From positions 1-42,421 of IMG/VR virus record IMGVR_UViG_3300044971_001337: a DNA stretch of 42,421 nt; one strand, 5' to 3'. Source of the stretch: a virus. The notes under the pieces were generated by a model. It was not told the DNA's origin. It worked only from the letters and a program-made list of their open reading frames with translations, and did not search any database. Both the position numbers and the translations under genes were made by a program. Below are positions 1 through 42,421 of this stretch, piece by piece. Numbering within the stretch: position 1 is the stretch's first letter; the number at the start of each line of letters is the position of its first letter.

Positions 1-59
1 GGTCCAGTAGGTTGGGTCCGATGCGCGGTCCACTCGTAGGAGATACCCGCCGTAGACAG
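1..59. repeat. terminal direct repeat, left copy (circular closure)
   Basis: These 59 bases are identical to the last 59 bases of the window (42363-42421). An open reading frame continues in phase through the join. This is what a circular contig cut at one point looks like, so the unique genome is about 42,362 bp. The overlap is most likely an assembly product and not a biological terminal repeat. Confidence 0.95.
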
Positions 60-213
60 CTAGGCAGCTTTCGCCTCCTTCTGTGTCCTCCCACCGCACC
101 CCATCCCGCTCCCGCAACATCGCGGCGACTTCGCGGAGGAGGGCGGCGTCGGACGGCAGTAACATGCCATCTGCGATAGCCTCGATGCGGTCTGCTTTCT
201 CTTCGTTCGTCAT
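1..213 (-). CDS. small phage protein, N-terminal part (runs across the circular join)
   Basis: The frame starts with ATG at 213 (MTNEEKADRIEAIADG) and stays open to base 1. It continues at the other end of the window from 42362 to a TAG at 42258, giving about 105 aa in all. The start overlaps the stop of the upstream gene as ATGA (210-213). The N-terminal half is a charged helix (LLREVAAMLRERDG). The middle has a short beta-rich stretch ending in SDPTYWTVYDGD, and the end is Ala-rich (AAKAAAIAWVDAQEGK). The function is unknown. Its layout, a helix followed by a short W-containing domain and an Ala-rich helix, is shared by several other small proteins of this genome. Confidence 0.85.
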   Translation of the reverse strand, partial: MTNEEKADRIEAIADGMLLPSDAALLREVAAMLRERDGVRWEDTEGGESCLAVYGGYLLRVDRASDPTYWT

Positions 214-485
214 TTCCCCTCCAGCCGCGCCAGGGCGGCTTTGTATGCGGTCGCGACCGCGTGTTGATCGTTCGACAGAATGCGGTAAAACGAATTGCCG
301 TCCATCGTCGGAGTGCCGTTGCCGATCTTCCACGCTTCGGCTTCCAGCGCCGCCTTCGCCACCTCGACGGCTTCCAGGGCGCTGGCCCCGGCGCGGAGGG
401 CGGCGCGAGTGCGCTGGCCCATACTCGGCACCTGTTCCGCCATCTCCCGCAGCCGCGCCGCGTGCTGGTTATTCGGCTGCGACAT
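210..485 (-). CDS. hypothetical small phage protein
   Basis: A 91-aa frame with a good Shine-Dalgarno (GGAGGTAATTA before ATG). The start overlaps the preceding gene by 17 bases and the stop overlaps the next gene as ATGA. The protein is Ala-rich and mostly helical, with a central GNGTPTMDGNSFYRIL stretch. I recognise no domain. It sits in a run of small co-directional early genes, so an accessory early role is likely but unproven. Confidence 0.8.
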   Translation of the reverse strand: MSQPNNQHAARLREMAEQVPSMGQRTRAALRAGASALEAVEVAKAALEAEAWKIGNGTPTMDGNSFYRILSNDQHAVATAYKAALARLEGK

Positions 486-681
486 TAATTACCTCCGCGT
501 CTACCATCCACTCGCGCCACTGGTTCGGATAGTAAAGGCAGTCGCCTCTACCGTCCATGACGGCCAGCACGCAACCGTCTCGAATTTCCGTTACCTCTAT
601 TCGAGACCGTTGCCATTGCGGCCCGTATACAACCACATCCCCCGGCCTCGGGTCGGTGAGCGGGGCGGTCGGGCTACGCAT
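469..681 (-). CDS. small PGDVV/QWREW-type phage protein (paralogue of 40162-40368)
   Basis: I chose the ATG at 681, which overlaps the upstream stop (674-676); the longer reading would extend far into that gene. The 70-aa product has DPRPGDVVVYGPQW near the N-terminus and YPNQWREWMVDAEVI near the C-terminus. The protein encoded at 40162-40368 has the same plan (DPQPGDVVKGQWGEIRTV, then QWREWAREGKVI), so the two are paralogues. The N-terminal half looks like a small beta barrel (SH3-like), but that is a guess from the pattern. Function unknown. Confidence 0.8.
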   Translation of the reverse strand: MRSPTAPLTDPRPGDVVVYGPQWQRSRIEVTEIRDGCVLAVMDGRGDCLYYPNQWREWMVDAEVINVAAE

Positions 682-1003
682 GGTTGCCCGCCTTGGCGTC
701 TCGAATAATCCGCGCCCACTCTTCGAGCAGTTCATATCGCACCTCGCTCGCTACCTTCACCCCTTCTTCCTTGAGGCCTTTGCGCCCCATCAGGTCATGC
801 CATAGGCGCATCGCTGCGCGGTCAGCCCAATCCCGTTTTCGCTTTGCTGGTGGCGCGGGCAGATAGTTGTCCTTTACGCGCCGAAGCATATCGACGATGC
901 CGCTCGGTTGGTACGTCTCTCCGTTCTGAATCAGCCATTCGAGTTGCTGTTCGATGCAGTTCATCTGCTCGCGCAGCTGTAGGTTTTCGGCCTTCAGTGT
1001 CAT
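674..1003 (-). CDS. hypothetical protein with N-terminal coiled coil
   Basis: A 109-aa frame starting with ATG at 1003, overlapping the upstream stop as ATGA. The first 30 residues (MTLKAENLQLREQMNCIEQQ and onward) have a leucine/isoleucine heptad pattern typical of a short coiled coil. The rest is basic and helical, with a PPAKRKRDWADRAAMRLWHD stretch. No known family is recognised. The coiled coil suggests an oligomer. Confidence 0.8.
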   Translation of the reverse strand: MTLKAENLQLREQMNCIEQQLEWLIQNGETYQPSGIVDMLRRVKDNYLPAPPAKRKRDWADRAAMRLWHDLMGRKGLKEEGVKVASEVRYELLEEWARIIRDAKAGNHA

Positions 1004-1554
1004 TGCGGGTTTTCCCCCTTCCCCGCCCGCAGCGCGGCGGCTTCGGACTCAATCTGCTCGGCAGCGTACTGGCGGCCCTCCCACATTCCGATCTCGAACG
1101 GAGCAACGTCGCCGCCGTAGGGCGTGGGCGTCGTCTGCCGGATCAGGTTCGCAACCTGCGTAAGCGCCCCTTCCGCCGCCTTCCGCTCCCGCTGGTCGAG
1201 CCAGTCGAGGGCGGGTTGGGTGTTCGGAAGGCCCACGAACGGGCAGCCTTCGACATGCCCCCAGTCCTCAATACAATCACCTTCGCCAAGGCCCTCAATG
1301 CATCCCTTCGTCCCGCACAGCGTCTTGCCGTCTCCCCGCGTAGCGATAAGCTGGGTCTTTGCGGCTTGCTCTTGCAGGTTCCGCAGCGCCTCCACGGCCC
1401 GAGCTTCCCCGGCGCGGGCCTTCTCCGCTCTCGCCTTCGCCGCGTCCCGCTCCCCCTCCAGTTCGGCGATGCGGGCGCGGAGGCACTGCGCTGCCATTGA
1501 ATCCCATCCGTCATCGGCCCCGTTTAACGGGTCGTTCCATTCGTTCACCGACAT
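1000..1554 (-). CDS. hypothetical protein, coiled coil plus Cys/His-rich centre
   Basis: A 184-aa frame with ATG at 1554 directly after the upstream TAG. Residues 20-65 form a strong Ala/Glu/Arg coiled coil. The centre has four cysteines with histidine (LCGTKGCIEG, GDCIEDWGHVEGCPF), which could bind a metal. The C-terminal part (PFEIGMWEGRQYAAEQIESE) is helical. Coiled coil followed by a small conserved end is common in accessory early proteins of phages. The function is unknown. Confidence 0.8.
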   Translation of the reverse strand: MSVNEWNDPLNGADDGWDSMAAQCLRARIAELEGERDAAKARAEKARAGEARAVEALRNLQEQAAKTQLIATRGDGKTLCGTKGCIEGLGEGDCIEDWGHVEGCPFVGLPNTQPALDWLDQRERKAAEGALTQVANLIRQTTPTPYGGDVAPFEIGMWEGRQYAAEQIESEAAALRAGKGENPQ

Positions 1555-1794
1555 CTATTTCCCCCTCGCCCGGTCAATCGCGGCGTCGCGGTCGGTGTCG
1601 CGAAGGACGAAACCATCGTCATCCACGAACCACGTAACGACCCATTGTTTTTCGATGTATGACCACCCCACAGCGGCCCTCCGCTCCTCGCACCACCGCG
1701 CCCGCTCGGCGTGTTCGCGCAGCGCGGCGATCTCGACGGCCAGGGCTTCGCGCAGGCGCTGGTCTTGCAGGGCGTGCATCTGGTCGTCGGTCAT
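1555..1794 (-). CDS. small phage protein (AIDRARG C-terminus)
   Basis: The ATG at 1794 is chosen because it overlaps the upstream stop as ATGA, which gives 79 aa. The longer open frame upstream runs antiphase through two other genes. The N-terminal 35 residues are a helix (LREALAVEIAALREHAERAR). The C-terminus has a W/V-rich strand (KQWVVTWFVDDDGFVLRD) and ends DAAIDRARGK. Similar AID-ARG tails occur in the products at 34165-34485 and 34482-35135, which suggests a dispersed family of small modular phage proteins. Confidence 0.8.
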   Translation of the reverse strand: MTDDQMHALQDQRLREALAVEIAALREHAERARWCEERRAAVGWSYIEKQWVVTWFVDDDGFVLRDTDRDAAIDRARGK

Positions 1795-1976
1795 CGCTTC
1801 ACCTCCGTCACTTCGATCTCGATCCACTCGACCTCGTAGCCTTGGCCTGCTGGGTTCCCGGGTTCCGTGCATTGGCATGTAATCCAGCGGGTATAGCCCT
1901 GATCGTTTGTCAGCTGGTACTGCGTTTCGCCATCGCACCGTTTGCACCGCTTCCGGCTCATCACTTCGCGCGTCAC
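1791..1976 (-). CDS. small zinc-ribbon-like protein
   Basis: The start is taken as GTG at 1976, which overlaps the upstream TGA as GTGA and has a strong Shine-Dalgarno (GGAGGTGGGGCG) just before it. An in-frame ATG at 1961 is the alternative. The 61-aa product has CKRCDG and, about 20 residues later, TCQC, four cysteines that could form a zinc ribbon. The C-terminus is acidic (EVEWIEIEVTEVKR). A nucleic-acid or protein-binding role is possible, but no family is recognised. Confidence 0.75.
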   Translation of the reverse strand: MTREVMSRKRCKRCDGETQYQLTNDQGYTRWITCQCTEPGNPAGQGYEVEWIEIEVTEVKR

Positions 1977-2221
1977 CGCCCCACCTCCGCCTCTTTCCAC
2001 GCCGCAACGACCTCACCCCGCGCCGCCGCAGCCGCAGCATCGAACCCGGCGCGGAACCGGGCCTCACCTTCCGCCAAGGCGAACAACGCGCGGGAGACGG
2101 CACCAACCGCCACGCTGAGCCACAGGATCACGTGGTAGAGCCCGTCGCGCCCGGTGGTGCGGTGGCGGAGGAAGGGGAGCATCAGGGCGGCGCACGCGAG
2201 GAGGGCTAGGGCGGGGATCAT
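1973..2221 (-). CDS. small membrane protein
   Basis: An 82-aa frame with ATG at 2221 overlapping the upstream stop as ATGA. Residues 3-18 (PALALLACAALMLPFL) and 30-48 (HVILWLSVAVGAVSRALFAL) are hydrophobic and probably span the membrane. The C-terminal 35 residues are Ala-rich and soluble (FDAAAAAARGEVVAAWKEAE). No family is recognised. Several such small membrane proteins lie in this early region. Confidence 0.8.
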   Translation of the reverse strand: MIPALALLACAALMLPFLRHRTTGRDGLYHVILWLSVAVGAVSRALFALAEGEARFRAGFDAAAAAARGEVVAAWKEAEVGR

Positions 2222-2613
2222 GCGGCCTCCGTAGCGGCAGCGAAGGAAGGCAGCTTCTCTTGCAGCCGTTTCAAGAGATCGTCATGGTCCAGTTTGCGCT
2301 CCCGCGACATCGCGGCAAACACCTCCCGCTCGGTGACGATGCCCATCTGAATACACCGCAGCGTGGTGAGGGTCTTTAGTGCACTACAGTCGTGCGCGTC
2401 CTTGTAAAGTCGCCAAACATCGCTGCCATAGATCCGGTGCGTGTCCAGCGAAAACAACGGCGCAAAGTTCCCAGACCACGATTCCGGGTCAACCTCGGGA
2501 CTCAGTTTGCACAATTCAAGGATGGCCGTGATCGCGCCGGGGTTGCCCTCGGCAACCTTAATCGCGGCGCTCATGAACGTGTCTTGTAAGGTGATTCTCG
2601 AACCAATTTCCAT
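2218..2613 (-). CDS. hypothetical early protein
   Basis: The ATG at 2613 has the best ribosome site in the area (GGAGGAGAGGAAG right before it) and gives 131 aa, MEIGSRITLQDTFMSAAIKV. A GTG at 2730 overlapping the upstream TGA would add 39 low-complexity residues and is less likely. The product is a compact alpha-helical protein with a SLDTHRIYGSDVWRLYKDAH stretch. I have seen similar phage proteins annotated only as hypothetical. It follows the recombination genes, but no role can be assigned. Confidence 0.85.
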   Translation of the reverse strand: MEIGSRITLQDTFMSAAIKVAEGNPGAITAILELCKLSPEVDPESWSGNFAPLFSLDTHRIYGSDVWRLYKDAHDCSALKTLTTLRCIQMGIVTEREVFAAMSRERKLDHDDLLKRLQEKLPSFAAATEAA

Positions 2614-2755
2614 CTTCCTCTCCTCCTTCCTCCGCCCCGTCCCATTCGGACGGGGGTTGTGTGTCTGGTTGCCAGAGCCACTGGGGACTGGCGAAATCGT
2701 GGCGGTCGCTGGTGGGGAGGTCGTCGTCACCAAGCGTGGGGCGGAATGTTGTCAT
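2558..2755 (-). CDS. possible small acidic protein overlapping its neighbour
   Basis: A 65-aa frame with ATG at 2755 (or at 2767, with GAGGGAGCGGCGAG upstream) lies in the space between the genes at 2727-3128 and 2218-2613, overlapping each. Its composition (SPQWLWQPDTQPPSEWDG, then an EEGGEEDG acidic stretch) looks more like protein than the competing frame over the same bases. The 55-base overlap into the next gene is larger than usual here, so the call is tentative. Confidence 0.35.
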   Translation of the reverse strand: MTTFRPTLGDDDLPTSDRHDFASPQWLWQPDTQPPSEWDGAEEGGEEDGNWFENHLTRHVHERRD

Positions 2756-3128
2756 CAGCCACCGCATCGAACGGACTCGCCGCTCCCTCGATCACCACGC
2801 CACCGGCCTTCGGCAGATACAGGTCTTCCAGCCGCACGCCCTTATCATTCGCTTTGGCCTTACAACGAACCTCGACGCCTTCGAGTTTGGCGTTGATCTT
2901 CCGCAGCCAATCCGGCCCGGTGAGGTCGGACGGCTGACATCCGAGGTCGACCAGCCGTTCCTTGGTGTACGGCAGGGCATTCGGGCTGAGGAACTTCATT
3001 ATGCTGTCTTGCTTGCCGTCGCTCATCTCCAGTGCAAACTCCAGGGCCTGCGTCTCGCGCTCGCCGAGTTTCTTGTGGCGGATGCCGATGATCTTTCCGT
3101 CGTAATACTGGCCGTCTTCGTACTTCAC
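2727..3128 (-). CDS. hypothetical protein, possibly ssDNA-binding, next to the annealing protein
   Basis: A 133-aa frame starting with GTG at 3128, overlapping the upstream TGA as GTGA. The N-terminal 60 residues look beta-rich with a charged repeat pattern (YYDGKIIGIRHKKLGERETQ), and there is a GCQPSDLTGPDWLRKINAKL segment in the middle. The C-terminus is acidic and ends in aromatics (DDNIPPHAW), which resembles the acidic tail of ssDNA-binding proteins. The gene follows the exonuclease and annealing protein, where phages often place an SSB-like protein. The assignment is inference, not recognition of a family. Confidence 0.75.
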   Translation of the reverse strand: MKYEDGQYYDGKIIGIRHKKLGERETQALEFALEMSDGKQDSIMKFLSPNALPYTKERLVDLGCQPSDLTGPDWLRKINAKLEGVEVRCKAKANDKGVRLEDLYLPKAGGVVIEGAASPFDAVADDNIPPHAW

Positions 3129-3865
3129 GCCGTCACCTCTTCAGCCACCGGAGCCTGTGCCACCGCCGCCAGCTTCTCGCGCAACGCCGCCGCAGTAGCC
3201 TCGCCCATGCGGGACTCCGTAGCCGCGACGACCTCATCAATCGGAAGTTCACCGGGGGCCAGAACCGAAACGTACTCGGTCGCCTCAGGCACATAGAACT
3301 TCTGGAGACGACCGAGGGCGCGCCAGTAGTACATGGATTCGGGGTCTTGCTTGTACGTCTCTTTCTTGTCGTAGCCGGTGCGCTTGGCGTCCTCTTCGGT
3401 GAACGACGCGCGGGCAGGCTTCGCGCCATCCATGACCTTCTCGCCGTTCTTGTTCAGTTCAAGGATGCAGCCCTTCGTGTCCCGCTGGATGAACGTCCAG
3501 GTATACCCGTGCCGCCGCATCAACAGCTCCAGGACGGTGCCCATCATCGCCGGGATACCGTTGATAAAATAGATCCCCCGCGCAGCTTGGAACGCACTCA
3601 ACCCGAGTTCCCGTCCAAACCGAATCCGCATAGCAATATCGGCGGCGTCGAGCTTCTTGCCACTGCCCGACGTGCCACGGGCGTACATGAGGCCTTGGGC
3701 AAAGTCGGTCTTCATCTGAAGGGCTTCGCCGTGTTCGGCGCTGCCTCGGTCGGATGCCGAAATGATCTGGTCCAAGATGGACGACATCAGTTCAGGCTGC
3801 GGCTGTGCTGCCACCGCCTGCGCCTGTTGAATCTGCTCCACGAGGGGAGCGGTCTGTGTTGCCAT
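3125..3865 (-). CDS. RecT-like single-strand annealing protein
   Basis: A 246-aa frame with ATG at 3865 and a GAAGGAGAATAATC leader. Residues 75-120 carry the pattern of phage RecT-type annealing proteins: DIAMRIRFGRELGLSAFQAA followed by RGIYFINGIPAMMGTVLELL. A Gln/Ala-rich N-terminus and an Ala-rich C-terminus flank this core. RecT proteins pair complementary single strands after a 5'-3' exonuclease has resected duplex DNA. The exonuclease is encoded 18 bases upstream (3884-4804), which supports the call. The two would work as a phage recombination pair in genome replication or repair. Confidence 0.8.
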   Translation of the reverse strand: MATQTAPLVEQIQQAQAVAAQPQPELMSSILDQIISASDRGSAEHGEALQMKTDFAQGLMYARGTSGSGKKLDAADIAMRIRFGRELGLSAFQAARGIYFINGIPAMMGTVLELLMRRHGYTWTFIQRDTKGCILELNKNGEKVMDGAKPARASFTEEDAKRTGYDKKETYKQDPESMYYWRALGRLQKFYVPEATEYVSVLAPGELPIDEVVAATESRMGEATAAALREKLAAVAQAPVAEEVTA

Positions 3866-3883
3866 GATTATTCTCCTTCCCCG

Positions 3884-4804
3884 TTACGCCGGGAACACGC
3901 GAAATGGACGGGAAACGGAAGGCTTAACAACGGCCTCGTATACGTCCGGGAACTTGGATTTGAGCGCCTTGGAATCGACGCGCATTGATGTTTGAGGCTT
4001 GCAGAGCACACGGAAGCCGGGAGCTATTGCGCCAGCCCGGTCGCCGAGCAACCCCATCGCTTCAGCCTTCACGCTATCCATGGCCTCCTCTGCCTCGTCG
4101 CGAACCTCGCGAAGTTGCAGGTACTCCTGCGCCAAGTCGGCCAGCGCCGGGATTTCGGCGTCGGTGTCGTCGGCGTCTACGGATTCGAGCAGCGCGACGC
4201 CTTGGCAGGTATGCCGCCATTCGCAAGACTGGCAGCGCTTATCGGACACCGGCAGGCGGTCGGGTTCGCCGTTGCCCTGTACCATCTCCCAGAACTGCGC
4301 CACCATCTCGCGAACCAGATCAAATGCTTGCGCGTCGAAGGCAACCTCGAAGTGATCGAACCGCCAGTTACTCGGTTCCAGAATCGCGAACGCGCCCCAG
4401 CGGTAACGCGCGTGACCCATGTACCACTGGATCTGAAGTTGGTACGAGAGCGGCAAGCCCTCCTTCTGGAACTTGCGGAAGTTGCGCTCGTTGGCCGACT
4501 TGGTTTCGAGGATGCCGGGACCGCGCGGGTCGTTGAGAATGATGCGGTCGGGCTGGCCGATCTCGTAATCCCTCTGCCCTTGGATCGTCTTGCGGCGGCG
4601 CACGTCATTGCCGGTCTTCTCGCAGTACTCCTGCACAATGAGCGGTTCCAGCTTCGTGCCGCGGATGAGATGACCTTTGAACTCCACGGCGTAGTCCGGC
4701 TCGACGCCGCGTTTCTGATACCAGAGCTTCCGGGCGCATCCGTAGGGCGGCGCGTTGACGACGCTGCCGATGTCACTCCCGCCGATGTGTTTGGTTCTGT
4801 CCAT
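3884..4804 (-). CDS. YqaJ-type phage recombination exonuclease
   Basis: The ATG at 4804 with GAGGAAAC upstream gives 306 aa. The frame stays open further upstream, but that part has no coding character. The protein starts MDRTKHIGGSDIGSVVNAPP, the usual YqaJ/lambda-exonuclease opening. The PD-(D/E)xK residues are visible: Glu in GTKLEPLIVQEY (about 53), Asp in IGQPDRII (86) and ETK (100-102), followed by YQLQIQWYMG (121-130). A later CQSCEWRHTC motif could bind metal. The C-terminal third is a helical extension. It degrades one DNA strand to prepare single-stranded ends for the RecT-like protein encoded next. Confidence 0.9.
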   Translation of the reverse strand: MDRTKHIGGSDIGSVVNAPPYGCARKLWYQKRGVEPDYAVEFKGHLIRGTKLEPLIVQEYCEKTGNDVRRRKTIQGQRDYEIGQPDRIILNDPRGPGILETKSANERNFRKFQKEGLPLSYQLQIQWYMGHARYRWGAFAILEPSNWRFDHFEVAFDAQAFDLVREMVAQFWEMVQGNGEPDRLPVSDKRCQSCEWRHTCQGVALLESVDADDTDAEIPALADLAQEYLQLREVRDEAEEAMDSVKAEAMGLLGDRAGAIAPGFRVLCKPQTSMRVDSKALKSKFPDVYEAVVKPSVSRPFRVFPA

Positions 4805-4955
4805 GTTTCCTCGTTGAGACAATACTGGGCCGCTGCGCTGCAAGAGCGCCGCTTCGTTGGTTTGGCCCCGAGAGGGCGCTGTGCCCAGGACGTAAGATGG
4901 TGCAGTTGCAGCTACCCTTCTCATGCCCACAGCGCCCACTCCGGGCCACGCCGGA
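4805..4955 (-). promoter_or_regulatory. exonuclease leader with a 10-bp inverted repeat
   Basis: This 151-base stretch has no convincing gene. It contains a perfect inverted repeat, GGGCGCTGTG at 4874-4883 and CACAGCGCCC at 4928-4937, with a 44-base loop. It lies between a small membrane-protein gene and the exonuclease start, so it may be a structured leader or an operator. No clear -35/-10 pair was seen. Confidence 0.35.
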
Positions 4956-5216
4956 TTAGTTCCACAGTTGAAAGATATTGCCAAACAGCGACGCCAGGAA
5001 AAACCAGAGCAGCGCGTCGGCCCAGCGCTCCGAGCGGCGGAGGCGCATCTGGCAACGCTCAAGCCGATGCTCCAATTCCCAAGCGCAAGCCCGCGCTATC
5101 ATCCGCCCCACTTCGCTGCGCCGGTCGTCCATCTCGGCGTCAGCGATGTGCCGCACCGTGCCCGCTTCAAACTGCGCGGCGCGGGATTCGAGTTCGTCTT
5201 TGCATGTCCAGTTCAT
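4956..5216 (-). CDS. small C-terminally anchored membrane protein
   Basis: The ATG at 5216 with GAGGAGAACACT before it gives 86 aa. Residues 1-60 are charged and helical (MNWTCKDELESRAAQFEAGT). The last 25 residues are hydrophobic (ADALLWFFLASLFGNIFQLW), so the protein is probably tail-anchored in the inner membrane with its N-terminus in the cytoplasm. A role in host takeover or exclusion is possible but unsupported. The gene follows a long hairpin in its leader (5236-5282). Confidence 0.8.
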   Translation of the reverse strand: MNWTCKDELESRAAQFEAGTVRHIADAEMDDRRSEVGRMIARACAWELEHRLERCQMRLRRSERWADALLWFFLASLFGNIFQLWN

Positions 5217-5235
5217 AGTGTTCTCCTCGGGATTC

Positions 5236-5282
5236 CCCCACCCTCCGGCTAGCCTAAGCCAGCCGGGCCGGGTCGGGTGGGG
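5236..5282 (-). promoter_or_regulatory. long GC-rich hairpin in a 5' leader
   Basis: CCCCACCC (5236-5243) pairs with GGGTGGGG (5275-5282), and inside it CCGGCT (5245-5250) pairs with AGCCGG (5261-5266). There is no T-run after it on the minus strand, so it is not a typical terminator. It sits 20 bases upstream of the start of the gene at 4956-5216 and just before that gene's ribosome site, so it could affect mRNA stability or translation. Confidence 0.4.
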
Positions 5283-5340
5283 CGTCAACCGTTACGTTCG
5301 CTACTTAATCCTCTACTCCTTGACAAATAAGAATGCCTCG

Positions 5341-5517
5341 TTACCCTGGGCGGGTGGCAGTGAAGCCAAGCAAGACCATGCGGGGCTTGCTTCGTTCCAC
5401 TTCCTTGCGGAGCCGCTCCTGCTCGTTCCGCTCCTCGACCACCACCGCACCCTTTGCGATGTAGTGCTCGATCATGGCCTTGGCGGACGATTGGGACTCG
5501 ATGGCGCGGCGGGTCAT
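5341..5517 (-). CDS. small basic helical protein
   Basis: A 58-aa frame, MTRRAIESQSSAKAMIEHYI, starting with ATG at 5517 and ending with TAA at 5341. The start overlaps the upstream stop as ATGA, the pattern used throughout this operon. The competing frame over the same bases is Arg/Gly/His-rich and looks like a shadow. The protein is a charged helix (VVVEERNEQERLRKEVERSK). Function unknown. Confidence 0.65.
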   Translation of the reverse strand: MTRRAIESQSSAKAMIEHYIAKGAVVVEERNEQERLRKEVERSKPRMVLLGFTATRPG

Positions 5518-5702
5518 TGGCGCACCTGCCAGGCGAGTTGCAGGCCAACCGCAGCATTGAAGATCAGCACCGCGCCAACACCACCGAACGCCATGCGCTC
5601 AAATAGGTACAGGTGCGGGGTGGCTAGGGCGTGATAGCCGCAGGACACGCCACCGGCAAGCATGGCCAAGGCCATGAGGGCTACTACGATGGCCGCCTTC
5701 AC
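5514..5702 (-). CDS. small two-helix membrane protein
   Basis: I chose GTG at 5702, which overlaps the upstream TGA as GTGA, giving 62 aa (MKAAIVVALMALAMLAGGVS). Residues 3-24 and 40-58 are hydrophobic, so two membrane helices are likely. The first could also act as a signal anchor. The protein is holin-sized, but it is far from the lysis genes and no family is recognised. Confidence 0.7.
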   Translation of the reverse strand: MKAAIVVALMALAMLAGGVSCGYHALATPHLYLFERMAFGGVGAVLIFNAAVGLQLAWQVRQ

Positions 5703-5815
5703 CGGGGCCTCCCGATGTCGCAAATGATCAGATACCCGAACCCGATCACCAGCGCCATCGTAAACGCAAACTGGATCGCTTCGCCGGGTGGGATGTTGAG
5801 GATGGCGGCTGTCAT
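5699..5815 (-). CDS. very small single-span membrane protein
   Basis: The ATG at 5815 overlaps the upstream stop as ATGA and gives 38 aa (MTAAILNIPPGEAIQFAFTM). Residues 13-32 form one membrane segment (AIQFAFTMALVIGFGYLIIC). The gene is too short to assign a family. Its conserved overlaps on both sides argue that it is translated. Confidence 0.65.
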   Translation of the reverse strand: MTAAILNIPPGEAIQFAFTMALVIGFGYLIICDIGRPR

Positions 5816-5964
5816 GCGGCTACCTCCGCCGCCTGCAACTGCGCCAACCGCATCCGGATATATTGCGCCTGGGTAAGTTTGCACGCTGCGGCTTCCGATT
5901 CTATCCACGCTAGCTGATCGGCCTCCAATGCTACGGTGATACGTTTTGTATCGCTTTGCGTCAT
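5812..5964 (-). CDS. ribbon-helix-helix (CopG/Arc-like) DNA-binding protein
   Basis: A 50-aa frame with ATG at 5964 (an in-frame ATG at 5985 would add 7 residues). The sequence begins MTQSDTKRITVALEADQLAW and continues with a helix-turn-helix-like stretch ending QAQYIRMRLAQLQ. A beta strand of alternating residues (KRITVAL) followed by two helices is the ribbon-helix-helix plan. Such proteins bind operators as dimers. It is the first gene of the large early operon, directly after an AT-rich region with an inverted repeat, so it may regulate its own operon. That last point is inference. Confidence 0.65.
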   Translation of the reverse strand: MTQSDTKRITVALEADQLAWIESEAAACKLTQAQYIRMRLAQLQAAEVAA

Positions 5965-5985
5965 TTCGTTGCGTTCTGCGTCCAT

Positions 5986-6072
5986 GTGGCAAGATTACGC
6001 CAGGTGACCGCCGGTTGTCCACAAAAATTACGAAACAATTTTTGAGCGGCGAAAATTCTTCCCCTGAAACGC
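5986..6072 (-). promoter_or_regulatory. AT-rich leader of the early operon, with inverted repeat
   Basis: The region between a terminator and the first early gene is the most AT-rich stretch nearby. It contains AAAAATT (6023-6029) and AATTTTT (6037-6043) as an inverted repeat, a possible site for the ribbon-helix-helix protein encoded next. A weak minus-strand promoter could be TGGACA, 18 bases, TAATCT. TTGTCCACA at 6015-6023 is one base from a DnaA box. None of these is strong alone, but a promoter is expected here because the upstream unit ends at two terminators. Confidence 0.35.
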
Positions 6073-6103
6073 AAAAAGCCCCCGCCGGTTAGGGCAGGGG
6101 CTT
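6073..6103 (-). terminator. rho-independent terminator (repeat copy 1)
   Basis: Read on the minus strand, AAGCCCC and GGGGCTT form a stem (with an inner GCC/GGC pair and one internal mismatch), followed by a run of five T. It ends the small cassette 7038-6202. It is nearly identical to the terminator at 7136-7167. Confidence 0.85.
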
Positions 6104-6123
6104 GAGTGTCTACGGCAGTGCGG
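6073..6123. repeat. 51-bp direct repeat, copy 1
   Basis: These 51 bases match 7137-7187 with two differences. The repeat contains the terminator hairpin plus about 20 further bases (ending in GGCAGTGCGG). The two copies bound the four-gene cassette between them. Confidence 0.9.
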
Positions 6124-6184
6124 CCGGAAGGGGTGTCAGTGCTTGACTTGGACCGGTGGGATTGGGTGGCGGCCATCCCCTGAG

Positions 6185-6213
6185 ACGCAAGAGACCCCGC
6201 GCTAGGCGGGGTC
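6185..6213 (-). terminator. hairpin at the stop of the zinc-protein gene, possible terminator
   Basis: GACCCCGC (6193-6200) pairs with GCGGGGTC (6206-6213) around a 5-base loop. On the minus strand it is followed by TCTCTTGCGTC, a weak T-run. The stop codon of the gene at 6202-6369 lies in the loop. It may be a first terminator backed up by the stronger one at 6073-6103. Confidence 0.5.
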
Positions 6214-6369
6214 ATGGGGGCACGGGCGGCGGCGAAGGCGGGCCGATACCACAGCGCCGCACTGCGGGCACGGCGCCAGTTTGGGCGGCTTGCCTGGTGG
6301 CCGCTTGCGGCGGGCCAGTTCGGTTTCGAGGGCTTCGCGGGGGATGCGGGAGAGGTCGGGAAGTTTCAT
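6202..6369 (-). CDS. small zinc-finger-like protein
   Basis: The ATG at 6369 overlaps the upstream stop as ATGA and gives 55 aa (MKLPDLSRIPREALETELAR). The first half is a charged helix followed by a Pro/Lys linker (KRPPGKPPKLAP). The second half has CPQC and, 14 residues later, CPH, a possible single zinc site. It is the last gene of the small cassette. A DNA- or protein-binding role is plausible but unproven. Confidence 0.7.
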   Translation of the reverse strand: MKLPDLSRIPREALETELARRKRPPGKPPKLAPCPQCGAVVSARLRRRPCPHDPA

Positions 6370-6626
6370 GCGGCACCGCCCGGCCGTGTGAGCCACTCGA
6401 ATTGATCGAGTAGTGACAGGCCGCTTGGCATGGTCTTCTGCCGCCGCAACTGCTCCAACTTGGCCGCCCTTCGCCGATCAGACCACAGGCCACGTCTGGG
6501 CGATACATTCTCTCGCTCAATTGCCCGATACACCGCAGGAAAGCACTGATAGAAGTGCGTGCGCTGCTGTTCGTTGCTCAGTGATCGGTACAGGACGCGC
6601 AGGGCTCGGAATTGGCGGCGGGTCAT
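6366..6626 (-). CDS. hypothetical basic protein of the small cassette
   Basis: The ATG at 6626 overlaps the upstream stop as ATGA and gives 86 aa (MTRRQFRALRVLYRSLSNEQ). It is basic and helical, with FPAVYRAIERENVSPRRG and a C-terminal LLDQFEWLTRPGGAA. No known domain is recognised. It is co-expressed with the other three genes between the two terminator repeats. Confidence 0.7.
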   Translation of the reverse strand: MTRRQFRALRVLYRSLSNEQQRTHFYQCFPAVYRAIERENVSPRRGLWSDRRRAAKLEQLRRQKTMPSGLSLLDQFEWLTRPGGAA

Positions 6627-6859
6627 TCCGCACCTCCCTTCACCGGCTCCGCATTCACCCACAGCACCGCGTTTGCGCCGTACTCGGGCCATCCGGCATT
6701 GGCCCATGCGGTGTTGGCCGATCCGGTGTAGATGTGCCGCTTGTCGCCGTTGGAAGCGGTCAGGATGTACCCGTCGTTACGCTTGTTCCAGCGGCGGCGG
6801 ATCGGCGTGAGTTCGCGCTGGCAGCAGCGGCTGAGGGCGTCTTGGGTTTTGTAGTGCAT
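6623..6859 (-). CDS. hypothetical protein of the small cassette
   Basis: A 78-aa frame with ATG at 6859 overlapping the upstream TAA (TAATG). It combines a basic N-terminus with two Cys (DALSRCCQRELTPIRRRW) and a Thr/Ser/Gly/Trp-rich C-terminal part (YTGSANTAWANAGWPEYGAN). The mix suggests a small folded beta domain. No family is recognised. Confidence 0.7.
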   Translation of the reverse strand: MHYKTQDALSRCCQRELTPIRRRWNKRNDGYILTASNGDKRHIYTGSANTAWANAGWPEYGANAVLWVNAEPVKGGAE

Positions 6860-7038
6860 TACGCTACCACCTTACGCGCCATGCGCTCGATCCGCGCCCG
6901 CTCTGCTGGCGTCAGGGTGGCCAGCAGTTCATCGCTGATCGCGGCAGCATCGCGCCGGGTCCACTGCTGGCGAAACACGCTCCAGAGGGTTACCGTCCCG
7001 TCGCGATGGAAAGTCGTCTTGTATGCGTCGTTTGTCAT
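6859..7038 (-). CDS. first gene of the small cassette, hypothetical
   Basis: Two in-frame ATG codons (7044 and 7038) follow GAGGAGAAG. The second has proper spacing from the ribosome site and gives 59 aa (MTNDAYKTTFHRDGTVTLWS). The N-terminal half has a beta-hairpin look ending at RQQWTRRDAAAISDEL. The C-terminal half is a helix (TPAERARIERMARKVV). It resembles small DNA-mimic or regulator proteins only in size. It is placed directly behind a promoter with an operator-like palindrome, as expected for a regulated lysogeny or moron gene. Confidence 0.7.
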   Translation of the reverse strand: MTNDAYKTTFHRDGTVTLWSVFRQQWTRRDAAAISDELLATLTPAERARIERMARKVVA

Positions 7039-7049
7039 TTTCATCTTCT

Positions 7050-7072
7050 CCTCAGCCGCCTCAGCGGCTTCT
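7050..7072 (-). promoter_or_regulatory. small hairpin in the cassette leader
   Basis: On the minus strand AGCCGC, TGAG, GCGGCT can form a 6-bp hairpin just upstream of the ribosome site of the first cassette gene. It could modulate translation or mRNA stability. No T-run follows, so it is not a terminator. Confidence 0.35.
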
Positions 7073-7084
7073 CTCTACACCTCC

Positions 7085-7113
7085 AGAATACACATACTCC
7101 ACAGTATGTGCAA
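7085..7113 (-). promoter_or_regulatory. promoter with a 20-bp palindromic operator in the spacer
   Basis: On the minus strand, TTGCAC (7108-7113) and TATTCT (7085-7090) are separated by 17 bases. The spacer is almost filled by a perfect palindrome, CACATACT CCAC AGTATGTG (7091-7110, 8-bp arms, 4-bp centre). An operator in this position would let a dimeric repressor block RNA polymerase. The four-gene cassette follows, and the preceding unit ends at the terminator 7136-7167. Confidence 0.6.
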
Positions 7114-7135
7114 GGGAAAAACGCACGCCCCAAAT

Positions 7136-7167
7136 AAAAAAGCCCCCGCCGGTTAGGGCAGGGGCTT
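7136..7167 (-). terminator. rho-independent terminator (repeat copy 2) ending the late operon
   Basis: The stem AAGCCCC/GGGGCTT with an inner GCC/GGC is followed by six T on the minus strand. It lies 24 bases after the stop of the last late gene (7191) and is the near-twin of the terminator at 6073-6103. Confidence 0.85.
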
Positions 7168-7187
7168 GAGTATCTAAGGCAGTGCGG
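7137..7187. repeat. 51-bp direct repeat, copy 2
   Basis: This copy matches 6073-6123 with two substitutions. Homology stops abruptly at both edges, so the repeat is a discrete duplicated block containing the terminator. Confidence 0.9.
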
Positions 7188-7190
7188 GCT

Positions 7191-7793
7191 TTACCACGTC
7201 TGAATTTGGACGCGCTTCCATGCGCCGCTCGAAACGCAGAAATACAGATAATCCACATCCCCGGCGATGGTTCCTGCCGTACACGCTGCCGCCGCTGAGG
7301 CTGGAGTCGTCGGGCCAACGACCAGAGACCAAGGGGCCCAAGCCGCGCCGTTCCATCGGAGCAGTTGTCCAAGGGTGGCGGAGGCCTGCGTAATCTGTGA
7401 CGGCGTGAACATCGTTCTCGGCGTCGGCACGGTTGTCGAGCGGATCGCGCGGATGGTGGTCGCGCCGGTCGGGACAACCCACGTTTCTGACCAGCCCGCG
7501 CCACTCGTGGGCGAATAGCGGGCCGTGTACGACGTCCCGGTGGGCGTGATGGCGTCGTTGGGGTAGAGCGAAATCGAGAACGCGCCGTTCGTGACGGTCA
7601 CAGTCTGCGACCAGCCGGAGAGCGTTTCCGAGCCAGCGTAAAGCGGCTGACTCGTCGCCGGGTTGTTCAATGTCACGACGACCGTACCGCTCCAGTTGCC
7701 GCCCATGGGCGTTTTGATAGTGTCGGTGATAGTCACGGTCGTCTGCGCGTGCAGCATCGCCCCGGCGAAGGCCAGGTAAATCAGTAGTTTCAT
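7191..7793 (-). CDS. exported fibre-type protein with signal peptide
   Basis: The ATG at 7793 gives 200 aa beginning MKLLIYLAFAGAMLHAQTTV, a clear signal peptide with likely cleavage after AQ. The mature part is Ser/Thr-rich and beta-rich. Near its end it has GQLLRWNGAAWAPW, a motif common in phage tail-fibre domains, then two Cys (AAACTAG and YLYFCVSSGAW) that could form a disulfide. It is the last gene of the late operon. The signal peptide is unusual for a fibre-type protein and is shared by four other late proteins (10315-14773). Confidence 0.8.
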   Translation of the reverse strand: MKLLIYLAFAGAMLHAQTTVTITDTIKTPMGGNWSGTVVVTLNNPATSQPLYAGSETLSGWSQTVTVTNGAFSISLYPNDAITPTGTSYTARYSPTSGAGWSETWVVPTGATTIRAIRSTTVPTPRTMFTPSQITQASATLGQLLRWNGAAWAPWSLVVGPTTPASAAAACTAGTIAGDVDYLYFCVSSGAWKRVQIQTW

Positions 7794-7800
7794 GGTGCTC

Positions 7801-8190
7801 CTATTTGTTCGTTTCCGCGTTGACCTTCGCCAATGCGTCGGTGAGGAATTTCGGCAAGCGCCAGCCCGCGCGGCCGACGTTCTCGGCGATGCTGATGAGT
7901 TCAGTGGCACAGAACCAAGTCGCCGTCATGGAGGCGAGGTCGAAGCCGATCGGGTGCGCTGCGACAAACGCATGGATGGCCGCGATCAACAGCAGCGCCA
8001 CGGCCTTCTTCACGAATCCTCGGCGCGATACATCCGACGACACCGCGCCGGTTGACCACGCGACGAGAAAGCCCGTAGCGAAGTCGATGGCTTGCAGCAT
8101 CAGGAGTGCTTGCAGTGCCACGCTCATTGACAGAAACACCCCCATGATTGCGCCCGGTAGGGCCAGGATCATCTTTTTCGCTGCGGTCAT
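7801..8190 (-). CDS. phage holin (toxin-secretion/phage-lysis holin type)
   Basis: A 129-aa frame with ATG at 8190 overlapping the upstream stop as ATGA. It has hydrophobic stretches at about 8-34 and 66-82 and the signature DFATGFLVAW ... SSDVSRRGFVKKAVALLLIA of the phage_holin_4 family. Holins form lesions in the inner membrane at a set time to end infection. The neighbours (an L,D-transpeptidase-like protein and two small proteins) make this the lysis region. Confidence 0.85.
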   Translation of the reverse strand: MTAAKKMILALPGAIMGVFLSMSVALQALLMLQAIDFATGFLVAWSTGAVSSDVSRRGFVKKAVALLLIAAIHAFVAAHPIGFDLASMTATWFCATELISIAENVGRAGWRLPKFLTDALAKVNAETNK

Positions 8191-8513
8191 TCGGGCTTCC
8201 CTCCAACGGCTTTGGTGATGAGCACCTGGAACTCAGCGAGCTTCTGCATTGCGTCGGCCAAGGCTTCCTCGTCGATGATTTCCTTGCCCGTCACCCGCTC
8301 GACCTCACGGGCGATCAGCGGCGCTGACCATTCGAGCGTCCGCATGGCGTTCTGCAGCTTCTCCGGCCCCGCGCCGCCCGCTTGCTCTGCCGTGAGCACC
8401 GCGTTGTAGACCGTCTGCGCCACGGCTTGGAACGGCGGCGGCGTGAACATCAGCGCGATGGGCGCGGCGGTCTTCACTCCGCGCCCCAGTTTCTTCAACC
8501 AGCCCCACGCCAT
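8187..8513 (-). CDS. hypothetical lysis-region protein
   Basis: A 108-aa frame with ATG at 8513, overlapping the upstream stop (TAATG) and the holin start (ATGA). The N-terminus (MAWGWLKKLGRGVKTAAPIA) is amphipathic and basic. It is followed by a moderately hydrophobic FTPPPFQAVAQTVYNAVLTA segment. The rest is a charged helix. The N-terminus could associate with membrane, and the position suggests a lysis accessory role, but no family is recognised. Confidence 0.75.
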   Translation of the reverse strand: MAWGWLKKLGRGVKTAAPIALMFTPPPFQAVAQTVYNAVLTAEQAGGAGPEKLQNAMRTLEWSAPLIAREVERVTGKEIIDEEALADAMQKLAEFQVLITKAVGGKPE

Positions 8514-8905
8514 TACGGCCGCTCCAGGTCGTTGTACACGCGCCGGTAGCCATCCTCGCCATTCACGGCAATCTGGTAGGCGGCGTCGTGGACCTCGATC
8601 ATCCGCTCGAACTGGCCCATGTCGTAGCGCAAATGGAGGTGGATGGGCTTGTCTGCCGGAAATCCTTCCCGGACCATCTCCTCGGCGTCGAAGTAGGTCT
8701 CACCCACGCCGCCGCCGTTGGCGACCAGCTTCGGCGTCGGCAGGCCCATGCCGTTCCGGTAGCGCATGGACTTCGCGGAGAGCTCCTCGGCGAGCAACCG
8801 GCCTTCCTGCACGGTCGCTGTGTCGGTGTCCAGCTTCCCGGCGAAGGTCGCCTGATACTTCTTCAAGATGTCGGGCTTGCCGACTTTTACGATGCGATCA
8901 AACAT
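8513..8905 (-). CDS. hypothetical lysis-region protein
   Basis: The ATG at 8905 with GGAG at the right distance gives 130 aa (MFDRIVKVGKPDILKKYQAT). The frame overlaps the end of the L,D-transpeptidase-like gene by 8 bases. It has ANGGGVGETYFDAEEMVREG in the centre and PADKPIHLHLRYDMGQFERM toward the end. It reads as a compact alpha/beta cytosolic protein. Function unknown. Confidence 0.75.
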   Translation of the reverse strand: MFDRIVKVGKPDILKKYQATFAGKLDTDTATVQEGRLLAEELSAKSMRYRNGMGLPTPKLVANGGGVGETYFDAEEMVREGFPADKPIHLHLRYDMGQFERMIEVHDAAYQIAVNGEDGYRRVYNDLERP

Positions 8906-9362
8906 TTTCAGTCTCCAATGTTTCAATGGTTTCGGGTTCGCCAAACGTAGCCGCCAAGAGCCATATCTGCCGCATGTCGTCATCGGCCACGCGCAAGCAA
9001 CCGAACGTAGGCCGCAGATACGCCCATGCCGCCGCCCGCCCCGGTGCCCCGCCGTGCAGCCAGATGCCGCAGCGCTTCGACGCCCTCAGCGCATCCCCGC
9101 CGATCGGGTTCATCACAACCACCGGATGTACACCGTAGGTTGACGCCGGGGACACCGGGCCGCGTTTCGAGCACTGCCACAGCCCCGTGGGCGTGTCGCC
9201 GAACGGTAGCAGCGGGTTTCGTGTCGGGTTGCCTTCCTGCCGTGCCCTTGCGTTGTCCGATCGTCCCAGGGCCGAGCAACGGTGGATAACCGCGCCGTCG
9301 TCGAGGGCGACGAGTTCGCCGGGGATGTCGCGGTTTTTGGGGAGGGTTGCGCGGAGGATCAT
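8898..9362 (-). CDS. L,D-transpeptidase (YkuD)-like protein
   Basis: A 154-aa frame with ATG at 9362 overlapping the upstream stop as ATGA. The catalytic pattern of YkuD domains is visible: HGG at 103-105, then GCLR at 121-124, where His103 would assist nucleophile Cys122 and Arg124. No signal peptide is seen. L,D-transpeptidases cross-link or exchange residues on peptidoglycan peptides; some relatives cleave them. The gene is two genes upstream of the holin region and no standard endolysin is present, so it may act on the cell wall at lysis. That role is inference. Confidence 0.8.
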   Translation of the reverse strand: MILRATLPKNRDIPGELVALDDGAVIHRCSALGRSDNARARQEGNPTRNPLLPFGDTPTGLWQCSKRGPVSPASTYGVHPVVVMNPIGGDALRASKRCGIWLHGGAPGRAAAWAYLRPTFGCLRVADDDMRQIWLLAATFGEPETIETLETENV

Positions 9363-9595
9363 GGCTTCAGCCGATAGTGCGGGACTCGCCGCACCCCGGC
9401 AGGCGTTTGGGCCTTGAACTCGCGCATCTCAACGCGACCGGCCGAAACGCCGGAAGACAGCAGCGTTGACGTATGGGGGCGGCTTAGGCTCCACGCCTCG
9501 GCCCACTGCTGGCAGGTCCGCCAGCCGTCCGGGATGGTTTCGACGTTGCCCGAGATTTCGCGCCGGAGTAGCGCGAGGGCTTCTAGAGCATCCAT
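9359..9595 (-). CDS. small winged-helix-like DNA-binding protein
   Basis: The ATG at 9595 has AAGGAGGATGTCCG before it and gives 78 aa. The centre, WRTCQQWAEAWSLSRPHTST, reads as a helix-turn-helix, followed by LLSSGVSAGRVEMREFKAQT and VRRVPHYRL, which resembles the wing. Small proteins with this arrangement are common in phages. It may regulate the late or lysis genes, but no target is visible. Confidence 0.65.
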   Translation of the reverse strand: MDALEALALLRREISGNVETIPDGWRTCQQWAEAWSLSRPHTSTLLSSGVSAGRVEMREFKAQTPAGVRRVPHYRLKP

Positions 9596-10311
9596 CGGAC
9601 ATCCTCCTTCTCGCCGTGACGGCATGGCCACGATTCGAGGTATAGATGCGATTGCGTGTCACTAAAACAGCCCCAGACCATGCCGTGCCCCCAGCGCAGA
9701 GTGTTCCGGCGATCTGCCGCATAGTCGAACTTGTACGGGTCCCCCATCATTCCGACGCACCACGCTTGCGCCGCCTCCCAGTTCCGCGCTATCGCGGTGC
9801 CGGGTACATGCAGGTGGGCAATGACGCATCGACCATAGGCCTCGGCGTGATCCCGGATGGCCTGCTCGTTGTACATCCAGCCGTGGCCCCAAAGCGTCCC
9901 GCCGAACTCGTGCCAGCCGCCGCGCTGCCGGTAGGGCTTGACGATTGTTCCATTCTCCCGATCTACTTCGGCCAAGTCGTTGAACAGCGCCGATGCTGCA
10001 AAGCGGATGATCTTGTTTGGGTGATTCGATAGCTTCGTCACCCGGTTGTCGTGGTTCCCGAAGCAACGATGGGTAGGTTGGTACATCTCCAACCAACGCT
10101 TGGACGCCGCGAAGTCTTCGACCAGATCCTGGTCCAAGTCTCCGGCCCCGGCCCCAGTCCGGAACGCGGCCCAATCGTTGATGTCGCCGAGATCAAGCGA
10201 GACGTCGGGTTCGAACTGCCGCTTGAACTCTACGACGGCAGCAGCAGCAACCGGGCATATCAATGGGCCGTGAGTACAACCCACGGCCATGATCTTGCGC
10301 CAGGAGGACAT
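9583..10311 (-). CDS. calcineurin-like metallophosphoesterase
   Basis: A 242-aa frame starting with ATG at 10311. The metal-binding blocks are in order: GCTHG (11-15), LGDIND (40-45), FGNHDNR (83-89), WGHGW (140-144) and AHLHVPG (164-170). In most members the first block is DxH; here Cys12 replaces Asp while His14 is kept. The enzyme probably hydrolyses phosphoesters with two metal ions. The substrate is unknown. It sits between the exported-protein cluster and the lysis region, which is an unusual place. Confidence 0.85.
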   Translation of the reverse strand: MSSWRKIMAVGCTHGPLICPVAAAAVVEFKRQFEPDVSLDLGDINDWAAFRTGAGAGDLDQDLVEDFAASKRWLEMYQPTHRCFGNHDNRVTKLSNHPNKIIRFAASALFNDLAEVDRENGTIVKPYRQRGGWHEFGGTLWGHGWMYNEQAIRDHAEAYGRCVIAHLHVPGTAIARNWEAAQAWCVGMMGDPYKFDYAADRRNTLRWGHGMVWGCFSDTQSHLYLESWPCRHGEKEDVRWML

Positions 10312-10314
10312 CGG

Positions 10315-10740
10315 CTACGGGACCGCCACCTTCGCCGACTCCCGCAATTCCGTCACCTCAACCGCCACGATCTCGACCTCGCCCAACACCCAGCCCGCGC
10401 CGGATTCATACGTTTCGTGGGCGTCGGTGTATTTCACCAGCGTGTCCAGGTGGCCGTCCTTGCGGAAGGTCATGGCGATGCGATAGGCGCGGATGGTCGG
10501 GTCGGAAGACCGCACCCATACCTGCTGGCCCTTCTCGTTGGGGAACATTGTTGCGCCGGTCGTCTTCCGCAGCATCGGGTAGTCGATGCACTGCACCCGA
10601 ACGTAGCCGGTGGCCGTTTTCGTTTCGCGACCGCAGAGGTCGGAGGGTTGCGCAGAGGCCACCGCAGCCCATGCGAAGCACGCGGCCAGAGCGATGACCG
10701 CAAACGTGAACAGGTCAATGAGGAACGTCCGAATACTCAT
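10315..10740 (-). CDS. exported or membrane-anchored protein with a cysteine pair
   Basis: The ATG at 10740 overlaps the upstream TAA (TAATG) and gives 141 aa. Residues 5-28 are a long hydrophobic segment (TFLIDLFTFAVIALAACFAW), followed by VASAQPSD, a good cleavage site after AQ. The mature part begins with two cysteines 17 residues apart (DLCGRETK and RVQCIDYP), fitting a disulfide in an extracytoplasmic protein. The remainder is beta-rich (QVWVRSSDPTIRAYRIAMTF). No family is recognised. Confidence 0.75.
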   Translation of the reverse strand: MSIRTFLIDLFTFAVIALAACFAWAAVASAQPSDLCGRETKTATGYVRVQCIDYPMLRKTTGATMFPNEKGQQVWVRSSDPTIRAYRIAMTFRKDGHLDTLVKYTDAHETYESGAGWVLGEVEIVAVEVTELRESAKVAVP

Positions 10741-11003
10741 TACTTCTTCACCTCCGCCTTCGCCTCGGCCTTCTTCACCGACGCCGTGGCCTGGTCGAAC
10801 TGGCACGCGGCAAGGTCGATCCCAGCGCGCTTGCAAGCGGACTCGAAGACCTTCTGCGCGTCGGCCTGGATGTCTTTCTTCTGGCTCTCGAGCAGCGCCA
10901 GCTTGAGTTGCGCGTTTTCGAGGGCGAGCTTTTCCTCGTTGGTGAGCGGAGTCTGCCCGAGGGCAAGCGCCGCAATGGTCAGTGTCAGTGTGATGGTACG
11001 CAT
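10740..11003 (-). CDS. small exported protein with coiled coil and cysteine pair
   Basis: The ATG at 11003 gives 87 aa beginning MRTITLTLTIAALALGQTPL, a signal peptide. The mature part is a charged helix (NEEKLALENAQLKLALLESQ) followed by ESACKRAGIDLAACQFD with two cysteines, and ends in Lys/Ala/Glu repeats. An elongated extracytoplasmic protein with one disulfide is likely. It is encoded between two other exported proteins. Confidence 0.75.
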   Translation of the reverse strand: MRTITLTLTIAALALGQTPLTNEEKLALENAQLKLALLESQKKDIQADAQKVFESACKRAGIDLAACQFDQATASVKKAEAKAEVKK

Positions 11004-11007
11004 AAAA

Positions 11008-11400
11008 TCATTGCGCCTTTGCCGCATCGAACAGGGCCTTCCGCGCCGTTTCGATAGCAGTTTCGCGGGCTTTGAGATCGTCGATCAGCGGCTTGAGTTG
11101 AGAGGAGGGATACAGCGGCGCGAGTTCCTTCGCCTTCTCGATGACGAGGGCGCGGACGTACAGCGCGGGGTTCGCAAACTTCGCGCGGCAGTTGATCTTG
11201 TTGCCGTCGGCGTCCAGGTCGCATGCCTGTTCTGCCGCGATGGACTGCTGCAGAATCTGCAAGCCGGCTGCGGCTGGTGGGCCAGTGATGACAGATTCAT
11301 GCTTCGTCCCGTCTGGCATTGTGACTACGATGCGAAGCGCGGACTTATCTTGGGCAAGCGCGAACGCCGCGAAAATTAAGAGTAGTAGGGTGGTACGCAT
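11008..11400 (-). CDS. small exported protein with cysteine pair
   Basis: The ATG at 11400 gives 130 aa beginning MRTTLLLLIFAAFALAQDKS, a clear signal peptide with cleavage after AQ. The mature part has a beta-strand start (SALRIVVTMPDGTKHESVIT), then a helix with two cysteines (AEQACDLDADGNKINCRAKF) and a C-terminal charged helix. No family is recognised. The N-terminus resembles those of the genes on both sides. Confidence 0.75.
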   Translation of the reverse strand: MRTTLLLLIFAAFALAQDKSALRIVVTMPDGTKHESVITGPPAAAGLQILQQSIAAEQACDLDADGNKINCRAKFANPALYVRALVIEKAKELAPLYPSSQLKPLIDDLKARETAIETARKALFDAAKAQ

Positions 11401-11407
11401 AAGTCGT

Positions 11408-14400
11408 TTAGCAGGTGCCGCCGGTCTTGATGCCGCCGCTGAAAATCAGCGTGCATGTGCCGGTTCCGGCCGCATCTCGGACGGTGATAGTGTCGGTATC
11501 GCCAAAGTTTCCGTTGGGCGCAACCACGCCGCCGTAAACATAAACGTCGCCGACGTGAGCGTTTCTCCAACGGAAACTAGAGCCGCCTAGGTCATAGGTG
11601 GCAGTCGAACCGGGCGAAATGCTGCCGCTGATCGAACCGCCTGAAGTTGTGAAGCAGGTTGGACACGAGATGGTTCCCGTTGTCGTGATTGTGCCGCCGC
11701 TGATCGGGGAGGACGTGGCAATTGACGTTACGCCGCTCGTGCCGCACGTCTGCCAGGAAGCATTACCGCTTGCGTCGGACTTCAGGCAATAGCCGTTTAC
11801 CGCGCCTGAGGAAAACTTAATAGCCCCCGAGGCGTCCAGCGCCTGCGTCCAAACAGTAGACCAGCGCTTAGCGGATTCGCCAAGTTCCGCGCCTCCGTTA
11901 GTGGCCGGGTCGATGGCAGATTGAACCGTGCCTACGCCGATGAAGGTTGTCCACGGTGCCGCCAACGTGCCGAGCGTGTTAGACGATGCCGGAACGATGT
12001 TCCCCGTTACGGTGCCGCTGATGTTCAAATTCGTAATCCACGCGGTAGCAAACCGCGAAGCCGTAGCGCCTAACTCACGCGTGCCGCTGGTTCCGCCAGG
12101 GTAGATATCGCCGTGCAGCGTCATGCGAGAAATGGCAATGTCCCAGGTCTGCGCCGCGCTGCCAGCCGGATTAAACAGGGTCAGTACGTTCGAAGATGGA
12201 CTCTGCCAATAGAAGAAATTAGAGCCGGTTCCATCGACGTGGACCTCTAGTTTCCGAGACGCCGAATAGGAGGTAGAGCTACCGATGGAGCGAAACCCGA
12301 CATCAGCGACAACCGCATTTGTCGAGAACGTCTTCGCCCCGCTGATCGTCTGGGTGGTGCCGAGCGTCACGCGATCATTCAACTGCGTCTGAATCGCCGC
12401 AGTCACGCCGTCCAGATACCCCAGTTCCGTTGTGGAAATCGACGTGTTCAGCGTGCCGGTAAACGACAGGTTCCCCGCCACAGCCAACCCCGCCGCCGTC
12501 ACGACCACCGAAGCCGTCCGTGAAGCCGCCCCGTTCGCCGTCGCCTCGAAGCGCAACTCCGTGCCCTGCGCTGATCCCGGCGTCCAGTTCTGCGTGGCGA
12601 ATGCCGTGATGTTCGCGCCGTTGTAATTAGTCCCGCCTGTCCTTAACCCGAAGGCATAAAACGCAAGCCGGTCGCCCGATGCCGGAGCGGTCTCAATAGC
12701 CGCCTGGATGCCCGCGCCGCCCGATGGCGAAGGCGTGCCGGAGTTGTGGATGCGGAGGCCGTTCACGTCCGCAGCACGGCTGAACAGCGTCGCCGCGGTC
12801 AGGTCCGTCGAGCCGACTGCGACGGCCCCCGCAAAGGTCGAGGTGCTACCGAACGTCGCCGCGCCGGTAGCGCGAAACGTGCCGGATACGTCGAGCTTCG
12901 CGGACGGAGATGTACACCCGACGCAGACCGAGCCACCAGAATTCACCAGAGCGATGTCCCGCCAAGCCACACCCTGCGAAAGTGCATTGATGGAAAAGTA
13001 CGGCGTCGCGGCTGAAGCAACGAACGCCAGAAATGCACCTTGGCCGGGGGCTCCGGTGTCTCCGTTTCCGATGTGGAGCGTCGTATCGTCGGTATTCGTC
13101 CCGCTGTAAACCTTCGCAGTGGCTCCGATCACTTCGAGCGCGTGCGCTGGAGTCGACGTATTGATGCCCAGGGAGCCCGCCACGGTCGCGCCTGATGCGC
13201 GGGCAACTACCGATGCTGTCCGCGTCGCCGCGCCGTTGGCGGTGGTTTCCAAGCGCAGTTCGGTGCCTTGCGCCGAACCAAGCGTCCAGTTTTCGGTCGT
13301 GAAGGCAGTCACCGACGCGCCGTTGTAGCGGGTGCCGGAGACGAAGCTGCCGAAGCTGTAGAACGCGAGCCGATGCCCGCTGGAAGGCGTCGATTCCATC
13401 GCCGCCTGAATCCCAGCGCCAGCCGTGCTCGATGACGTTCCACTGTTGTGGATGGCGAGGACGTTGACGTTGGAAGTTCGCGCCAGCAGACGAGCGATTG
13501 ATGTCGTCGTGTCGCCAATTGCGACGTCTCCGGTGTTGTAGTAGAGGTCGCTCCCGCTCACCACCCACGGCGACGTAGCAGGCGTGGCCCAGTCGCCGCT
13601 GCCGTCCGTGCCGGTGGCTGTCCAGACTTGGCCGATGGTGGAGGAGGATTTGAGTTTAATGGTGCCCACCGCGTCAAGGCCGTAGGTCCACACGTTCGCC
13701 ATCCGCAGTGAGCTTTGGCCAACGTCGGTGACGTTATCCACGGCACCCTGGAAGTTTGCTGATGCTATAAATGTCGGCGAACTGACTGCGCTTGTTATCT
13801 CCGCTGAATCTGCCCAAACGGTATTCCACCGTCGCGCCGTTGCCCCCAACGACGGCGAGGTGGCGTCATTCACGGCGTCCCCGCTGCCCGTCGACCGTTG
13901 CGCCGGAAGAAGCGCCCCGAAGACCTCGAAGCTGTTACTGGGCGAACTCGTGAATACTCGCGTGTATGCAAGCGCCCGACTTCCCGCGTTGTCGCGAAGC
14001 GTCCAATTGCTCGTAATCGCGGAGGCGTTTACCCGCTGGTCCCAGAACCCACTGCCGCCCGACGTGTCCGAGATCTCGAGCTTCCGCGTGTTGTCGATGC
14101 GCGAAAACACCACGCTCGGCCGCGTTCCGGTCTCCCCAATCGCGTGGGTGTTGTCCGTCCCAAACCGTAGATCGCCCGATAGCGTCGTGACGCCCGCAAC
14201 GGCAAGCGTGCTCGCCAACGTCACCGCGCCCGCCGCCCGGAACGTCCCGGCCACGTTCAGCCGGAACGATGTGTCAATCGCGCCCACGCCGACGACACCT
14301 TCACGCGGCTGTAGAAGCAACTGATTATTGACGCCCCCGTAGGCGTACGTCGTTGGGTCCGTCTGCCCGTCAAGCATCGTCTGGATGCCCATCTGGTTAT

Positions 14401-14773
14401 CGGCAATTCGATAGATCACGAGCCGATCAGAGCCGGAGACGCCGAAATACTTAAAGCCTTCGACTTCTTGGTTGGTCGTCGTTAGGACCGCGCCCGCACC
14501 AGGGCAGGCCGCGAAAGACAACACTCCCGCCGTGGTGCCTGTAAGGCAGTGGCCGTTCGATGCGGGCGCAGCGGTGGGCAGGGTTAGGGTGTAGGAGGCG
14601 GTGGCGGTGTTCGGCGCCTTCAGCACCACTGCCTTCCCGTCCGCCCGCGTCGTGTCGAATTCGATCTGCCCGACAGCGGTTCCATCCGTGGTGGGGATGA
14701 TGCGGATCTGGCCGATTTTGAACTGAGCGAGCAACGAGAACGGCAGCAGCGCCGTGATAATAATCGTCCGCAT
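11408..14773 (-). CDS. large tail-fibre-like repeat protein with signal peptide
   Basis: The ATG at 14773 overlaps the upstream TAA (TAATG) and gives 1121 aa. It begins MRTIIITALLPFSLLAQFKI, a signal peptide. The rest is typical of phage fibres: Ser/Thr/Gly-rich beta repeats, several LGxxxxRWxxxW units (such as LGATARRWNTVWAD and LGESAKRWSTVWTQ) and two long internal repeats that share HNSGT, AGIQAA, RLAFY and GSAQGTELR. Many cysteines come in pairs (CVGC, CPTC, GHC with AAC, GYC with TC). I see no chaperone domain at the end. It may be a receptor-binding fibre or a surface protein. The signal peptide favours export, which is unusual. Confidence 0.85.
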   Translation of the reverse strand: MRTIIITALLPFSLLAQFKIGQIRIIPTTDGTAVGQIEFDTTRADGKAVVLKAPNTATASYTLTLPTAAPASNGHCLTGTTAGVLSFAACPGAGAVLTTTNQEVEGFKYFGVSGSDRLVIYRIADNQMGIQTMLDGQTDPTTYAYGGVNNQLLLQPREGVVGVGAIDTSFRLNVAGTFRAAGAVTLASTLAVAGVTTLSGDLRFGTDNTHAIGETGTRPSVVFSRIDNTRKLEISDTSGGSGFWDQRVNASAITSNWTLRDNAGSRALAYTRVFTSSPSNSFEVFGALLPAQRSTGSGDAVNDATSPSLGATARRWNTVWADSAEITSAVSSPTFIASANFQGAVDNVTDVGQSSLRMANVWTYGLDAVGTIKLKSSSTIGQVWTATGTDGSGDWATPATSPWVVSGSDLYYNTGDVAIGDTTTSIARLLARTSNVNVLAIHNSGTSSSTAGAGIQAAMESTPSSGHRLAFYSFGSFVSGTRYNGASVTAFTTENWTLGSAQGTELRLETTANGAATRTASVVARASGATVAGSLGINTSTPAHALEVIGATAKVYSGTNTDDTTLHIGNGDTGAPGQGAFLAFVASAATPYFSINALSQGVAWRDIALVNSGGSVCVGCTSPSAKLDVSGTFRATGAATFGSTSTFAGAVAVGSTDLTAATLFSRAADVNGLRIHNSGTPSPSGGAGIQAAIETAPASGDRLAFYAFGLRTGGTNYNGANITAFATQNWTPGSAQGTELRFEATANGAASRTASVVVTAAGLAVAGNLSFTGTLNTSISTTELGYLDGVTAAIQTQLNDRVTLGTTQTISGAKTFSTNAVVADVGFRSIGSSTSYSASRKLEVHVDGTGSNFFYWQSPSSNVLTLFNPAGSAAQTWDIAISRMTLHGDIYPGGTSGTRELGATASRFATAWITNLNISGTVTGNIVPASSNTLGTLAAPWTTFIGVGTVQSAIDPATNGGAELGESAKRWSTVWTQALDASGAIKFSSGAVNGYCLKSDASGNASWQTCGTSGVTSIATSSPISGGTITTTGTISCPTCFTTSGGSISGSISPGSTATYDLGGSSFRWRNAHVGDVYVYGGVVAPNGNFGDTDTITVRDAAGTGTCTLIFSGGIKTGGTC

Positions 14774-16713
14774 TAATCCACTCCCACTGCAGGCGTCACG
14801 CACCGCAAAAAGTCGCCGTTTCGCATCGTCATGAACTCGAAGATGTTGATAGCGCTGGCTTCGCCGTCGAGCGCTATCGCGCCAGTCCCGGCGAACTTCG
14901 TACCCCAGGCGACATTGCGGCCGGCTGTTCCGTCAGAAGTGAAAATCAGCATGAACCGCGTGCCAGGGGTCACGGCGTCGGAACCGAACACGACATCAGT
15001 AATCGTTGTCGTCGCCCGATTGAGTACGATTTCCTGGACAAGCCCATTAGCAAGGTCAAGCGTGATGCTGGCAGCACCAGCCACCAGATAGATGCCCACC
15101 GAAGTGCTCGACGGAGCCGCAGGCGTTAGCACGCCGCCAGAAACGGAACTGCTTGCCGCGCCGCCGCCGATCATGGCTTTCCAGTACTCCTGGATGCCAA
15201 TGATGGATGTTCCACTAATAGCCCGCACGCGCGCCTTGAGGTACTGGCCTGCAACGTCGGTTAGGTACACCTCGTTTACCAGATAGGTGTCCGAACTCAC
15301 GCCGCGCGCGGTGTTGGCTACGGTCTGCAACTGCCCCGGCTTGACCGTCGCGCAAAGCGGTTCCACGATCTGGTCGGTCTCATACTCGACCTCGACAACC
15401 GGATTCTTCCGCGCCGCAATGACAGCCTCAGCCGCAAGCAACGCTTGGACCTGCCCGATCTCCCGCTCAGCGTAACGCTCATACCGTCCGCTGCCGCCGT
15501 CTTCTTGCGTGATCGTCGCCGTGATGTCGCTGGAGTCTTCCGCCGTCACTACGTCGGCACCAAGTTTTTGATAGACGACGGTCAGCGTGTTGCCGCTGGT
15601 CAGCACGTCGCCCGCCGCGTTCTGCCGGATCTTGTTCGATCCGAACTCCCAGTACCACTCCCGGTCGGTGTCGGCGAGGAACTGGCCGATCTCTGCTACC
15701 TGCCCATCCACGCTGATGCTGACGATCTGGGCGACTTGGTTGGTCAGTGTGAACGTCCGCGCAGATCCGTCGCCCGGGAACGATTCAGTCTCGCTGACGA
15801 TCTGGTTCCAAGGCACCCGGGTCAGGATCGCGTTTACCTTGTCTTCGCGGGTACGCCGGATGCGGAGTGAGCGATAATTGGCGCTGCTGGTCGAGATACT
15901 GAACGGTGCCGCTGCAAACGTGCGCGGCTTGAAGTACAGTTCCCGCTCCTCGTCCATCCACACAGCGAAGCCGCATACTTGGGCGAGTTCGTTGATCGCT
16001 TCCATAACGCTGGTGTTGGCGTCGAACGTCACCACGTCGAGCACAGCGCCCGCGTCGACGTTCGTGGTGCCGATGCCCTCGTTCGATGCGTAGTTGGTCA
16101 CTAGGTCCACCACGACATCGCCCGCGCGGGTGGTGAGCAGGACCTGGTCCAGCGTGCCGTCGTCCAGGATGTTTACCGCACTGCCGCCGCTCGTCAGGGA
16201 TAGCTGGAGCGTGCTCCCGGATGCGCCGATGACAAAGTACTCGATGGTTGCATCGAGCCCGTCGCAAAGCGTTCCCTGCGCGTGCGCCTTTACACGTACC
16301 CGGTCCCCGTTGCTACGGCCGTGCGCGGATACCGTCGTCAGCGTGTCCGTTGCCGGATTGGCGGTGAAAAGAAACGTTCCGTTGTAGTGCGCCGGAACAG
16401 ACGTGCTCGGGTTGTAGCAGCGCCGCCGATCCAAGCGCTGCTCCCAGGTGATGCCCCGGATATCATAAAACGCGCCTGCGGCTGAGCCCGCCTCAGTGAT
16501 CGAAACCTCGGATACCTCATCGACCGAACCGGCCCATAGCTTCGTCCCTCCGTCCCAGAGCGCGATTTCGTGGCCCTGCTCCGGGCGATAAGCGCCGCTG
16601 GTCGAAACCACGCGCATATTGAACGAACCGCGCTGGCCGGCCGTGGTCGCAACGTTCAATGTGTACGGGACGATCTCCCGAATCGTCCCGTCAATGTAAA
16701 CGTCCAGGCTCAC
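14773..16713 (-). CDS. tail hub / tail-associated structural protein
   Basis: A 646-aa frame starting with GTG at 16713, overlapping the tape-measure TGA as GTGA. The N-terminal 120 residues (MSLDVYIDGTIREIVPYTLN) and the central MEAINELAQVCGFAVWMDEE region resemble baseplate hub proteins of siphoviruses that start with a gp27-like domain. The C-terminal 120 residues are a separate beta-rich domain (SVGIYLVAGAASITLDLANG). It lies directly after the tape measure, where distal tail and hub genes are found, and before the fibre-like gene. It would form the tail tip. Confidence 0.8.
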   Translation of the reverse strand: MSLDVYIDGTIREIVPYTLNVATTAGQRGSFNMRVVSTSGAYRPEQGHEIALWDGGTKLWAGSVDEVSEVSITEAGSAAGAFYDIRGITWEQRLDRRRCYNPSTSVPAHYNGTFLFTANPATDTLTTVSAHGRSNGDRVRVKAHAQGTLCDGLDATIEYFVIGASGSTLQLSLTSGGSAVNILDDGTLDQVLLTTRAGDVVVDLVTNYASNEGIGTTNVDAGAVLDVVTFDANTSVMEAINELAQVCGFAVWMDEERELYFKPRTFAAAPFSISTSSANYRSLRIRRTREDKVNAILTRVPWNQIVSETESFPGDGSARTFTLTNQVAQIVSISVDGQVAEIGQFLADTDREWYWEFGSNKIRQNAAGDVLTSGNTLTVVYQKLGADVVTAEDSSDITATITQEDGGSGRYERYAEREIGQVQALLAAEAVIAARKNPVVEVEYETDQIVEPLCATVKPGQLQTVANTARGVSSDTYLVNEVYLTDVAGQYLKARVRAISGTSIIGIQEYWKAMIGGGAASSSVSGGVLTPAAPSSTSVGIYLVAGAASITLDLANGLVQEIVLNRATTTITDVVFGSDAVTPGTRFMLIFTSDGTAGRNVAWGTKFAGTGAIALDGEASAINIFEFMTMRNGDFLRCVTPAVGVD

Positions 16714-18995
16714 TGAGGAATGACTCCAAGTTGCTTCAGTTCGCGGGTGATAGCTTCGAGCATCTGGCGCGGATCGCCGCCGTTAACGTTGATTGTTACG
16801 CTTGCGGCTCCGCCACCAGCCACACCCATCTGGCGCGTCTCCATGCGAATCAGCGACTCCCAGATGTCCTTCAGCTTCGGCAGGTACTCGTTCTGCTTTT
16901 CGAGGATGTGGAGGAGGTGGATCTGTGAATAGCGAACTTCCTTTTCGATCAGGTCGAGGGTTTTATTCATCCCCGCCATTTGGAAGTTGCCGATTACCCC
17001 AGACACCAGCGAGCCGATGCTGGTAACCATGCCGAGGATGCCGCCTGAGGCCGCGGACACGGCAGAGCCGATTCCGCCTTGAGAGCCGCCACCGCCCGAC
17101 GTGCCACCGCCACCGGAGCCGCCGAGGATGCCGCCAATCTTCGCGCCCACGCCGCCAAGCTTCGTCAGTAGCTTGCCTAAAAGCTTGATGCCTTCGTTTA
17201 CAGCGAACTCGATGCCGGTACGGAGTAGGCCATCGACGGCAGCGTTGCCAACCTTCCGCATCGCTTCACCGATACTCTCTGTTCCACGGATGATATTGAC
17301 CACCGCGCGACTAAAGTCGGTCTGGATCGTGGAGACTTGGCGCGAGATGCCCGTGCGGACGTTCTTCCATGAGTCTTGCGCGCCCTTCGCCGTCTGCCGG
17401 ATGATTTCAAGATTGCGTTGGGAGGAGCGGGCCGCGTCGGAGCCGTCGAGGACCGCGCCACCGGGAAGGCCGGGGACGTTCGGCGTCGGCAGGTTGCGAA
17501 TATCAACAGTCGATCCGCGAAGCTCTGGAGCCTCTTCCGTGATACGCAGTTCACGCAGCGCAGCATTAGCCGCTTCCGCCGCGCTGCCGTACTTCGCAAG
17601 CGCTGCGACGCCATCAGATAGCCGCTGATTGTACGCGGCGGTGATAAGCGCCAAGCGCTCTTTGATGACAGCAGAATTGAACTCAGCTTCGTAGGTATGG
17701 ACGACGCCCTTACCATAGTGCTGCACCAGTTCCGTTGCCTTTTCGATGACAGGATTCAGCGTCTGGACTTCGGTCTTCGTCTTCTCAACGCCGCGCGAGA
17801 AGTTCAGCAGGTTCTCGTAGCCGTCGTTGATCTTCGGGTTTAACTGACCTTGCGCGATCAGGTTGTCCTGGTAAGTCTTCGTGAGACCGTCGAGGAACTG
17901 CTTGTTCTGCGCCGCCGCCTTGGCCTGATTGTTGAGCGCCGTCTCCGTGCGCGTCAGCGGCTCCAGTAGCGAATAGATGCCGGTGGCGATGGCCGTGAAG
18001 CCCGCAGCTTTGCCGAGGACCTGCATGGTCACGCCAAGGCCGCTCAGCGCACCGGCAACGCGATTGATAGCGGCGAAGACAACGCCGCCCTTCTCTATGA
18101 GCGTGCCAAGCGCGACGATCACCAGTGGCGCTGCGGTGGCAACCGCCCCAAGCTGGATCACGAGACCCTGCGTTGCGGGGCTCAGTTCGTTGAACGCGCC
18201 CGCCAGTGCCTTCGCGCGGTCCACGCTGGGATTGATGAACTCTTCGAGTACTTTCTTCCCGATCGGCAACAACGACTTTCCGAACTCCGCCGCCGTCTCA
18301 AACGCAGATTCCTTGAGGTTTTCGAGCGAGTTCGCAAACGTCGCCCCGGCGCGTTCGCCCTTGCCCAGTTCGGCCACAATGATGTCAATGAACTGCTTCG
18401 AGCTAATCCCAAGCCGCTCGAACGTCTTCGCGGGGTCGCCCAGCGATTCCGGCCCGAACTTCTCGCGCATGATCGCCGCGATCTGCGGGATACGCTCGAT
18501 GATGGGGTCGAGGTTTTCCTTGGTGACCTTCCCAACGGCGGAAAGTTGGGACAGTTGCCGGATCACCTCCTGGAAGTCTTCCTTTCCGCCGCCAACCGTC
18601 GCCAGGGCGTTCCCGAGCTCCATCATGATCTTGCGCGACTCGTCGGCACTGCTGCCGAGTGTCTGAAGCCGGATGGAACCCTGTACAGCTTCCTGGAGGC
18701 CCAGGCCGGGGAGCTTTGAGACGACCTTCAGCCGCTCCAATTCCTTCCCAGCCGCCGCCGAAGATTTCATCGTCGCGGTGAGGCCCTTTTCGAGCTTCTC
18801 CATGTCCGCAGCCGCTGCGAGAGCGCCCGCGCCCGCCGCGATCAGCGGAGCGCTGAAGCCGATGGAGAGGGCTTGTCCAGCCTGCGACATCGACGCGCCA
18901 AACCTCTGAATCTTGCCCAGCGACGAGTTCAGCTTTTTATCGAAGTCGTCGGTAGACGCTCCGATGCGAACGATGAGATTAGACAGTACACCCAT
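16710..18995 (-). CDS. tail tape measure protein
   Basis: A 761-aa frame with ATG at 18995 overlapping the upstream TAA (TAATG). The N-terminus (MGVLSNLIVRIGASTDDFDK) and residues 70-240 match the conserved tape-measure N-domain (QEVIRQLSQLSAVGKVTKEN, IIERIPQIAAIMREKFG). Hydrophobic segments follow (around 280-345), then helical repeats and a Gly-rich linker near 640. The protein sets tail length and is ejected with DNA. At about 1.5 angstrom per residue, the tail would be roughly 110 nm, an inference. The position after the frameshifted chaperone genes is diagnostic. Confidence 0.93.
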   Translation of the reverse strand: MGVLSNLIVRIGASTDDFDKKLNSSLGKIQRFGASMSQAGQALSIGFSAPLIAAGAGALAAAADMEKLEKGLTATMKSSAAAGKELERLKVVSKLPGLGLQEAVQGSIRLQTLGSSADESRKIMMELGNALATVGGGKEDFQEVIRQLSQLSAVGKVTKENLDPIIERIPQIAAIMREKFGPESLGDPAKTFERLGISSKQFIDIIVAELGKGERAGATFANSLENLKESAFETAAEFGKSLLPIGKKVLEEFINPSVDRAKALAGAFNELSPATQGLVIQLGAVATAAPLVIVALGTLIEKGGVVFAAINRVAGALSGLGVTMQVLGKAAGFTAIATGIYSLLEPLTRTETALNNQAKAAAQNKQFLDGLTKTYQDNLIAQGQLNPKINDGYENLLNFSRGVEKTKTEVQTLNPVIEKATELVQHYGKGVVHTYEAEFNSAVIKERLALITAAYNQRLSDGVAALAKYGSAAEAANAALRELRITEEAPELRGSTVDIRNLPTPNVPGLPGGAVLDGSDAARSSQRNLEIIRQTAKGAQDSWKNVRTGISRQVSTIQTDFSRAVVNIIRGTESIGEAMRKVGNAAVDGLLRTGIEFAVNEGIKLLGKLLTKLGGVGAKIGGILGGSGGGGTSGGGGSQGGIGSAVSAASGGILGMVTSIGSLVSGVIGNFQMAGMNKTLDLIEKEVRYSQIHLLHILEKQNEYLPKLKDIWESLIRMETRQMGVAGGGAASVTINVNGGDPRQMLEAITRELKQLGVIPQ

Positions 18996-19165
18996 TAGCG
19001 TTTAGCCTTTGCCTGCTGCATTGCCTTTTCTTGTTCGTCGGCCTTGATCTTCAGATAAGCGGCCCATTCGGCAAACTCTGACGACGGCATTTCGTCGAGT
19101 AGCCGCCATACGGGCATGTGGAGAATTTCGGCGAGCGCAAAGGCGAACCTGCGCTCGCCCTCTAG
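18995..19165 (-). CDS. tail assembly chaperone, -1 frameshift extension (gpT-like)
   Basis: No start codon of its own is evident. This frame is entered from the upstream chaperone by a -1 slip on A AAA AAC (19171-19165). It adds 56 residues to the 108-aa protein to give a 164-aa fusion. The extension has HMPVWRLLDEMPSSEFAEWA, the usual pattern of the downstream chaperone domain, and ends in a Lys/Gln-rich tail. It stops with TAA at 18995-18997, overlapping the tape-measure ATG. In lambda the equivalent gpGT recruits tail-tube protein to the tape measure. Confidence 0.88.
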   Translation of the reverse strand, partial: LEGERRFAFALAEILHMPVWRLLDEMPSSEFAEWAAYLKIKADEQEKAMQQAKAKR

Positions 19166-19488
19166 TTTTTTTCTAGGTCCTTCGCGGTGTCTTCGGTCAT
19201 GCCCGACAGCCGCAGAATTTCCGTCACCACGCCGTCAAGAACGGCCCCGGACTTCTGCAATAGCGCGTCCTGGTGCGCGGGCTCGAATATCTTCGCGCCG
19301 GTCTCGTCGGTCAGCGTGGCGATAACCAGACGCACCACGGCGAGCGCGGGAGTCTTCTTGGCGTCCTCGCCGAACTTCACGCGCTCGGCCGCCGTGATCT
19401 CACGGATGCCTACCGTAACGCCCCATTCGGGCACGTGTATCGTCGCCGTCTTGAGTGGTACGGCGAGGATTCTATCTGCAATGCTCAT
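19162..19488 (-). CDS. tail assembly chaperone (gpG-like)
   Basis: A 108-aa frame with ATG at 19488. It has a beta N-terminus (ATIHVPEWGVTVGIREITAA) and a helical rest (LRLSGMTEDTAKDLEKN). The last codons are GAA AAA AAC TAG, so the slippery heptamer A AAA AAC lies directly before the stop. The gene sits between the major tail protein and the tape measure, as expected for this chaperone. It would coat the tape measure during tail assembly and is not part of the virion. Confidence 0.88.
   Translation of the reverse strand: MSIADRILAVPLKTATIHVPEWGVTVGIREITAAERVKFGEDAKKTPALAVVRLVIATLTDETGAKIFEPAHQDALLQKSGAVLDGVVTEILRLSGMTEDTAKDLEKN
19165..19171 (-). promoter_or_regulatory. -1 programmed frameshift slippery site A AAA AAC
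   Basis: On the minus strand the heptamer is in the correct phase (codons AAA and AAC in frame 0). The frame-0 stop TAG follows at once, and the -1 frame is open for 56 codons to the start of the tape measure. This is the classic layout for tail assembly chaperone genes. Confidence 0.92.
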
Positions 19489-19496
19489 GAGTCTCC

Positions 19497-20102
19497 TTAA
19501 CTTGCTGCGTAGTCCAAAATGCCGTGGACGGAAAACTGGACATTCTGCTTGATGGTTTCGCCCACGCCGCTGGTCGTGCCTTGGCTCGACAGCATCGCGC
19601 CGAACACATAGCGATCAGCGCCGCTCACGTTGAGGTAGCAGGCAATGACGAAATAGCGCGTGCCGTTGGTGAAGAAATACTCGTCCTCGTAGAACCGCTG
19701 AAACGAACACGTCGCGTCACGCATGACGCATGTGCGCTCTTTCCACGAGTCTCCAAATGTCTGCGTTTCCTCAAGCATCGGTTGAACGTCAAGCGTCCAC
19801 TCGAAGCCCTGAGCGGCCTGGGCCAGCGTCAGATACTCGCCGGTCACGGTGATGGTGCCCGCTGGCGTGTAGTCGCCGAAGTCAATCTTCCCCGTCCCAA
19901 AGGCCACCTGATACCGGCTGGCTGGCACCGTCGCGACACCGTCGAGGACGGTCAGCGTTGCGTTAGGATTGATCGCCCGCTTCGCGGCGTCGGTGATTTG
20001 ATAGACACCAGATCCGAGCGAGGTGGTGGCCTCGCCCGTCATGCTGGTGCCGGAAACACTGGCGATGTAGATGTCGGCATTACGCCCTGCGAGTACGGCC
20101 AT
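19497..20102 (-). CDS. major tail (tube) protein, longer form
   Basis: A 201-aa frame with ATG at 20102 and AAGGAGGCACC before it. The C-terminal part contains FEWTLDVQPMLEETQTFGDS and WKER, shared with the next gene (20112-20492, WTLDVSTGLEETQAFGDVWK). The protein is beta-rich (YQVAFGTGKIDFGDYTPAGT). This is the fold expected for tail-tube subunits, which polymerise around the tape measure. The N-terminal 90 residues are extra compared with the paralogue and may form a surface domain. Confidence 0.8.
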   Translation of the reverse strand: MAVLAGRNADIYIASVSGTSMTGEATTSLGSGVYQITDAAKRAINPNATLTVLDGVATVPASRYQVAFGTGKIDFGDYTPAGTITVTGEYLTLAQAAQGFEWTLDVQPMLEETQTFGDSWKERTCVMRDATCSFQRFYEDEYFFTNGTRYFVIACYLNVSGADRYVFGAMLSSQGTTSGVGETIKQNVQFSVHGILDYAAS

Positions 20103-20111
20103 GGTGCCTCC

Positions 20112-20492
20112 TTAGGCGTAGGTCAGTGCGCCGGTCCCGGTCACGGTGTAGTTCACCGTAATCAGCCCGTTCTCGGCAGCCGCAATGGACGCCTGAACAA
20201 ACGCGCTTCCTGAGTAATAGTTGGTGCCGTCGATGTAGAACCGCGCGGCGACGGTAGTACCGCCGAGAAACGCCGTCTGCATGGCCACATGCCCGTTGGT
20301 GTCGGTGTCATCGAATCGCCCGGATGCCGAGCCGCTCCATTCGCGAATCGTTGCGGATCGCTCTTTCCAGACGTCGCCGAACGCTTGGGTTTCCTCAAGG
20401 CCGGTAGACACGTCCAGTGTCCAGTTGTCGATTTCTGCTACTACGTTCGTGCTGAGCCGGAAAGAACCGGCATTTCCTGCCATGATCGCCAT
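20112..20492 (-). CDS. tail (tube) protein, shorter paralogue
   Basis: A 126-aa frame with ATG at 20492 and AAGGAGACCTTAT before it. It is Ser/Gly/Thr-rich and beta-rich (GSFRLSTNVVAEIDNWTLDV). It shares the LEETQAFGDVWKER block with the product of 19497-20102, so the two genes are tandem paralogues. One may be the main tube subunit and the other a minor or decorated form, a point that sequence alone cannot settle. Confidence 0.8.
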   Translation of the reverse strand: MAIMAGNAGSFRLSTNVVAEIDNWTLDVSTGLEETQAFGDVWKERSATIREWSGSASGRFDDTDTNGHVAMQTAFLGGTTVAARFYIDGTNYYSGSAFVQASIAAAENGLITVNYTVTGTGALTYA

Positions 20493-20501
20493 AAGGTCTC
20501 C

Positions 20502-20924
20502 TTAAAGGTCGTGAATGAAGTCGAACTCCAGCACTGTCGCGTAGAGCTTGGAATCGGTTTCGAGGGCGTCTTCGTACTCGTTGCGTCGCCCGTTCAGGTG
20601 GGTGCTTTTCACGCCGAGGCCGGAGGCGTCAGCGATGGCCTGCTCTTGGCCGATGATGGCCGTGTAGACGAGGTCCGCCAGGTCGTCGGATGCCTTCGGG
20701 TTGCCCTGCGCCATGCAGTACAGCGACACAGGGCGGCGTGTTGCGGTCGGAATCTGTTGCCCAATGGAATGGAACGGCTGATCGTCCATCGTCTCGATGA
20801 TGATGGCCGGATACTTCGTCACTCGCCCCTGATCGGCGTGGGCATCAAAGACGCGATCGGCCACGACGGTCACCACGCCGGGCACGGTTTGCAGGTAGCG
20901 GAAGAGAGCTTGATAGATCCTCAT
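20502..20924 (-). CDS. tail completion / tail terminator protein (DUF3168-like)
   Basis: A 140-aa frame with ATG at 20924 overlapping the upstream stop as ATGA. The order of elements, an N-terminal helix (MRIYQALFRYLQTVPGVVTV), YPAIIIETMDD, an RRPVSLYCMAQ strand, then LADLVYTAIIGQEQ, matches the DUF3168/tail-terminator family. This protein caps the tail tube and joins it to the head connector. The location between the gp10-like gene and tail-tube genes fits. Confidence 0.85.
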   Translation of the reverse strand: MRIYQALFRYLQTVPGVVTVVADRVFDAHADQGRVTKYPAIIIETMDDQPFHSIGQQIPTATRRPVSLYCMAQGNPKASDDLADLVYTAIIGQEQAIADASGLGVKSTHLNGRRNEYEDALETDSKLYATVLEFDFIHDL

Positions 20925-21460
20925 GCGGCCCTTCCGATGGCATCAAACGCGGCTTTAACGCGCTGCTCCAATAACCGCTTGATCCGCAAGCGTTGGGACT
21001 TGATCGCGTTTTGAAAGAACGGATTCGGACGGCTACCGGGATGCTGGATCTTGGTCCGCACCTGATCGCCAACCCGCGCAAGCCACTGGAACGCCCGCGC
21101 CGCTATCCGCATTTTCTTGCCCGCAATCGTGTGCGGCTTAGTTCCGAACTCGACTAGATGCGCGTGGGGCGCGGCATCTTTGAGCGTGAAGGCGAACGCC
21201 TGGAGGAAGTTCTTGTATTTGCGGCCGGAAGCAGCCCTGAGCGATTTCCGCAACCCGCCCGGCTGATACGTCTTCCCCCGCTGGCGCGTTGCGTAGGGCG
21301 CGATTGGTGCGCGGCGCGCGGCCTCGTCGCGGATCATCTGAGCGGATTCCAGGAGCGCCTGCCGGATCGGTTCGCCCGTCGCCGTCGCCTGCAGCTTGCG
21401 AAGCTGCTGCGTCAGGTCTTCGATACCCGAAACCGTGATTGCCCGAACTTGCCGCGCCAC
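20921..21460 (-). CDS. HK97 gp10-like head-tail protein
   Basis: A 179-aa frame with ATG at 21460 overlapping the upstream stop. It has the family pattern: VSGIEDLTQQLRKLQAT, QMIRDEAARRAPIAPYATRQ, GGLRKSLRA, then HAHLVEFGTKPHTI and a C-terminal RPNPFFQNAIKSQ. HK97 gp10-like proteins act at the tail completion/neck stage. The order adaptor, gp10, tail completion and tail tube is preserved here. Confidence 0.9.
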   Translation of the reverse strand: MARQVRAITVSGIEDLTQQLRKLQATATGEPIRQALLESAQMIRDEAARRAPIAPYATRQRGKTYQPGGLRKSLRAASGRKYKNFLQAFAFTLKDAAPHAHLVEFGTKPHTIAGKKMRIAARAFQWLARVGDQVRTKIQHPGSRPNPFFQNAIKSQRLRIKRLLEQRVKAAFDAIGRAA

Positions 21461-21798
21461 TAGATCAGCACCTCAGTCGCCTGCATGGTGAGCATTTCGT
21501 TGCGTTCGTCCGGGTTCAGAATTGACTTGATGTCGAAATAGCGCGTCCGTCCGGTCTTCTGGTCGTCGTAGGCTATTCGCATGTCCGGGGTGATGTTTGC
21601 GAGATACCGGAGCCGGATCGTGTGGGTCAGGTCCGCGATGACTTGCCGCGCCGCGAAGAACTCGCGCCCGTTTCCAGTCTCGACGGACGCCCATACCTCG
21701 GCGAACGTGCCCCAGGTCTCCGTCCGGTCCCCGTCGCCCGACACGTCGATGGTCTTCTGCTCGATGCGGATCTGATGCCGCATCGCTCCGGCCCTCAC
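21460..21798 (-). CDS. head-tail adaptor (SPP1 gp16-like)
   Basis: The GTG at 21798 overlaps the upstream TGA as GTGA and gives 112 aa beginning MRAGAMRHQIRIEQ, which matches the usual MRAGxLRxRI opening of this family. An ATG at 21783 would cut that motif. Further signatures are TETWGTFAEVWASVETGNGR, TIRLRYLANITPDMRIAYDD and RYFDIKSILNPDERNEMLTM. The protein closes the head connector and meets the tail. Confidence 0.9.
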   Translation of the reverse strand: MRAGAMRHQIRIEQKTIDVSGDGDRTETWGTFAEVWASVETGNGREFFAARQVIADLTHTIRLRYLANITPDMRIAYDDQKTGRTRYFDIKSILNPDERNEMLTMQATEVLI

Positions 21799-22376
21799 AG
21801 CCACACCCGCCAAGGCGCGATGAGTGCGGAGACAGCGAACGGCAACTCGGCCTCATCGACTGCGGCAGTCGTGCCCACAATCACCGCTTCGCGGTTCTCG
21901 TAGAAGTGCGAGGCCAGCATACGAATCGCCTGCTTGATCGGGAGCGGCACCGATGCCGAGCTGGGCCAACCGCAAACGAACTGGACTTCGATGGGATCGG
22001 TGGTTTCGAGCGTGTCCGTAGGCCAGGTCTTGTTGTATTTGAGCCGCAGAACTCCAGGAGTGCGAAGCGAAACGGCGTACTCGGTCGTCGGTAGCGTGGT
22101 CTGAGTCCCCGCCGTGTTCGTGTACTTGAGGTGAGTCACCGACACGAGCGGGGAGTAGGGGAGTACGATTTCCTCAGAGGCCGGGAAGCCGTCAAGAAAC
22201 AGCTTCCAGGTCTGCTGGAGAAATCGACGGTTACAGATCATCTCCAAGTGTGACGCCGCCGCGTGGATGTATGGCTGTAGCTGGTCGAGAGGCTGGCCCT
22301 TAGCGCGTGCGTGCGCCTCGAACTCAGCTTCATACAGCGGCCATTCAGTCGGCGGCGTTACAAGTTGGAGGTTCAT
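21795..22376 (-). CDS. head-tail connector protein (gp6-like)
   Basis: A 193-aa frame with ATG at 22376. It shows the family layout: helical N-terminus (EAHARAKGQPLDQLQPYIHA), NRRFLQQTWKLFLDGFP, then PYSPLVSVTHLKY and VLRLKYNKTWP, and a helix with IKQAIRMLASHFYENREAVI near the end. Gp6-like proteins form the ring under the portal. It is followed directly by the adaptor gene. Confidence 0.9.
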   Translation of the reverse strand: MNLQLVTPPTEWPLYEAEFEAHARAKGQPLDQLQPYIHAAASHLEMICNRRFLQQTWKLFLDGFPASEEIVLPYSPLVSVTHLKYTNTAGTQTTLPTTEYAVSLRTPGVLRLKYNKTWPTDTLETTDPIEVQFVCGWPSSASVPLPIKQAIRMLASHFYENREAVIVGTTAAVDEAELPFAVSALIAPWRVWL

Positions 22377-22379
22377 GGT

Positions 22380-22856
22380 TTAGGCGATTTCAGTTGCGGT
22401 CGTCGAGCCACCGAAGCGCGGGCCAGCCAGGGCGATAGCGATGCCGCCGAGAACCGGCGAATCGACTACCTCGACGGCCTTGAGGCGAACGAACTGGTAA
22501 TTAGTCGCCGCCAACGCTTCGGCCGCCACCTGGATCACGTAAATCTGACTCGAACCGGCCGTGGTCGCAAAACCAGCCGCCGCCCGGGCCGTCATCGCGC
22601 CCTGAATGTCGGTCGAAGTGATCGACTTCGAATAGAACGGAACCGCCGTAGCGTTGGTGCCGCTAACGTCGTCGCAGGCCTCAACCGTGATCGTCGAGGT
22701 GCCGGTGGTACCGACCCCCTTGTACACGATGAACATGGCCGATTGGTGATTCGCCATGTCCACGATGTCCGAAGTGACCGTACCCGAAAAGGCATCGGCC
22801 ACCGGGTCAAGGCCCTTGATGAAGTGCAGATTGTTCAGAAGTTCGTAGGGAATCAT
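22380..22856 (-). CDS. head structural protein, possibly decoration or minor head protein
   Basis: A 158-aa frame with ATG at 22856 and GGAGGACACACCAG before it. It is Ala/Thr/Val-rich and mostly beta (QSAMFIVYKGVGTTGTSTIT, QIYVIQVAAEALAATNYQFV). It lies between the capsid gene and connector genes, a usual place for decoration or head-completion proteins. Proteins of this type in other phages are annotated as structural or hypothetical, and I do not recognise a defined family. Confidence 0.75.
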   Translation of the reverse strand: MIPYELLNNLHFIKGLDPVADAFSGTVTSDIVDMANHQSAMFIVYKGVGTTGTSTITVEACDDVSGTNATAVPFYSKSITSTDIQGAMTARAAAGFATTAGSSQIYVIQVAAEALAATNYQFVRLKAVEVVDSPVLGGIAIALAGPRFGGSTTATEIA

Positions 22857-22870
22857 CTGGTGTGTCCTCC

Positions 22871-24178
22871 TTAGGCGCGAGCGTCAACCGTGACAAACGG
22901 CGACAGGGTGCTGGAGCCCTTGAAGGGCGTAATGGGTTGCTTGATGGCAGACTGCCCATTCACGTCGATGGACCACTTGAATGTCATTTCGTCGTAAATG
23001 AAACGGAAGTGCATAGACTGCGCCGCCCGCACGCCGCCCTTGGTGATGGTGACGTACTTGGACAGGTTCGCCAGAACCACGTCGCCCTTGTCGCCGAGGG
23101 TTTCGGCCTGCTCCACCGGGATCACCGGGAAGCCGAGGAACGTGCCGTACTGAATCGCACCGGCGACGCTGCCGTTCGGCAGGAACACCGGCTGCTGGCC
23201 GATGGTCATCAGCGGGAACTGGCCGATAACGTCGGGGTTGCACATCCAGACGATCCGGTCGCCCGGTTCGCGGTAGAGGCGGGACAGCATCGACGTGGCG
23301 TTCTCGATCACGAACGTGTCAGCAGCCTGCCCGGACTTCTTTGCGACGCTGACCATCAGGGCACCGCCGAAGTTCTGCACGCTGAAGCCCAGCGGCTTGC
23401 CCACGCCGTCGCCGCGCCAGATGGCGTCGTCCAACTTGAAGGCAATCTCCGAAGCGAAAGCATTCTCGAACACCGCAGCTATGGCCGGGGCGTTCCGGAG
23501 CAACCGCTCGGTCGCATACATCAGGCACTTCAGCGATTCAAGCCGGATTTCGTGGCGGGAGAACTTCGGCTTCGTCGCGGTCGGGGCGTCGGCCTCGCCG
23601 GTCCAGTAGGCCTGAACACCACCGAAACGCGACCCGTTCACGCGGCTGGTTTCGTCGATGTACGGCAGTTCGAGCGAATCGCTGCCTTCGCCAATCGGGA
23701 TCTGATTCGTCAGCGGGAAGATCCGCGCCGTCTCGCGAGCGCGATTCAGAAGCGCCGTCGAGAAGTCGGTTCCGACAGCGAAGCCGCCGTCAGCAGGAAC
23801 CGCGTTGGACGCGCCGGTCGGGTTCAGTTGCTCATACAGCCGCTTGTCAACGTTGCCGCCAAGACCCTGGAAGGCGTCACGCGGAGACATTGCGCAGGCG
23901 ATGGCGAAAAGATTCTCGCCCAGGCTGGCAAATGGCCGCTTGGCTTCGTTGTCGCTCGTCACCCGGCCGGGTTCGCGCGAAGCGTTGGCTTTCGCCCGGT
24001 TCTCCAGCTTTTCGACGTCCGCAAGCTGCTCTTTGACGGCATTCAGTTCGGCTTCTTTGGCATCCAGCTTTGCAAGATGCTCTTTCGGGTCTTCGACGCC
24101 GTGGCGGGCGTGAATGAGCGCACTGTACTCAGTTTCCAGCGCGGAAATGCTCGACAGAAGTTCGCGTTTGTTCTTCAT
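22871..24178 (-). CDS. major capsid protein (HK97 fold)
   Basis: A 435-aa frame with ATG at 24178. Residues 1-75 form a charged coiled coil (the HK97 delta domain, a built-in scaffold removed by the protease). The capsid body follows: GGFAVGTDFSTALLNRARET, RIFPLTNQIPIGEGSDSLEL, VQAYWTGEADAPTATKPKF, EIRLESLKCLMYATERLL, FLGFPVIPVEQAETLGDKGD and FRFIYDEMTFKWSIDVNG. All are hallmarks of HK97-like capsids. The protease is encoded directly upstream. Confidence 0.95.
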   Translation of the reverse strand: MKNKRELLSSISALETEYSALIHARHGVEDPKEHLAKLDAKEAELNAVKEQLADVEKLENRAKANASREPGRVTSDNEAKRPFASLGENLFAIACAMSPRDAFQGLGGNVDKRLYEQLNPTGASNAVPADGGFAVGTDFSTALLNRARETARIFPLTNQIPIGEGSDSLELPYIDETSRVNGSRFGGVQAYWTGEADAPTATKPKFSRHEIRLESLKCLMYATERLLRNAPAIAAVFENAFASEIAFKLDDAIWRGDGVGKPLGFSVQNFGGALMVSVAKKSGQAADTFVIENATSMLSRLYREPGDRIVWMCNPDVIGQFPLMTIGQQPVFLPNGSVAGAIQYGTFLGFPVIPVEQAETLGDKGDVVLANLSKYVTITKGGVRAAQSMHFRFIYDEMTFKWSIDVNGQSAIKQPITPFKGSSTLSPFVTVDARA

Positions 24179-24187
24179 GTCTACTCC

Positions 24188-24805
24188 TTAAATTCGCCCC
24201 AACACACGCCAACGCCGCTCGCGCAGCGCCAACTGATGCAGGGCTTTGTTTTTCTCCGCGCTGTACGCGGTAGAAGCTTCGGCGGCCAGTCGTTGACTAG
24301 CCATCAAAAATTGAGCGTTGGGGTCAGCCCCCAGCGGAACCACGCTGATTTCGTAGGGCTTCCACTTCTTCGCCATGTAATGTTTGCGATCCTTCGGCGA
24401 ATCCTTCGACAGCTCAATGTCGAGGATCTGAACGCCCATGGACACGTTCCGGAGCGTGCCCTCCTGGATGCGTTGCCAGATCGGCTCAACGTCTTCGGCC
24501 TCGGAGATCCGCAGCGTTGCCTCGTAGCCGCGCCCGGTGCGCTCGGCAGACTCAACAGAACCGATAACGTTCTTTGCCTCGTAGGACTGATGCCCGTCAA
24601 GCACGGGAGCGCCAATCACGCTCGAAAGGTCGGCTCCGCCGAGGTCGAAGGACAGATCGTACTCTTCGCCCGTGAACCAGTTATAACGGTCCACCTTTGC
24701 GCCGCTGTAGAAGAGAACTCGCCGCAGCCGAGGCGCGGATTCGTCCGCATCCATCGGGGCCAGAACCGCAGTAGGGCACTGTAATAGCTGCTCGATTGTC
24801 TTCAT
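24188..24805 (-). CDS. HK97-type prohead protease
   Basis: A 205-aa frame with ATG at 24805 overlapping the portal stop as ATGA. The catalytic residues of the herpesvirus-type serine protease family are in place: His72 in LDGHQSYEAKNVIGSV and Ser122 in TLRNVSMGVQI. The end of the domain reads YEISVVPLGADPNAQ. It removes the capsid delta domain during head maturation. The portal-protease-capsid order is standard. Confidence 0.93.
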   Translation of the reverse strand: MKTIEQLLQCPTAVLAPMDADESAPRLRRVLFYSGAKVDRYNWFTGEEYDLSFDLGGADLSSVIGAPVLDGHQSYEAKNVIGSVESAERTGRGYEATLRISEAEDVEPIWQRIQEGTLRNVSMGVQILDIELSKDSPKDRKHYMAKKWKPYEISVVPLGADPNAQFLMASQRLAAEASTAYSAEKNKALHQLALRERRWRVLGRI

Positions 24806-26004
24806 TGCTGCACGCCTCCCGCGAACTCGCCCGCTTGCTCAACTGGCACCATCGCGCCCTGGATCAGGTACTTCTCACCGCCCACGTAGGGGTTTAGGTT
24901 TTCCTTGGCGCGAATCTCGTTCGCGTTCAGCACGCCGATATTCCGCAGCGTCGAATAGAACGTGCCCCGGCTGGCCGCATCGCCGCGGAGGAGCGCGTCC
25001 ATGTTAAATTCGGCATAGTAGAGCGCCGCTTCGCGCGGGCCGAAGAGCTGCATCTTGATCCGCTTCTCGATGCGCGTCAGCCAAGGCCGGATCGTATGGG
25101 TAGCGAAGTCGATGCCCTGGTGCTCGATGTTGTTGTTCGTGCTTCGCGTCAGGTCTTGAATCATGTGCGGCGGGACGCGGTAGATCGAACAGATGTCCGA
25201 CTTCTGGTACTGCCGAAGCTCAAGAAACTGCATGTCCCGGTGATTGATCGAAACCGTCTTGATCTCGCCGCCCTGCTCTAAAACGCCGATCTTGCCCGCG
25301 TTTTTCACGCCGCCGAACTCCTGCAGAAACCACGTTTGGAGATTCTTCCGGGCTTCGTTCGATAACGCCTGGGGCACCGTCAGGTAAGCCGGGGGCGTGG
25401 CGTTATTGCGGAAGAAGTTCGCCCCATACGATTCGGCGTCGAGCGTCATCCCGATGCTCTGCGCCATGTAGGTGACGGGCGAAAACCCAGTCAGGTAGTC
25501 TTCGCCGTCGTAGCCTAGGCCGGGGATGTGAAAGATATCCGAGGCCGTGTACTGGTCTTGGCCGTAGGTGTACACCAGAATGCCGGTTTGCTTGTCGCGC
25601 TTTACCGACATCTTCGAAGGGTCCATCGGCACCAACCGCGTCACGTCGCCCCGCAGGTTCGTGAAGATGCGCGCGTAGAAGTTGCCCTGCAGGCAGAGGC
25701 ACTTCGCAGCCAACTCCCAGAACTCAAACGCGCTCATGTCGTCGTTCGGCGAGTCGTGGAGCAGATAGTATAGAGCGTGGTTGCGGTCGATCTCCCGGCC
25801 GTCCCGCGTGCGCCGGTAGACGCCACACGGCAAGCTGCCGATGGTCTCGGCAATCACACGGACGCAGGCCCAGACAGCCGACAGACGCATCGCCGAATCA
25901 GCAGACACACCGAAGGTGTACCCGCTCACCGGCTTGTACCAGAAGTCGCTGTCAGGCGGGGGTGTTGCCCCCAGCTTGACCATTAGTTTGCCGAATAGAT
26001 TCAT
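24802..26004 (-). CDS. portal protein (HK97 family)
   Basis: The ATG at 26004 (MNLFGKLMVKLGATPPPDSD) gives 400 aa. A TTG nine bases upstream is the alternative. Typical segments are SAVWACVRVIAETIGSLPCG, LYYLLHDSPNDDMSAFEFWE, GNFYARIFTNLRGDVTRLVP, SDIFHIPGLGYDGEDYLTGF and RVPPHMIQDLTRSTNNNIEH. The portal is the dodecameric vertex for DNA packaging and exit. It follows the large terminase by three bases. Confidence 0.95.
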   Translation of the reverse strand: MNLFGKLMVKLGATPPPDSDFWYKPVSGYTFGVSADSAMRLSAVWACVRVIAETIGSLPCGVYRRTRDGREIDRNHALYYLLHDSPNDDMSAFEFWELAAKCLCLQGNFYARIFTNLRGDVTRLVPMDPSKMSVKRDKQTGILVYTYGQDQYTASDIFHIPGLGYDGEDYLTGFSPVTYMAQSIGMTLDAESYGANFFRNNATPPAYLTVPQALSNEARKNLQTWFLQEFGGVKNAGKIGVLEQGGEIKTVSINHRDMQFLELRQYQKSDICSIYRVPPHMIQDLTRSTNNNIEHQGIDFATHTIRPWLTRIEKRIKMQLFGPREAALYYAEFNMDALLRGDAASRGTFYSTLRNIGVLNANEIRAKENLNPYVGGEKYLIQGAMVPVEQAGEFAGGVQQ

Positions 26005-26006
26005 CG

Positions 26007-27587
26007 TTACCAACTAACCGAGACCGGCATCCGGTCTTCGTACACTGAGCGGTCAGAGTCGGGACCGACGACCATAATTCCCGTAGCCATGACCGCCGCT
26101 ATCGCTAAGTCATTCCGGCTGGAGTCCCGCCGCCGGTCAGAGTGGACCGGCTTAATATTCCCTGCCGGGTCGTGCATTACTTCCGTGCAGTCGAGGCACC
26201 AGCGGAAAACCGGGTTTCCGTCCTGCACCAGCGTCCCCTCATGGACCAGCGACTCGAAACGCTTTGCCGCGGGCGACATACTGCCAAACCCTTGGCCAAA
26301 CTCGATAACTTTCAGGCCGGCCGCTTGTAGCTCTGCCGCCGTGTCCCGAGCGCCCCAGCGGTCGAAGGCGATCGCTTCGATGCGGTACTGCTCGGCGAGG
26401 TCTTTGATATGCTGGACGACGTAGCGCCAGTCGGTCGTGTTGCCCGGCGTCAGCAGGACGTGGCCGTCTTCAGCCCAGATGTCGTATCGAACGCCGTCCG
26501 ATTGCGATTTCTCTTGTACGGCAGATTCCGGGATGTATCCCCAGGCTTTGTAATAAACCTTGCCCTGGTATGGCCAGCACAGCGCGAACGCTGTCAGGTC
26601 CCGAACTGCTGCAAGGTCGAGTCCGCCGTAGCAGGGCACGCCGGTTAGGTCTGGAATTTCACCGATGCAGGCGTCCCACTGGCGGAGTGGAATCCATTGC
26701 GAGTTCGCCGAGGTCCACTGATTCAGGTACAGCCTTCGGAATGTGTTCTGCCGCTCGGGTCGCGCCAGCGCTTGCCGGAACTCCTCTTCGTAGTCGCTGA
26801 GTTCGTGCAGGATACCTAGCGTTGGGAGAGCCATCGGCCAAAGCGATTGATCGGCCCAGTCCGACTCTTGCGGGACTTCGTAGATCAGCGGGAAGTAGCT
26901 ATCGTCAACGACCTCGCCAGACAGCACCCGCTTTGCATACTTGTATTCGCGGTAGCAGATGCTTTCCTGGTTGCTGCCCGCCGTCGTGATAACCACCCAC
27001 AGCGGATTTCGGCGCGACTTGCTTCCGGTCGTCAGAGCGTCGTATAACTCTTGCTCGGCTGCGCCCCAGGCGTGCAACTCATCGAACACCACCAGAGACG
27101 GGTTGTATCCATGCTTACCAGCGCCGTCGCTGCTCAGTGCGCGAATCGTGCTGCCGGTTTCCTTGTGTCGAATCAGCTTTCGTGATTCGGTAATCTGTAC
27201 CAGCGGTTCGAGATCCGGGTGAATCCGAATCATCGAAGCTACCGCATCGAAGCAGATGCTGGCCTGGTCGCGATCCTTCGCGGCCATGTAGATTTCTTGG
27301 TTTGGCTCCGGGCTTAGGAAGAACTCGGCGATGACGAGCGCCGCCACCGTCTGCGTCTTCGCCTGCTTACGGCCCATCGAACAGTACGACTTGCGGTATA
27401 CGCGCCGGCCGTCTGACCGCTTCCAGCCGAGAAGGTTGGCGATCAGCTTTCGAGAGTGCGGCAGGAGTACAAATGGCTCCGGCTCGCCGCTCTTGGTTGA
27501 CTTCGTCAGCGTCAACGTGCCGATCAGCGTCTCGGCCAGCGATACCGCGTCCTGGTCGAACCAAATGCTACGCTCGCTGTTTCGCAA
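26007..27587 (-). CDS. terminase large subunit
   Basis: A 526-aa frame with a TTG start at 27587 inside the end of the small-subunit gene. No ATG or GTG occurs early in the frame, so translation is probably coupled. The ATPase shows GRKQAKTQT (72-80, a Walker A variant with Ala in place of the usual Gly) and LVVFDELHAWG (Walker B, Asp169-Glu170). The nuclease half shows GGLDLAAVRDLTAFAL, IAFDRWGARDTAAEL and SSRNDLAIAAVMATG. It packages DNA and cuts the concatemer. The relatedness is to HK97-like, P27-partnered terminases. Confidence 0.95.
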   Translation of the reverse strand: MRNSERSIWFDQDAVSLAETLIGTLTLTKSTKSGEPEPFVLLPHSRKLIANLLGWKRSDGRRVYRKSYCSMGRKQAKTQTVAALVIAEFFLSPEPNQEIYMAAKDRDQASICFDAVASMIRIHPDLEPLVQITESRKLIRHKETGSTIRALSSDGAGKHGYNPSLVVFDELHAWGAAEQELYDALTTGSKSRRNPLWVVITTAGSNQESICYREYKYAKRVLSGEVVDDSYFPLIYEVPQESDWADQSLWPMALPTLGILHELSDYEEEFRQALARPERQNTFRRLYLNQWTSANSQWIPLRQWDACIGEIPDLTGVPCYGGLDLAAVRDLTAFALCWPYQGKVYYKAWGYIPESAVQEKSQSDGVRYDIWAEDGHVLLTPGNTTDWRYVVQHIKDLAEQYRIEAIAFDRWGARDTAAELQAAGLKVIEFGQGFGSMSPAAKRFESLVHEGTLVQDGNPVFRWCLDCTEVMHDPAGNIKPVHSDRRRDSSRNDLAIAAVMATGIMVVGPDSDRSVYEDRMPVSVSW

Positions 27588-27951
27588 GCTCCAAAACCTT
27601 CGCCGCCGCGCTCTTGGCCTTTTCCTTCTTCACGTCCCGGACGCCAGCCCTCGCCCGATTCCGCGGCCCCATATTCAACTGCGCCCGAAGCTCATCTATC
27701 TCCCGCTGAATGGCCAGCCACTCACGGTTATCTGTCACCGCGTCGCGCCGAATCATCGCGTTCGCGAGGTCCGCGTACTGCTCCGAGTCAACCTGCAGGA
27801 TCGAAACATTCGAGCGCCGGTTTTCATCGACCAACCGGGCGAACAACTTTTTCGCCTTCGCGCTCAGTCCGGGCGGAGGAACAATTTCCTCCTGGATCAG
27901 TTGCACTTCTTTGGCCGGGTCGATGCGCGGCTGAAATCCTCTTGCTCCCAT
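27568..27951 (-). CDS. terminase small subunit (P27 family)
   Basis: A 127-aa frame with ATG at 27951. Its features are PPPGLSAKAKKLFARLVDEN, DSEQYADLANAMIRRDAV and WLAIQREIDELRAQLNMGPR, then a Lys-rich tail. These match the P27-like small subunit that recognises the packaging site. The 20-base overlap with the large subunit suggests coupled translation. The HNH gene lies just upstream, as in other cos-type HK97 phages. Confidence 0.88.
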   Translation of the reverse strand: MGARGFQPRIDPAKEVQLIQEEIVPPPGLSAKAKKLFARLVDENRRSNVSILQVDSEQYADLANAMIRRDAVTDNREWLAIQREIDELRAQLNMGPRNRARAGVRDVKKEKAKSAAAKVLELAKQRA

Positions 27952-28045
27952 AACTTCTACGTCTGTAGTACCTTTTCAGAAAGTTTCGACTTTATCGCAC
28001 GCGATGGCGAACATGGTGCTGCGTAAGAACTTGCAAGGAATAGTG

Positions 28046-28369
28046 TTACCCCTCCCGCCTGATCCTCACCTCCGCCGCCGTCTTACGGGCGTGGCATCGG
28101 AGGCACAGCGCTTGCAGGTTCGACCGGTCAAGTCTCGGCCCACCATCAGCCAGCGCGACGATGTGGTCTACCATCTGCGAGGCGTTGATCTGGCAGTGTC
28201 GGCAGACTGGTTCCTCCGCGCGAGCCATGCTGGACAGCCGTCCCCAGGTCGCATCGTATCCACGGCGGGTGGAGTCGGGTCTTAGGTCAGGTGCTCGCTG
28301 TTGCTCGGGGCATCTCCCCTGGTGCGCTGCTCTACATCGGGGGCACCAGCGAGGCGGGGCGAGGGGCAT
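28046..28369 (-). CDS. HNH endonuclease beside terminase
   Basis: A 107-aa frame with ATG at 28369. It has an N-terminal Cys cluster (CPRCRAAHQGRCPEQ), STRRGYDATWGRLSS, then PVCRHCQ, the HNH core MVDHIVALADGG, and LDRSNLQALCLRCHARKT. Phage HNH proteins next to terminase are required for cos cleavage and packaging in HK97-like phages. There is no ribosome site before the start; instead, the 3' strand of a long RNA stem ends two bases upstream of it (28372), so expression may depend on that structure. Confidence 0.92.
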   Translation of the reverse strand: MPLAPPRWCPRCRAAHQGRCPEQQRAPDLRPDSTRRGYDATWGRLSSMARAEEPVCRHCQINASQMVDHIVALADGGPRLDRSNLQALCLRCHARKTAAEVRIRREG

Positions 28370-28371
28370 AT

Positions 28372-28493
28372 AAGGCAGTTAAAGCGAGAGCCGTGCTAGG
28401 TCCTCAGTTATTCACCGGGTGGGAGGACTCCGCGCAATCCCGGTCCAGATGCCATCTGTTCACACGGCCGATGGCCCACGCTTCAACTGCCCT
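28372..28493 (-). ncRNA. candidate structured RNA with H-type pseudoknot, upstream of HNH gene
   Basis: Read as minus-strand RNA, 28493-28479 and 28386-28372 form a 15-bp stem with two G.U pairs. Those two positions would be A.C mismatches on the plus strand, so the structure fits minus-strand RNA, the same direction as the genes. Inside are GCCGTG/CACGGC (28468-28463 with 28395-28390), a CAGAT/ATCTG hairpin (28446-28458), and two crossing stems. ACCGGG (28444-28439) pairs with CCCGGT (28419-28414), and GTCCTC (28428-28423) pairs with GAGGAC (28405-28400). The crossing makes an H-type pseudoknot with 10-, 3- and 8-base loops. It fills the gap before the HNH gene. It could be a regulatory leader, a ribozyme-like RNA, or DNA structure of a cos site. 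Confidence 0.55.
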
Positions 28494-28523
28494 ATGTCTC
28501 CAAGAACGACCGATCAAACCGTC

Positions 28524-28727
28524 TCACAGAAACTCGACAGTTGCCCGAGCCACAAACGAGCCTTCACCTATCAGGTTCCGAGCGTCAATCAGGTCAATCG
28601 AAGTGATATCCATTCCGGTTTGCTTCTTGAACTCCGCCAGCATTTGAGCCAACTTCATCTCGAATTCGGCCTTGAGTTTCGCGGCATCAATCACCGTCAT
28701 GTCCAGCGGGTACGTTTTCGTACTCAC
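28524..28727 (-). CDS. small helical protein of the late operon
   Basis: The GTG at 28727 overlaps the upstream TGA as GTGA and gives 67 aa (MSTKTYPLDMTVIDAAKLKA). The centre is one long amphipathic helix (AAKLKAEFEMKLAQMLAEFK). The end has SIDLIDARNLIGEGSFVARA, a beta-like tail. No family is recognised. It is the second gene after the late promoter. Confidence 0.65.
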   Translation of the reverse strand: MSTKTYPLDMTVIDAAKLKAEFEMKLAQMLAEFKKQTGMDITSIDLIDARNLIGEGSFVARATVEFL

Positions 28728-29101
28728 CGCCGATAGCCCGCGCAAACGTCCATCCGGTGCTCATAGTACGATCCAACCGGAGCCTTCACCCGCCGCGCCG
28801 TGTGATTGCCTTCCGCATCCAATCGGCCCCGCTCAGACTTCAGGATCGTGCGGACTTGCTGGATGGGCTTGATGAGCTTCCAAGCGTTGATCTTGCCTGT
28901 TTCGAGTCGCTTAGGCTCCAGTGCTCTATACGCCAGAAGCGTCAGGATCTGCTGCTTCGTGGCCTGCAAAAAACGCTTGCCGTCTTTCCGTTTGACCTCG
29001 TAAACGGGATCAGCCAGAAAGGCAGCAAGCAGTTCAGAAGCGAGGAGAGATGGACTCGATGAAGACAAGAAAGCCCTCGGAGGTGAACGTCCCAACTGCA
29101 T
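28724..29101 (-). CDS. hypothetical protein at the start of the late operon
   Basis: A 125-aa frame from ATG at 29101, without a clear ribosome site. From about residue 20 it reads like a real protein (LLAAFLADPVYEVKRKDGKR, LQATKQQILTLLAYRALEPK). The first 18 residues are Ser/Pro-rich and look out of frame. The neighbouring frame over the same bases reads NGDAVGTFTSEGFLVFIES, which is more protein-like. A frameshift near 29050 is therefore possible. It is the first gene after the promoter at 29175-29202. Confidence 0.6.
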   Translation of the reverse strand: MQLGRSPPRAFLSSSSPSLLASELLAAFLADPVYEVKRKDGKRFLQATKQQILTLLAYRALEPKRLETGKINAWKLIKPIQQVRTILKSERGRLDAEGNHTARRVKAPVGSYYEHRMDVCAGYRR

Positions 29102-29174
29102 CGCCGTTCGGGTGCTGGACTCTTTTGCGCTGTCCCAGGCAAGCGGTAGAATCGGCTAAACTCTACAGGGGCAG

Positions 29175-29202
29175 GATATACCATGGGCTGTGGTGGTGTC
29201 AA
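29175..29202 (-). promoter_or_regulatory. sigma70-like promoter of the late (head-tail) operon
   Basis: On the minus strand a perfect TTGACA (29197-29202) and TATATC (29175-29180) are separated by 16 bases. Transcription would begin near 29168, ahead of the gene at 28724-29101 and the structural genes. The TGACACAG repeat cluster begins 37 bases upstream of the -35, as expected for an activator-controlled or repressed promoter. Confidence 0.65.
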
Positions 29203-29238
29203 TGAAAAACACAAGATATTGTGGTCGGCGAGCGATCC

Positions 29239-29421
29239 TGACACAGTGACACAGTGCTGACACAGACGAAAAAAGTCCTCTGTGTCACGCCAACCCCATG
29301 ATTCTATTACTACTTATACCCTCTGACACAGATGACACAGAGAAAATACAAAACTAGTGAAAACACCATAGAGGAATTTAGAGAATAGGATTTCACTGTG
29401 TCATCTGTGTCAGGTGTGTCA
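29239..29421. repeat. cluster of TGACACAG repeats (iterons or operators)
   Basis: Direct copies begin at 29239, 29247, 29258, 29324 and 29333. Inverted copies (CTGTGTCA) begin at 29280, 29396 and 29405, with a one-mismatch copy at 29414. The pair at 29323-29340 and the pair at 29396-29413 form an 18-bp perfect inverted repeat. Between them is an AT-rich 55-base stretch. Iterons of an origin or binding sites of a regulator are both possible. Confidence 0.85.
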
Positions 29422-29426
29422 CAACG

Positions 29427-29456
29427 CAGAAAAGCCCCGGAGGTTATCCGAGGCTT
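29427..29456 (-). terminator. terminator of the replication-gene unit
   Basis: On the minus strand AAGCCTCGGA and TCCGGGGCTT form a 10-bp stem with one G.T pair and a 5-base loop, followed by TTTTC. It lies 24 bases after the stop of the prim-pol/helicase gene (29480). Confidence 0.8.
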
Positions 29457-29479
29457 AAACTGCTGAAATGTAAAGACTT

Positions 29480-31525
29480 CTACTGCAATCTGACGCCGAC
29501 GACGGCCCTGTCCCGCCTCTGGCCGAAGTAGACTGGGTTTTTCGTGATTTCCAGGCCAGCCGACCGCACCAGCGAAGCGAACCATTGCGGCTGCACTCGC
29601 TTGCCGTACCAGTTCGAGAATCGATCTCGGAAATCCGATATCCCCACCTTGGCGTCCGGGTCGATCTCACACTGGCTCTGTACGAACTCCGTGAGCGGGT
29701 TCTGACTTGCCCGATACTCCTCGACCTCAGCCCGCCCGACGCTGGTGAACGTGCCGCCGTTGAGATATAGCCGCTGGGCACCGTATAGCGCCCAATGTAA
29801 GATCCCCTGAATCTCCCCGCGCAGTTTGTCCCAGATGGCACGGTCCTGCTGCGCCAGTGGTATGACGTGATTGAACGATATCAACAGCAGCCGGTTAAAC
29901 GTGCCGCGGCTGCGGTCGTTGATTGTCGGCAGCACGTTCGTGACAATGACATGTTTCGCTATTGGGACGTCCAACACCGGTGGGAGGAACTTCTCATCGA
30001 ATAGAATTGGCTCCTCTGTCGAAACCAGCGTCTTAAATCCGCCGTCCGCGATCATTGCGTCACTGGTAAGTTCTGTGAGAAGATTCACCAGTTTCCCCCG
30101 CAGCGGAGCGCGCTTGCGCGGGTCGTCCATGGACTCGACGCCCACGGCGCAGCAGTTCTGCTGGCCTGCAAGGACGCGCAGTAGGTAGGGGATGGTGGAC
30201 TTCCCGCAATCGGACTCGCCCTTACAGAGTAGGGCCTTTTTGTAGGTGGCGTGAGGCATGAGGCAATAGCCGAAGAACTCCTGCAGGGCGTCTTGCTTCG
30301 CCTCCTGGTCGATGTCGCCGCCGAAGTAGGTGTCGAGGCATTCCTGCCAAACTGGGCAGGTGCTCGACGAATCGTACTCATGCGGGACGCACGATTGCAG
30401 ATAGTCTTGCTTGCGATGGCTGCGCAGGGACATCGACCGCACGTCGATCACGCCGTTCATCAGCGGGATTTCGTACTTCTCCAGATTCCGCCAGTGCACT
30501 TTATCGTTCCGTGATTCGTCCACAATGCGATTGGCGATCTCTGAGCGGCGTTTCATGTTCGAGTGCCGCGGCTCGGCCCGTAACGCCAGGTGCTTGAGCG
30601 ATCCGGCGTCAATCTGCCCCCAGTGCGTCCCAAGGTACTGATAGAGAACGCCGTTGTGGTTGATGAACGCGTGCTGCTGCATCAGCCGGTCAGCATGGGC
30701 GTTGGGCGTGAGCTTGGCGGGCACCTCGACGTCGCTCGATTCGTATTCGGGCTCGATGGTTTCAGGCTGCTGTGGTACGACGTATTCCGGCGACATCCCC
30801 GGCGCGTAGCGCTTGCAGACGTCGGCCACCAGCTTAACGATGTTCTTCTCGGGAGGAACGATCTCGCAGCGCTTCGATAGCGTGATGAGCGCTGGCAGGA
30901 TCTCGGCCTCTTCCATGCCGTACTTGGAGCGCATCGAGCACGCATATTTAAACAGCGTCGTATGCTGCTGCCCATGCGGAATGATGTTCGGCGCCGGTCC
31001 GACTCGCTGGCTGCCGGTTGGCTTCAGCCGCTCCAGTAGCCACTCCGGAGCCTCTGCCGGATGCCCGATAGGGAACTCATCGGGGCAGTCCCAGGCATAC
31101 TCCTGCTTTGTGTCGGGGTGGATCGACGGGGCCGCCACGATGTAGCCACCGACGCCGCGGATGTCGATATGCGGGCCGATCTTCGAGGTAGAGTTTTGAA
31201 CCGCAAAGTCCGGCGACTTGAACAGGAAGTGTCGGCCGTCGGTGCCGGTGACGGCCGTGATCGTATCCGGCAGGCTGACCGACTCCAGCCACTCGGCCGC
31301 ATCGGCGTGCTTGCTGTCCACGTCGAGAACGAACCAGAGTACGCCGGTCTTTAGGCCGATGTTGTACTGCGGGTTTTCGGTCCACCATTTACGGATGGCG
31401 GATTCGTCGGTCGTGGCGTCGAGGCATCCGTGTTTCGATGCAGGGATCTTCGAGAGTGGCTTGAGTGGATGCACCGGCCAGCCGCGGCGGGCGTAGTGAA
31501 GGGCGGCGTCGATTAAGCGGCTCAT
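29480..31525 (-). CDS. primase-polymerase / SF3 helicase (D5-like replication protein)
   Basis: A 681-aa frame with ATG at 31525. The N-terminal prim-pol domain shows LDVDSK (Asp68, Asp70), GRHFLFK (His99), DIRGVGGYIVAAPSIH (121-136). The middle part is a D5-N-like helical region. The C-terminal SF3 helicase has Walker A GESDCGKST (436-444), LVNLLTELTSD, and VTNVLPTINDRSRGTFNRLL near 529-548. Such proteins prime and unwind phage DNA at the origin. The repeat cluster just downstream (29239-29421) is a natural origin candidate. It is the last gene of the early/middle unit. Confidence 0.93.
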   Translation of the reverse strand: MSRLIDAALHYARRGWPVHPLKPLSKIPASKHGCLDATTDESAIRKWWTENPQYNIGLKTGVLWFVLDVDSKHADAAEWLESVSLPDTITAVTGTDGRHFLFKSPDFAVQNSTSKIGPHIDIRGVGGYIVAAPSIHPDTKQEYAWDCPDEFPIGHPAEAPEWLLERLKPTGSQRVGPAPNIIPHGQQHTTLFKYACSMRSKYGMEEAEILPALITLSKRCEIVPPEKNIVKLVADVCKRYAPGMSPEYVVPQQPETIEPEYESSDVEVPAKLTPNAHADRLMQQHAFINHNGVLYQYLGTHWGQIDAGSLKHLALRAEPRHSNMKRRSEIANRIVDESRNDKVHWRNLEKYEIPLMNGVIDVRSMSLRSHRKQDYLQSCVPHEYDSSSTCPVWQECLDTYFGGDIDQEAKQDALQEFFGYCLMPHATYKKALLCKGESDCGKSTIPYLLRVLAGQQNCCAVGVESMDDPRKRAPLRGKLVNLLTELTSDAMIADGGFKTLVSTEEPILFDEKFLPPVLDVPIAKHVIVTNVLPTINDRSRGTFNRLLLISFNHVIPLAQQDRAIWDKLRGEIQGILHWALYGAQRLYLNGGTFTSVGRAEVEEYRASQNPLTEFVQSQCEIDPDAKVGISDFRDRFSNWYGKRVQPQWFASLVRSAGLEITKNPVYFGQRRDRAVVGVRLQ

Positions 31526-33330
31526 GAGTGATCCTCGTCAACAACCCCGTACTGTTTTTCTTTGGCGAACTCATCAATCGCGTTCCAAAATCCACGCGCA
31601 ATCAGTTCCGATCCAGCAGGCCGGTTATTGTTCAAAAAATGAAGGCACTCGGTCTTATTGCACGAGAGCCCGCGCCACTCAGAAAACAGATTGTAGAAGT
31701 TACCACTTATCTCTCCGCCTGTTGAGTGCAGGTGGTTAAACAGCCCAACCACATAAGCGTCTTGTGGATCGGCACGCTTCCTGTAACCCCATAGCCATTG
31801 CCCGAAGTCGTTATCACTGATGAGCTTATGCAGTTCATAAGTGGTCATCGGCTTACTTCGTAACCACTCCGCCCACCGATCCGCATACTCCTGAATCAGT
31901 CCCGCGTTACGCTCGTTCCACTCCGACCGCCACCCCGACTCCGGCCGCTGCTTAAAGATCCCCTCGTACTTCACGAACGCATAGCCCTTCGAGAACGGCG
32001 AACCGTCTTTCTTGCGCTCGGTGTGCTGGTCGCGGAGTAGCTGGAAATACTTCCGCTTCCGTTGCGCCTCGGTGTATTCCCGGATTCGCTTCTCCGTGAC
32101 CTCCTCCAGTACGCCGTTATAGACCTTCAGTTGCTTCTGTTTCGAGCGAACGGCGAACACATACCCGCATTTGCAGACGTCGGTCTGTAGTTCCGCCACC
32201 TCGCCGCAATCCGGGCATACCTTGAAGGTCTGGGCATACGAAACCTGTTTGCACCGCTTCCGCGTCGAGTCATCCAACAACTGCCAATTCTGCTCTGCCG
32301 TTACCAGCCCATGCTCCATGGTGCAGTTCCCATGGTCCAGGATTAGGCAGTCTTGCTTGCCCGGTGCCGTCCGTAGTCCGCGCCCTGCCATCTGGAGGTA
32401 GAGGCCCTTCGATTTCGTGGGCCGCGCCAGGACGACGGCAGCCACCACGGGCACGTCTACGCCCTCAGTGAGCACCATGGCGTTCGAGACGACCGTCAGG
32501 CGGCCATCGGCGAGGCGCTGGAGTATGCTGGTCCGTTCGTCCTTCGGCGTCTCTCCGTCCAGGTGCGCGGCGCGGATGCCAGCCGCCAGGAACGCATCGA
32601 CTATAGTCCTGCTGTGCTTCACGCCCGCGGCGAAGACCATCGTCGGCCGACCGTTGGCCAGTCGCAGCCACTCCGTCACGACGTCCCCAACTAGGTGCGG
32701 TTTATTCATCGCATCGGCAAGCTCGTCCCGGTCGTAGTCGTTCCCCGCGATGCGGACGCCATGCAGGTCGATCCGGCGCCCCGCGAACGAACGCGGCGGG
32801 ACGAGGTAGCCCATGGCGATCAGTTCGTGAATCGGCGGGCACTGCACCATCACGTCGAACATGGAAGCAAGGCCCTTGCCGTCGCTCCGGATCGGCGTAG
32901 CTGTCAGCCCGATCTGATACGGGTTGCCAGCGTTCCGGATGACTTCCTGGTAACTGTTCGCCGTCGCGCGGTGTGCCTCGTCGATCATAATGAGCGAGGG
33001 CGGCACGTCGAAGTCCCGGTTCACGAGAGTCTGCACAGATGCCACCTGCACGAGTTCGTGCGGCCGGTCGCGCCAGTGCTGCCCCATCACGACGCCGTGC
33101 CGGATGCCGAACTGGTCTAGGCGGGTGGAGGCCTGTTCGATGAGTTCCTTCCGGTGAGCCAAAAACCAGACACGCCGGCCGCGCTCGACCGTCAGGCGGA
33201 TGATTTCCGCGCCGATGGTCGTTTTGCCCGCGCCGGTAGGGGCGACGATGAGGACTCGGCGATGGGTGCGGAGGGCGCAACGGGATTCGTTGACGGCTTG
33301 GGATTGGTAGGGGCGGAGGGTCTGGATCAC
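31522..33330 (-). CDS. SF2 DEAD/DEAH helicase with zinc ribbon
   Basis: The GTG at 33330 overlaps the upstream TGA as GTGA and gives 602 aa (MIQTLRPYQSQAVNES). Helicase motifs are complete: APTGAGKTT (30-38), IDEAH (116-120), TATP (143-146) and QMAGRGLR in the second RecA-like domain. A CPDC ... CKCG zinc ribbon follows. The last 180 residues are a separate helical region without a known family. It resembles phage Rad25/UvsW-type helicases that act in replication, recombination or branch migration. It lies between a VRR-NUC nuclease and the prim-pol/helicase gene. Confidence 0.9.
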   Translation of the reverse strand: MIQTLRPYQSQAVNESRCALRTHRRVLIVAPTGAGKTTIGAEIIRLTVERGRRVWFLAHRKELIEQASTRLDQFGIRHGVVMGQHWRDRPHELVQVASVQTLVNRDFDVPPSLIMIDEAHRATANSYQEVIRNAGNPYQIGLTATPIRSDGKGLASMFDVMVQCPPIHELIAMGYLVPPRSFAGRRIDLHGVRIAGNDYDRDELADAMNKPHLVGDVVTEWLRLANGRPTMVFAAGVKHSRTIVDAFLAAGIRAAHLDGETPKDERTSILQRLADGRLTVVSNAMVLTEGVDVPVVAAVVLARPTKSKGLYLQMAGRGLRTAPGKQDCLILDHGNCTMEHGLVTAEQNWQLLDDSTRKRCKQVSYAQTFKVCPDCGEVAELQTDVCKCGYVFAVRSKQKQLKVYNGVLEEVTEKRIREYTEAQRKRKYFQLLRDQHTERKKDGSPFSKGYAFVKYEGIFKQRPESGWRSEWNERNAGLIQEYADRWAEWLRSKPMTTYELHKLISDNDFGQWLWGYRKRADPQDAYVVGLFNHLHSTGGEISGNFYNLFSEWRGLSCNKTECLHFLNNNRPAGSELIARGFWNAIDEFAKEKQYGVVDEDHS

Positions 33331-33668
33331 TCGAACCCCTCCATGTGATACCAGCGCCGGAAAAGATCGAGCGAGTCCGCCCACGTCGCGGAGATGCCTT
33401 GGTGGAGGCGTTTGGCGATGTACTCCCGCTGGGGCTTGCTTGGCTTTTTGCCTGGCCGCTTTACCTCGATCTCCAGATACTCGACGATGCGATCCTGCTT
33501 CGTTGGACGCATAGCGGACCAGTCGCACTGGCCTTCTTCGCCAACGCGGACCTTGCCGCCGTAGGGAGTCAGCAAAACGGCGCTATGCTGCCTGCGGATG
33601 ATCCATCCTCGATTGACCAAGAAGCCGATGATCTCGGCTTCGACGTCATTTTCTGTTACAGTAGACAC
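33327..33668 (-). CDS. VRR-NUC nuclease
   Basis: The GTG at 33668 has AAAGGAGGGGAGAC before it and gives 113 aa. The frame is open further upstream but without a ribosome site. VRR-NUC features: DVEAEIIGFLVNRGW near the N-terminus, QCDWSAMRP, LEIEVKRPGKKPSKPQREYI, and ADSLDLFRRWY. The Asp, Glu and Lys in these blocks form the PD-(D/E)xK site. Phage VRR-NUC proteins are small structure-specific nucleases. It is translationally coupled to the SF2 helicase, so they may act together on branched DNA. Confidence 0.9.
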   Translation of the reverse strand: MSTVTENDVEAEIIGFLVNRGWIIRRQHSAVLLTPYGGKVRVGEEGQCDWSAMRPTKQDRIVEYLEIEVKRPGKKPSKPQREYIAKRLHQGISATWADSLDLFRRWYHMEGFE

Positions 33669-33743
33669 GTCTCCCCTCCTTTGGGGTGCTCCCTGCCTCG
33701 TAGGTAGCGTCGGCAAAACAGAAACCGACACGGCAGGTCTAGA

Positions 33744-33917
33744 TTAGTTGGTTGCGGGCGCCACCCGCCGCACGAAATAATGCCCCGGCGTCTTGAACAC
33801 GCCGATATGGTCCACGAAAACCACGACCTTCTCCGGCTTCTCCCGCGCCGCCAAGATGTGCCGGAAGACCGTTTCCAGCGGGATGTCGGGGTCGTGCTGG
33901 ATGATGATGCGGGTCAT
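33744..33917 (-). CDS. small hypothetical protein
   Basis: A 57-aa frame, MTRIIIQHDPDIPLETVFRH, with ATG at 33917 and GAGGAGACAGGC before it, ending with TAA at 33744. The start overlaps the upstream stop as ATGA. It is a compact alpha/beta sequence (KVVVFVDHIGVFKTPGHYFV). Function unknown. Confidence 0.72.
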   Translation of the reverse strand: MTRIIIQHDPDIPLETVFRHILAAREKPEKVVVFVDHIGVFKTPGHYFVRRVAPATN

Positions 33918-34168
33918 GCCTGTCTCCTCAATCTCTCCACCGCCTCAATCAACATCTCTGCCTCCAGATCCGCCCGCCGCAGGTCGCCGCGCAGGCAGCG
34001 CAACCCGGCCAAGTCCATCCGGCCATCCCACCGCCGCACGACCGCCAGCGTGTCCCGCAGGTGTTCCCGGCAGCGCTCCACCCGCGCCCGCAGCGCCTCG
34101 ACGGTCATCTCCGGGGCGCGGTCTGCGGCGGTGCGCCGGGAGCGGGGATGGGGTTTGGTGTGGGTCAT
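33914..34168 (-). CDS. small basic helical protein
   Basis: The ATG at 34168 overlaps the upstream stop as ATGA and gives 84 aa (MTHTKPHPRSRRTAADRAPE). It is very Arg-rich with a helical core (LRARVERCREHLRDTLAVVR) and a second helix (ADLEAEMLIEAVERLRRQ). It could bind nucleic acid. Function unknown. Confidence 0.75.
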   Translation of the reverse strand: MTHTKPHPRSRRTAADRAPEMTVEALRARVERCREHLRDTLAVVRRWDGRMDLAGLRCLRGDLRRADLEAEMLIEAVERLRRQA

Positions 34169-34485
34169 TGGGGGCCTCGTGCCTCGTCGATGGCGGCACG
34201 GACGGCCAGCTGCGGGTTCTCGTCGTCCTCGTAGAAGTCGGAAGCGCGGTCCCATACGCCGTCGTCAAGCCAGCCTTTACCGTTGAGTGACTCGTCAATG
34301 ATGCGCGTCAGCCGCTCCGAGTCCTCCTTCGCCGCCGCCAGTTCGGCTTCGAGTTGGGTGACGCGGGTGCTAAGCGCAGCATGGTCGTCAAGTACGGCCG
34401 ACGCCGCTTGCGCCACATAATCAGACTTGGCAAGGTTGGCGTATGTCCGCAGCGTTTTCAATGCGTGTAGGATTTCTGGGGTCAT
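34165..34485 (-). CDS. small modular phage protein, coiled coil plus AIDEARG tail
   Basis: A 106-aa frame with ATG at 34485 overlapping the upstream stop as ATGA. It has a helical start (MTPEILHALKTLRTYANLAK), a coiled coil (STRVTQLEAELAAAKEDSER), then WLDDGVWDRASDFYEDDENP and AVRAAIDEARGPQ. The tail is shared with 1555-1794 and 34482-35135. Proteins with this layout are common in early regions of phages and are variable in length. Function unknown. Confidence 0.8.
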   Translation of the reverse strand: MTPEILHALKTLRTYANLAKSDYVAQAASAVLDDHAALSTRVTQLEAELAAAKEDSERLTRIIDESLNGKGWLDDGVWDRASDFYEDDENPQLAVRAAIDEARGPQ

Positions 34486-35135
34486 TTCGCACCCCGTGCC
34501 GCGTCGATGGCGGCGTTGAAACGGTCACGATAACTGCCGCCGTCCACCCGATCAGCCGCATAGATCGTTGGAAAGCTGAGCCGGTTTCGTCTCTTGCCGT
34601 CTTCCCAATGGATCAGGCTCTCAGCGCGCAGCCACCGATACCGCTCCGCATCAGCCACCAGTCCCGCCTCCCGCTCCAGGGCGTCGGCGGCGGCGAGCAT
34701 GGCCGCAGCGTCCATCGCTGATACTGCCCCGACCTGCGCTTCAAGCCTTGCGATGCCAGTCATCCCGGCGTTGTCTGATGCGGCTGCCTGCCGCGCGTAC
34801 TCCTGCGCTCTGCGCTTCAGCGGCTCCGCCATCTCTCTCAGCCGCTGGACCTGGGCGGCGGTGTCTGCCAGCAGTTTGCCAGCGTTTAGCGTCTCCCGAC
34901 CTTGCGTTTCTGGCGGGGGAGGGGTCACCGCATCAGCGTTAACCCCTTTGATTCTGGCGGACTCGGCGTGGTTCGAACACGCTACCCCCGACTTAGAAGG
35001 TCGTGGGTCATTGCCTGTCTCGTTCTGTAAGTCGTTGTTTTTATTGTCCATAGCGTCAGCCTTTACTAATCCTGCCAGCATTCTGCCAGCATTTACAGAC
35101 TCCCGAACTGATTTAAAACAAGCGGAGGTTTTCAT
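34482..35135 (-). CDS. modular phage protein with YRWLR/AIDAARG C-terminus; reading frame spans the putative attP
   Basis: A 217-aa frame with ATG at 35135 and AGGAGGCGACGCAAC before it. The C-terminal half is a recognisable phage module: a long helix (RLREMAEPLKRRAQEYARQA), DAERYRWLRAESLIHW and YRDRFNAAIDAARG. The N-terminal half (to about residue 95) is Asn/Pro/Ser-rich and low in structure. Its DNA contains a tRNA-Arg 3' half (34956-35005) and two pairs of tandem repeats, so that part may be a site first and coding sequence second. NAGRMLAG and NAGKLLAD in the protein are the translated repeats. Confidence 0.75.
   Translation of the reverse strand: MKTSACFKSVRESVNAGRMLAGLVKADAMDNKNNDLQNETGNDPRPSKSGVACSNHAESARIKGVNADAVTPPPPETQGRETLNAGKLLADTAAQVQRLREMAEPLKRRAQEYARQAAASDNAGMTGIARLEAQVGAVSAMDAAAMLAAADALEREAGLVADAERYRWLRAESLIHWEDGKRRNRLSFPTIYAADRVDGGSYRDRFNAAIDAARGAK
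34865..34886. repeat. tandem 11-bp repeats, inner arm of putative attP
   Basis: CTGCCAGCAGT (34865-34875) and TTGCCAGCGTT (34876-34886) are adjacent and in the same orientation. They match the pair at 35072-35093. They lie 69 bases from the tRNA-like core, a spacing typical of integrase arm sites. Confidence 0.7.
34956..35005 (-). other. putative attP core: 3' half of tRNA-Arg(UCU)
   Basis: On the minus strand this reads as an anticodon arm (loop CTTCTAA, anticodon TCT, four of five stem pairs), a 5-base variable loop, a full T-arm (GCGTG, TTCGAAC, CACGC), then CGAGTCC, G, CCA. No matching 5' half (acceptor strand, D-arm) is present upstream, so it is not a tRNA gene. Phages that integrate into tRNA genes carry just such a 3' part in attP, so that the gene is restored on integration. 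The likely host target is tRNA-Arg(UCU). Confidence 0.75.
35072..35093. repeat. tandem 11-bp repeats, outer arm of putative attP
   Basis: CTGCCAGCATT occurs twice in a row (35072-35082 and 35083-35093). The pair lies 66 bases from the tRNA-like core, nearly symmetric with the pair at 34865-34886. Together they look like integrase arm-binding sites on both sides of the crossover core. Confidence 0.7.
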
Positions 35136-35325
35136 GTTGCGTCGCCTCCTGTTGTTTCACTACCAGCGTTTTATTGCCTTCGGCTGCGCTATTCCCTACG
35201 GACTCTGATATGATTTGCGCAACACGCAAGGACTCTCGCAGTTCAGCAAACTTGTTCTTGTGTAGGGCCATATTCGCTCGAACGATATGGCCCCGGATCT
35301 CTTCTTTGATGGCTTGGTCTATCAA
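35113..35325 (-). CDS. small helical protein
   Basis: A 70-aa frame starting with TTG at 35325, which overlaps the upstream TGA as TTGA and follows AAAAAGGGGAC. The sequence, MIDQAIKEEIRGHIVRANMA then KFAELRESLRVAQIISESVG, is mostly helical, with a Gln/His/Asn tail. It overlaps the next start by 23 bases. Function unknown. Confidence 0.65.
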   Translation of the reverse strand: MIDQAIKEEIRGHIVRANMALHKNKFAELRESLRVAQIISESVGNSAAEGNKTLVVKQQEATQHENLRLF

Positions 35326-36524
35326 GTCCCCTTTTTCTCCTTCATGATTTGCTTGTATCGAACATAGGCGTCAGACTTCGGTTGCGTCTGCCCTAATCCC
35401 TTGCACCAGTAATCATTCCTCAGCAGCACCTTGCACATGCGCCGCCAAGATGGAGCCCAGCACTTCGCCTCAAGCTCGGGCGGGGCCTCCTCTGGGATTT
35501 GCTTATAGCCGCGGTCGTGCCATCCCTTGATGAACTTCTTAAACCGGTAGACGTAGTGCGCTCGCGTCTTCTGCGGCATCGTCTGAAGCAGCAGATTACA
35601 GAACGATTTCCAGGTGTGATGAGGCGGCTTGGTGATTTTGTTGTAACCGGTGATGTTGCCGTTTTCTTCGATGTATAGGGCACCTGAATTCGCTCCGTTC
35701 ACGCGCGCCACCAGCTTGAACCACGTTTGCGGCTCCAGAATGTGATAGAGCCATAGCCCGCGCCGCTGGTCGTCCCCGAACGGCTGGCATAGCCGTTGCT
35801 GGCTCAACGGGACACCGGCCATCTGCATCTTGTCGTAGATCTTGTTGTGCGGCTTGTGTGGGAACTTGGCGTGATACGTCCAGATGTCCGTGGTGAGCCA
35901 GTCGTAAATCGGGTACACGTTAAACACTTGATCGACGATCTTGGTCGTCCAGCGGTGCCCCGCCCACATCAGGTCTTTCTTCTCCCACGTGGCTACTGCG
36001 CAGTATCGGTGGAGCGACTCTTGCGCCCGGATGCCGATAAAACCCGCCGTCAGCTTCCCTTCGCCGTACCATCGCCCAAATAGAACGATGAACTCCTCGA
36101 ACTCCATCTCCGGTAAGGCGAAAGGGTAGTCGTGAACGCTCTTGTGGACCGCTGGTTTCTGCCTGATCCATAGATCTTTCTTCGTCTCGTCCCAGGCCGT
36201 CCAGCGTGGCTCATAATTGGTCACCGCATTGCGAAGCAGCATCGGAATGCAGATCCAATGTGGATCGATATGATCCCGGTAAAGCTCGAGCATCTCCTCC
36301 ACGTGTGCAATTGTCTCGGCGTACTGCGCCTCGAAGTCGATGTACATGACGGCAACCTTACGGTTTCTCGCAATCGCCTCTTCCATGACGAGGTGAAGCA
36401 TGACGCTCGAATCCTTCCCGCCTGAGAAGGCGATGTAAACCTTCTCGAAGCTGTCAAACACCATCGAAATGCGGTTTTTCGATGCCGCGTAAACGTCAAT
36501 ATCTCGGAATCGTTTGATGCCCAT
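35322..36524 (-). CDS. IbrA-like PP-loop protein (PAPS reductase superfamily, DUF3440 type)
   Basis: A 400-aa frame with ATG at 36524, one base after the ParB-like stop. The PP-loop SGGKDSS (34-40) binds ATP for pyrophosphate release. Later blocks (FIGIRAQESLHRY, TTKIVDQVFNVYPIYDWLTT, HNKIYDKMQMAGVPLSQQRL) match the IbrA/DUF3440 group. PP-loop enzymes of this superfamily activate sulfate or tRNA, or modify DNA (DndC). IbrA and IbrB are known as a paired unit on phage and prophage elements, and the partner is the next gene upstream. The substrate here is unknown; DNA or RNA thiolation and regulation are both possible. Confidence 0.85.
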   Translation of the reverse strand: MGIKRFRDIDVYAASKNRISMVFDSFEKVYIAFSGGKDSSVMLHLVMEEAIARNRKVAVMYIDFEAQYAETIAHVEEMLELYRDHIDPHWICIPMLLRNAVTNYEPRWTAWDETKKDLWIRQKPAVHKSVHDYPFALPEMEFEEFIVLFGRWYGEGKLTAGFIGIRAQESLHRYCAVATWEKKDLMWAGHRWTTKIVDQVFNVYPIYDWLTTDIWTYHAKFPHKPHNKIYDKMQMAGVPLSQQRLCQPFGDDQRRGLWLYHILEPQTWFKLVARVNGANSGALYIEENGNITGYNKITKPPHHTWKSFCNLLLQTMPQKTRAHYVYRFKKFIKGWHDRGYKQIPEEAPPELEAKCWAPSWRRMCKVLLRNDYWCKGLGQTQPKSDAYVRYKQIMKEKKGT

Positions 36525-36525
36525 G

Positions 36526-37683
36526 TTAGTAGATATCCGATTGGCGGTCGCCGGAGTAAGCTTCGGTCATCGTCACTTCAGGGCGGCCGTTCGCTACGAG
36601 CCACTTGTTGAGGTATTCCAGAGCTATCTGATTGGCTCGCTCGGCTTGCTCGTCTGTCAGAAGGTTAAACCCACCGCGGAACGATGACGGAATACCCATA
36701 GCAAAACACGCCGCCGCTTGCCCGAGCCACGCAATACGGTTCATGGCCGAGTTCGTCAGGTAGTGCTCGCAGGAGTGCTTCCAGTTCGTGATTACGTAAT
36801 CGAGTGCTTCGGAAAAAACCTTGTCATTAGTCAAGAATGCTTCGTACATCCGCTCGCATTCTTCTTTCGTATTGCCGTTCAGTGTCGGATTGTAGAATCC
36901 GGCCTTGTAGCACTCCCACTTGTCCCACGTATGGAAGATCCGCCCTTCGTCGCCGGTGTTGACCGTGCGAAAGTCCTTCGCTTCCTCCCCGTAGGTCGTT
37001 ACGTCGTCGGTAAGCTCCTCGAAATCCTCTTCCGTGATCTCGCCTTCCACGTCCCACGAGCGAGAGAATTGCTTATCGGCGAACATCTCGGCGAGTCCGG
37101 TAATCTGGCAAAGCCGAAGGATCTCGTCCTGATCCATACCCAAGTCGCGGGAGATTCGCTCATCCGTCCAGTTGCGGCGCTTGAGTTCGATGACGATATC
37201 GGACATCGCCTCAACTTTGTGCTTCCCGCGGGCGCGGTTGTGACGGATGGTCGAAGCAATCCTGTCCCCTTTGCCTTCGCGCTCGTGCCGGATGACCGCC
37301 AGGGGTAAATAGCCGTGGACGCGCTTCTTGACAACCTTCGACTCCTTACCTACCCGGTTGCGGTGGAATCCGTCCACCACTTCATACCCGCCGTCTCGGG
37401 GCCACGAAACTATGGGTTGCGTGAATCCGTCGGCGTCGATGGACCGCTCCAAGAGCTTCATCTCGGGCGGCGCTACGCTGTTCGGGTTGTAGTCGTTGGC
37501 GACGACTAAATCAGACTTGACCCACAGCACGCAATCAACCGGCTCGTCTTTGAACGGACTCAGTTCGTGCAACTCCCGCTTGATCGCGTTGATGATTTCG
37601 ACCTTGGAATCCAGGTCGAGTACACTGATGTCCGTAAATGCTTGCTTGGCTTTCTCTATGATTTCGTTTTTGTATAAGCTCAC
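36526..37683 (-). CDS. IbrB-like ParB-domain protein
   Basis: A 385-aa frame starting with GTG at 37683 and GAGGAGAGGATCA before it. The ParB/Srx fold is seen at ANDYNPNSVAPPEMKLLERS, GFTQPIVSW and VVDGFHRNRVG (the DGxHR motif at 104-108), then TIRHNRARGKHKVEAMSD and a helix-turn-helix-like DERISRDLGMDQDEILRLCQ. The second half is a separate helical domain without a known family. ParB-type folds can hydrolyse CTP or ATP or act as nucleases. It is encoded with the IbrA-like protein as a two-gene unit. Confidence 0.85.
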   Translation of the reverse strand: MSLYKNEIIEKAKQAFTDISVLDLDSKVEIINAIKRELHELSPFKDEPVDCVLWVKSDLVVANDYNPNSVAPPEMKLLERSIDADGFTQPIVSWPRDGGYEVVDGFHRNRVGKESKVVKKRVHGYLPLAVIRHEREGKGDRIASTIRHNRARGKHKVEAMSDIVIELKRRNWTDERISRDLGMDQDEILRLCQITGLAEMFADKQFSRSWDVEGEITEEDFEELTDDVTTYGEEAKDFRTVNTGDEGRIFHTWDKWECYKAGFYNPTLNGNTKEECERMYEAFLTNDKVFSEALDYVITNWKHSCEHYLTNSAMNRIAWLGQAAACFAMGIPSSFRGGFNLLTDEQAERANQIALEYLNKWLVANGRPEVTMTEAYSGDRQSDIY

Positions 37684-37701
37684 TGATCCTCTCCTCTCGA
37701 A

Positions 37702-38058
37702 CTACTGAATCCGCTCCAAGCCCACCCGGATCTCCTCCAGATCGGCCTTCGTGTAGTGCATCGTCGTTGACTTCCGCGTGTGCCCGAGAAGGCTCATGCG
37801 CTGCGCTTCGGTCAACACCGTGTCCGTCGCCGTCGCCGTCGTGTGCCGGAAGTGGTGCCACCCGATACCGGGCACTCCCGCCTTGACCGCAGCCGGAGCC
37901 AGGACGCGCCGAAGATGGTTCTTGCCCGACAGCGGACGCCCGCCACGCCCCGCAAAGACCGTATCGTACCGCTTGCCGCTCCACTCCAGCAACTGCACGG
38001 CCAGCGACGTGGTCAACGGGACCATCCGGCGTGATTTGGACGTCTTCACCGTCTTCAT
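37702..38058 (-). CDS. tyrosine integrase, C-terminal catalytic fragment
   Basis: A 118-aa frame from an internal ATG at 38058. It is in the same frame as the upstream integrase fragment, separated by a TAG at 38110-38112 and 17 further codons. It carries the rest of the active site: HHFR (His68, Arg71), LLGHT (His93) and HYTK (Tyr102). It cannot work alone because the first catalytic Arg is in the upstream fragment. See the companion feature and finding. Confidence 0.85.
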   Translation of the reverse strand: MKTVKTSKSRRMVPLTTSLAVQLLEWSGKRYDTVFAGRGGRPLSGKNHLRRVLAPAAVKAGVPGIGWHHFRHTTATATDTVLTEAQRMSLLGHTRKSTTMHYTKADLEEIRVGLERIQ

Positions 38059-38109
38059 CTCGGCCCGCGTGTACTGGCGGCAGATGAAACAGCAGAATGG
38101 CGGGACGCG

Positions 38110-38835
38110 CTAGCCGTCGTGCCAGATGTCGGAGTCGGTCAGATTGATGGCGTCCCACTGCAACCCAGCCGCTTCGCTGATGCGGACGCCCGTCGATCGC
38201 AGGAAGTCGATCAGCAGCCGCGTCCGCGCATCGCAGAACGACTTGATGAGGTCAACCTGTTCAACCGTTAGAGGGTTGCGCTGTACGGCGTTCTGCCGGG
38301 GCATGACCAGATCCTCGGTAGGCAGTTCACCCGCGAAGTAGTTAAGCCGCTTGGCGTGCTTGAAGATCAGCCGGATCAGGTTCCGAACGCGGCGGATGGA
38401 CTCGGTGGATAGGCCGGAGCGTGTCTTAGCGCTGATGAGTGTTTGGACCATCGACCGCGACACGTCCCGTAGTTGCACATGGCCGAGGGCTGGGATGATG
38501 TGCTTTGATAGCGTGCCCTCGTAGGTGTCGAGTGTTCCCTTGGCGAGTCCGATCATGCAATCCGGCCGGAACTTCAGGTCGATGAACTGCGCCACCGTAG
38601 CCGTCCCTCCGGGCGTGATCGTCAGGCCGTTGGCCGGCGCGACAAACTCCCGGTATCCCTTCTCCCACGCCTTGTGCTTCGTTAGCCGGTCGGGTCCGGC
38701 CGTCGGCCCTACGGCCTTACTGGTGGACCGCCACCGCAGAGCGCCGGATTCGTCCGCCACCATCTCCCGGTACTCGATGTACCACTTGTCGCCACGGGCG
38801 CGGACGGTGCCTTTCTGCTGGCCCTTTCGTTTCAT
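38110..38835 (-). CDS. tyrosine integrase, N-terminal fragment ending at an in-frame TAG
   Basis: The ATG at 38835 has GGAGGATGAC before it and gives 241 aa (MKRKGQQKGTVRARGDKWYI). A TTG at 38889, which follows GGAGGTGGGGCC and overlaps an upstream TGA, would add 18 residues. The arm-binding and core-binding domains are present (VAQFIDLKFRPDCMIGLAKG and onward). The first catalytic block TGVRISEAAGL has Arg218. The frame stops at TAG (38110-38112) after LTDSDIWHDG. The remaining catalytic residues follow in the same frame (37702-38058). Full readthrough would give about 377 aa. Confidence 0.85.
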   Translation of the reverse strand: MKRKGQQKGTVRARGDKWYIEYREMVADESGALRWRSTSKAVGPTAGPDRLTKHKAWEKGYREFVAPANGLTITPGGTATVAQFIDLKFRPDCMIGLAKGTLDTYEGTLSKHIIPALGHVQLRDVSRSMVQTLISAKTRSGLSTESIRRVRNLIRLIFKHAKRLNYFAGELPTEDLVMPRQNAVQRNPLTVEQVDLIKSFCDARTRLLIDFLRSTGVRISEAAGLQWDAINLTDSDIWHDG

Positions 38836-38885
38836 GTCATCCTCCGGGGCCATAGAGATGGCCTCACGGAGATTGTATGCGTTAC

Positions 38886-38945
38886 TCAAGGCCCCACCTC
38901 CACGACGATGGCGGCGATGGCTTCGGCCAGGGGTTCAACGGGCAT
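38886..38945 (-). CDS. possible 19-codon mini-ORF between methyltransferase and integrase
   Basis: MPVEPLAEAIAAIVVEVGP starts inside the last codons of the methyltransferase and ends in TGA overlapping the TTG at 38889 (TTGA). It contains GGAGGTG, a ribosome site for that TTG. It may be a leader peptide that couples translation of the integrase, or chance. Confidence 0.25.
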   Translation of the reverse strand: MPVEPLAEAIAAIVVEVGP

Positions 38946-39660
38946 AGGCCTCCATTATTCGGCGTCCGATCCATTCAGCGACTTGGGGGACGACGGCGTT
39001 GCCGTATCCTCTAAGTCCGTCCAACCCGGCGGAAAGCCCATCAGCCACCCCGAAAACTCTGCCGTAGGGAAGAGGCCACACACCCGGAGCATCTGGACCA
39101 CGATAGAGTGAGTATCCGTCCCAAAATTTGAACGGAGTTTTGCGGTTGCCGAGAACTTGGACCGCATCCCGTCCGTTGCCGTTGGCGTGCCCCAGTATGA
39201 AAATTCTCTGACGGTGATGTGGGGCGCCAAGGTGGGACGCTGATATGCTTTCCCATTCTGCATCCATCCCGATAGAGGCCAAGTCTCCGAGAACTCGCTG
39301 CATTCCTCCTGCATTAAGCAGGCCTGCGACGTTCTCCACGAGAACGTACTTTGGTCGAAGCTCGCAAATAAGCCGAAAGTATTCTGCCCATAATCCACTT
39401 CTAGGGCCGGTGATTCCCTTCCGGTGTCCAGCAGAGGAAACGTCTTGACACGGAAACCCTCCGGCAATGAGGTCCACTGCTTCAACGTCTGTCCAGTTAA
39501 CTTCTCTGATGTCTCCATACTTCGGCACCTCCGGCCAGTGTTTCGTTAGAACCTTCTGACAAAATGGATCGATCTCCACTTGCCACTTGCATTGCATCCC
39601 AGCCCGCTCAAGGCCTAGATCCATTCCGCCGATACCCGCGAACAGAGATCCGAACGTCAT
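38935..39660 (-). CDS. C5-cytosine DNA methyltransferase (Dcm-type), short form
   Basis: The ATG at 39660 overlaps the upstream TGA as ATGA and gives 241 aa. The conserved motifs are all visible: FAGIGG (7-12), GGFPCQD with catalytic Cys71, VENV (108-111), HHRQRIF (148-154) and RGYGNAVVPQVAEWIG at the end. The stretch between the RQRIF block and the last motif is only about 50 residues, so the target-recognition region is very short. No matching restriction enzyme was seen, so it is probably an orphan enzyme that protects phage DNA from host restriction. Confidence 0.93.
   Translation of the reverse strand: MTFGSLFAGIGGMDLGLERAGMQCKWQVEIDPFCQKVLTKHWPEVPKYGDIREVNWTDVEAVDLIAGGFPCQDVSSAGHRKGITGPRSGLWAEYFRLICELRPKYVLVENVAGLLNAGGMQRVLGDLASIGMDAEWESISASHLGAPHHRQRIFILGHANGNGRDAVQVLGNRKTPFKFWDGYSLYRGPDAPGVWPLPYGRVFGVADGLSAGLDGLRGYGNAVVPQVAEWIGRRIMEAYAR
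38955..39518 (-). CDS. long antiphase ORF embedded in the methyltransferase gene
   Basis: A 187-codon frame in another phase of the same strand lies wholly inside the methyltransferase. Its product has protein-like stretches: FSWRTSQACLMQEECSEFSE, TWPLSGWMQNGKAYQRPTLA and FSGWLMGFPPGWTDLED. I recall similar sequences in databases next to or inside phage Dcm genes, but cannot verify it. It may be a real overlapping gene or a translation shadow that looks conserved because the methyltransferase is conserved. Confidence 0.3.
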   Translation of the reverse strand: METSEKLTGQTLKQWTSLPEGFRVKTFPLLDTGRESPALEVDYGQNTFGLFASFDQSTFSWRTSQACLMQEECSEFSETWPLSGWMQNGKAYQRPTLAPHITVREFSYWGTPTATDGMRSKFSATAKLRSNFGTDTHSIVVQMLRVCGLFPTAEFSGWLMGFPPGWTDLEDTATPSSPKSLNGSDAE

Positions 39661-40172
39661 CGCCCCCACCCATGCACCGCCGGAATCCGCGTGACCTTAT
39701 GCCCCCGGATATCCACCGGCTTGGGGCGCTCGAACACCTCGGGGCCGATGACGACGGGGGTATCCGGCACCGACACGCGCCGGATCGTCGGCTTGGCCGT
39801 GCGCGGCACTGGGCCACGCGGGGGAGTTACCGGCTGCCGCAGCTTCGCGCAATCCTTACAGAACACGCCTCGGTATGCCTTCGCCTGGCACGTCTCCGTC
39901 CGGCACTTCGGCTTCCACTGCTCCTCAGCTATGCGCTGTTTCTTTTTGCGGTCACGGTCGTACGCCTTGCGCTGCTCTGGCGTCATCGCGTTGGCCTTGC
40001 GTTCGGCGTTGTATTCTTCGAGCGGGCGAATGCCAGCCTTGCGGCGGGCCTTCAAGTTCCACTTGGCCATCTGATCGCTGTAGTGCTCCCAGCAGTACGG
40101 GTAGCGTTCAAGGCGCTCGCCGCCGCAGATGCGGCAGTGGGTGAACGGCTTGGGGCCGGATTTAGCTGGCAT
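39657..40172 (-). CDS. zinc-ribbon protein
   Basis: The ATG at 40172 gives 171 aa (MPAKSGPKPFTHCRICGGER). The N-terminal cluster CRICGG ... PYCWEHY and the second cluster CRTETCQAKA ... FCKDCAK could each bind zinc. Between them is a basic helical region (TPEQRKAYDRDRKKKQRIAE). The C-terminal 50 residues are Pro/Val-rich. Similar phage proteins are annotated as zinc-finger or HNH-like, but I see no HNH core. It likely binds nucleic acid. Confidence 0.75.
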   Translation of the reverse strand: MPAKSGPKPFTHCRICGGERLERYPYCWEHYSDQMAKWNLKARRKAGIRPLEEYNAERKANAMTPEQRKAYDRDRKKKQRIAEEQWKPKCRTETCQAKAYRGVFCKDCAKLRQPVTPPRGPVPRTAKPTIRRVSVPDTPVVIGPEVFERPKPVDIRGHKVTRIPAVHGWGR

Positions 40173-40368
40173 GAATGACCTTCCCTTCCCGCGCCCACTC
40201 ACGCCATTGGCCAAGGCCGCTACACCAGTGCCGATGTCGCCCACCCCACGGTGCGCGACGGTGGAACGATACCGCGTTGTCCCTGGTCTCGACGGTGCGG
40301 ATCTCTCCCCACTGGCCTTTCACCACATCCCCCGGCTGCGGGTCGATTCGGGGATCACGCGTCTGCAT
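40162..40368 (-). CDS. small PGDVV/QWREW-type phage protein (paralogue of 469-681)
   Basis: The ATG at 40368 with GGAGGCTGTCC before it gives 68 aa. DPQPGDVVKGQWGEIRTVET and QWREWAREGKVIHAS match the plan of the product at 469-681. It overlaps its neighbours on both sides by a few bases. The function is unknown. Confidence 0.8.
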   Translation of the reverse strand: MQTRDPRIDPQPGDVVKGQWGEIRTVETRDNAVSFHRRAPWGGRHRHWCSGLGQWREWAREGKVIHAS

Positions 40369-40960
40369 GGACAGCCTCCGCCTTCGCCGCGTCATACCGC
40401 TGGATCGCCCACGCGATGGCGTAGCAGCACCAAACAAAATGGTACGAATACGTTTTCATGTCGATCTCCCAGATGTCCTGGAATTGAAAGCCGTCAAGGC
40501 TAAAGTCCCGAAGCTGGCTGATGATCCAATGCTCATCGTCGAAGTCCCACTGCTGGAGTTCTCGCCGGATAGCTCGCTTCTTTGCCGTGCTCAGGTCGTA
40601 GTTATCGAGCGACCACAGTACGCGGGTTTTGTAGGTGTCGCCGTCGTAGACCTTGGCCGCGTCACTGCAACCATGCGTCCCATTCTGAAGCTTTTCGGCC
40701 CAGTAGCTTTTGTTGATCTTGCCGCCGTCCGTGCGGAAGAACTCGAACATGTCATCAAGCCGCGCAAAGACCCACGTTCCCATGTCGCCCGTAATCATCA
40801 GCCGCCAAGGTGTCGTGACGATCTCGAAGCGGTAAACGAATGAGTTCTTCGGCTGCTGAAAAACGATGTGCCGATACACGCCTTGGTCGAGCTTGATGAA
40901 CATCTCGTGATTGGCGACGTCTTTCAGAAACTGCGCTTGCGTCGGTTCTTTACGCGGCAT
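40355..40960 (-). CDS. conserved hypothetical phage protein
   Basis: A 201-aa frame with ATG at 40960 (MPRKEPTQAQFLKDVANHEM). It has an aromatic-rich beta N-terminal half (GVYRHIVFQQPKNSFVYRFE, TTPWRLMITGDMGTWVFARL) and a helical C-terminal half ending FVWCCYAIAWAIQRYDAAKA. I have the impression that proteins of this type occur in many unrelated phages and plasmids, but the function is not known to me. Its composition is typical for a folded cytosolic protein. Confidence 0.8.
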   Translation of the reverse strand: MPRKEPTQAQFLKDVANHEMFIKLDQGVYRHIVFQQPKNSFVYRFEIVTTPWRLMITGDMGTWVFARLDDMFEFFRTDGGKINKSYWAEKLQNGTHGCSDAAKVYDGDTYKTRVLWSLDNYDLSTAKKRAIRRELQQWDFDDEHWIISQLRDFSLDGFQFQDIWEIDMKTYSYHFVWCCYAIAWAIQRYDAAKAEAVHADA

Positions 40961-41237
40961 CGACCATCCTCCCCCACGTCTCCCAATCCACCACGATCAC
41001 CGGCTGCCCCGGCACGCGCAGCCACGGGCCTTTGCTGGTCACGGCCTCGACGGTGACGTGGACGTTCGACCGCGTGACATCGCCAACGGTCGGATGCCAG
41101 ACGATCCGGTGGACGGATCGCAGGGCGGGGCGGGTGAGTTTCTCGATTTCCATTCGTTCCTCCATTTGGTATTCCTGAATCTGCCATCGCGGGGTGCGCT
41201 CGATGGCGGGGTCGTCGTAGGGGATGCGGTTCAGCAT
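40950..41237 (-). CDS. small hypothetical protein
   Basis: The ATG at 41237 gives 95 aa (MLNRIPYDDPAIERTPRWQI). The longer frame upstream is a shadow. It has a beta-rich C-terminal part (VHVTVEAVTSKGPWLRVPGQ) ending VIVVDWETWGRMVDAA. No family is recognised. Confidence 0.72.
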   Translation of the reverse strand: MLNRIPYDDPAIERTPRWQIQEYQMEERMEIEKLTRPALRSVHRIVWHPTVGDVTRSNVHVTVEAVTSKGPWLRVPGQPVIVVDWETWGRMVDAA

Positions 41238-41398
41238 CGCGCGTACCTCGCCAGCCGCTCCGGGTCCAGTCGCGACCGCACCGCGAAGAATGCGTCGGCC
41301 CAGGCGGGGAGGTGGAATTTGATATCCAACGGGGTGTGGTCGCCGTACTTCGCCAGCGCCGCCTCCAGGGCGTCGAGGTCGGCGGGGGTTATTCGCAT
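41231..41398 (-). CDS. small hypothetical protein
   Basis: The ATG at 41398 gives 55 aa (MRITPADLDALEAALAKYGD), with DIKFHLPAWADAFFAVRSRL next. It is mostly helical and overlaps both neighbours. Function unknown. Confidence 0.68.
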   Translation of the reverse strand: MRITPADLDALEAALAKYGDHTPLDIKFHLPAWADAFFAVRSRLDPERLARYARC

Positions 41399-42255
41399 AA
41401 TCCGTACTTGCTTTCGCAAGCCTCCCGTTCGTGGAAAATCGGGAACAGCTGCTGGCGGCCGCCTTGCGATGTCTTGGCCCACTCCAAAACGTCATCCATG
41501 AAATTCGTAGCCATTCCAGGGACGCACGGCGAAAAGAACGTGCGCCCCGTCTCGCGCTCCAGCTTTCTGACTTTCTCGATCATCTCGGGCCGACGCATCT
41601 CCCAGTTCAAAATGTCTTCCTTGCCACTGTTGATGCAGGGCGCGCAGCCAACCCGGTTGAATCCCATGGCGTATAGCGGGTTGACCTTTTCGCCGTGCGC
41701 AATGACGTAGTCGAAGCACATCTGCTTCGTCCAGTCAGCGATCGGATACACCAGCGGGCAATCAAACCAGTCATCCCAGGCGTTGATCGGCGAGTCTTTC
41801 CGCGCCTGAGACTCGTCGCGGCGCACCCCGGTATACCGAACGTAGTCCCAACCATCGAACTCGCCGCCGGGGCTGAAGACTTGTTTGATCCATCGGCGTT
41901 GCGGAACGAGTTTCAGCTTCTCGGTACAGAATTGCGCCTTGCGCGACGGAGGACGGCCTTTGATGCGGACCATCTCGGTAAAGGTCAGTTCGTCGTCGCC
42001 ATTCAGCCCCTTTGTCTCAGCGAAGCCAGGCGTCGCCCACATATCTTTCACCAGGGCATTGCACTTCGTGATGGGGTGGATGTTCTCGCTGTACCAGTCG
42101 GTATGCGCCATCGTTAGCGGATCCTCCCACTTGCCAGCGTCCGAGTTCGTAGCGATCACATCGGCCTTTGGATAGCGATTCAGGACCCACCGCAGTGCTG
42201 CCTGACTATCAATCCCGCCAGAGAATCCGACAATGTGCTTTGTTCCATTCCCCAT
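41389..42255 (-). CDS. PAPS-reductase-family PP-loop protein (second copy type)
   Basis: The ATG at 42255 gives 288 aa (MGNGTKHIVGFSGGIDSQAA); the longer frame overlaps the upstream gene. The PP-loop is SGGIDS (12-17). Further blocks are RKAQFCTEKLKLVPQRRWIK, VRYTGVRRDESQARKDS and GCAPCINSGKED (Cys204, Cys207). Additional cysteines near the C-terminus (CESKYGLCE) could complete a metal or Fe-S site. Members are common in phages with no settled function; they are related to sulfate-activation and DNA phosphorothioation enzymes. It is a different group from the IbrA-like protein at 35322-36524. Confidence 0.88.
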   Translation of the reverse strand: MGNGTKHIVGFSGGIDSQAALRWVLNRYPKADVIATNSDAGKWEDPLTMAHTDWYSENIHPITKCNALVKDMWATPGFAETKGLNGDDELTFTEMVRIKGRPPSRKAQFCTEKLKLVPQRRWIKQVFSPGGEFDGWDYVRYTGVRRDESQARKDSPINAWDDWFDCPLVYPIADWTKQMCFDYVIAHGEKVNPLYAMGFNRVGCAPCINSGKEDILNWEMRRPEMIEKVRKLERETGRTFFSPCVPGMATNFMDDVLEWAKTSQGGRQQLFPIFHEREACESKYGLCE

Positions 42256-42257
42256 AT

Positions 42258-42421
42258 CTACTTCCCCTCCTGCGCATCCACCCACGCGATTGCGGCGGCT
42301 TTCGCGGCGTCCACGTCGGCAGCCCGCCAACGCTTAACAAAAAGCACATCACCGTCGTACACGGTCCAGTAGGTTGGGTCCGATGCGCGGTCCACTCGTA
42401 GGAGATACCCGCCGTAGACAG
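42258..42421 (-). CDS. small phage protein, C-terminal part (continues at 213-1)
   Basis: This is the end of the frame that begins at 213 and crosses the circular join. It ends ALWVDAQEGK-like (AAAIAWVDAQEGK) with TAG at 42258-42260, two bases before the PP-loop gene's ATG. See the N-terminal part at 1-213. Confidence 0.85.
   Translation of the reverse strand, partial: VYGGYLLRVDRASDPTYWTVYDGDVLFVKRWRAADVDAAKAAAIAWVDAQEGK
42363..42421. repeat. terminal direct repeat, right copy
   Basis: This copy is identical to bases 1-59 and shows that the contig closes on itself. Confidence 0.95.

Follow-up and report, generated by a model that had tools for sequence, protein, structure and literature searches.

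A conserved double-pseudoknot RNA of phages, in many relatives carrying a hammerhead ribozyme

The window analysed here is a stretch of viral DNA of 42,421 nucleotides (IMG/VR record IMGVR_UViG_3300044971_001337, positions 1 to 42,421). A gap at 28372–28493 separates a 107-aa HNH ORF (28046–28369, minus strand; PHROG HNH match, E 1.7e-22) from a run of short ORFs without an assignment. Upstream of it are genes for helicase and primase, and downstream those for terminase, portal and capsid; the minus strand encodes them all. The first-pass annotation had interpreted the gap as a folded minus-strand RNA, and this is borne out: the RNA of 28372–28493(−) reaches a minimum free energy of −54.9 kcal/mol (z −3.51), with 0 of 200 shuffles folding as well, compared to z −2.44 for the plus strand. 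ARAGORN found no tRNA or tmRNA in the window. About 680 nt upstream of the element, at 29173–29202 on the minus strand, a promoter-like TTGACA-18-TATCCT (a consensus match only) represents a possible start of the late transcript. In the order of the RNA, the features are:

28370–28495, minus: whole element with outer stem P0, from the fold; R2 model match at 28388–28480(−)
28481–28495, minus: P0 5' strand AUAGGGCAGUUGAAG, optional outer closing stem
28476–28480, minus: N1 CGUGG, conserved start of module 1
28470–28475, minus: X1 5' strand GCCAUC, pseudoknot 1
28463–28469, minus: P1 5' strand GGCCGUG, inner stem
28457–28462, minus: module 1 L3, UGAACA (family form UGACA)
28451–28456, minus: X1 3' strand GAUGGC, pseudoknot 1; bases of the earlier 'hairpin'
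28445–28448, minus: central helix 5' strand CUGG, with a conserved AU before it
28439–28444, minus: S1 5' strand ACCGGG, pseudoknot 2
28435–28438, minus: short linker AUUG; hammerhead ribozyme at the equivalent place in 67 of 102 relatives
28429–28434, minus: N2 CGCGGA, start of module 2; in relatives, the predicted hammerhead cut lies 2 nt upstream of G[UC]GGA
28423–28428, minus: X2 5' strand GUCCUC, crosses S1
28414–28419, minus: S1 3' strand CCCGGU
28406–28413, minus: module 2 L3, GAAUAACU, almost invariant
28400–28405, minus: X2 3' strand GAGGAC
28396–28399, minus: central helix 3' strand CUAG
28389–28395, minus: P1 3' strand CACGGCU
28370–28384, minus: P0 3' strand CUUUAACUGCCUUAU
28046–28369, minus: downstream HNH endonuclease ORF, 107 aa; neighbour, not part of the RNA

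Comparison with relatives reveals that the conserved core is composed of two H-type pseudoknots, joined through the CUGG:CUAG helix, plus one long-range pair. Each module follows the same plan (CGUGG, X strand, CA, Y strand, A-containing loop, X' strand, CU(G/A)G, Z), and the two modules exchange strands, the Y strand of each pairing with the Z tail of the other and the CUGG and CUAG strands pairing together. The long-range contact links the fourth base of N1 with the C/A of GAAUAA(C/A) and is G-C in 34 of 41 aligned relatives and U-A in 7, with zero exceptions. Just 5–7 unpaired nt separate the P1 5' from the X1 3' strand, and the core contains the long invariant unpaired runs CAUCU and AAUAA. 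A single pseudoknot had originally been drawn from two crossing 6-bp stems, our S1 and X2, both of which have strong covariation support. The inner stem of that model is likewise real and supported by covariation, except that in the family register it has 7 bp instead of 6 (GGCCGUG 28463–28469 : CACGGCU 28389–28395). Its 5-bp hairpin CAGAU/AUCUG, on the other hand, is not conserved; the bases belong to X1 (GCCAUC 28470–28475 : GAUGGC 28451–28456). X1 in turn crosses the inner stem P1, and the RNA therefore has two pseudoknots, not one.

The 15-bp closing stem of the first model is also real. In the window it can be extended to 28370/28495, beyond the gap, giving an RNA of 126 nt around a core of about 90 nt. 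The stem had been placed two bases before an HNH start codon devoid of a ribosome site. The ORF indeed lacks such a site, and once extended the stem ends directly at the ATG (28367–28369). An outer stem is present in 12 of 59 relatives, as compared to 41 of 11,590 swapped flanks (0.35%), and varies in sequence. As judged from these flanks, P0 is an optional add-on, one of a class of outer stems unrelated in sequence. Two G.U pairs, possible only on the transcribed strand, had been cited as evidence for RNA. This argument fails, given that one such pair is A.C in the RNA of the close relatives L006 and L007. In the same two relatives, G and A are exchanged between the arms at one position relative to the window, as if the arms had been swapped. 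A mobile element with terminal inverted repeats was rejected, as the element is single-copy within the window record and the outer arms are missing from most relatives.

We aligned 41 relatives, taking out the variable linker, and scored the 30 named pairs. Standard pairs made up 97.8% versus 78.4% in shuffles, 23 of the 30 pairs had changes on both sides versus 15.4 in shuffles, and the covariation score was 0.564 versus 0.172 (reached by 0 of 500 shuffles) and 0.06–0.12 with the partners slid by one column, the shuffle controls ignoring relatedness among the 41 sequences. Individual helices were paired at 99.6% (X1), 91.9% (P1), 98.2% (central CUGG:CUAG), 100% (S1) and 100% (X2); the central helix shows no double change and is supported by conservation and a G-U/A-U exchange. 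Relatives lacking compensatory changes had been named beforehand as evidence that would speak against an RNA. The outcome favours the RNA, and the compensatory changes exclude a coding region across the gap. Moreover, 80 elements were picked by their conserved unpaired letters alone, and all six pairs form in X1 in 80/80, in X2 in 77/80 and in S1 in 77/80, so the pairing is not a product of how the sequences were selected. A second subtype (35 sequences) forms the same stems, with X1 paired at 97.6% (67.5% shuffled) and X2 at 99.0% (72.3% shuffled), S1 lying nearer its shuffle (94.3% versus 83.8%). Comparison of these sequences thus establishes the structure of a real and strongly conserved RNA.

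Word matching for the pseudoknot core across 50,697 phage records identified Arthrobacter phages Constance and Karkharias and Microcystis phage Mwe-JY26, the last with its copy inside a tRNA array. Exact patterns of unpaired letters recovered viral contigs by the dozen and, from the genome records of cellular organisms, three more contigs, many matches of two pattern scans being chance coding matches that were discarded. Further carriers include Mycobacterium phages Gaia and phiGD24-3, Enterobacter phage SDFMU_EhYP, Pectobacterium phages Pappous and Taid, and Dickeya phage Setonix. Prophage copies occur in 15 of 5,426 complete E. coli genomes, and the listed E. coli records have zero annotated features beneath the match. 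The final count of 102 distinct elements is a lower bound, as about 10 further copies were seen and left uncounted, including some with GAACAAC or GAGCAAC letters. According to their ending, the elements fall into two subtypes, CUAG (60) and CCAG (42). The R2 model recovers the window copy at 28388–28480(−) with 68.7 bits (E 1.5e-13), the identical relative L005 being in its training set. Plasmids that were searched gave no match to the element, and neither did 298 other genomes from the phylum of the Asticcacaulis record when scanned by R2, a model tuned to one subtype and weak on long-insert copies. The Streptomyces R4 match was rejected, as it has hammerhead-like letters only and the core is absent. 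In Pectobacterium phage Pappous (L206:3013-3129), a hypothetical CDS, probably spurious, is annotated over the RNA, and a tRNA-Met follows directly.

In 67 of the 102 distinct elements, the core harbors a hammerhead ribozyme, recognised by CUGANGA, GAAA, three stems and an NUH cut site. It occupies the place of the window's AUUG linker between the modules or, in permuted forms, the 5' flank. The cut triplets are GUC (43), GUA (17) and others (7). The predicted cut lies 2 nt before G[UC]GGA in 67/67, partly by construction, since the search was confined to its neighbourhood; with the position left freer, an earlier run gave 2 nt in 35/35. The hammerhead is thus predicted to cut exactly one nucleotide before module 2. 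For one insert, the Rfam model Hammerhead_HH9 gave E 4.6e-6, below the gathering score. The window copy lacks the CUGANGA/GAAA core, the three stems and the NUH site, its linker being just AUUG. The earlier suggestion of a small ribozyme hence finds no recognisable counterpart in the window and is matched by the hammerhead in the corresponding loop of about two thirds of the relatives. Two hammerhead-free relatives, L028 and L064, have in common an unexplained linker motif, GAGAUACCACAU. In L057, L059 and L063, the hammerhead carries a very long stem III insert (linker of ~96 nt) with GGAG and ATG-like letters, possibly a small ORF or an extra domain. Phage PaP3 (L215), whose hammerhead has been reported (PMC3088659), was rejected as a family member: it has a hammerhead-like site at minus-strand offset ~1394, near the tRNA and terminase end of its genome, and no double-pseudoknot core could be recognised.

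The repeated module with swapped pairing gives the sequence a pseudo-two-fold plan, suggesting that the two modules arose by duplication. In addition, 12 of the 102 elements are circularly permuted. Here the RNA begins with module 2, a hairpin closes P1, and the opening of the chain lies between S1 and module 2. Such forms occur in Enterobacter phage SDFMU_EhYP, Pectobacterium phages and E. coli prophages. Permuted copies with the hammerhead on the 5' side lie at L085:2460-2660, L208:6001-6207 and L155 ~4660-4830, in a T7-like Enterobacter phage and enterobacterial prophages, where RefSeq annotation is absent. The body thus tolerates different strand connections, being open at P1 (with or without outer stem), interrupted by the hammerhead between the modules, or permuted with a hairpin-closed P1. 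From this freedom we infer that it is the folded body, not its position in cis, that selection has kept.

We then compared the element with known RNAs. For the window copy and five relatives, Rfam 15 gave no match to the core at gathering score and only chance-level matches at lax thresholds; the core is a family outside Rfam 15. We found it described in no open-access paper, the search having covered the open-access literature, so an earlier description elsewhere is possible. The family is widespread in many unrelated phages and apparently undescribed. HDV-like ribozymes, including theta ribozymes, form nested pseudoknots, and theta ribozymes lie near phage tRNAs. This class (P1-P2-P3-P1.1-P4) was rejected, as the element has 5–7 unpaired nt instead of a hairpin at the P3 position and gives no Rfam match. 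The packaging RNA of phi29 is a phage RNA of ~120 nt with a pseudoknot-like fold, but differs from the window element in context and structure, again without an Rfam match. RNAs C and D of phage T4 are likewise small and stable and are encoded in a phage tRNA cluster, yet they are unrelated, with no conserved motif in common and no model match. A tmRNA was rejected as well: in relative L022, the tmRNA is a separate gene, lying beside a tRNA array and the element on a large phage contig (L022:3523-3882). GOLLD and ROOL are also structured phage RNAs of unknown function, often found near tRNA islands (PMC12286853), but exceed 600 nt and have other structures, whereas the window element has ~126 nt and no Rfam match. 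Hammerhead surveys have described phage and prophage examples and called their role open (PMC6155905, PMC3088659). What distinguishes the present inserts is that the hammerhead is a module within a larger conserved RNA, which it is predicted to cut at a fixed place.

The genomic context of the family varies. Relatives reside in tRNA arrays, between capsid and tail genes, and between antiterminator Q and holin, and the genes downstream encode holin, tail tube, tRNAs, capsid or terminase. Terminase and HNH families are the commonest downstream proteins, and the window copy, in front of the packaging genes, therefore occupies one of several usual places. Most copies are not beside a tRNA gene; 25 of 102 lie within 500 nt of one, and 25/25 of these share its strand. 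In the lambdoid prophages of E. coli, a promoter-like sequence and a terminator-like hairpin directly precede the permuted form, which is placed downstream of Q and before holin. From what is known of lambdoid phages, this arrangement would fit a late, antiterminated transcript. In Arthrobacter phage Constance, the element is set back by ~0.8 kb from the end of the genome as deposited. Among 50 records, many of which are fragments, no protein partner is common to most carriers. A TROVE (Ro60) gene is present in four (L039 on G022, L126 on G050, L106 on G047, L022 on G011); these genomes span 151–266 kb, and the four distances between gene and element are 1.4, 1.7, 7.1 and 7.9 kb. This proximity recalls the Y RNA/YrlA partners of Ro60, but 46 of the 50 records have no TROVE gene, and a Y-RNA structure is not seen in the element. 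RtcB occurs in 7 of the 50 records, and in G022 it is also found ~3 kb away. Co-occurrence with TROVE and RtcB may simply reflect the RNA-repair islands of large phages (PMC7824862).

While the family follows directly from the comparison, its function can be inferred from these features. We consider, with moderate confidence, that the element is a stand-alone noncoding RNA of the phage which acts in trans. It would be made as part of late or tRNA transcripts, be released from them by the hammerhead, by terminators or by processing of the tRNA type, and then bind a protein or RNA. The window copy, at the head of the HNH-terminase operon, has no hammerhead, so other nucleases would have to release it, or it would act within the transcript. 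Our leading guess, given the location near tRNAs and the TROVE genes in four large phages, is that the RNA serves translation or the handling of RNA in infected cells. Several observations weigh against a stand-alone RNA. The window copy abuts an ORF start without a ribosome site and may thus have a cis role in its phage; the prevalence of terminase and HNH neighbours downstream could mean a cis role in late transcripts; and most copies lie away from tRNAs, with no partner protein common to most carriers.

The main rival, to which we assign a distinctly smaller chance, is a cis processing or protection element, whose body blocks exonucleases or sets transcript ends for late mRNA or tRNAs while the hammerhead trims there. 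The element often heads late operons with TerL, TerS or HNH genes downstream, directly follows a terminator-like site in E. coli prophages and, with tRNAs near, is always on their strand, and the predicted cut position of its hammerhead is fixed. However, the invariant unpaired CAUCU and AAUAA and the tertiary pair exceed the needs of a roadblock, and circular permutants keep the body, yet swap the side facing upstream. It is improbable that the core has ribozyme activity of its own (cleavage, ligation or both), with the hammerhead supplying or consuming 2',3'-cyclic phosphate and 5'-OH ends. Many invariant unpaired nucleotides within a compact pseudoknotted fold, and the hammerhead embedded in about two thirds, would suit such an activity, but the topology is unlike that of known self-cleaving ribozymes, no Rfam ribozyme matches the core, and no invariant cleavage-site context was found outside the hammerhead. 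A regulatory leader or riboswitch of the HNH-terminase operon, as considered initially, would explain why P0 ends at a start codon without a ribosome site; with downstream genes as heterogeneous as holin, tail tube, tRNA, capsid and terminase genes, and with most relatives lacking P0, we regard it as very improbable. Finally, part of a cos site or a packaging RNA like that of phi29, also raised initially, is scarcely credible despite the adjoining HNH-terminase genes and the Constance copy near a genome end, since that copy lies off the end itself, relatives are internal (tRNA arrays, capsid-tail, Q-holin) and selection preserves pairing in the RNA, where G-C gives way to A-U, not the DNA sequence.

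Going beyond a stand-alone RNA that would act in trans, the family could represent a new class of phage RNA machine: a fused duplicate of a homodimeric H-type pseudoknot, whose function would lie in a body with strand connections that can be cut or permuted. Many phage hammerheads would exist to open this body at one defined nucleotide, and in late infection it would work together with proteins that handle RNA, either of the phage or of the host (possibly Ro60 or RtcB). We consider this wider proposal rather doubtful. Within a small RNA, the family combines a two-fold internal repeat with circular permutation that occurs in nature. It is found in familiar laboratory systems, namely Arthrobacter phage Constance, Mycobacterium phage Gaia and E. 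coli prophages, where genome annotation presently leaves the element blank. For a set of phage hammerheads, it offers a direct, testable answer to their open role (PMC6155905), because they have a fixed place inside a double-pseudoknot RNA and are predicted to cut it one nucleotide before its second module.
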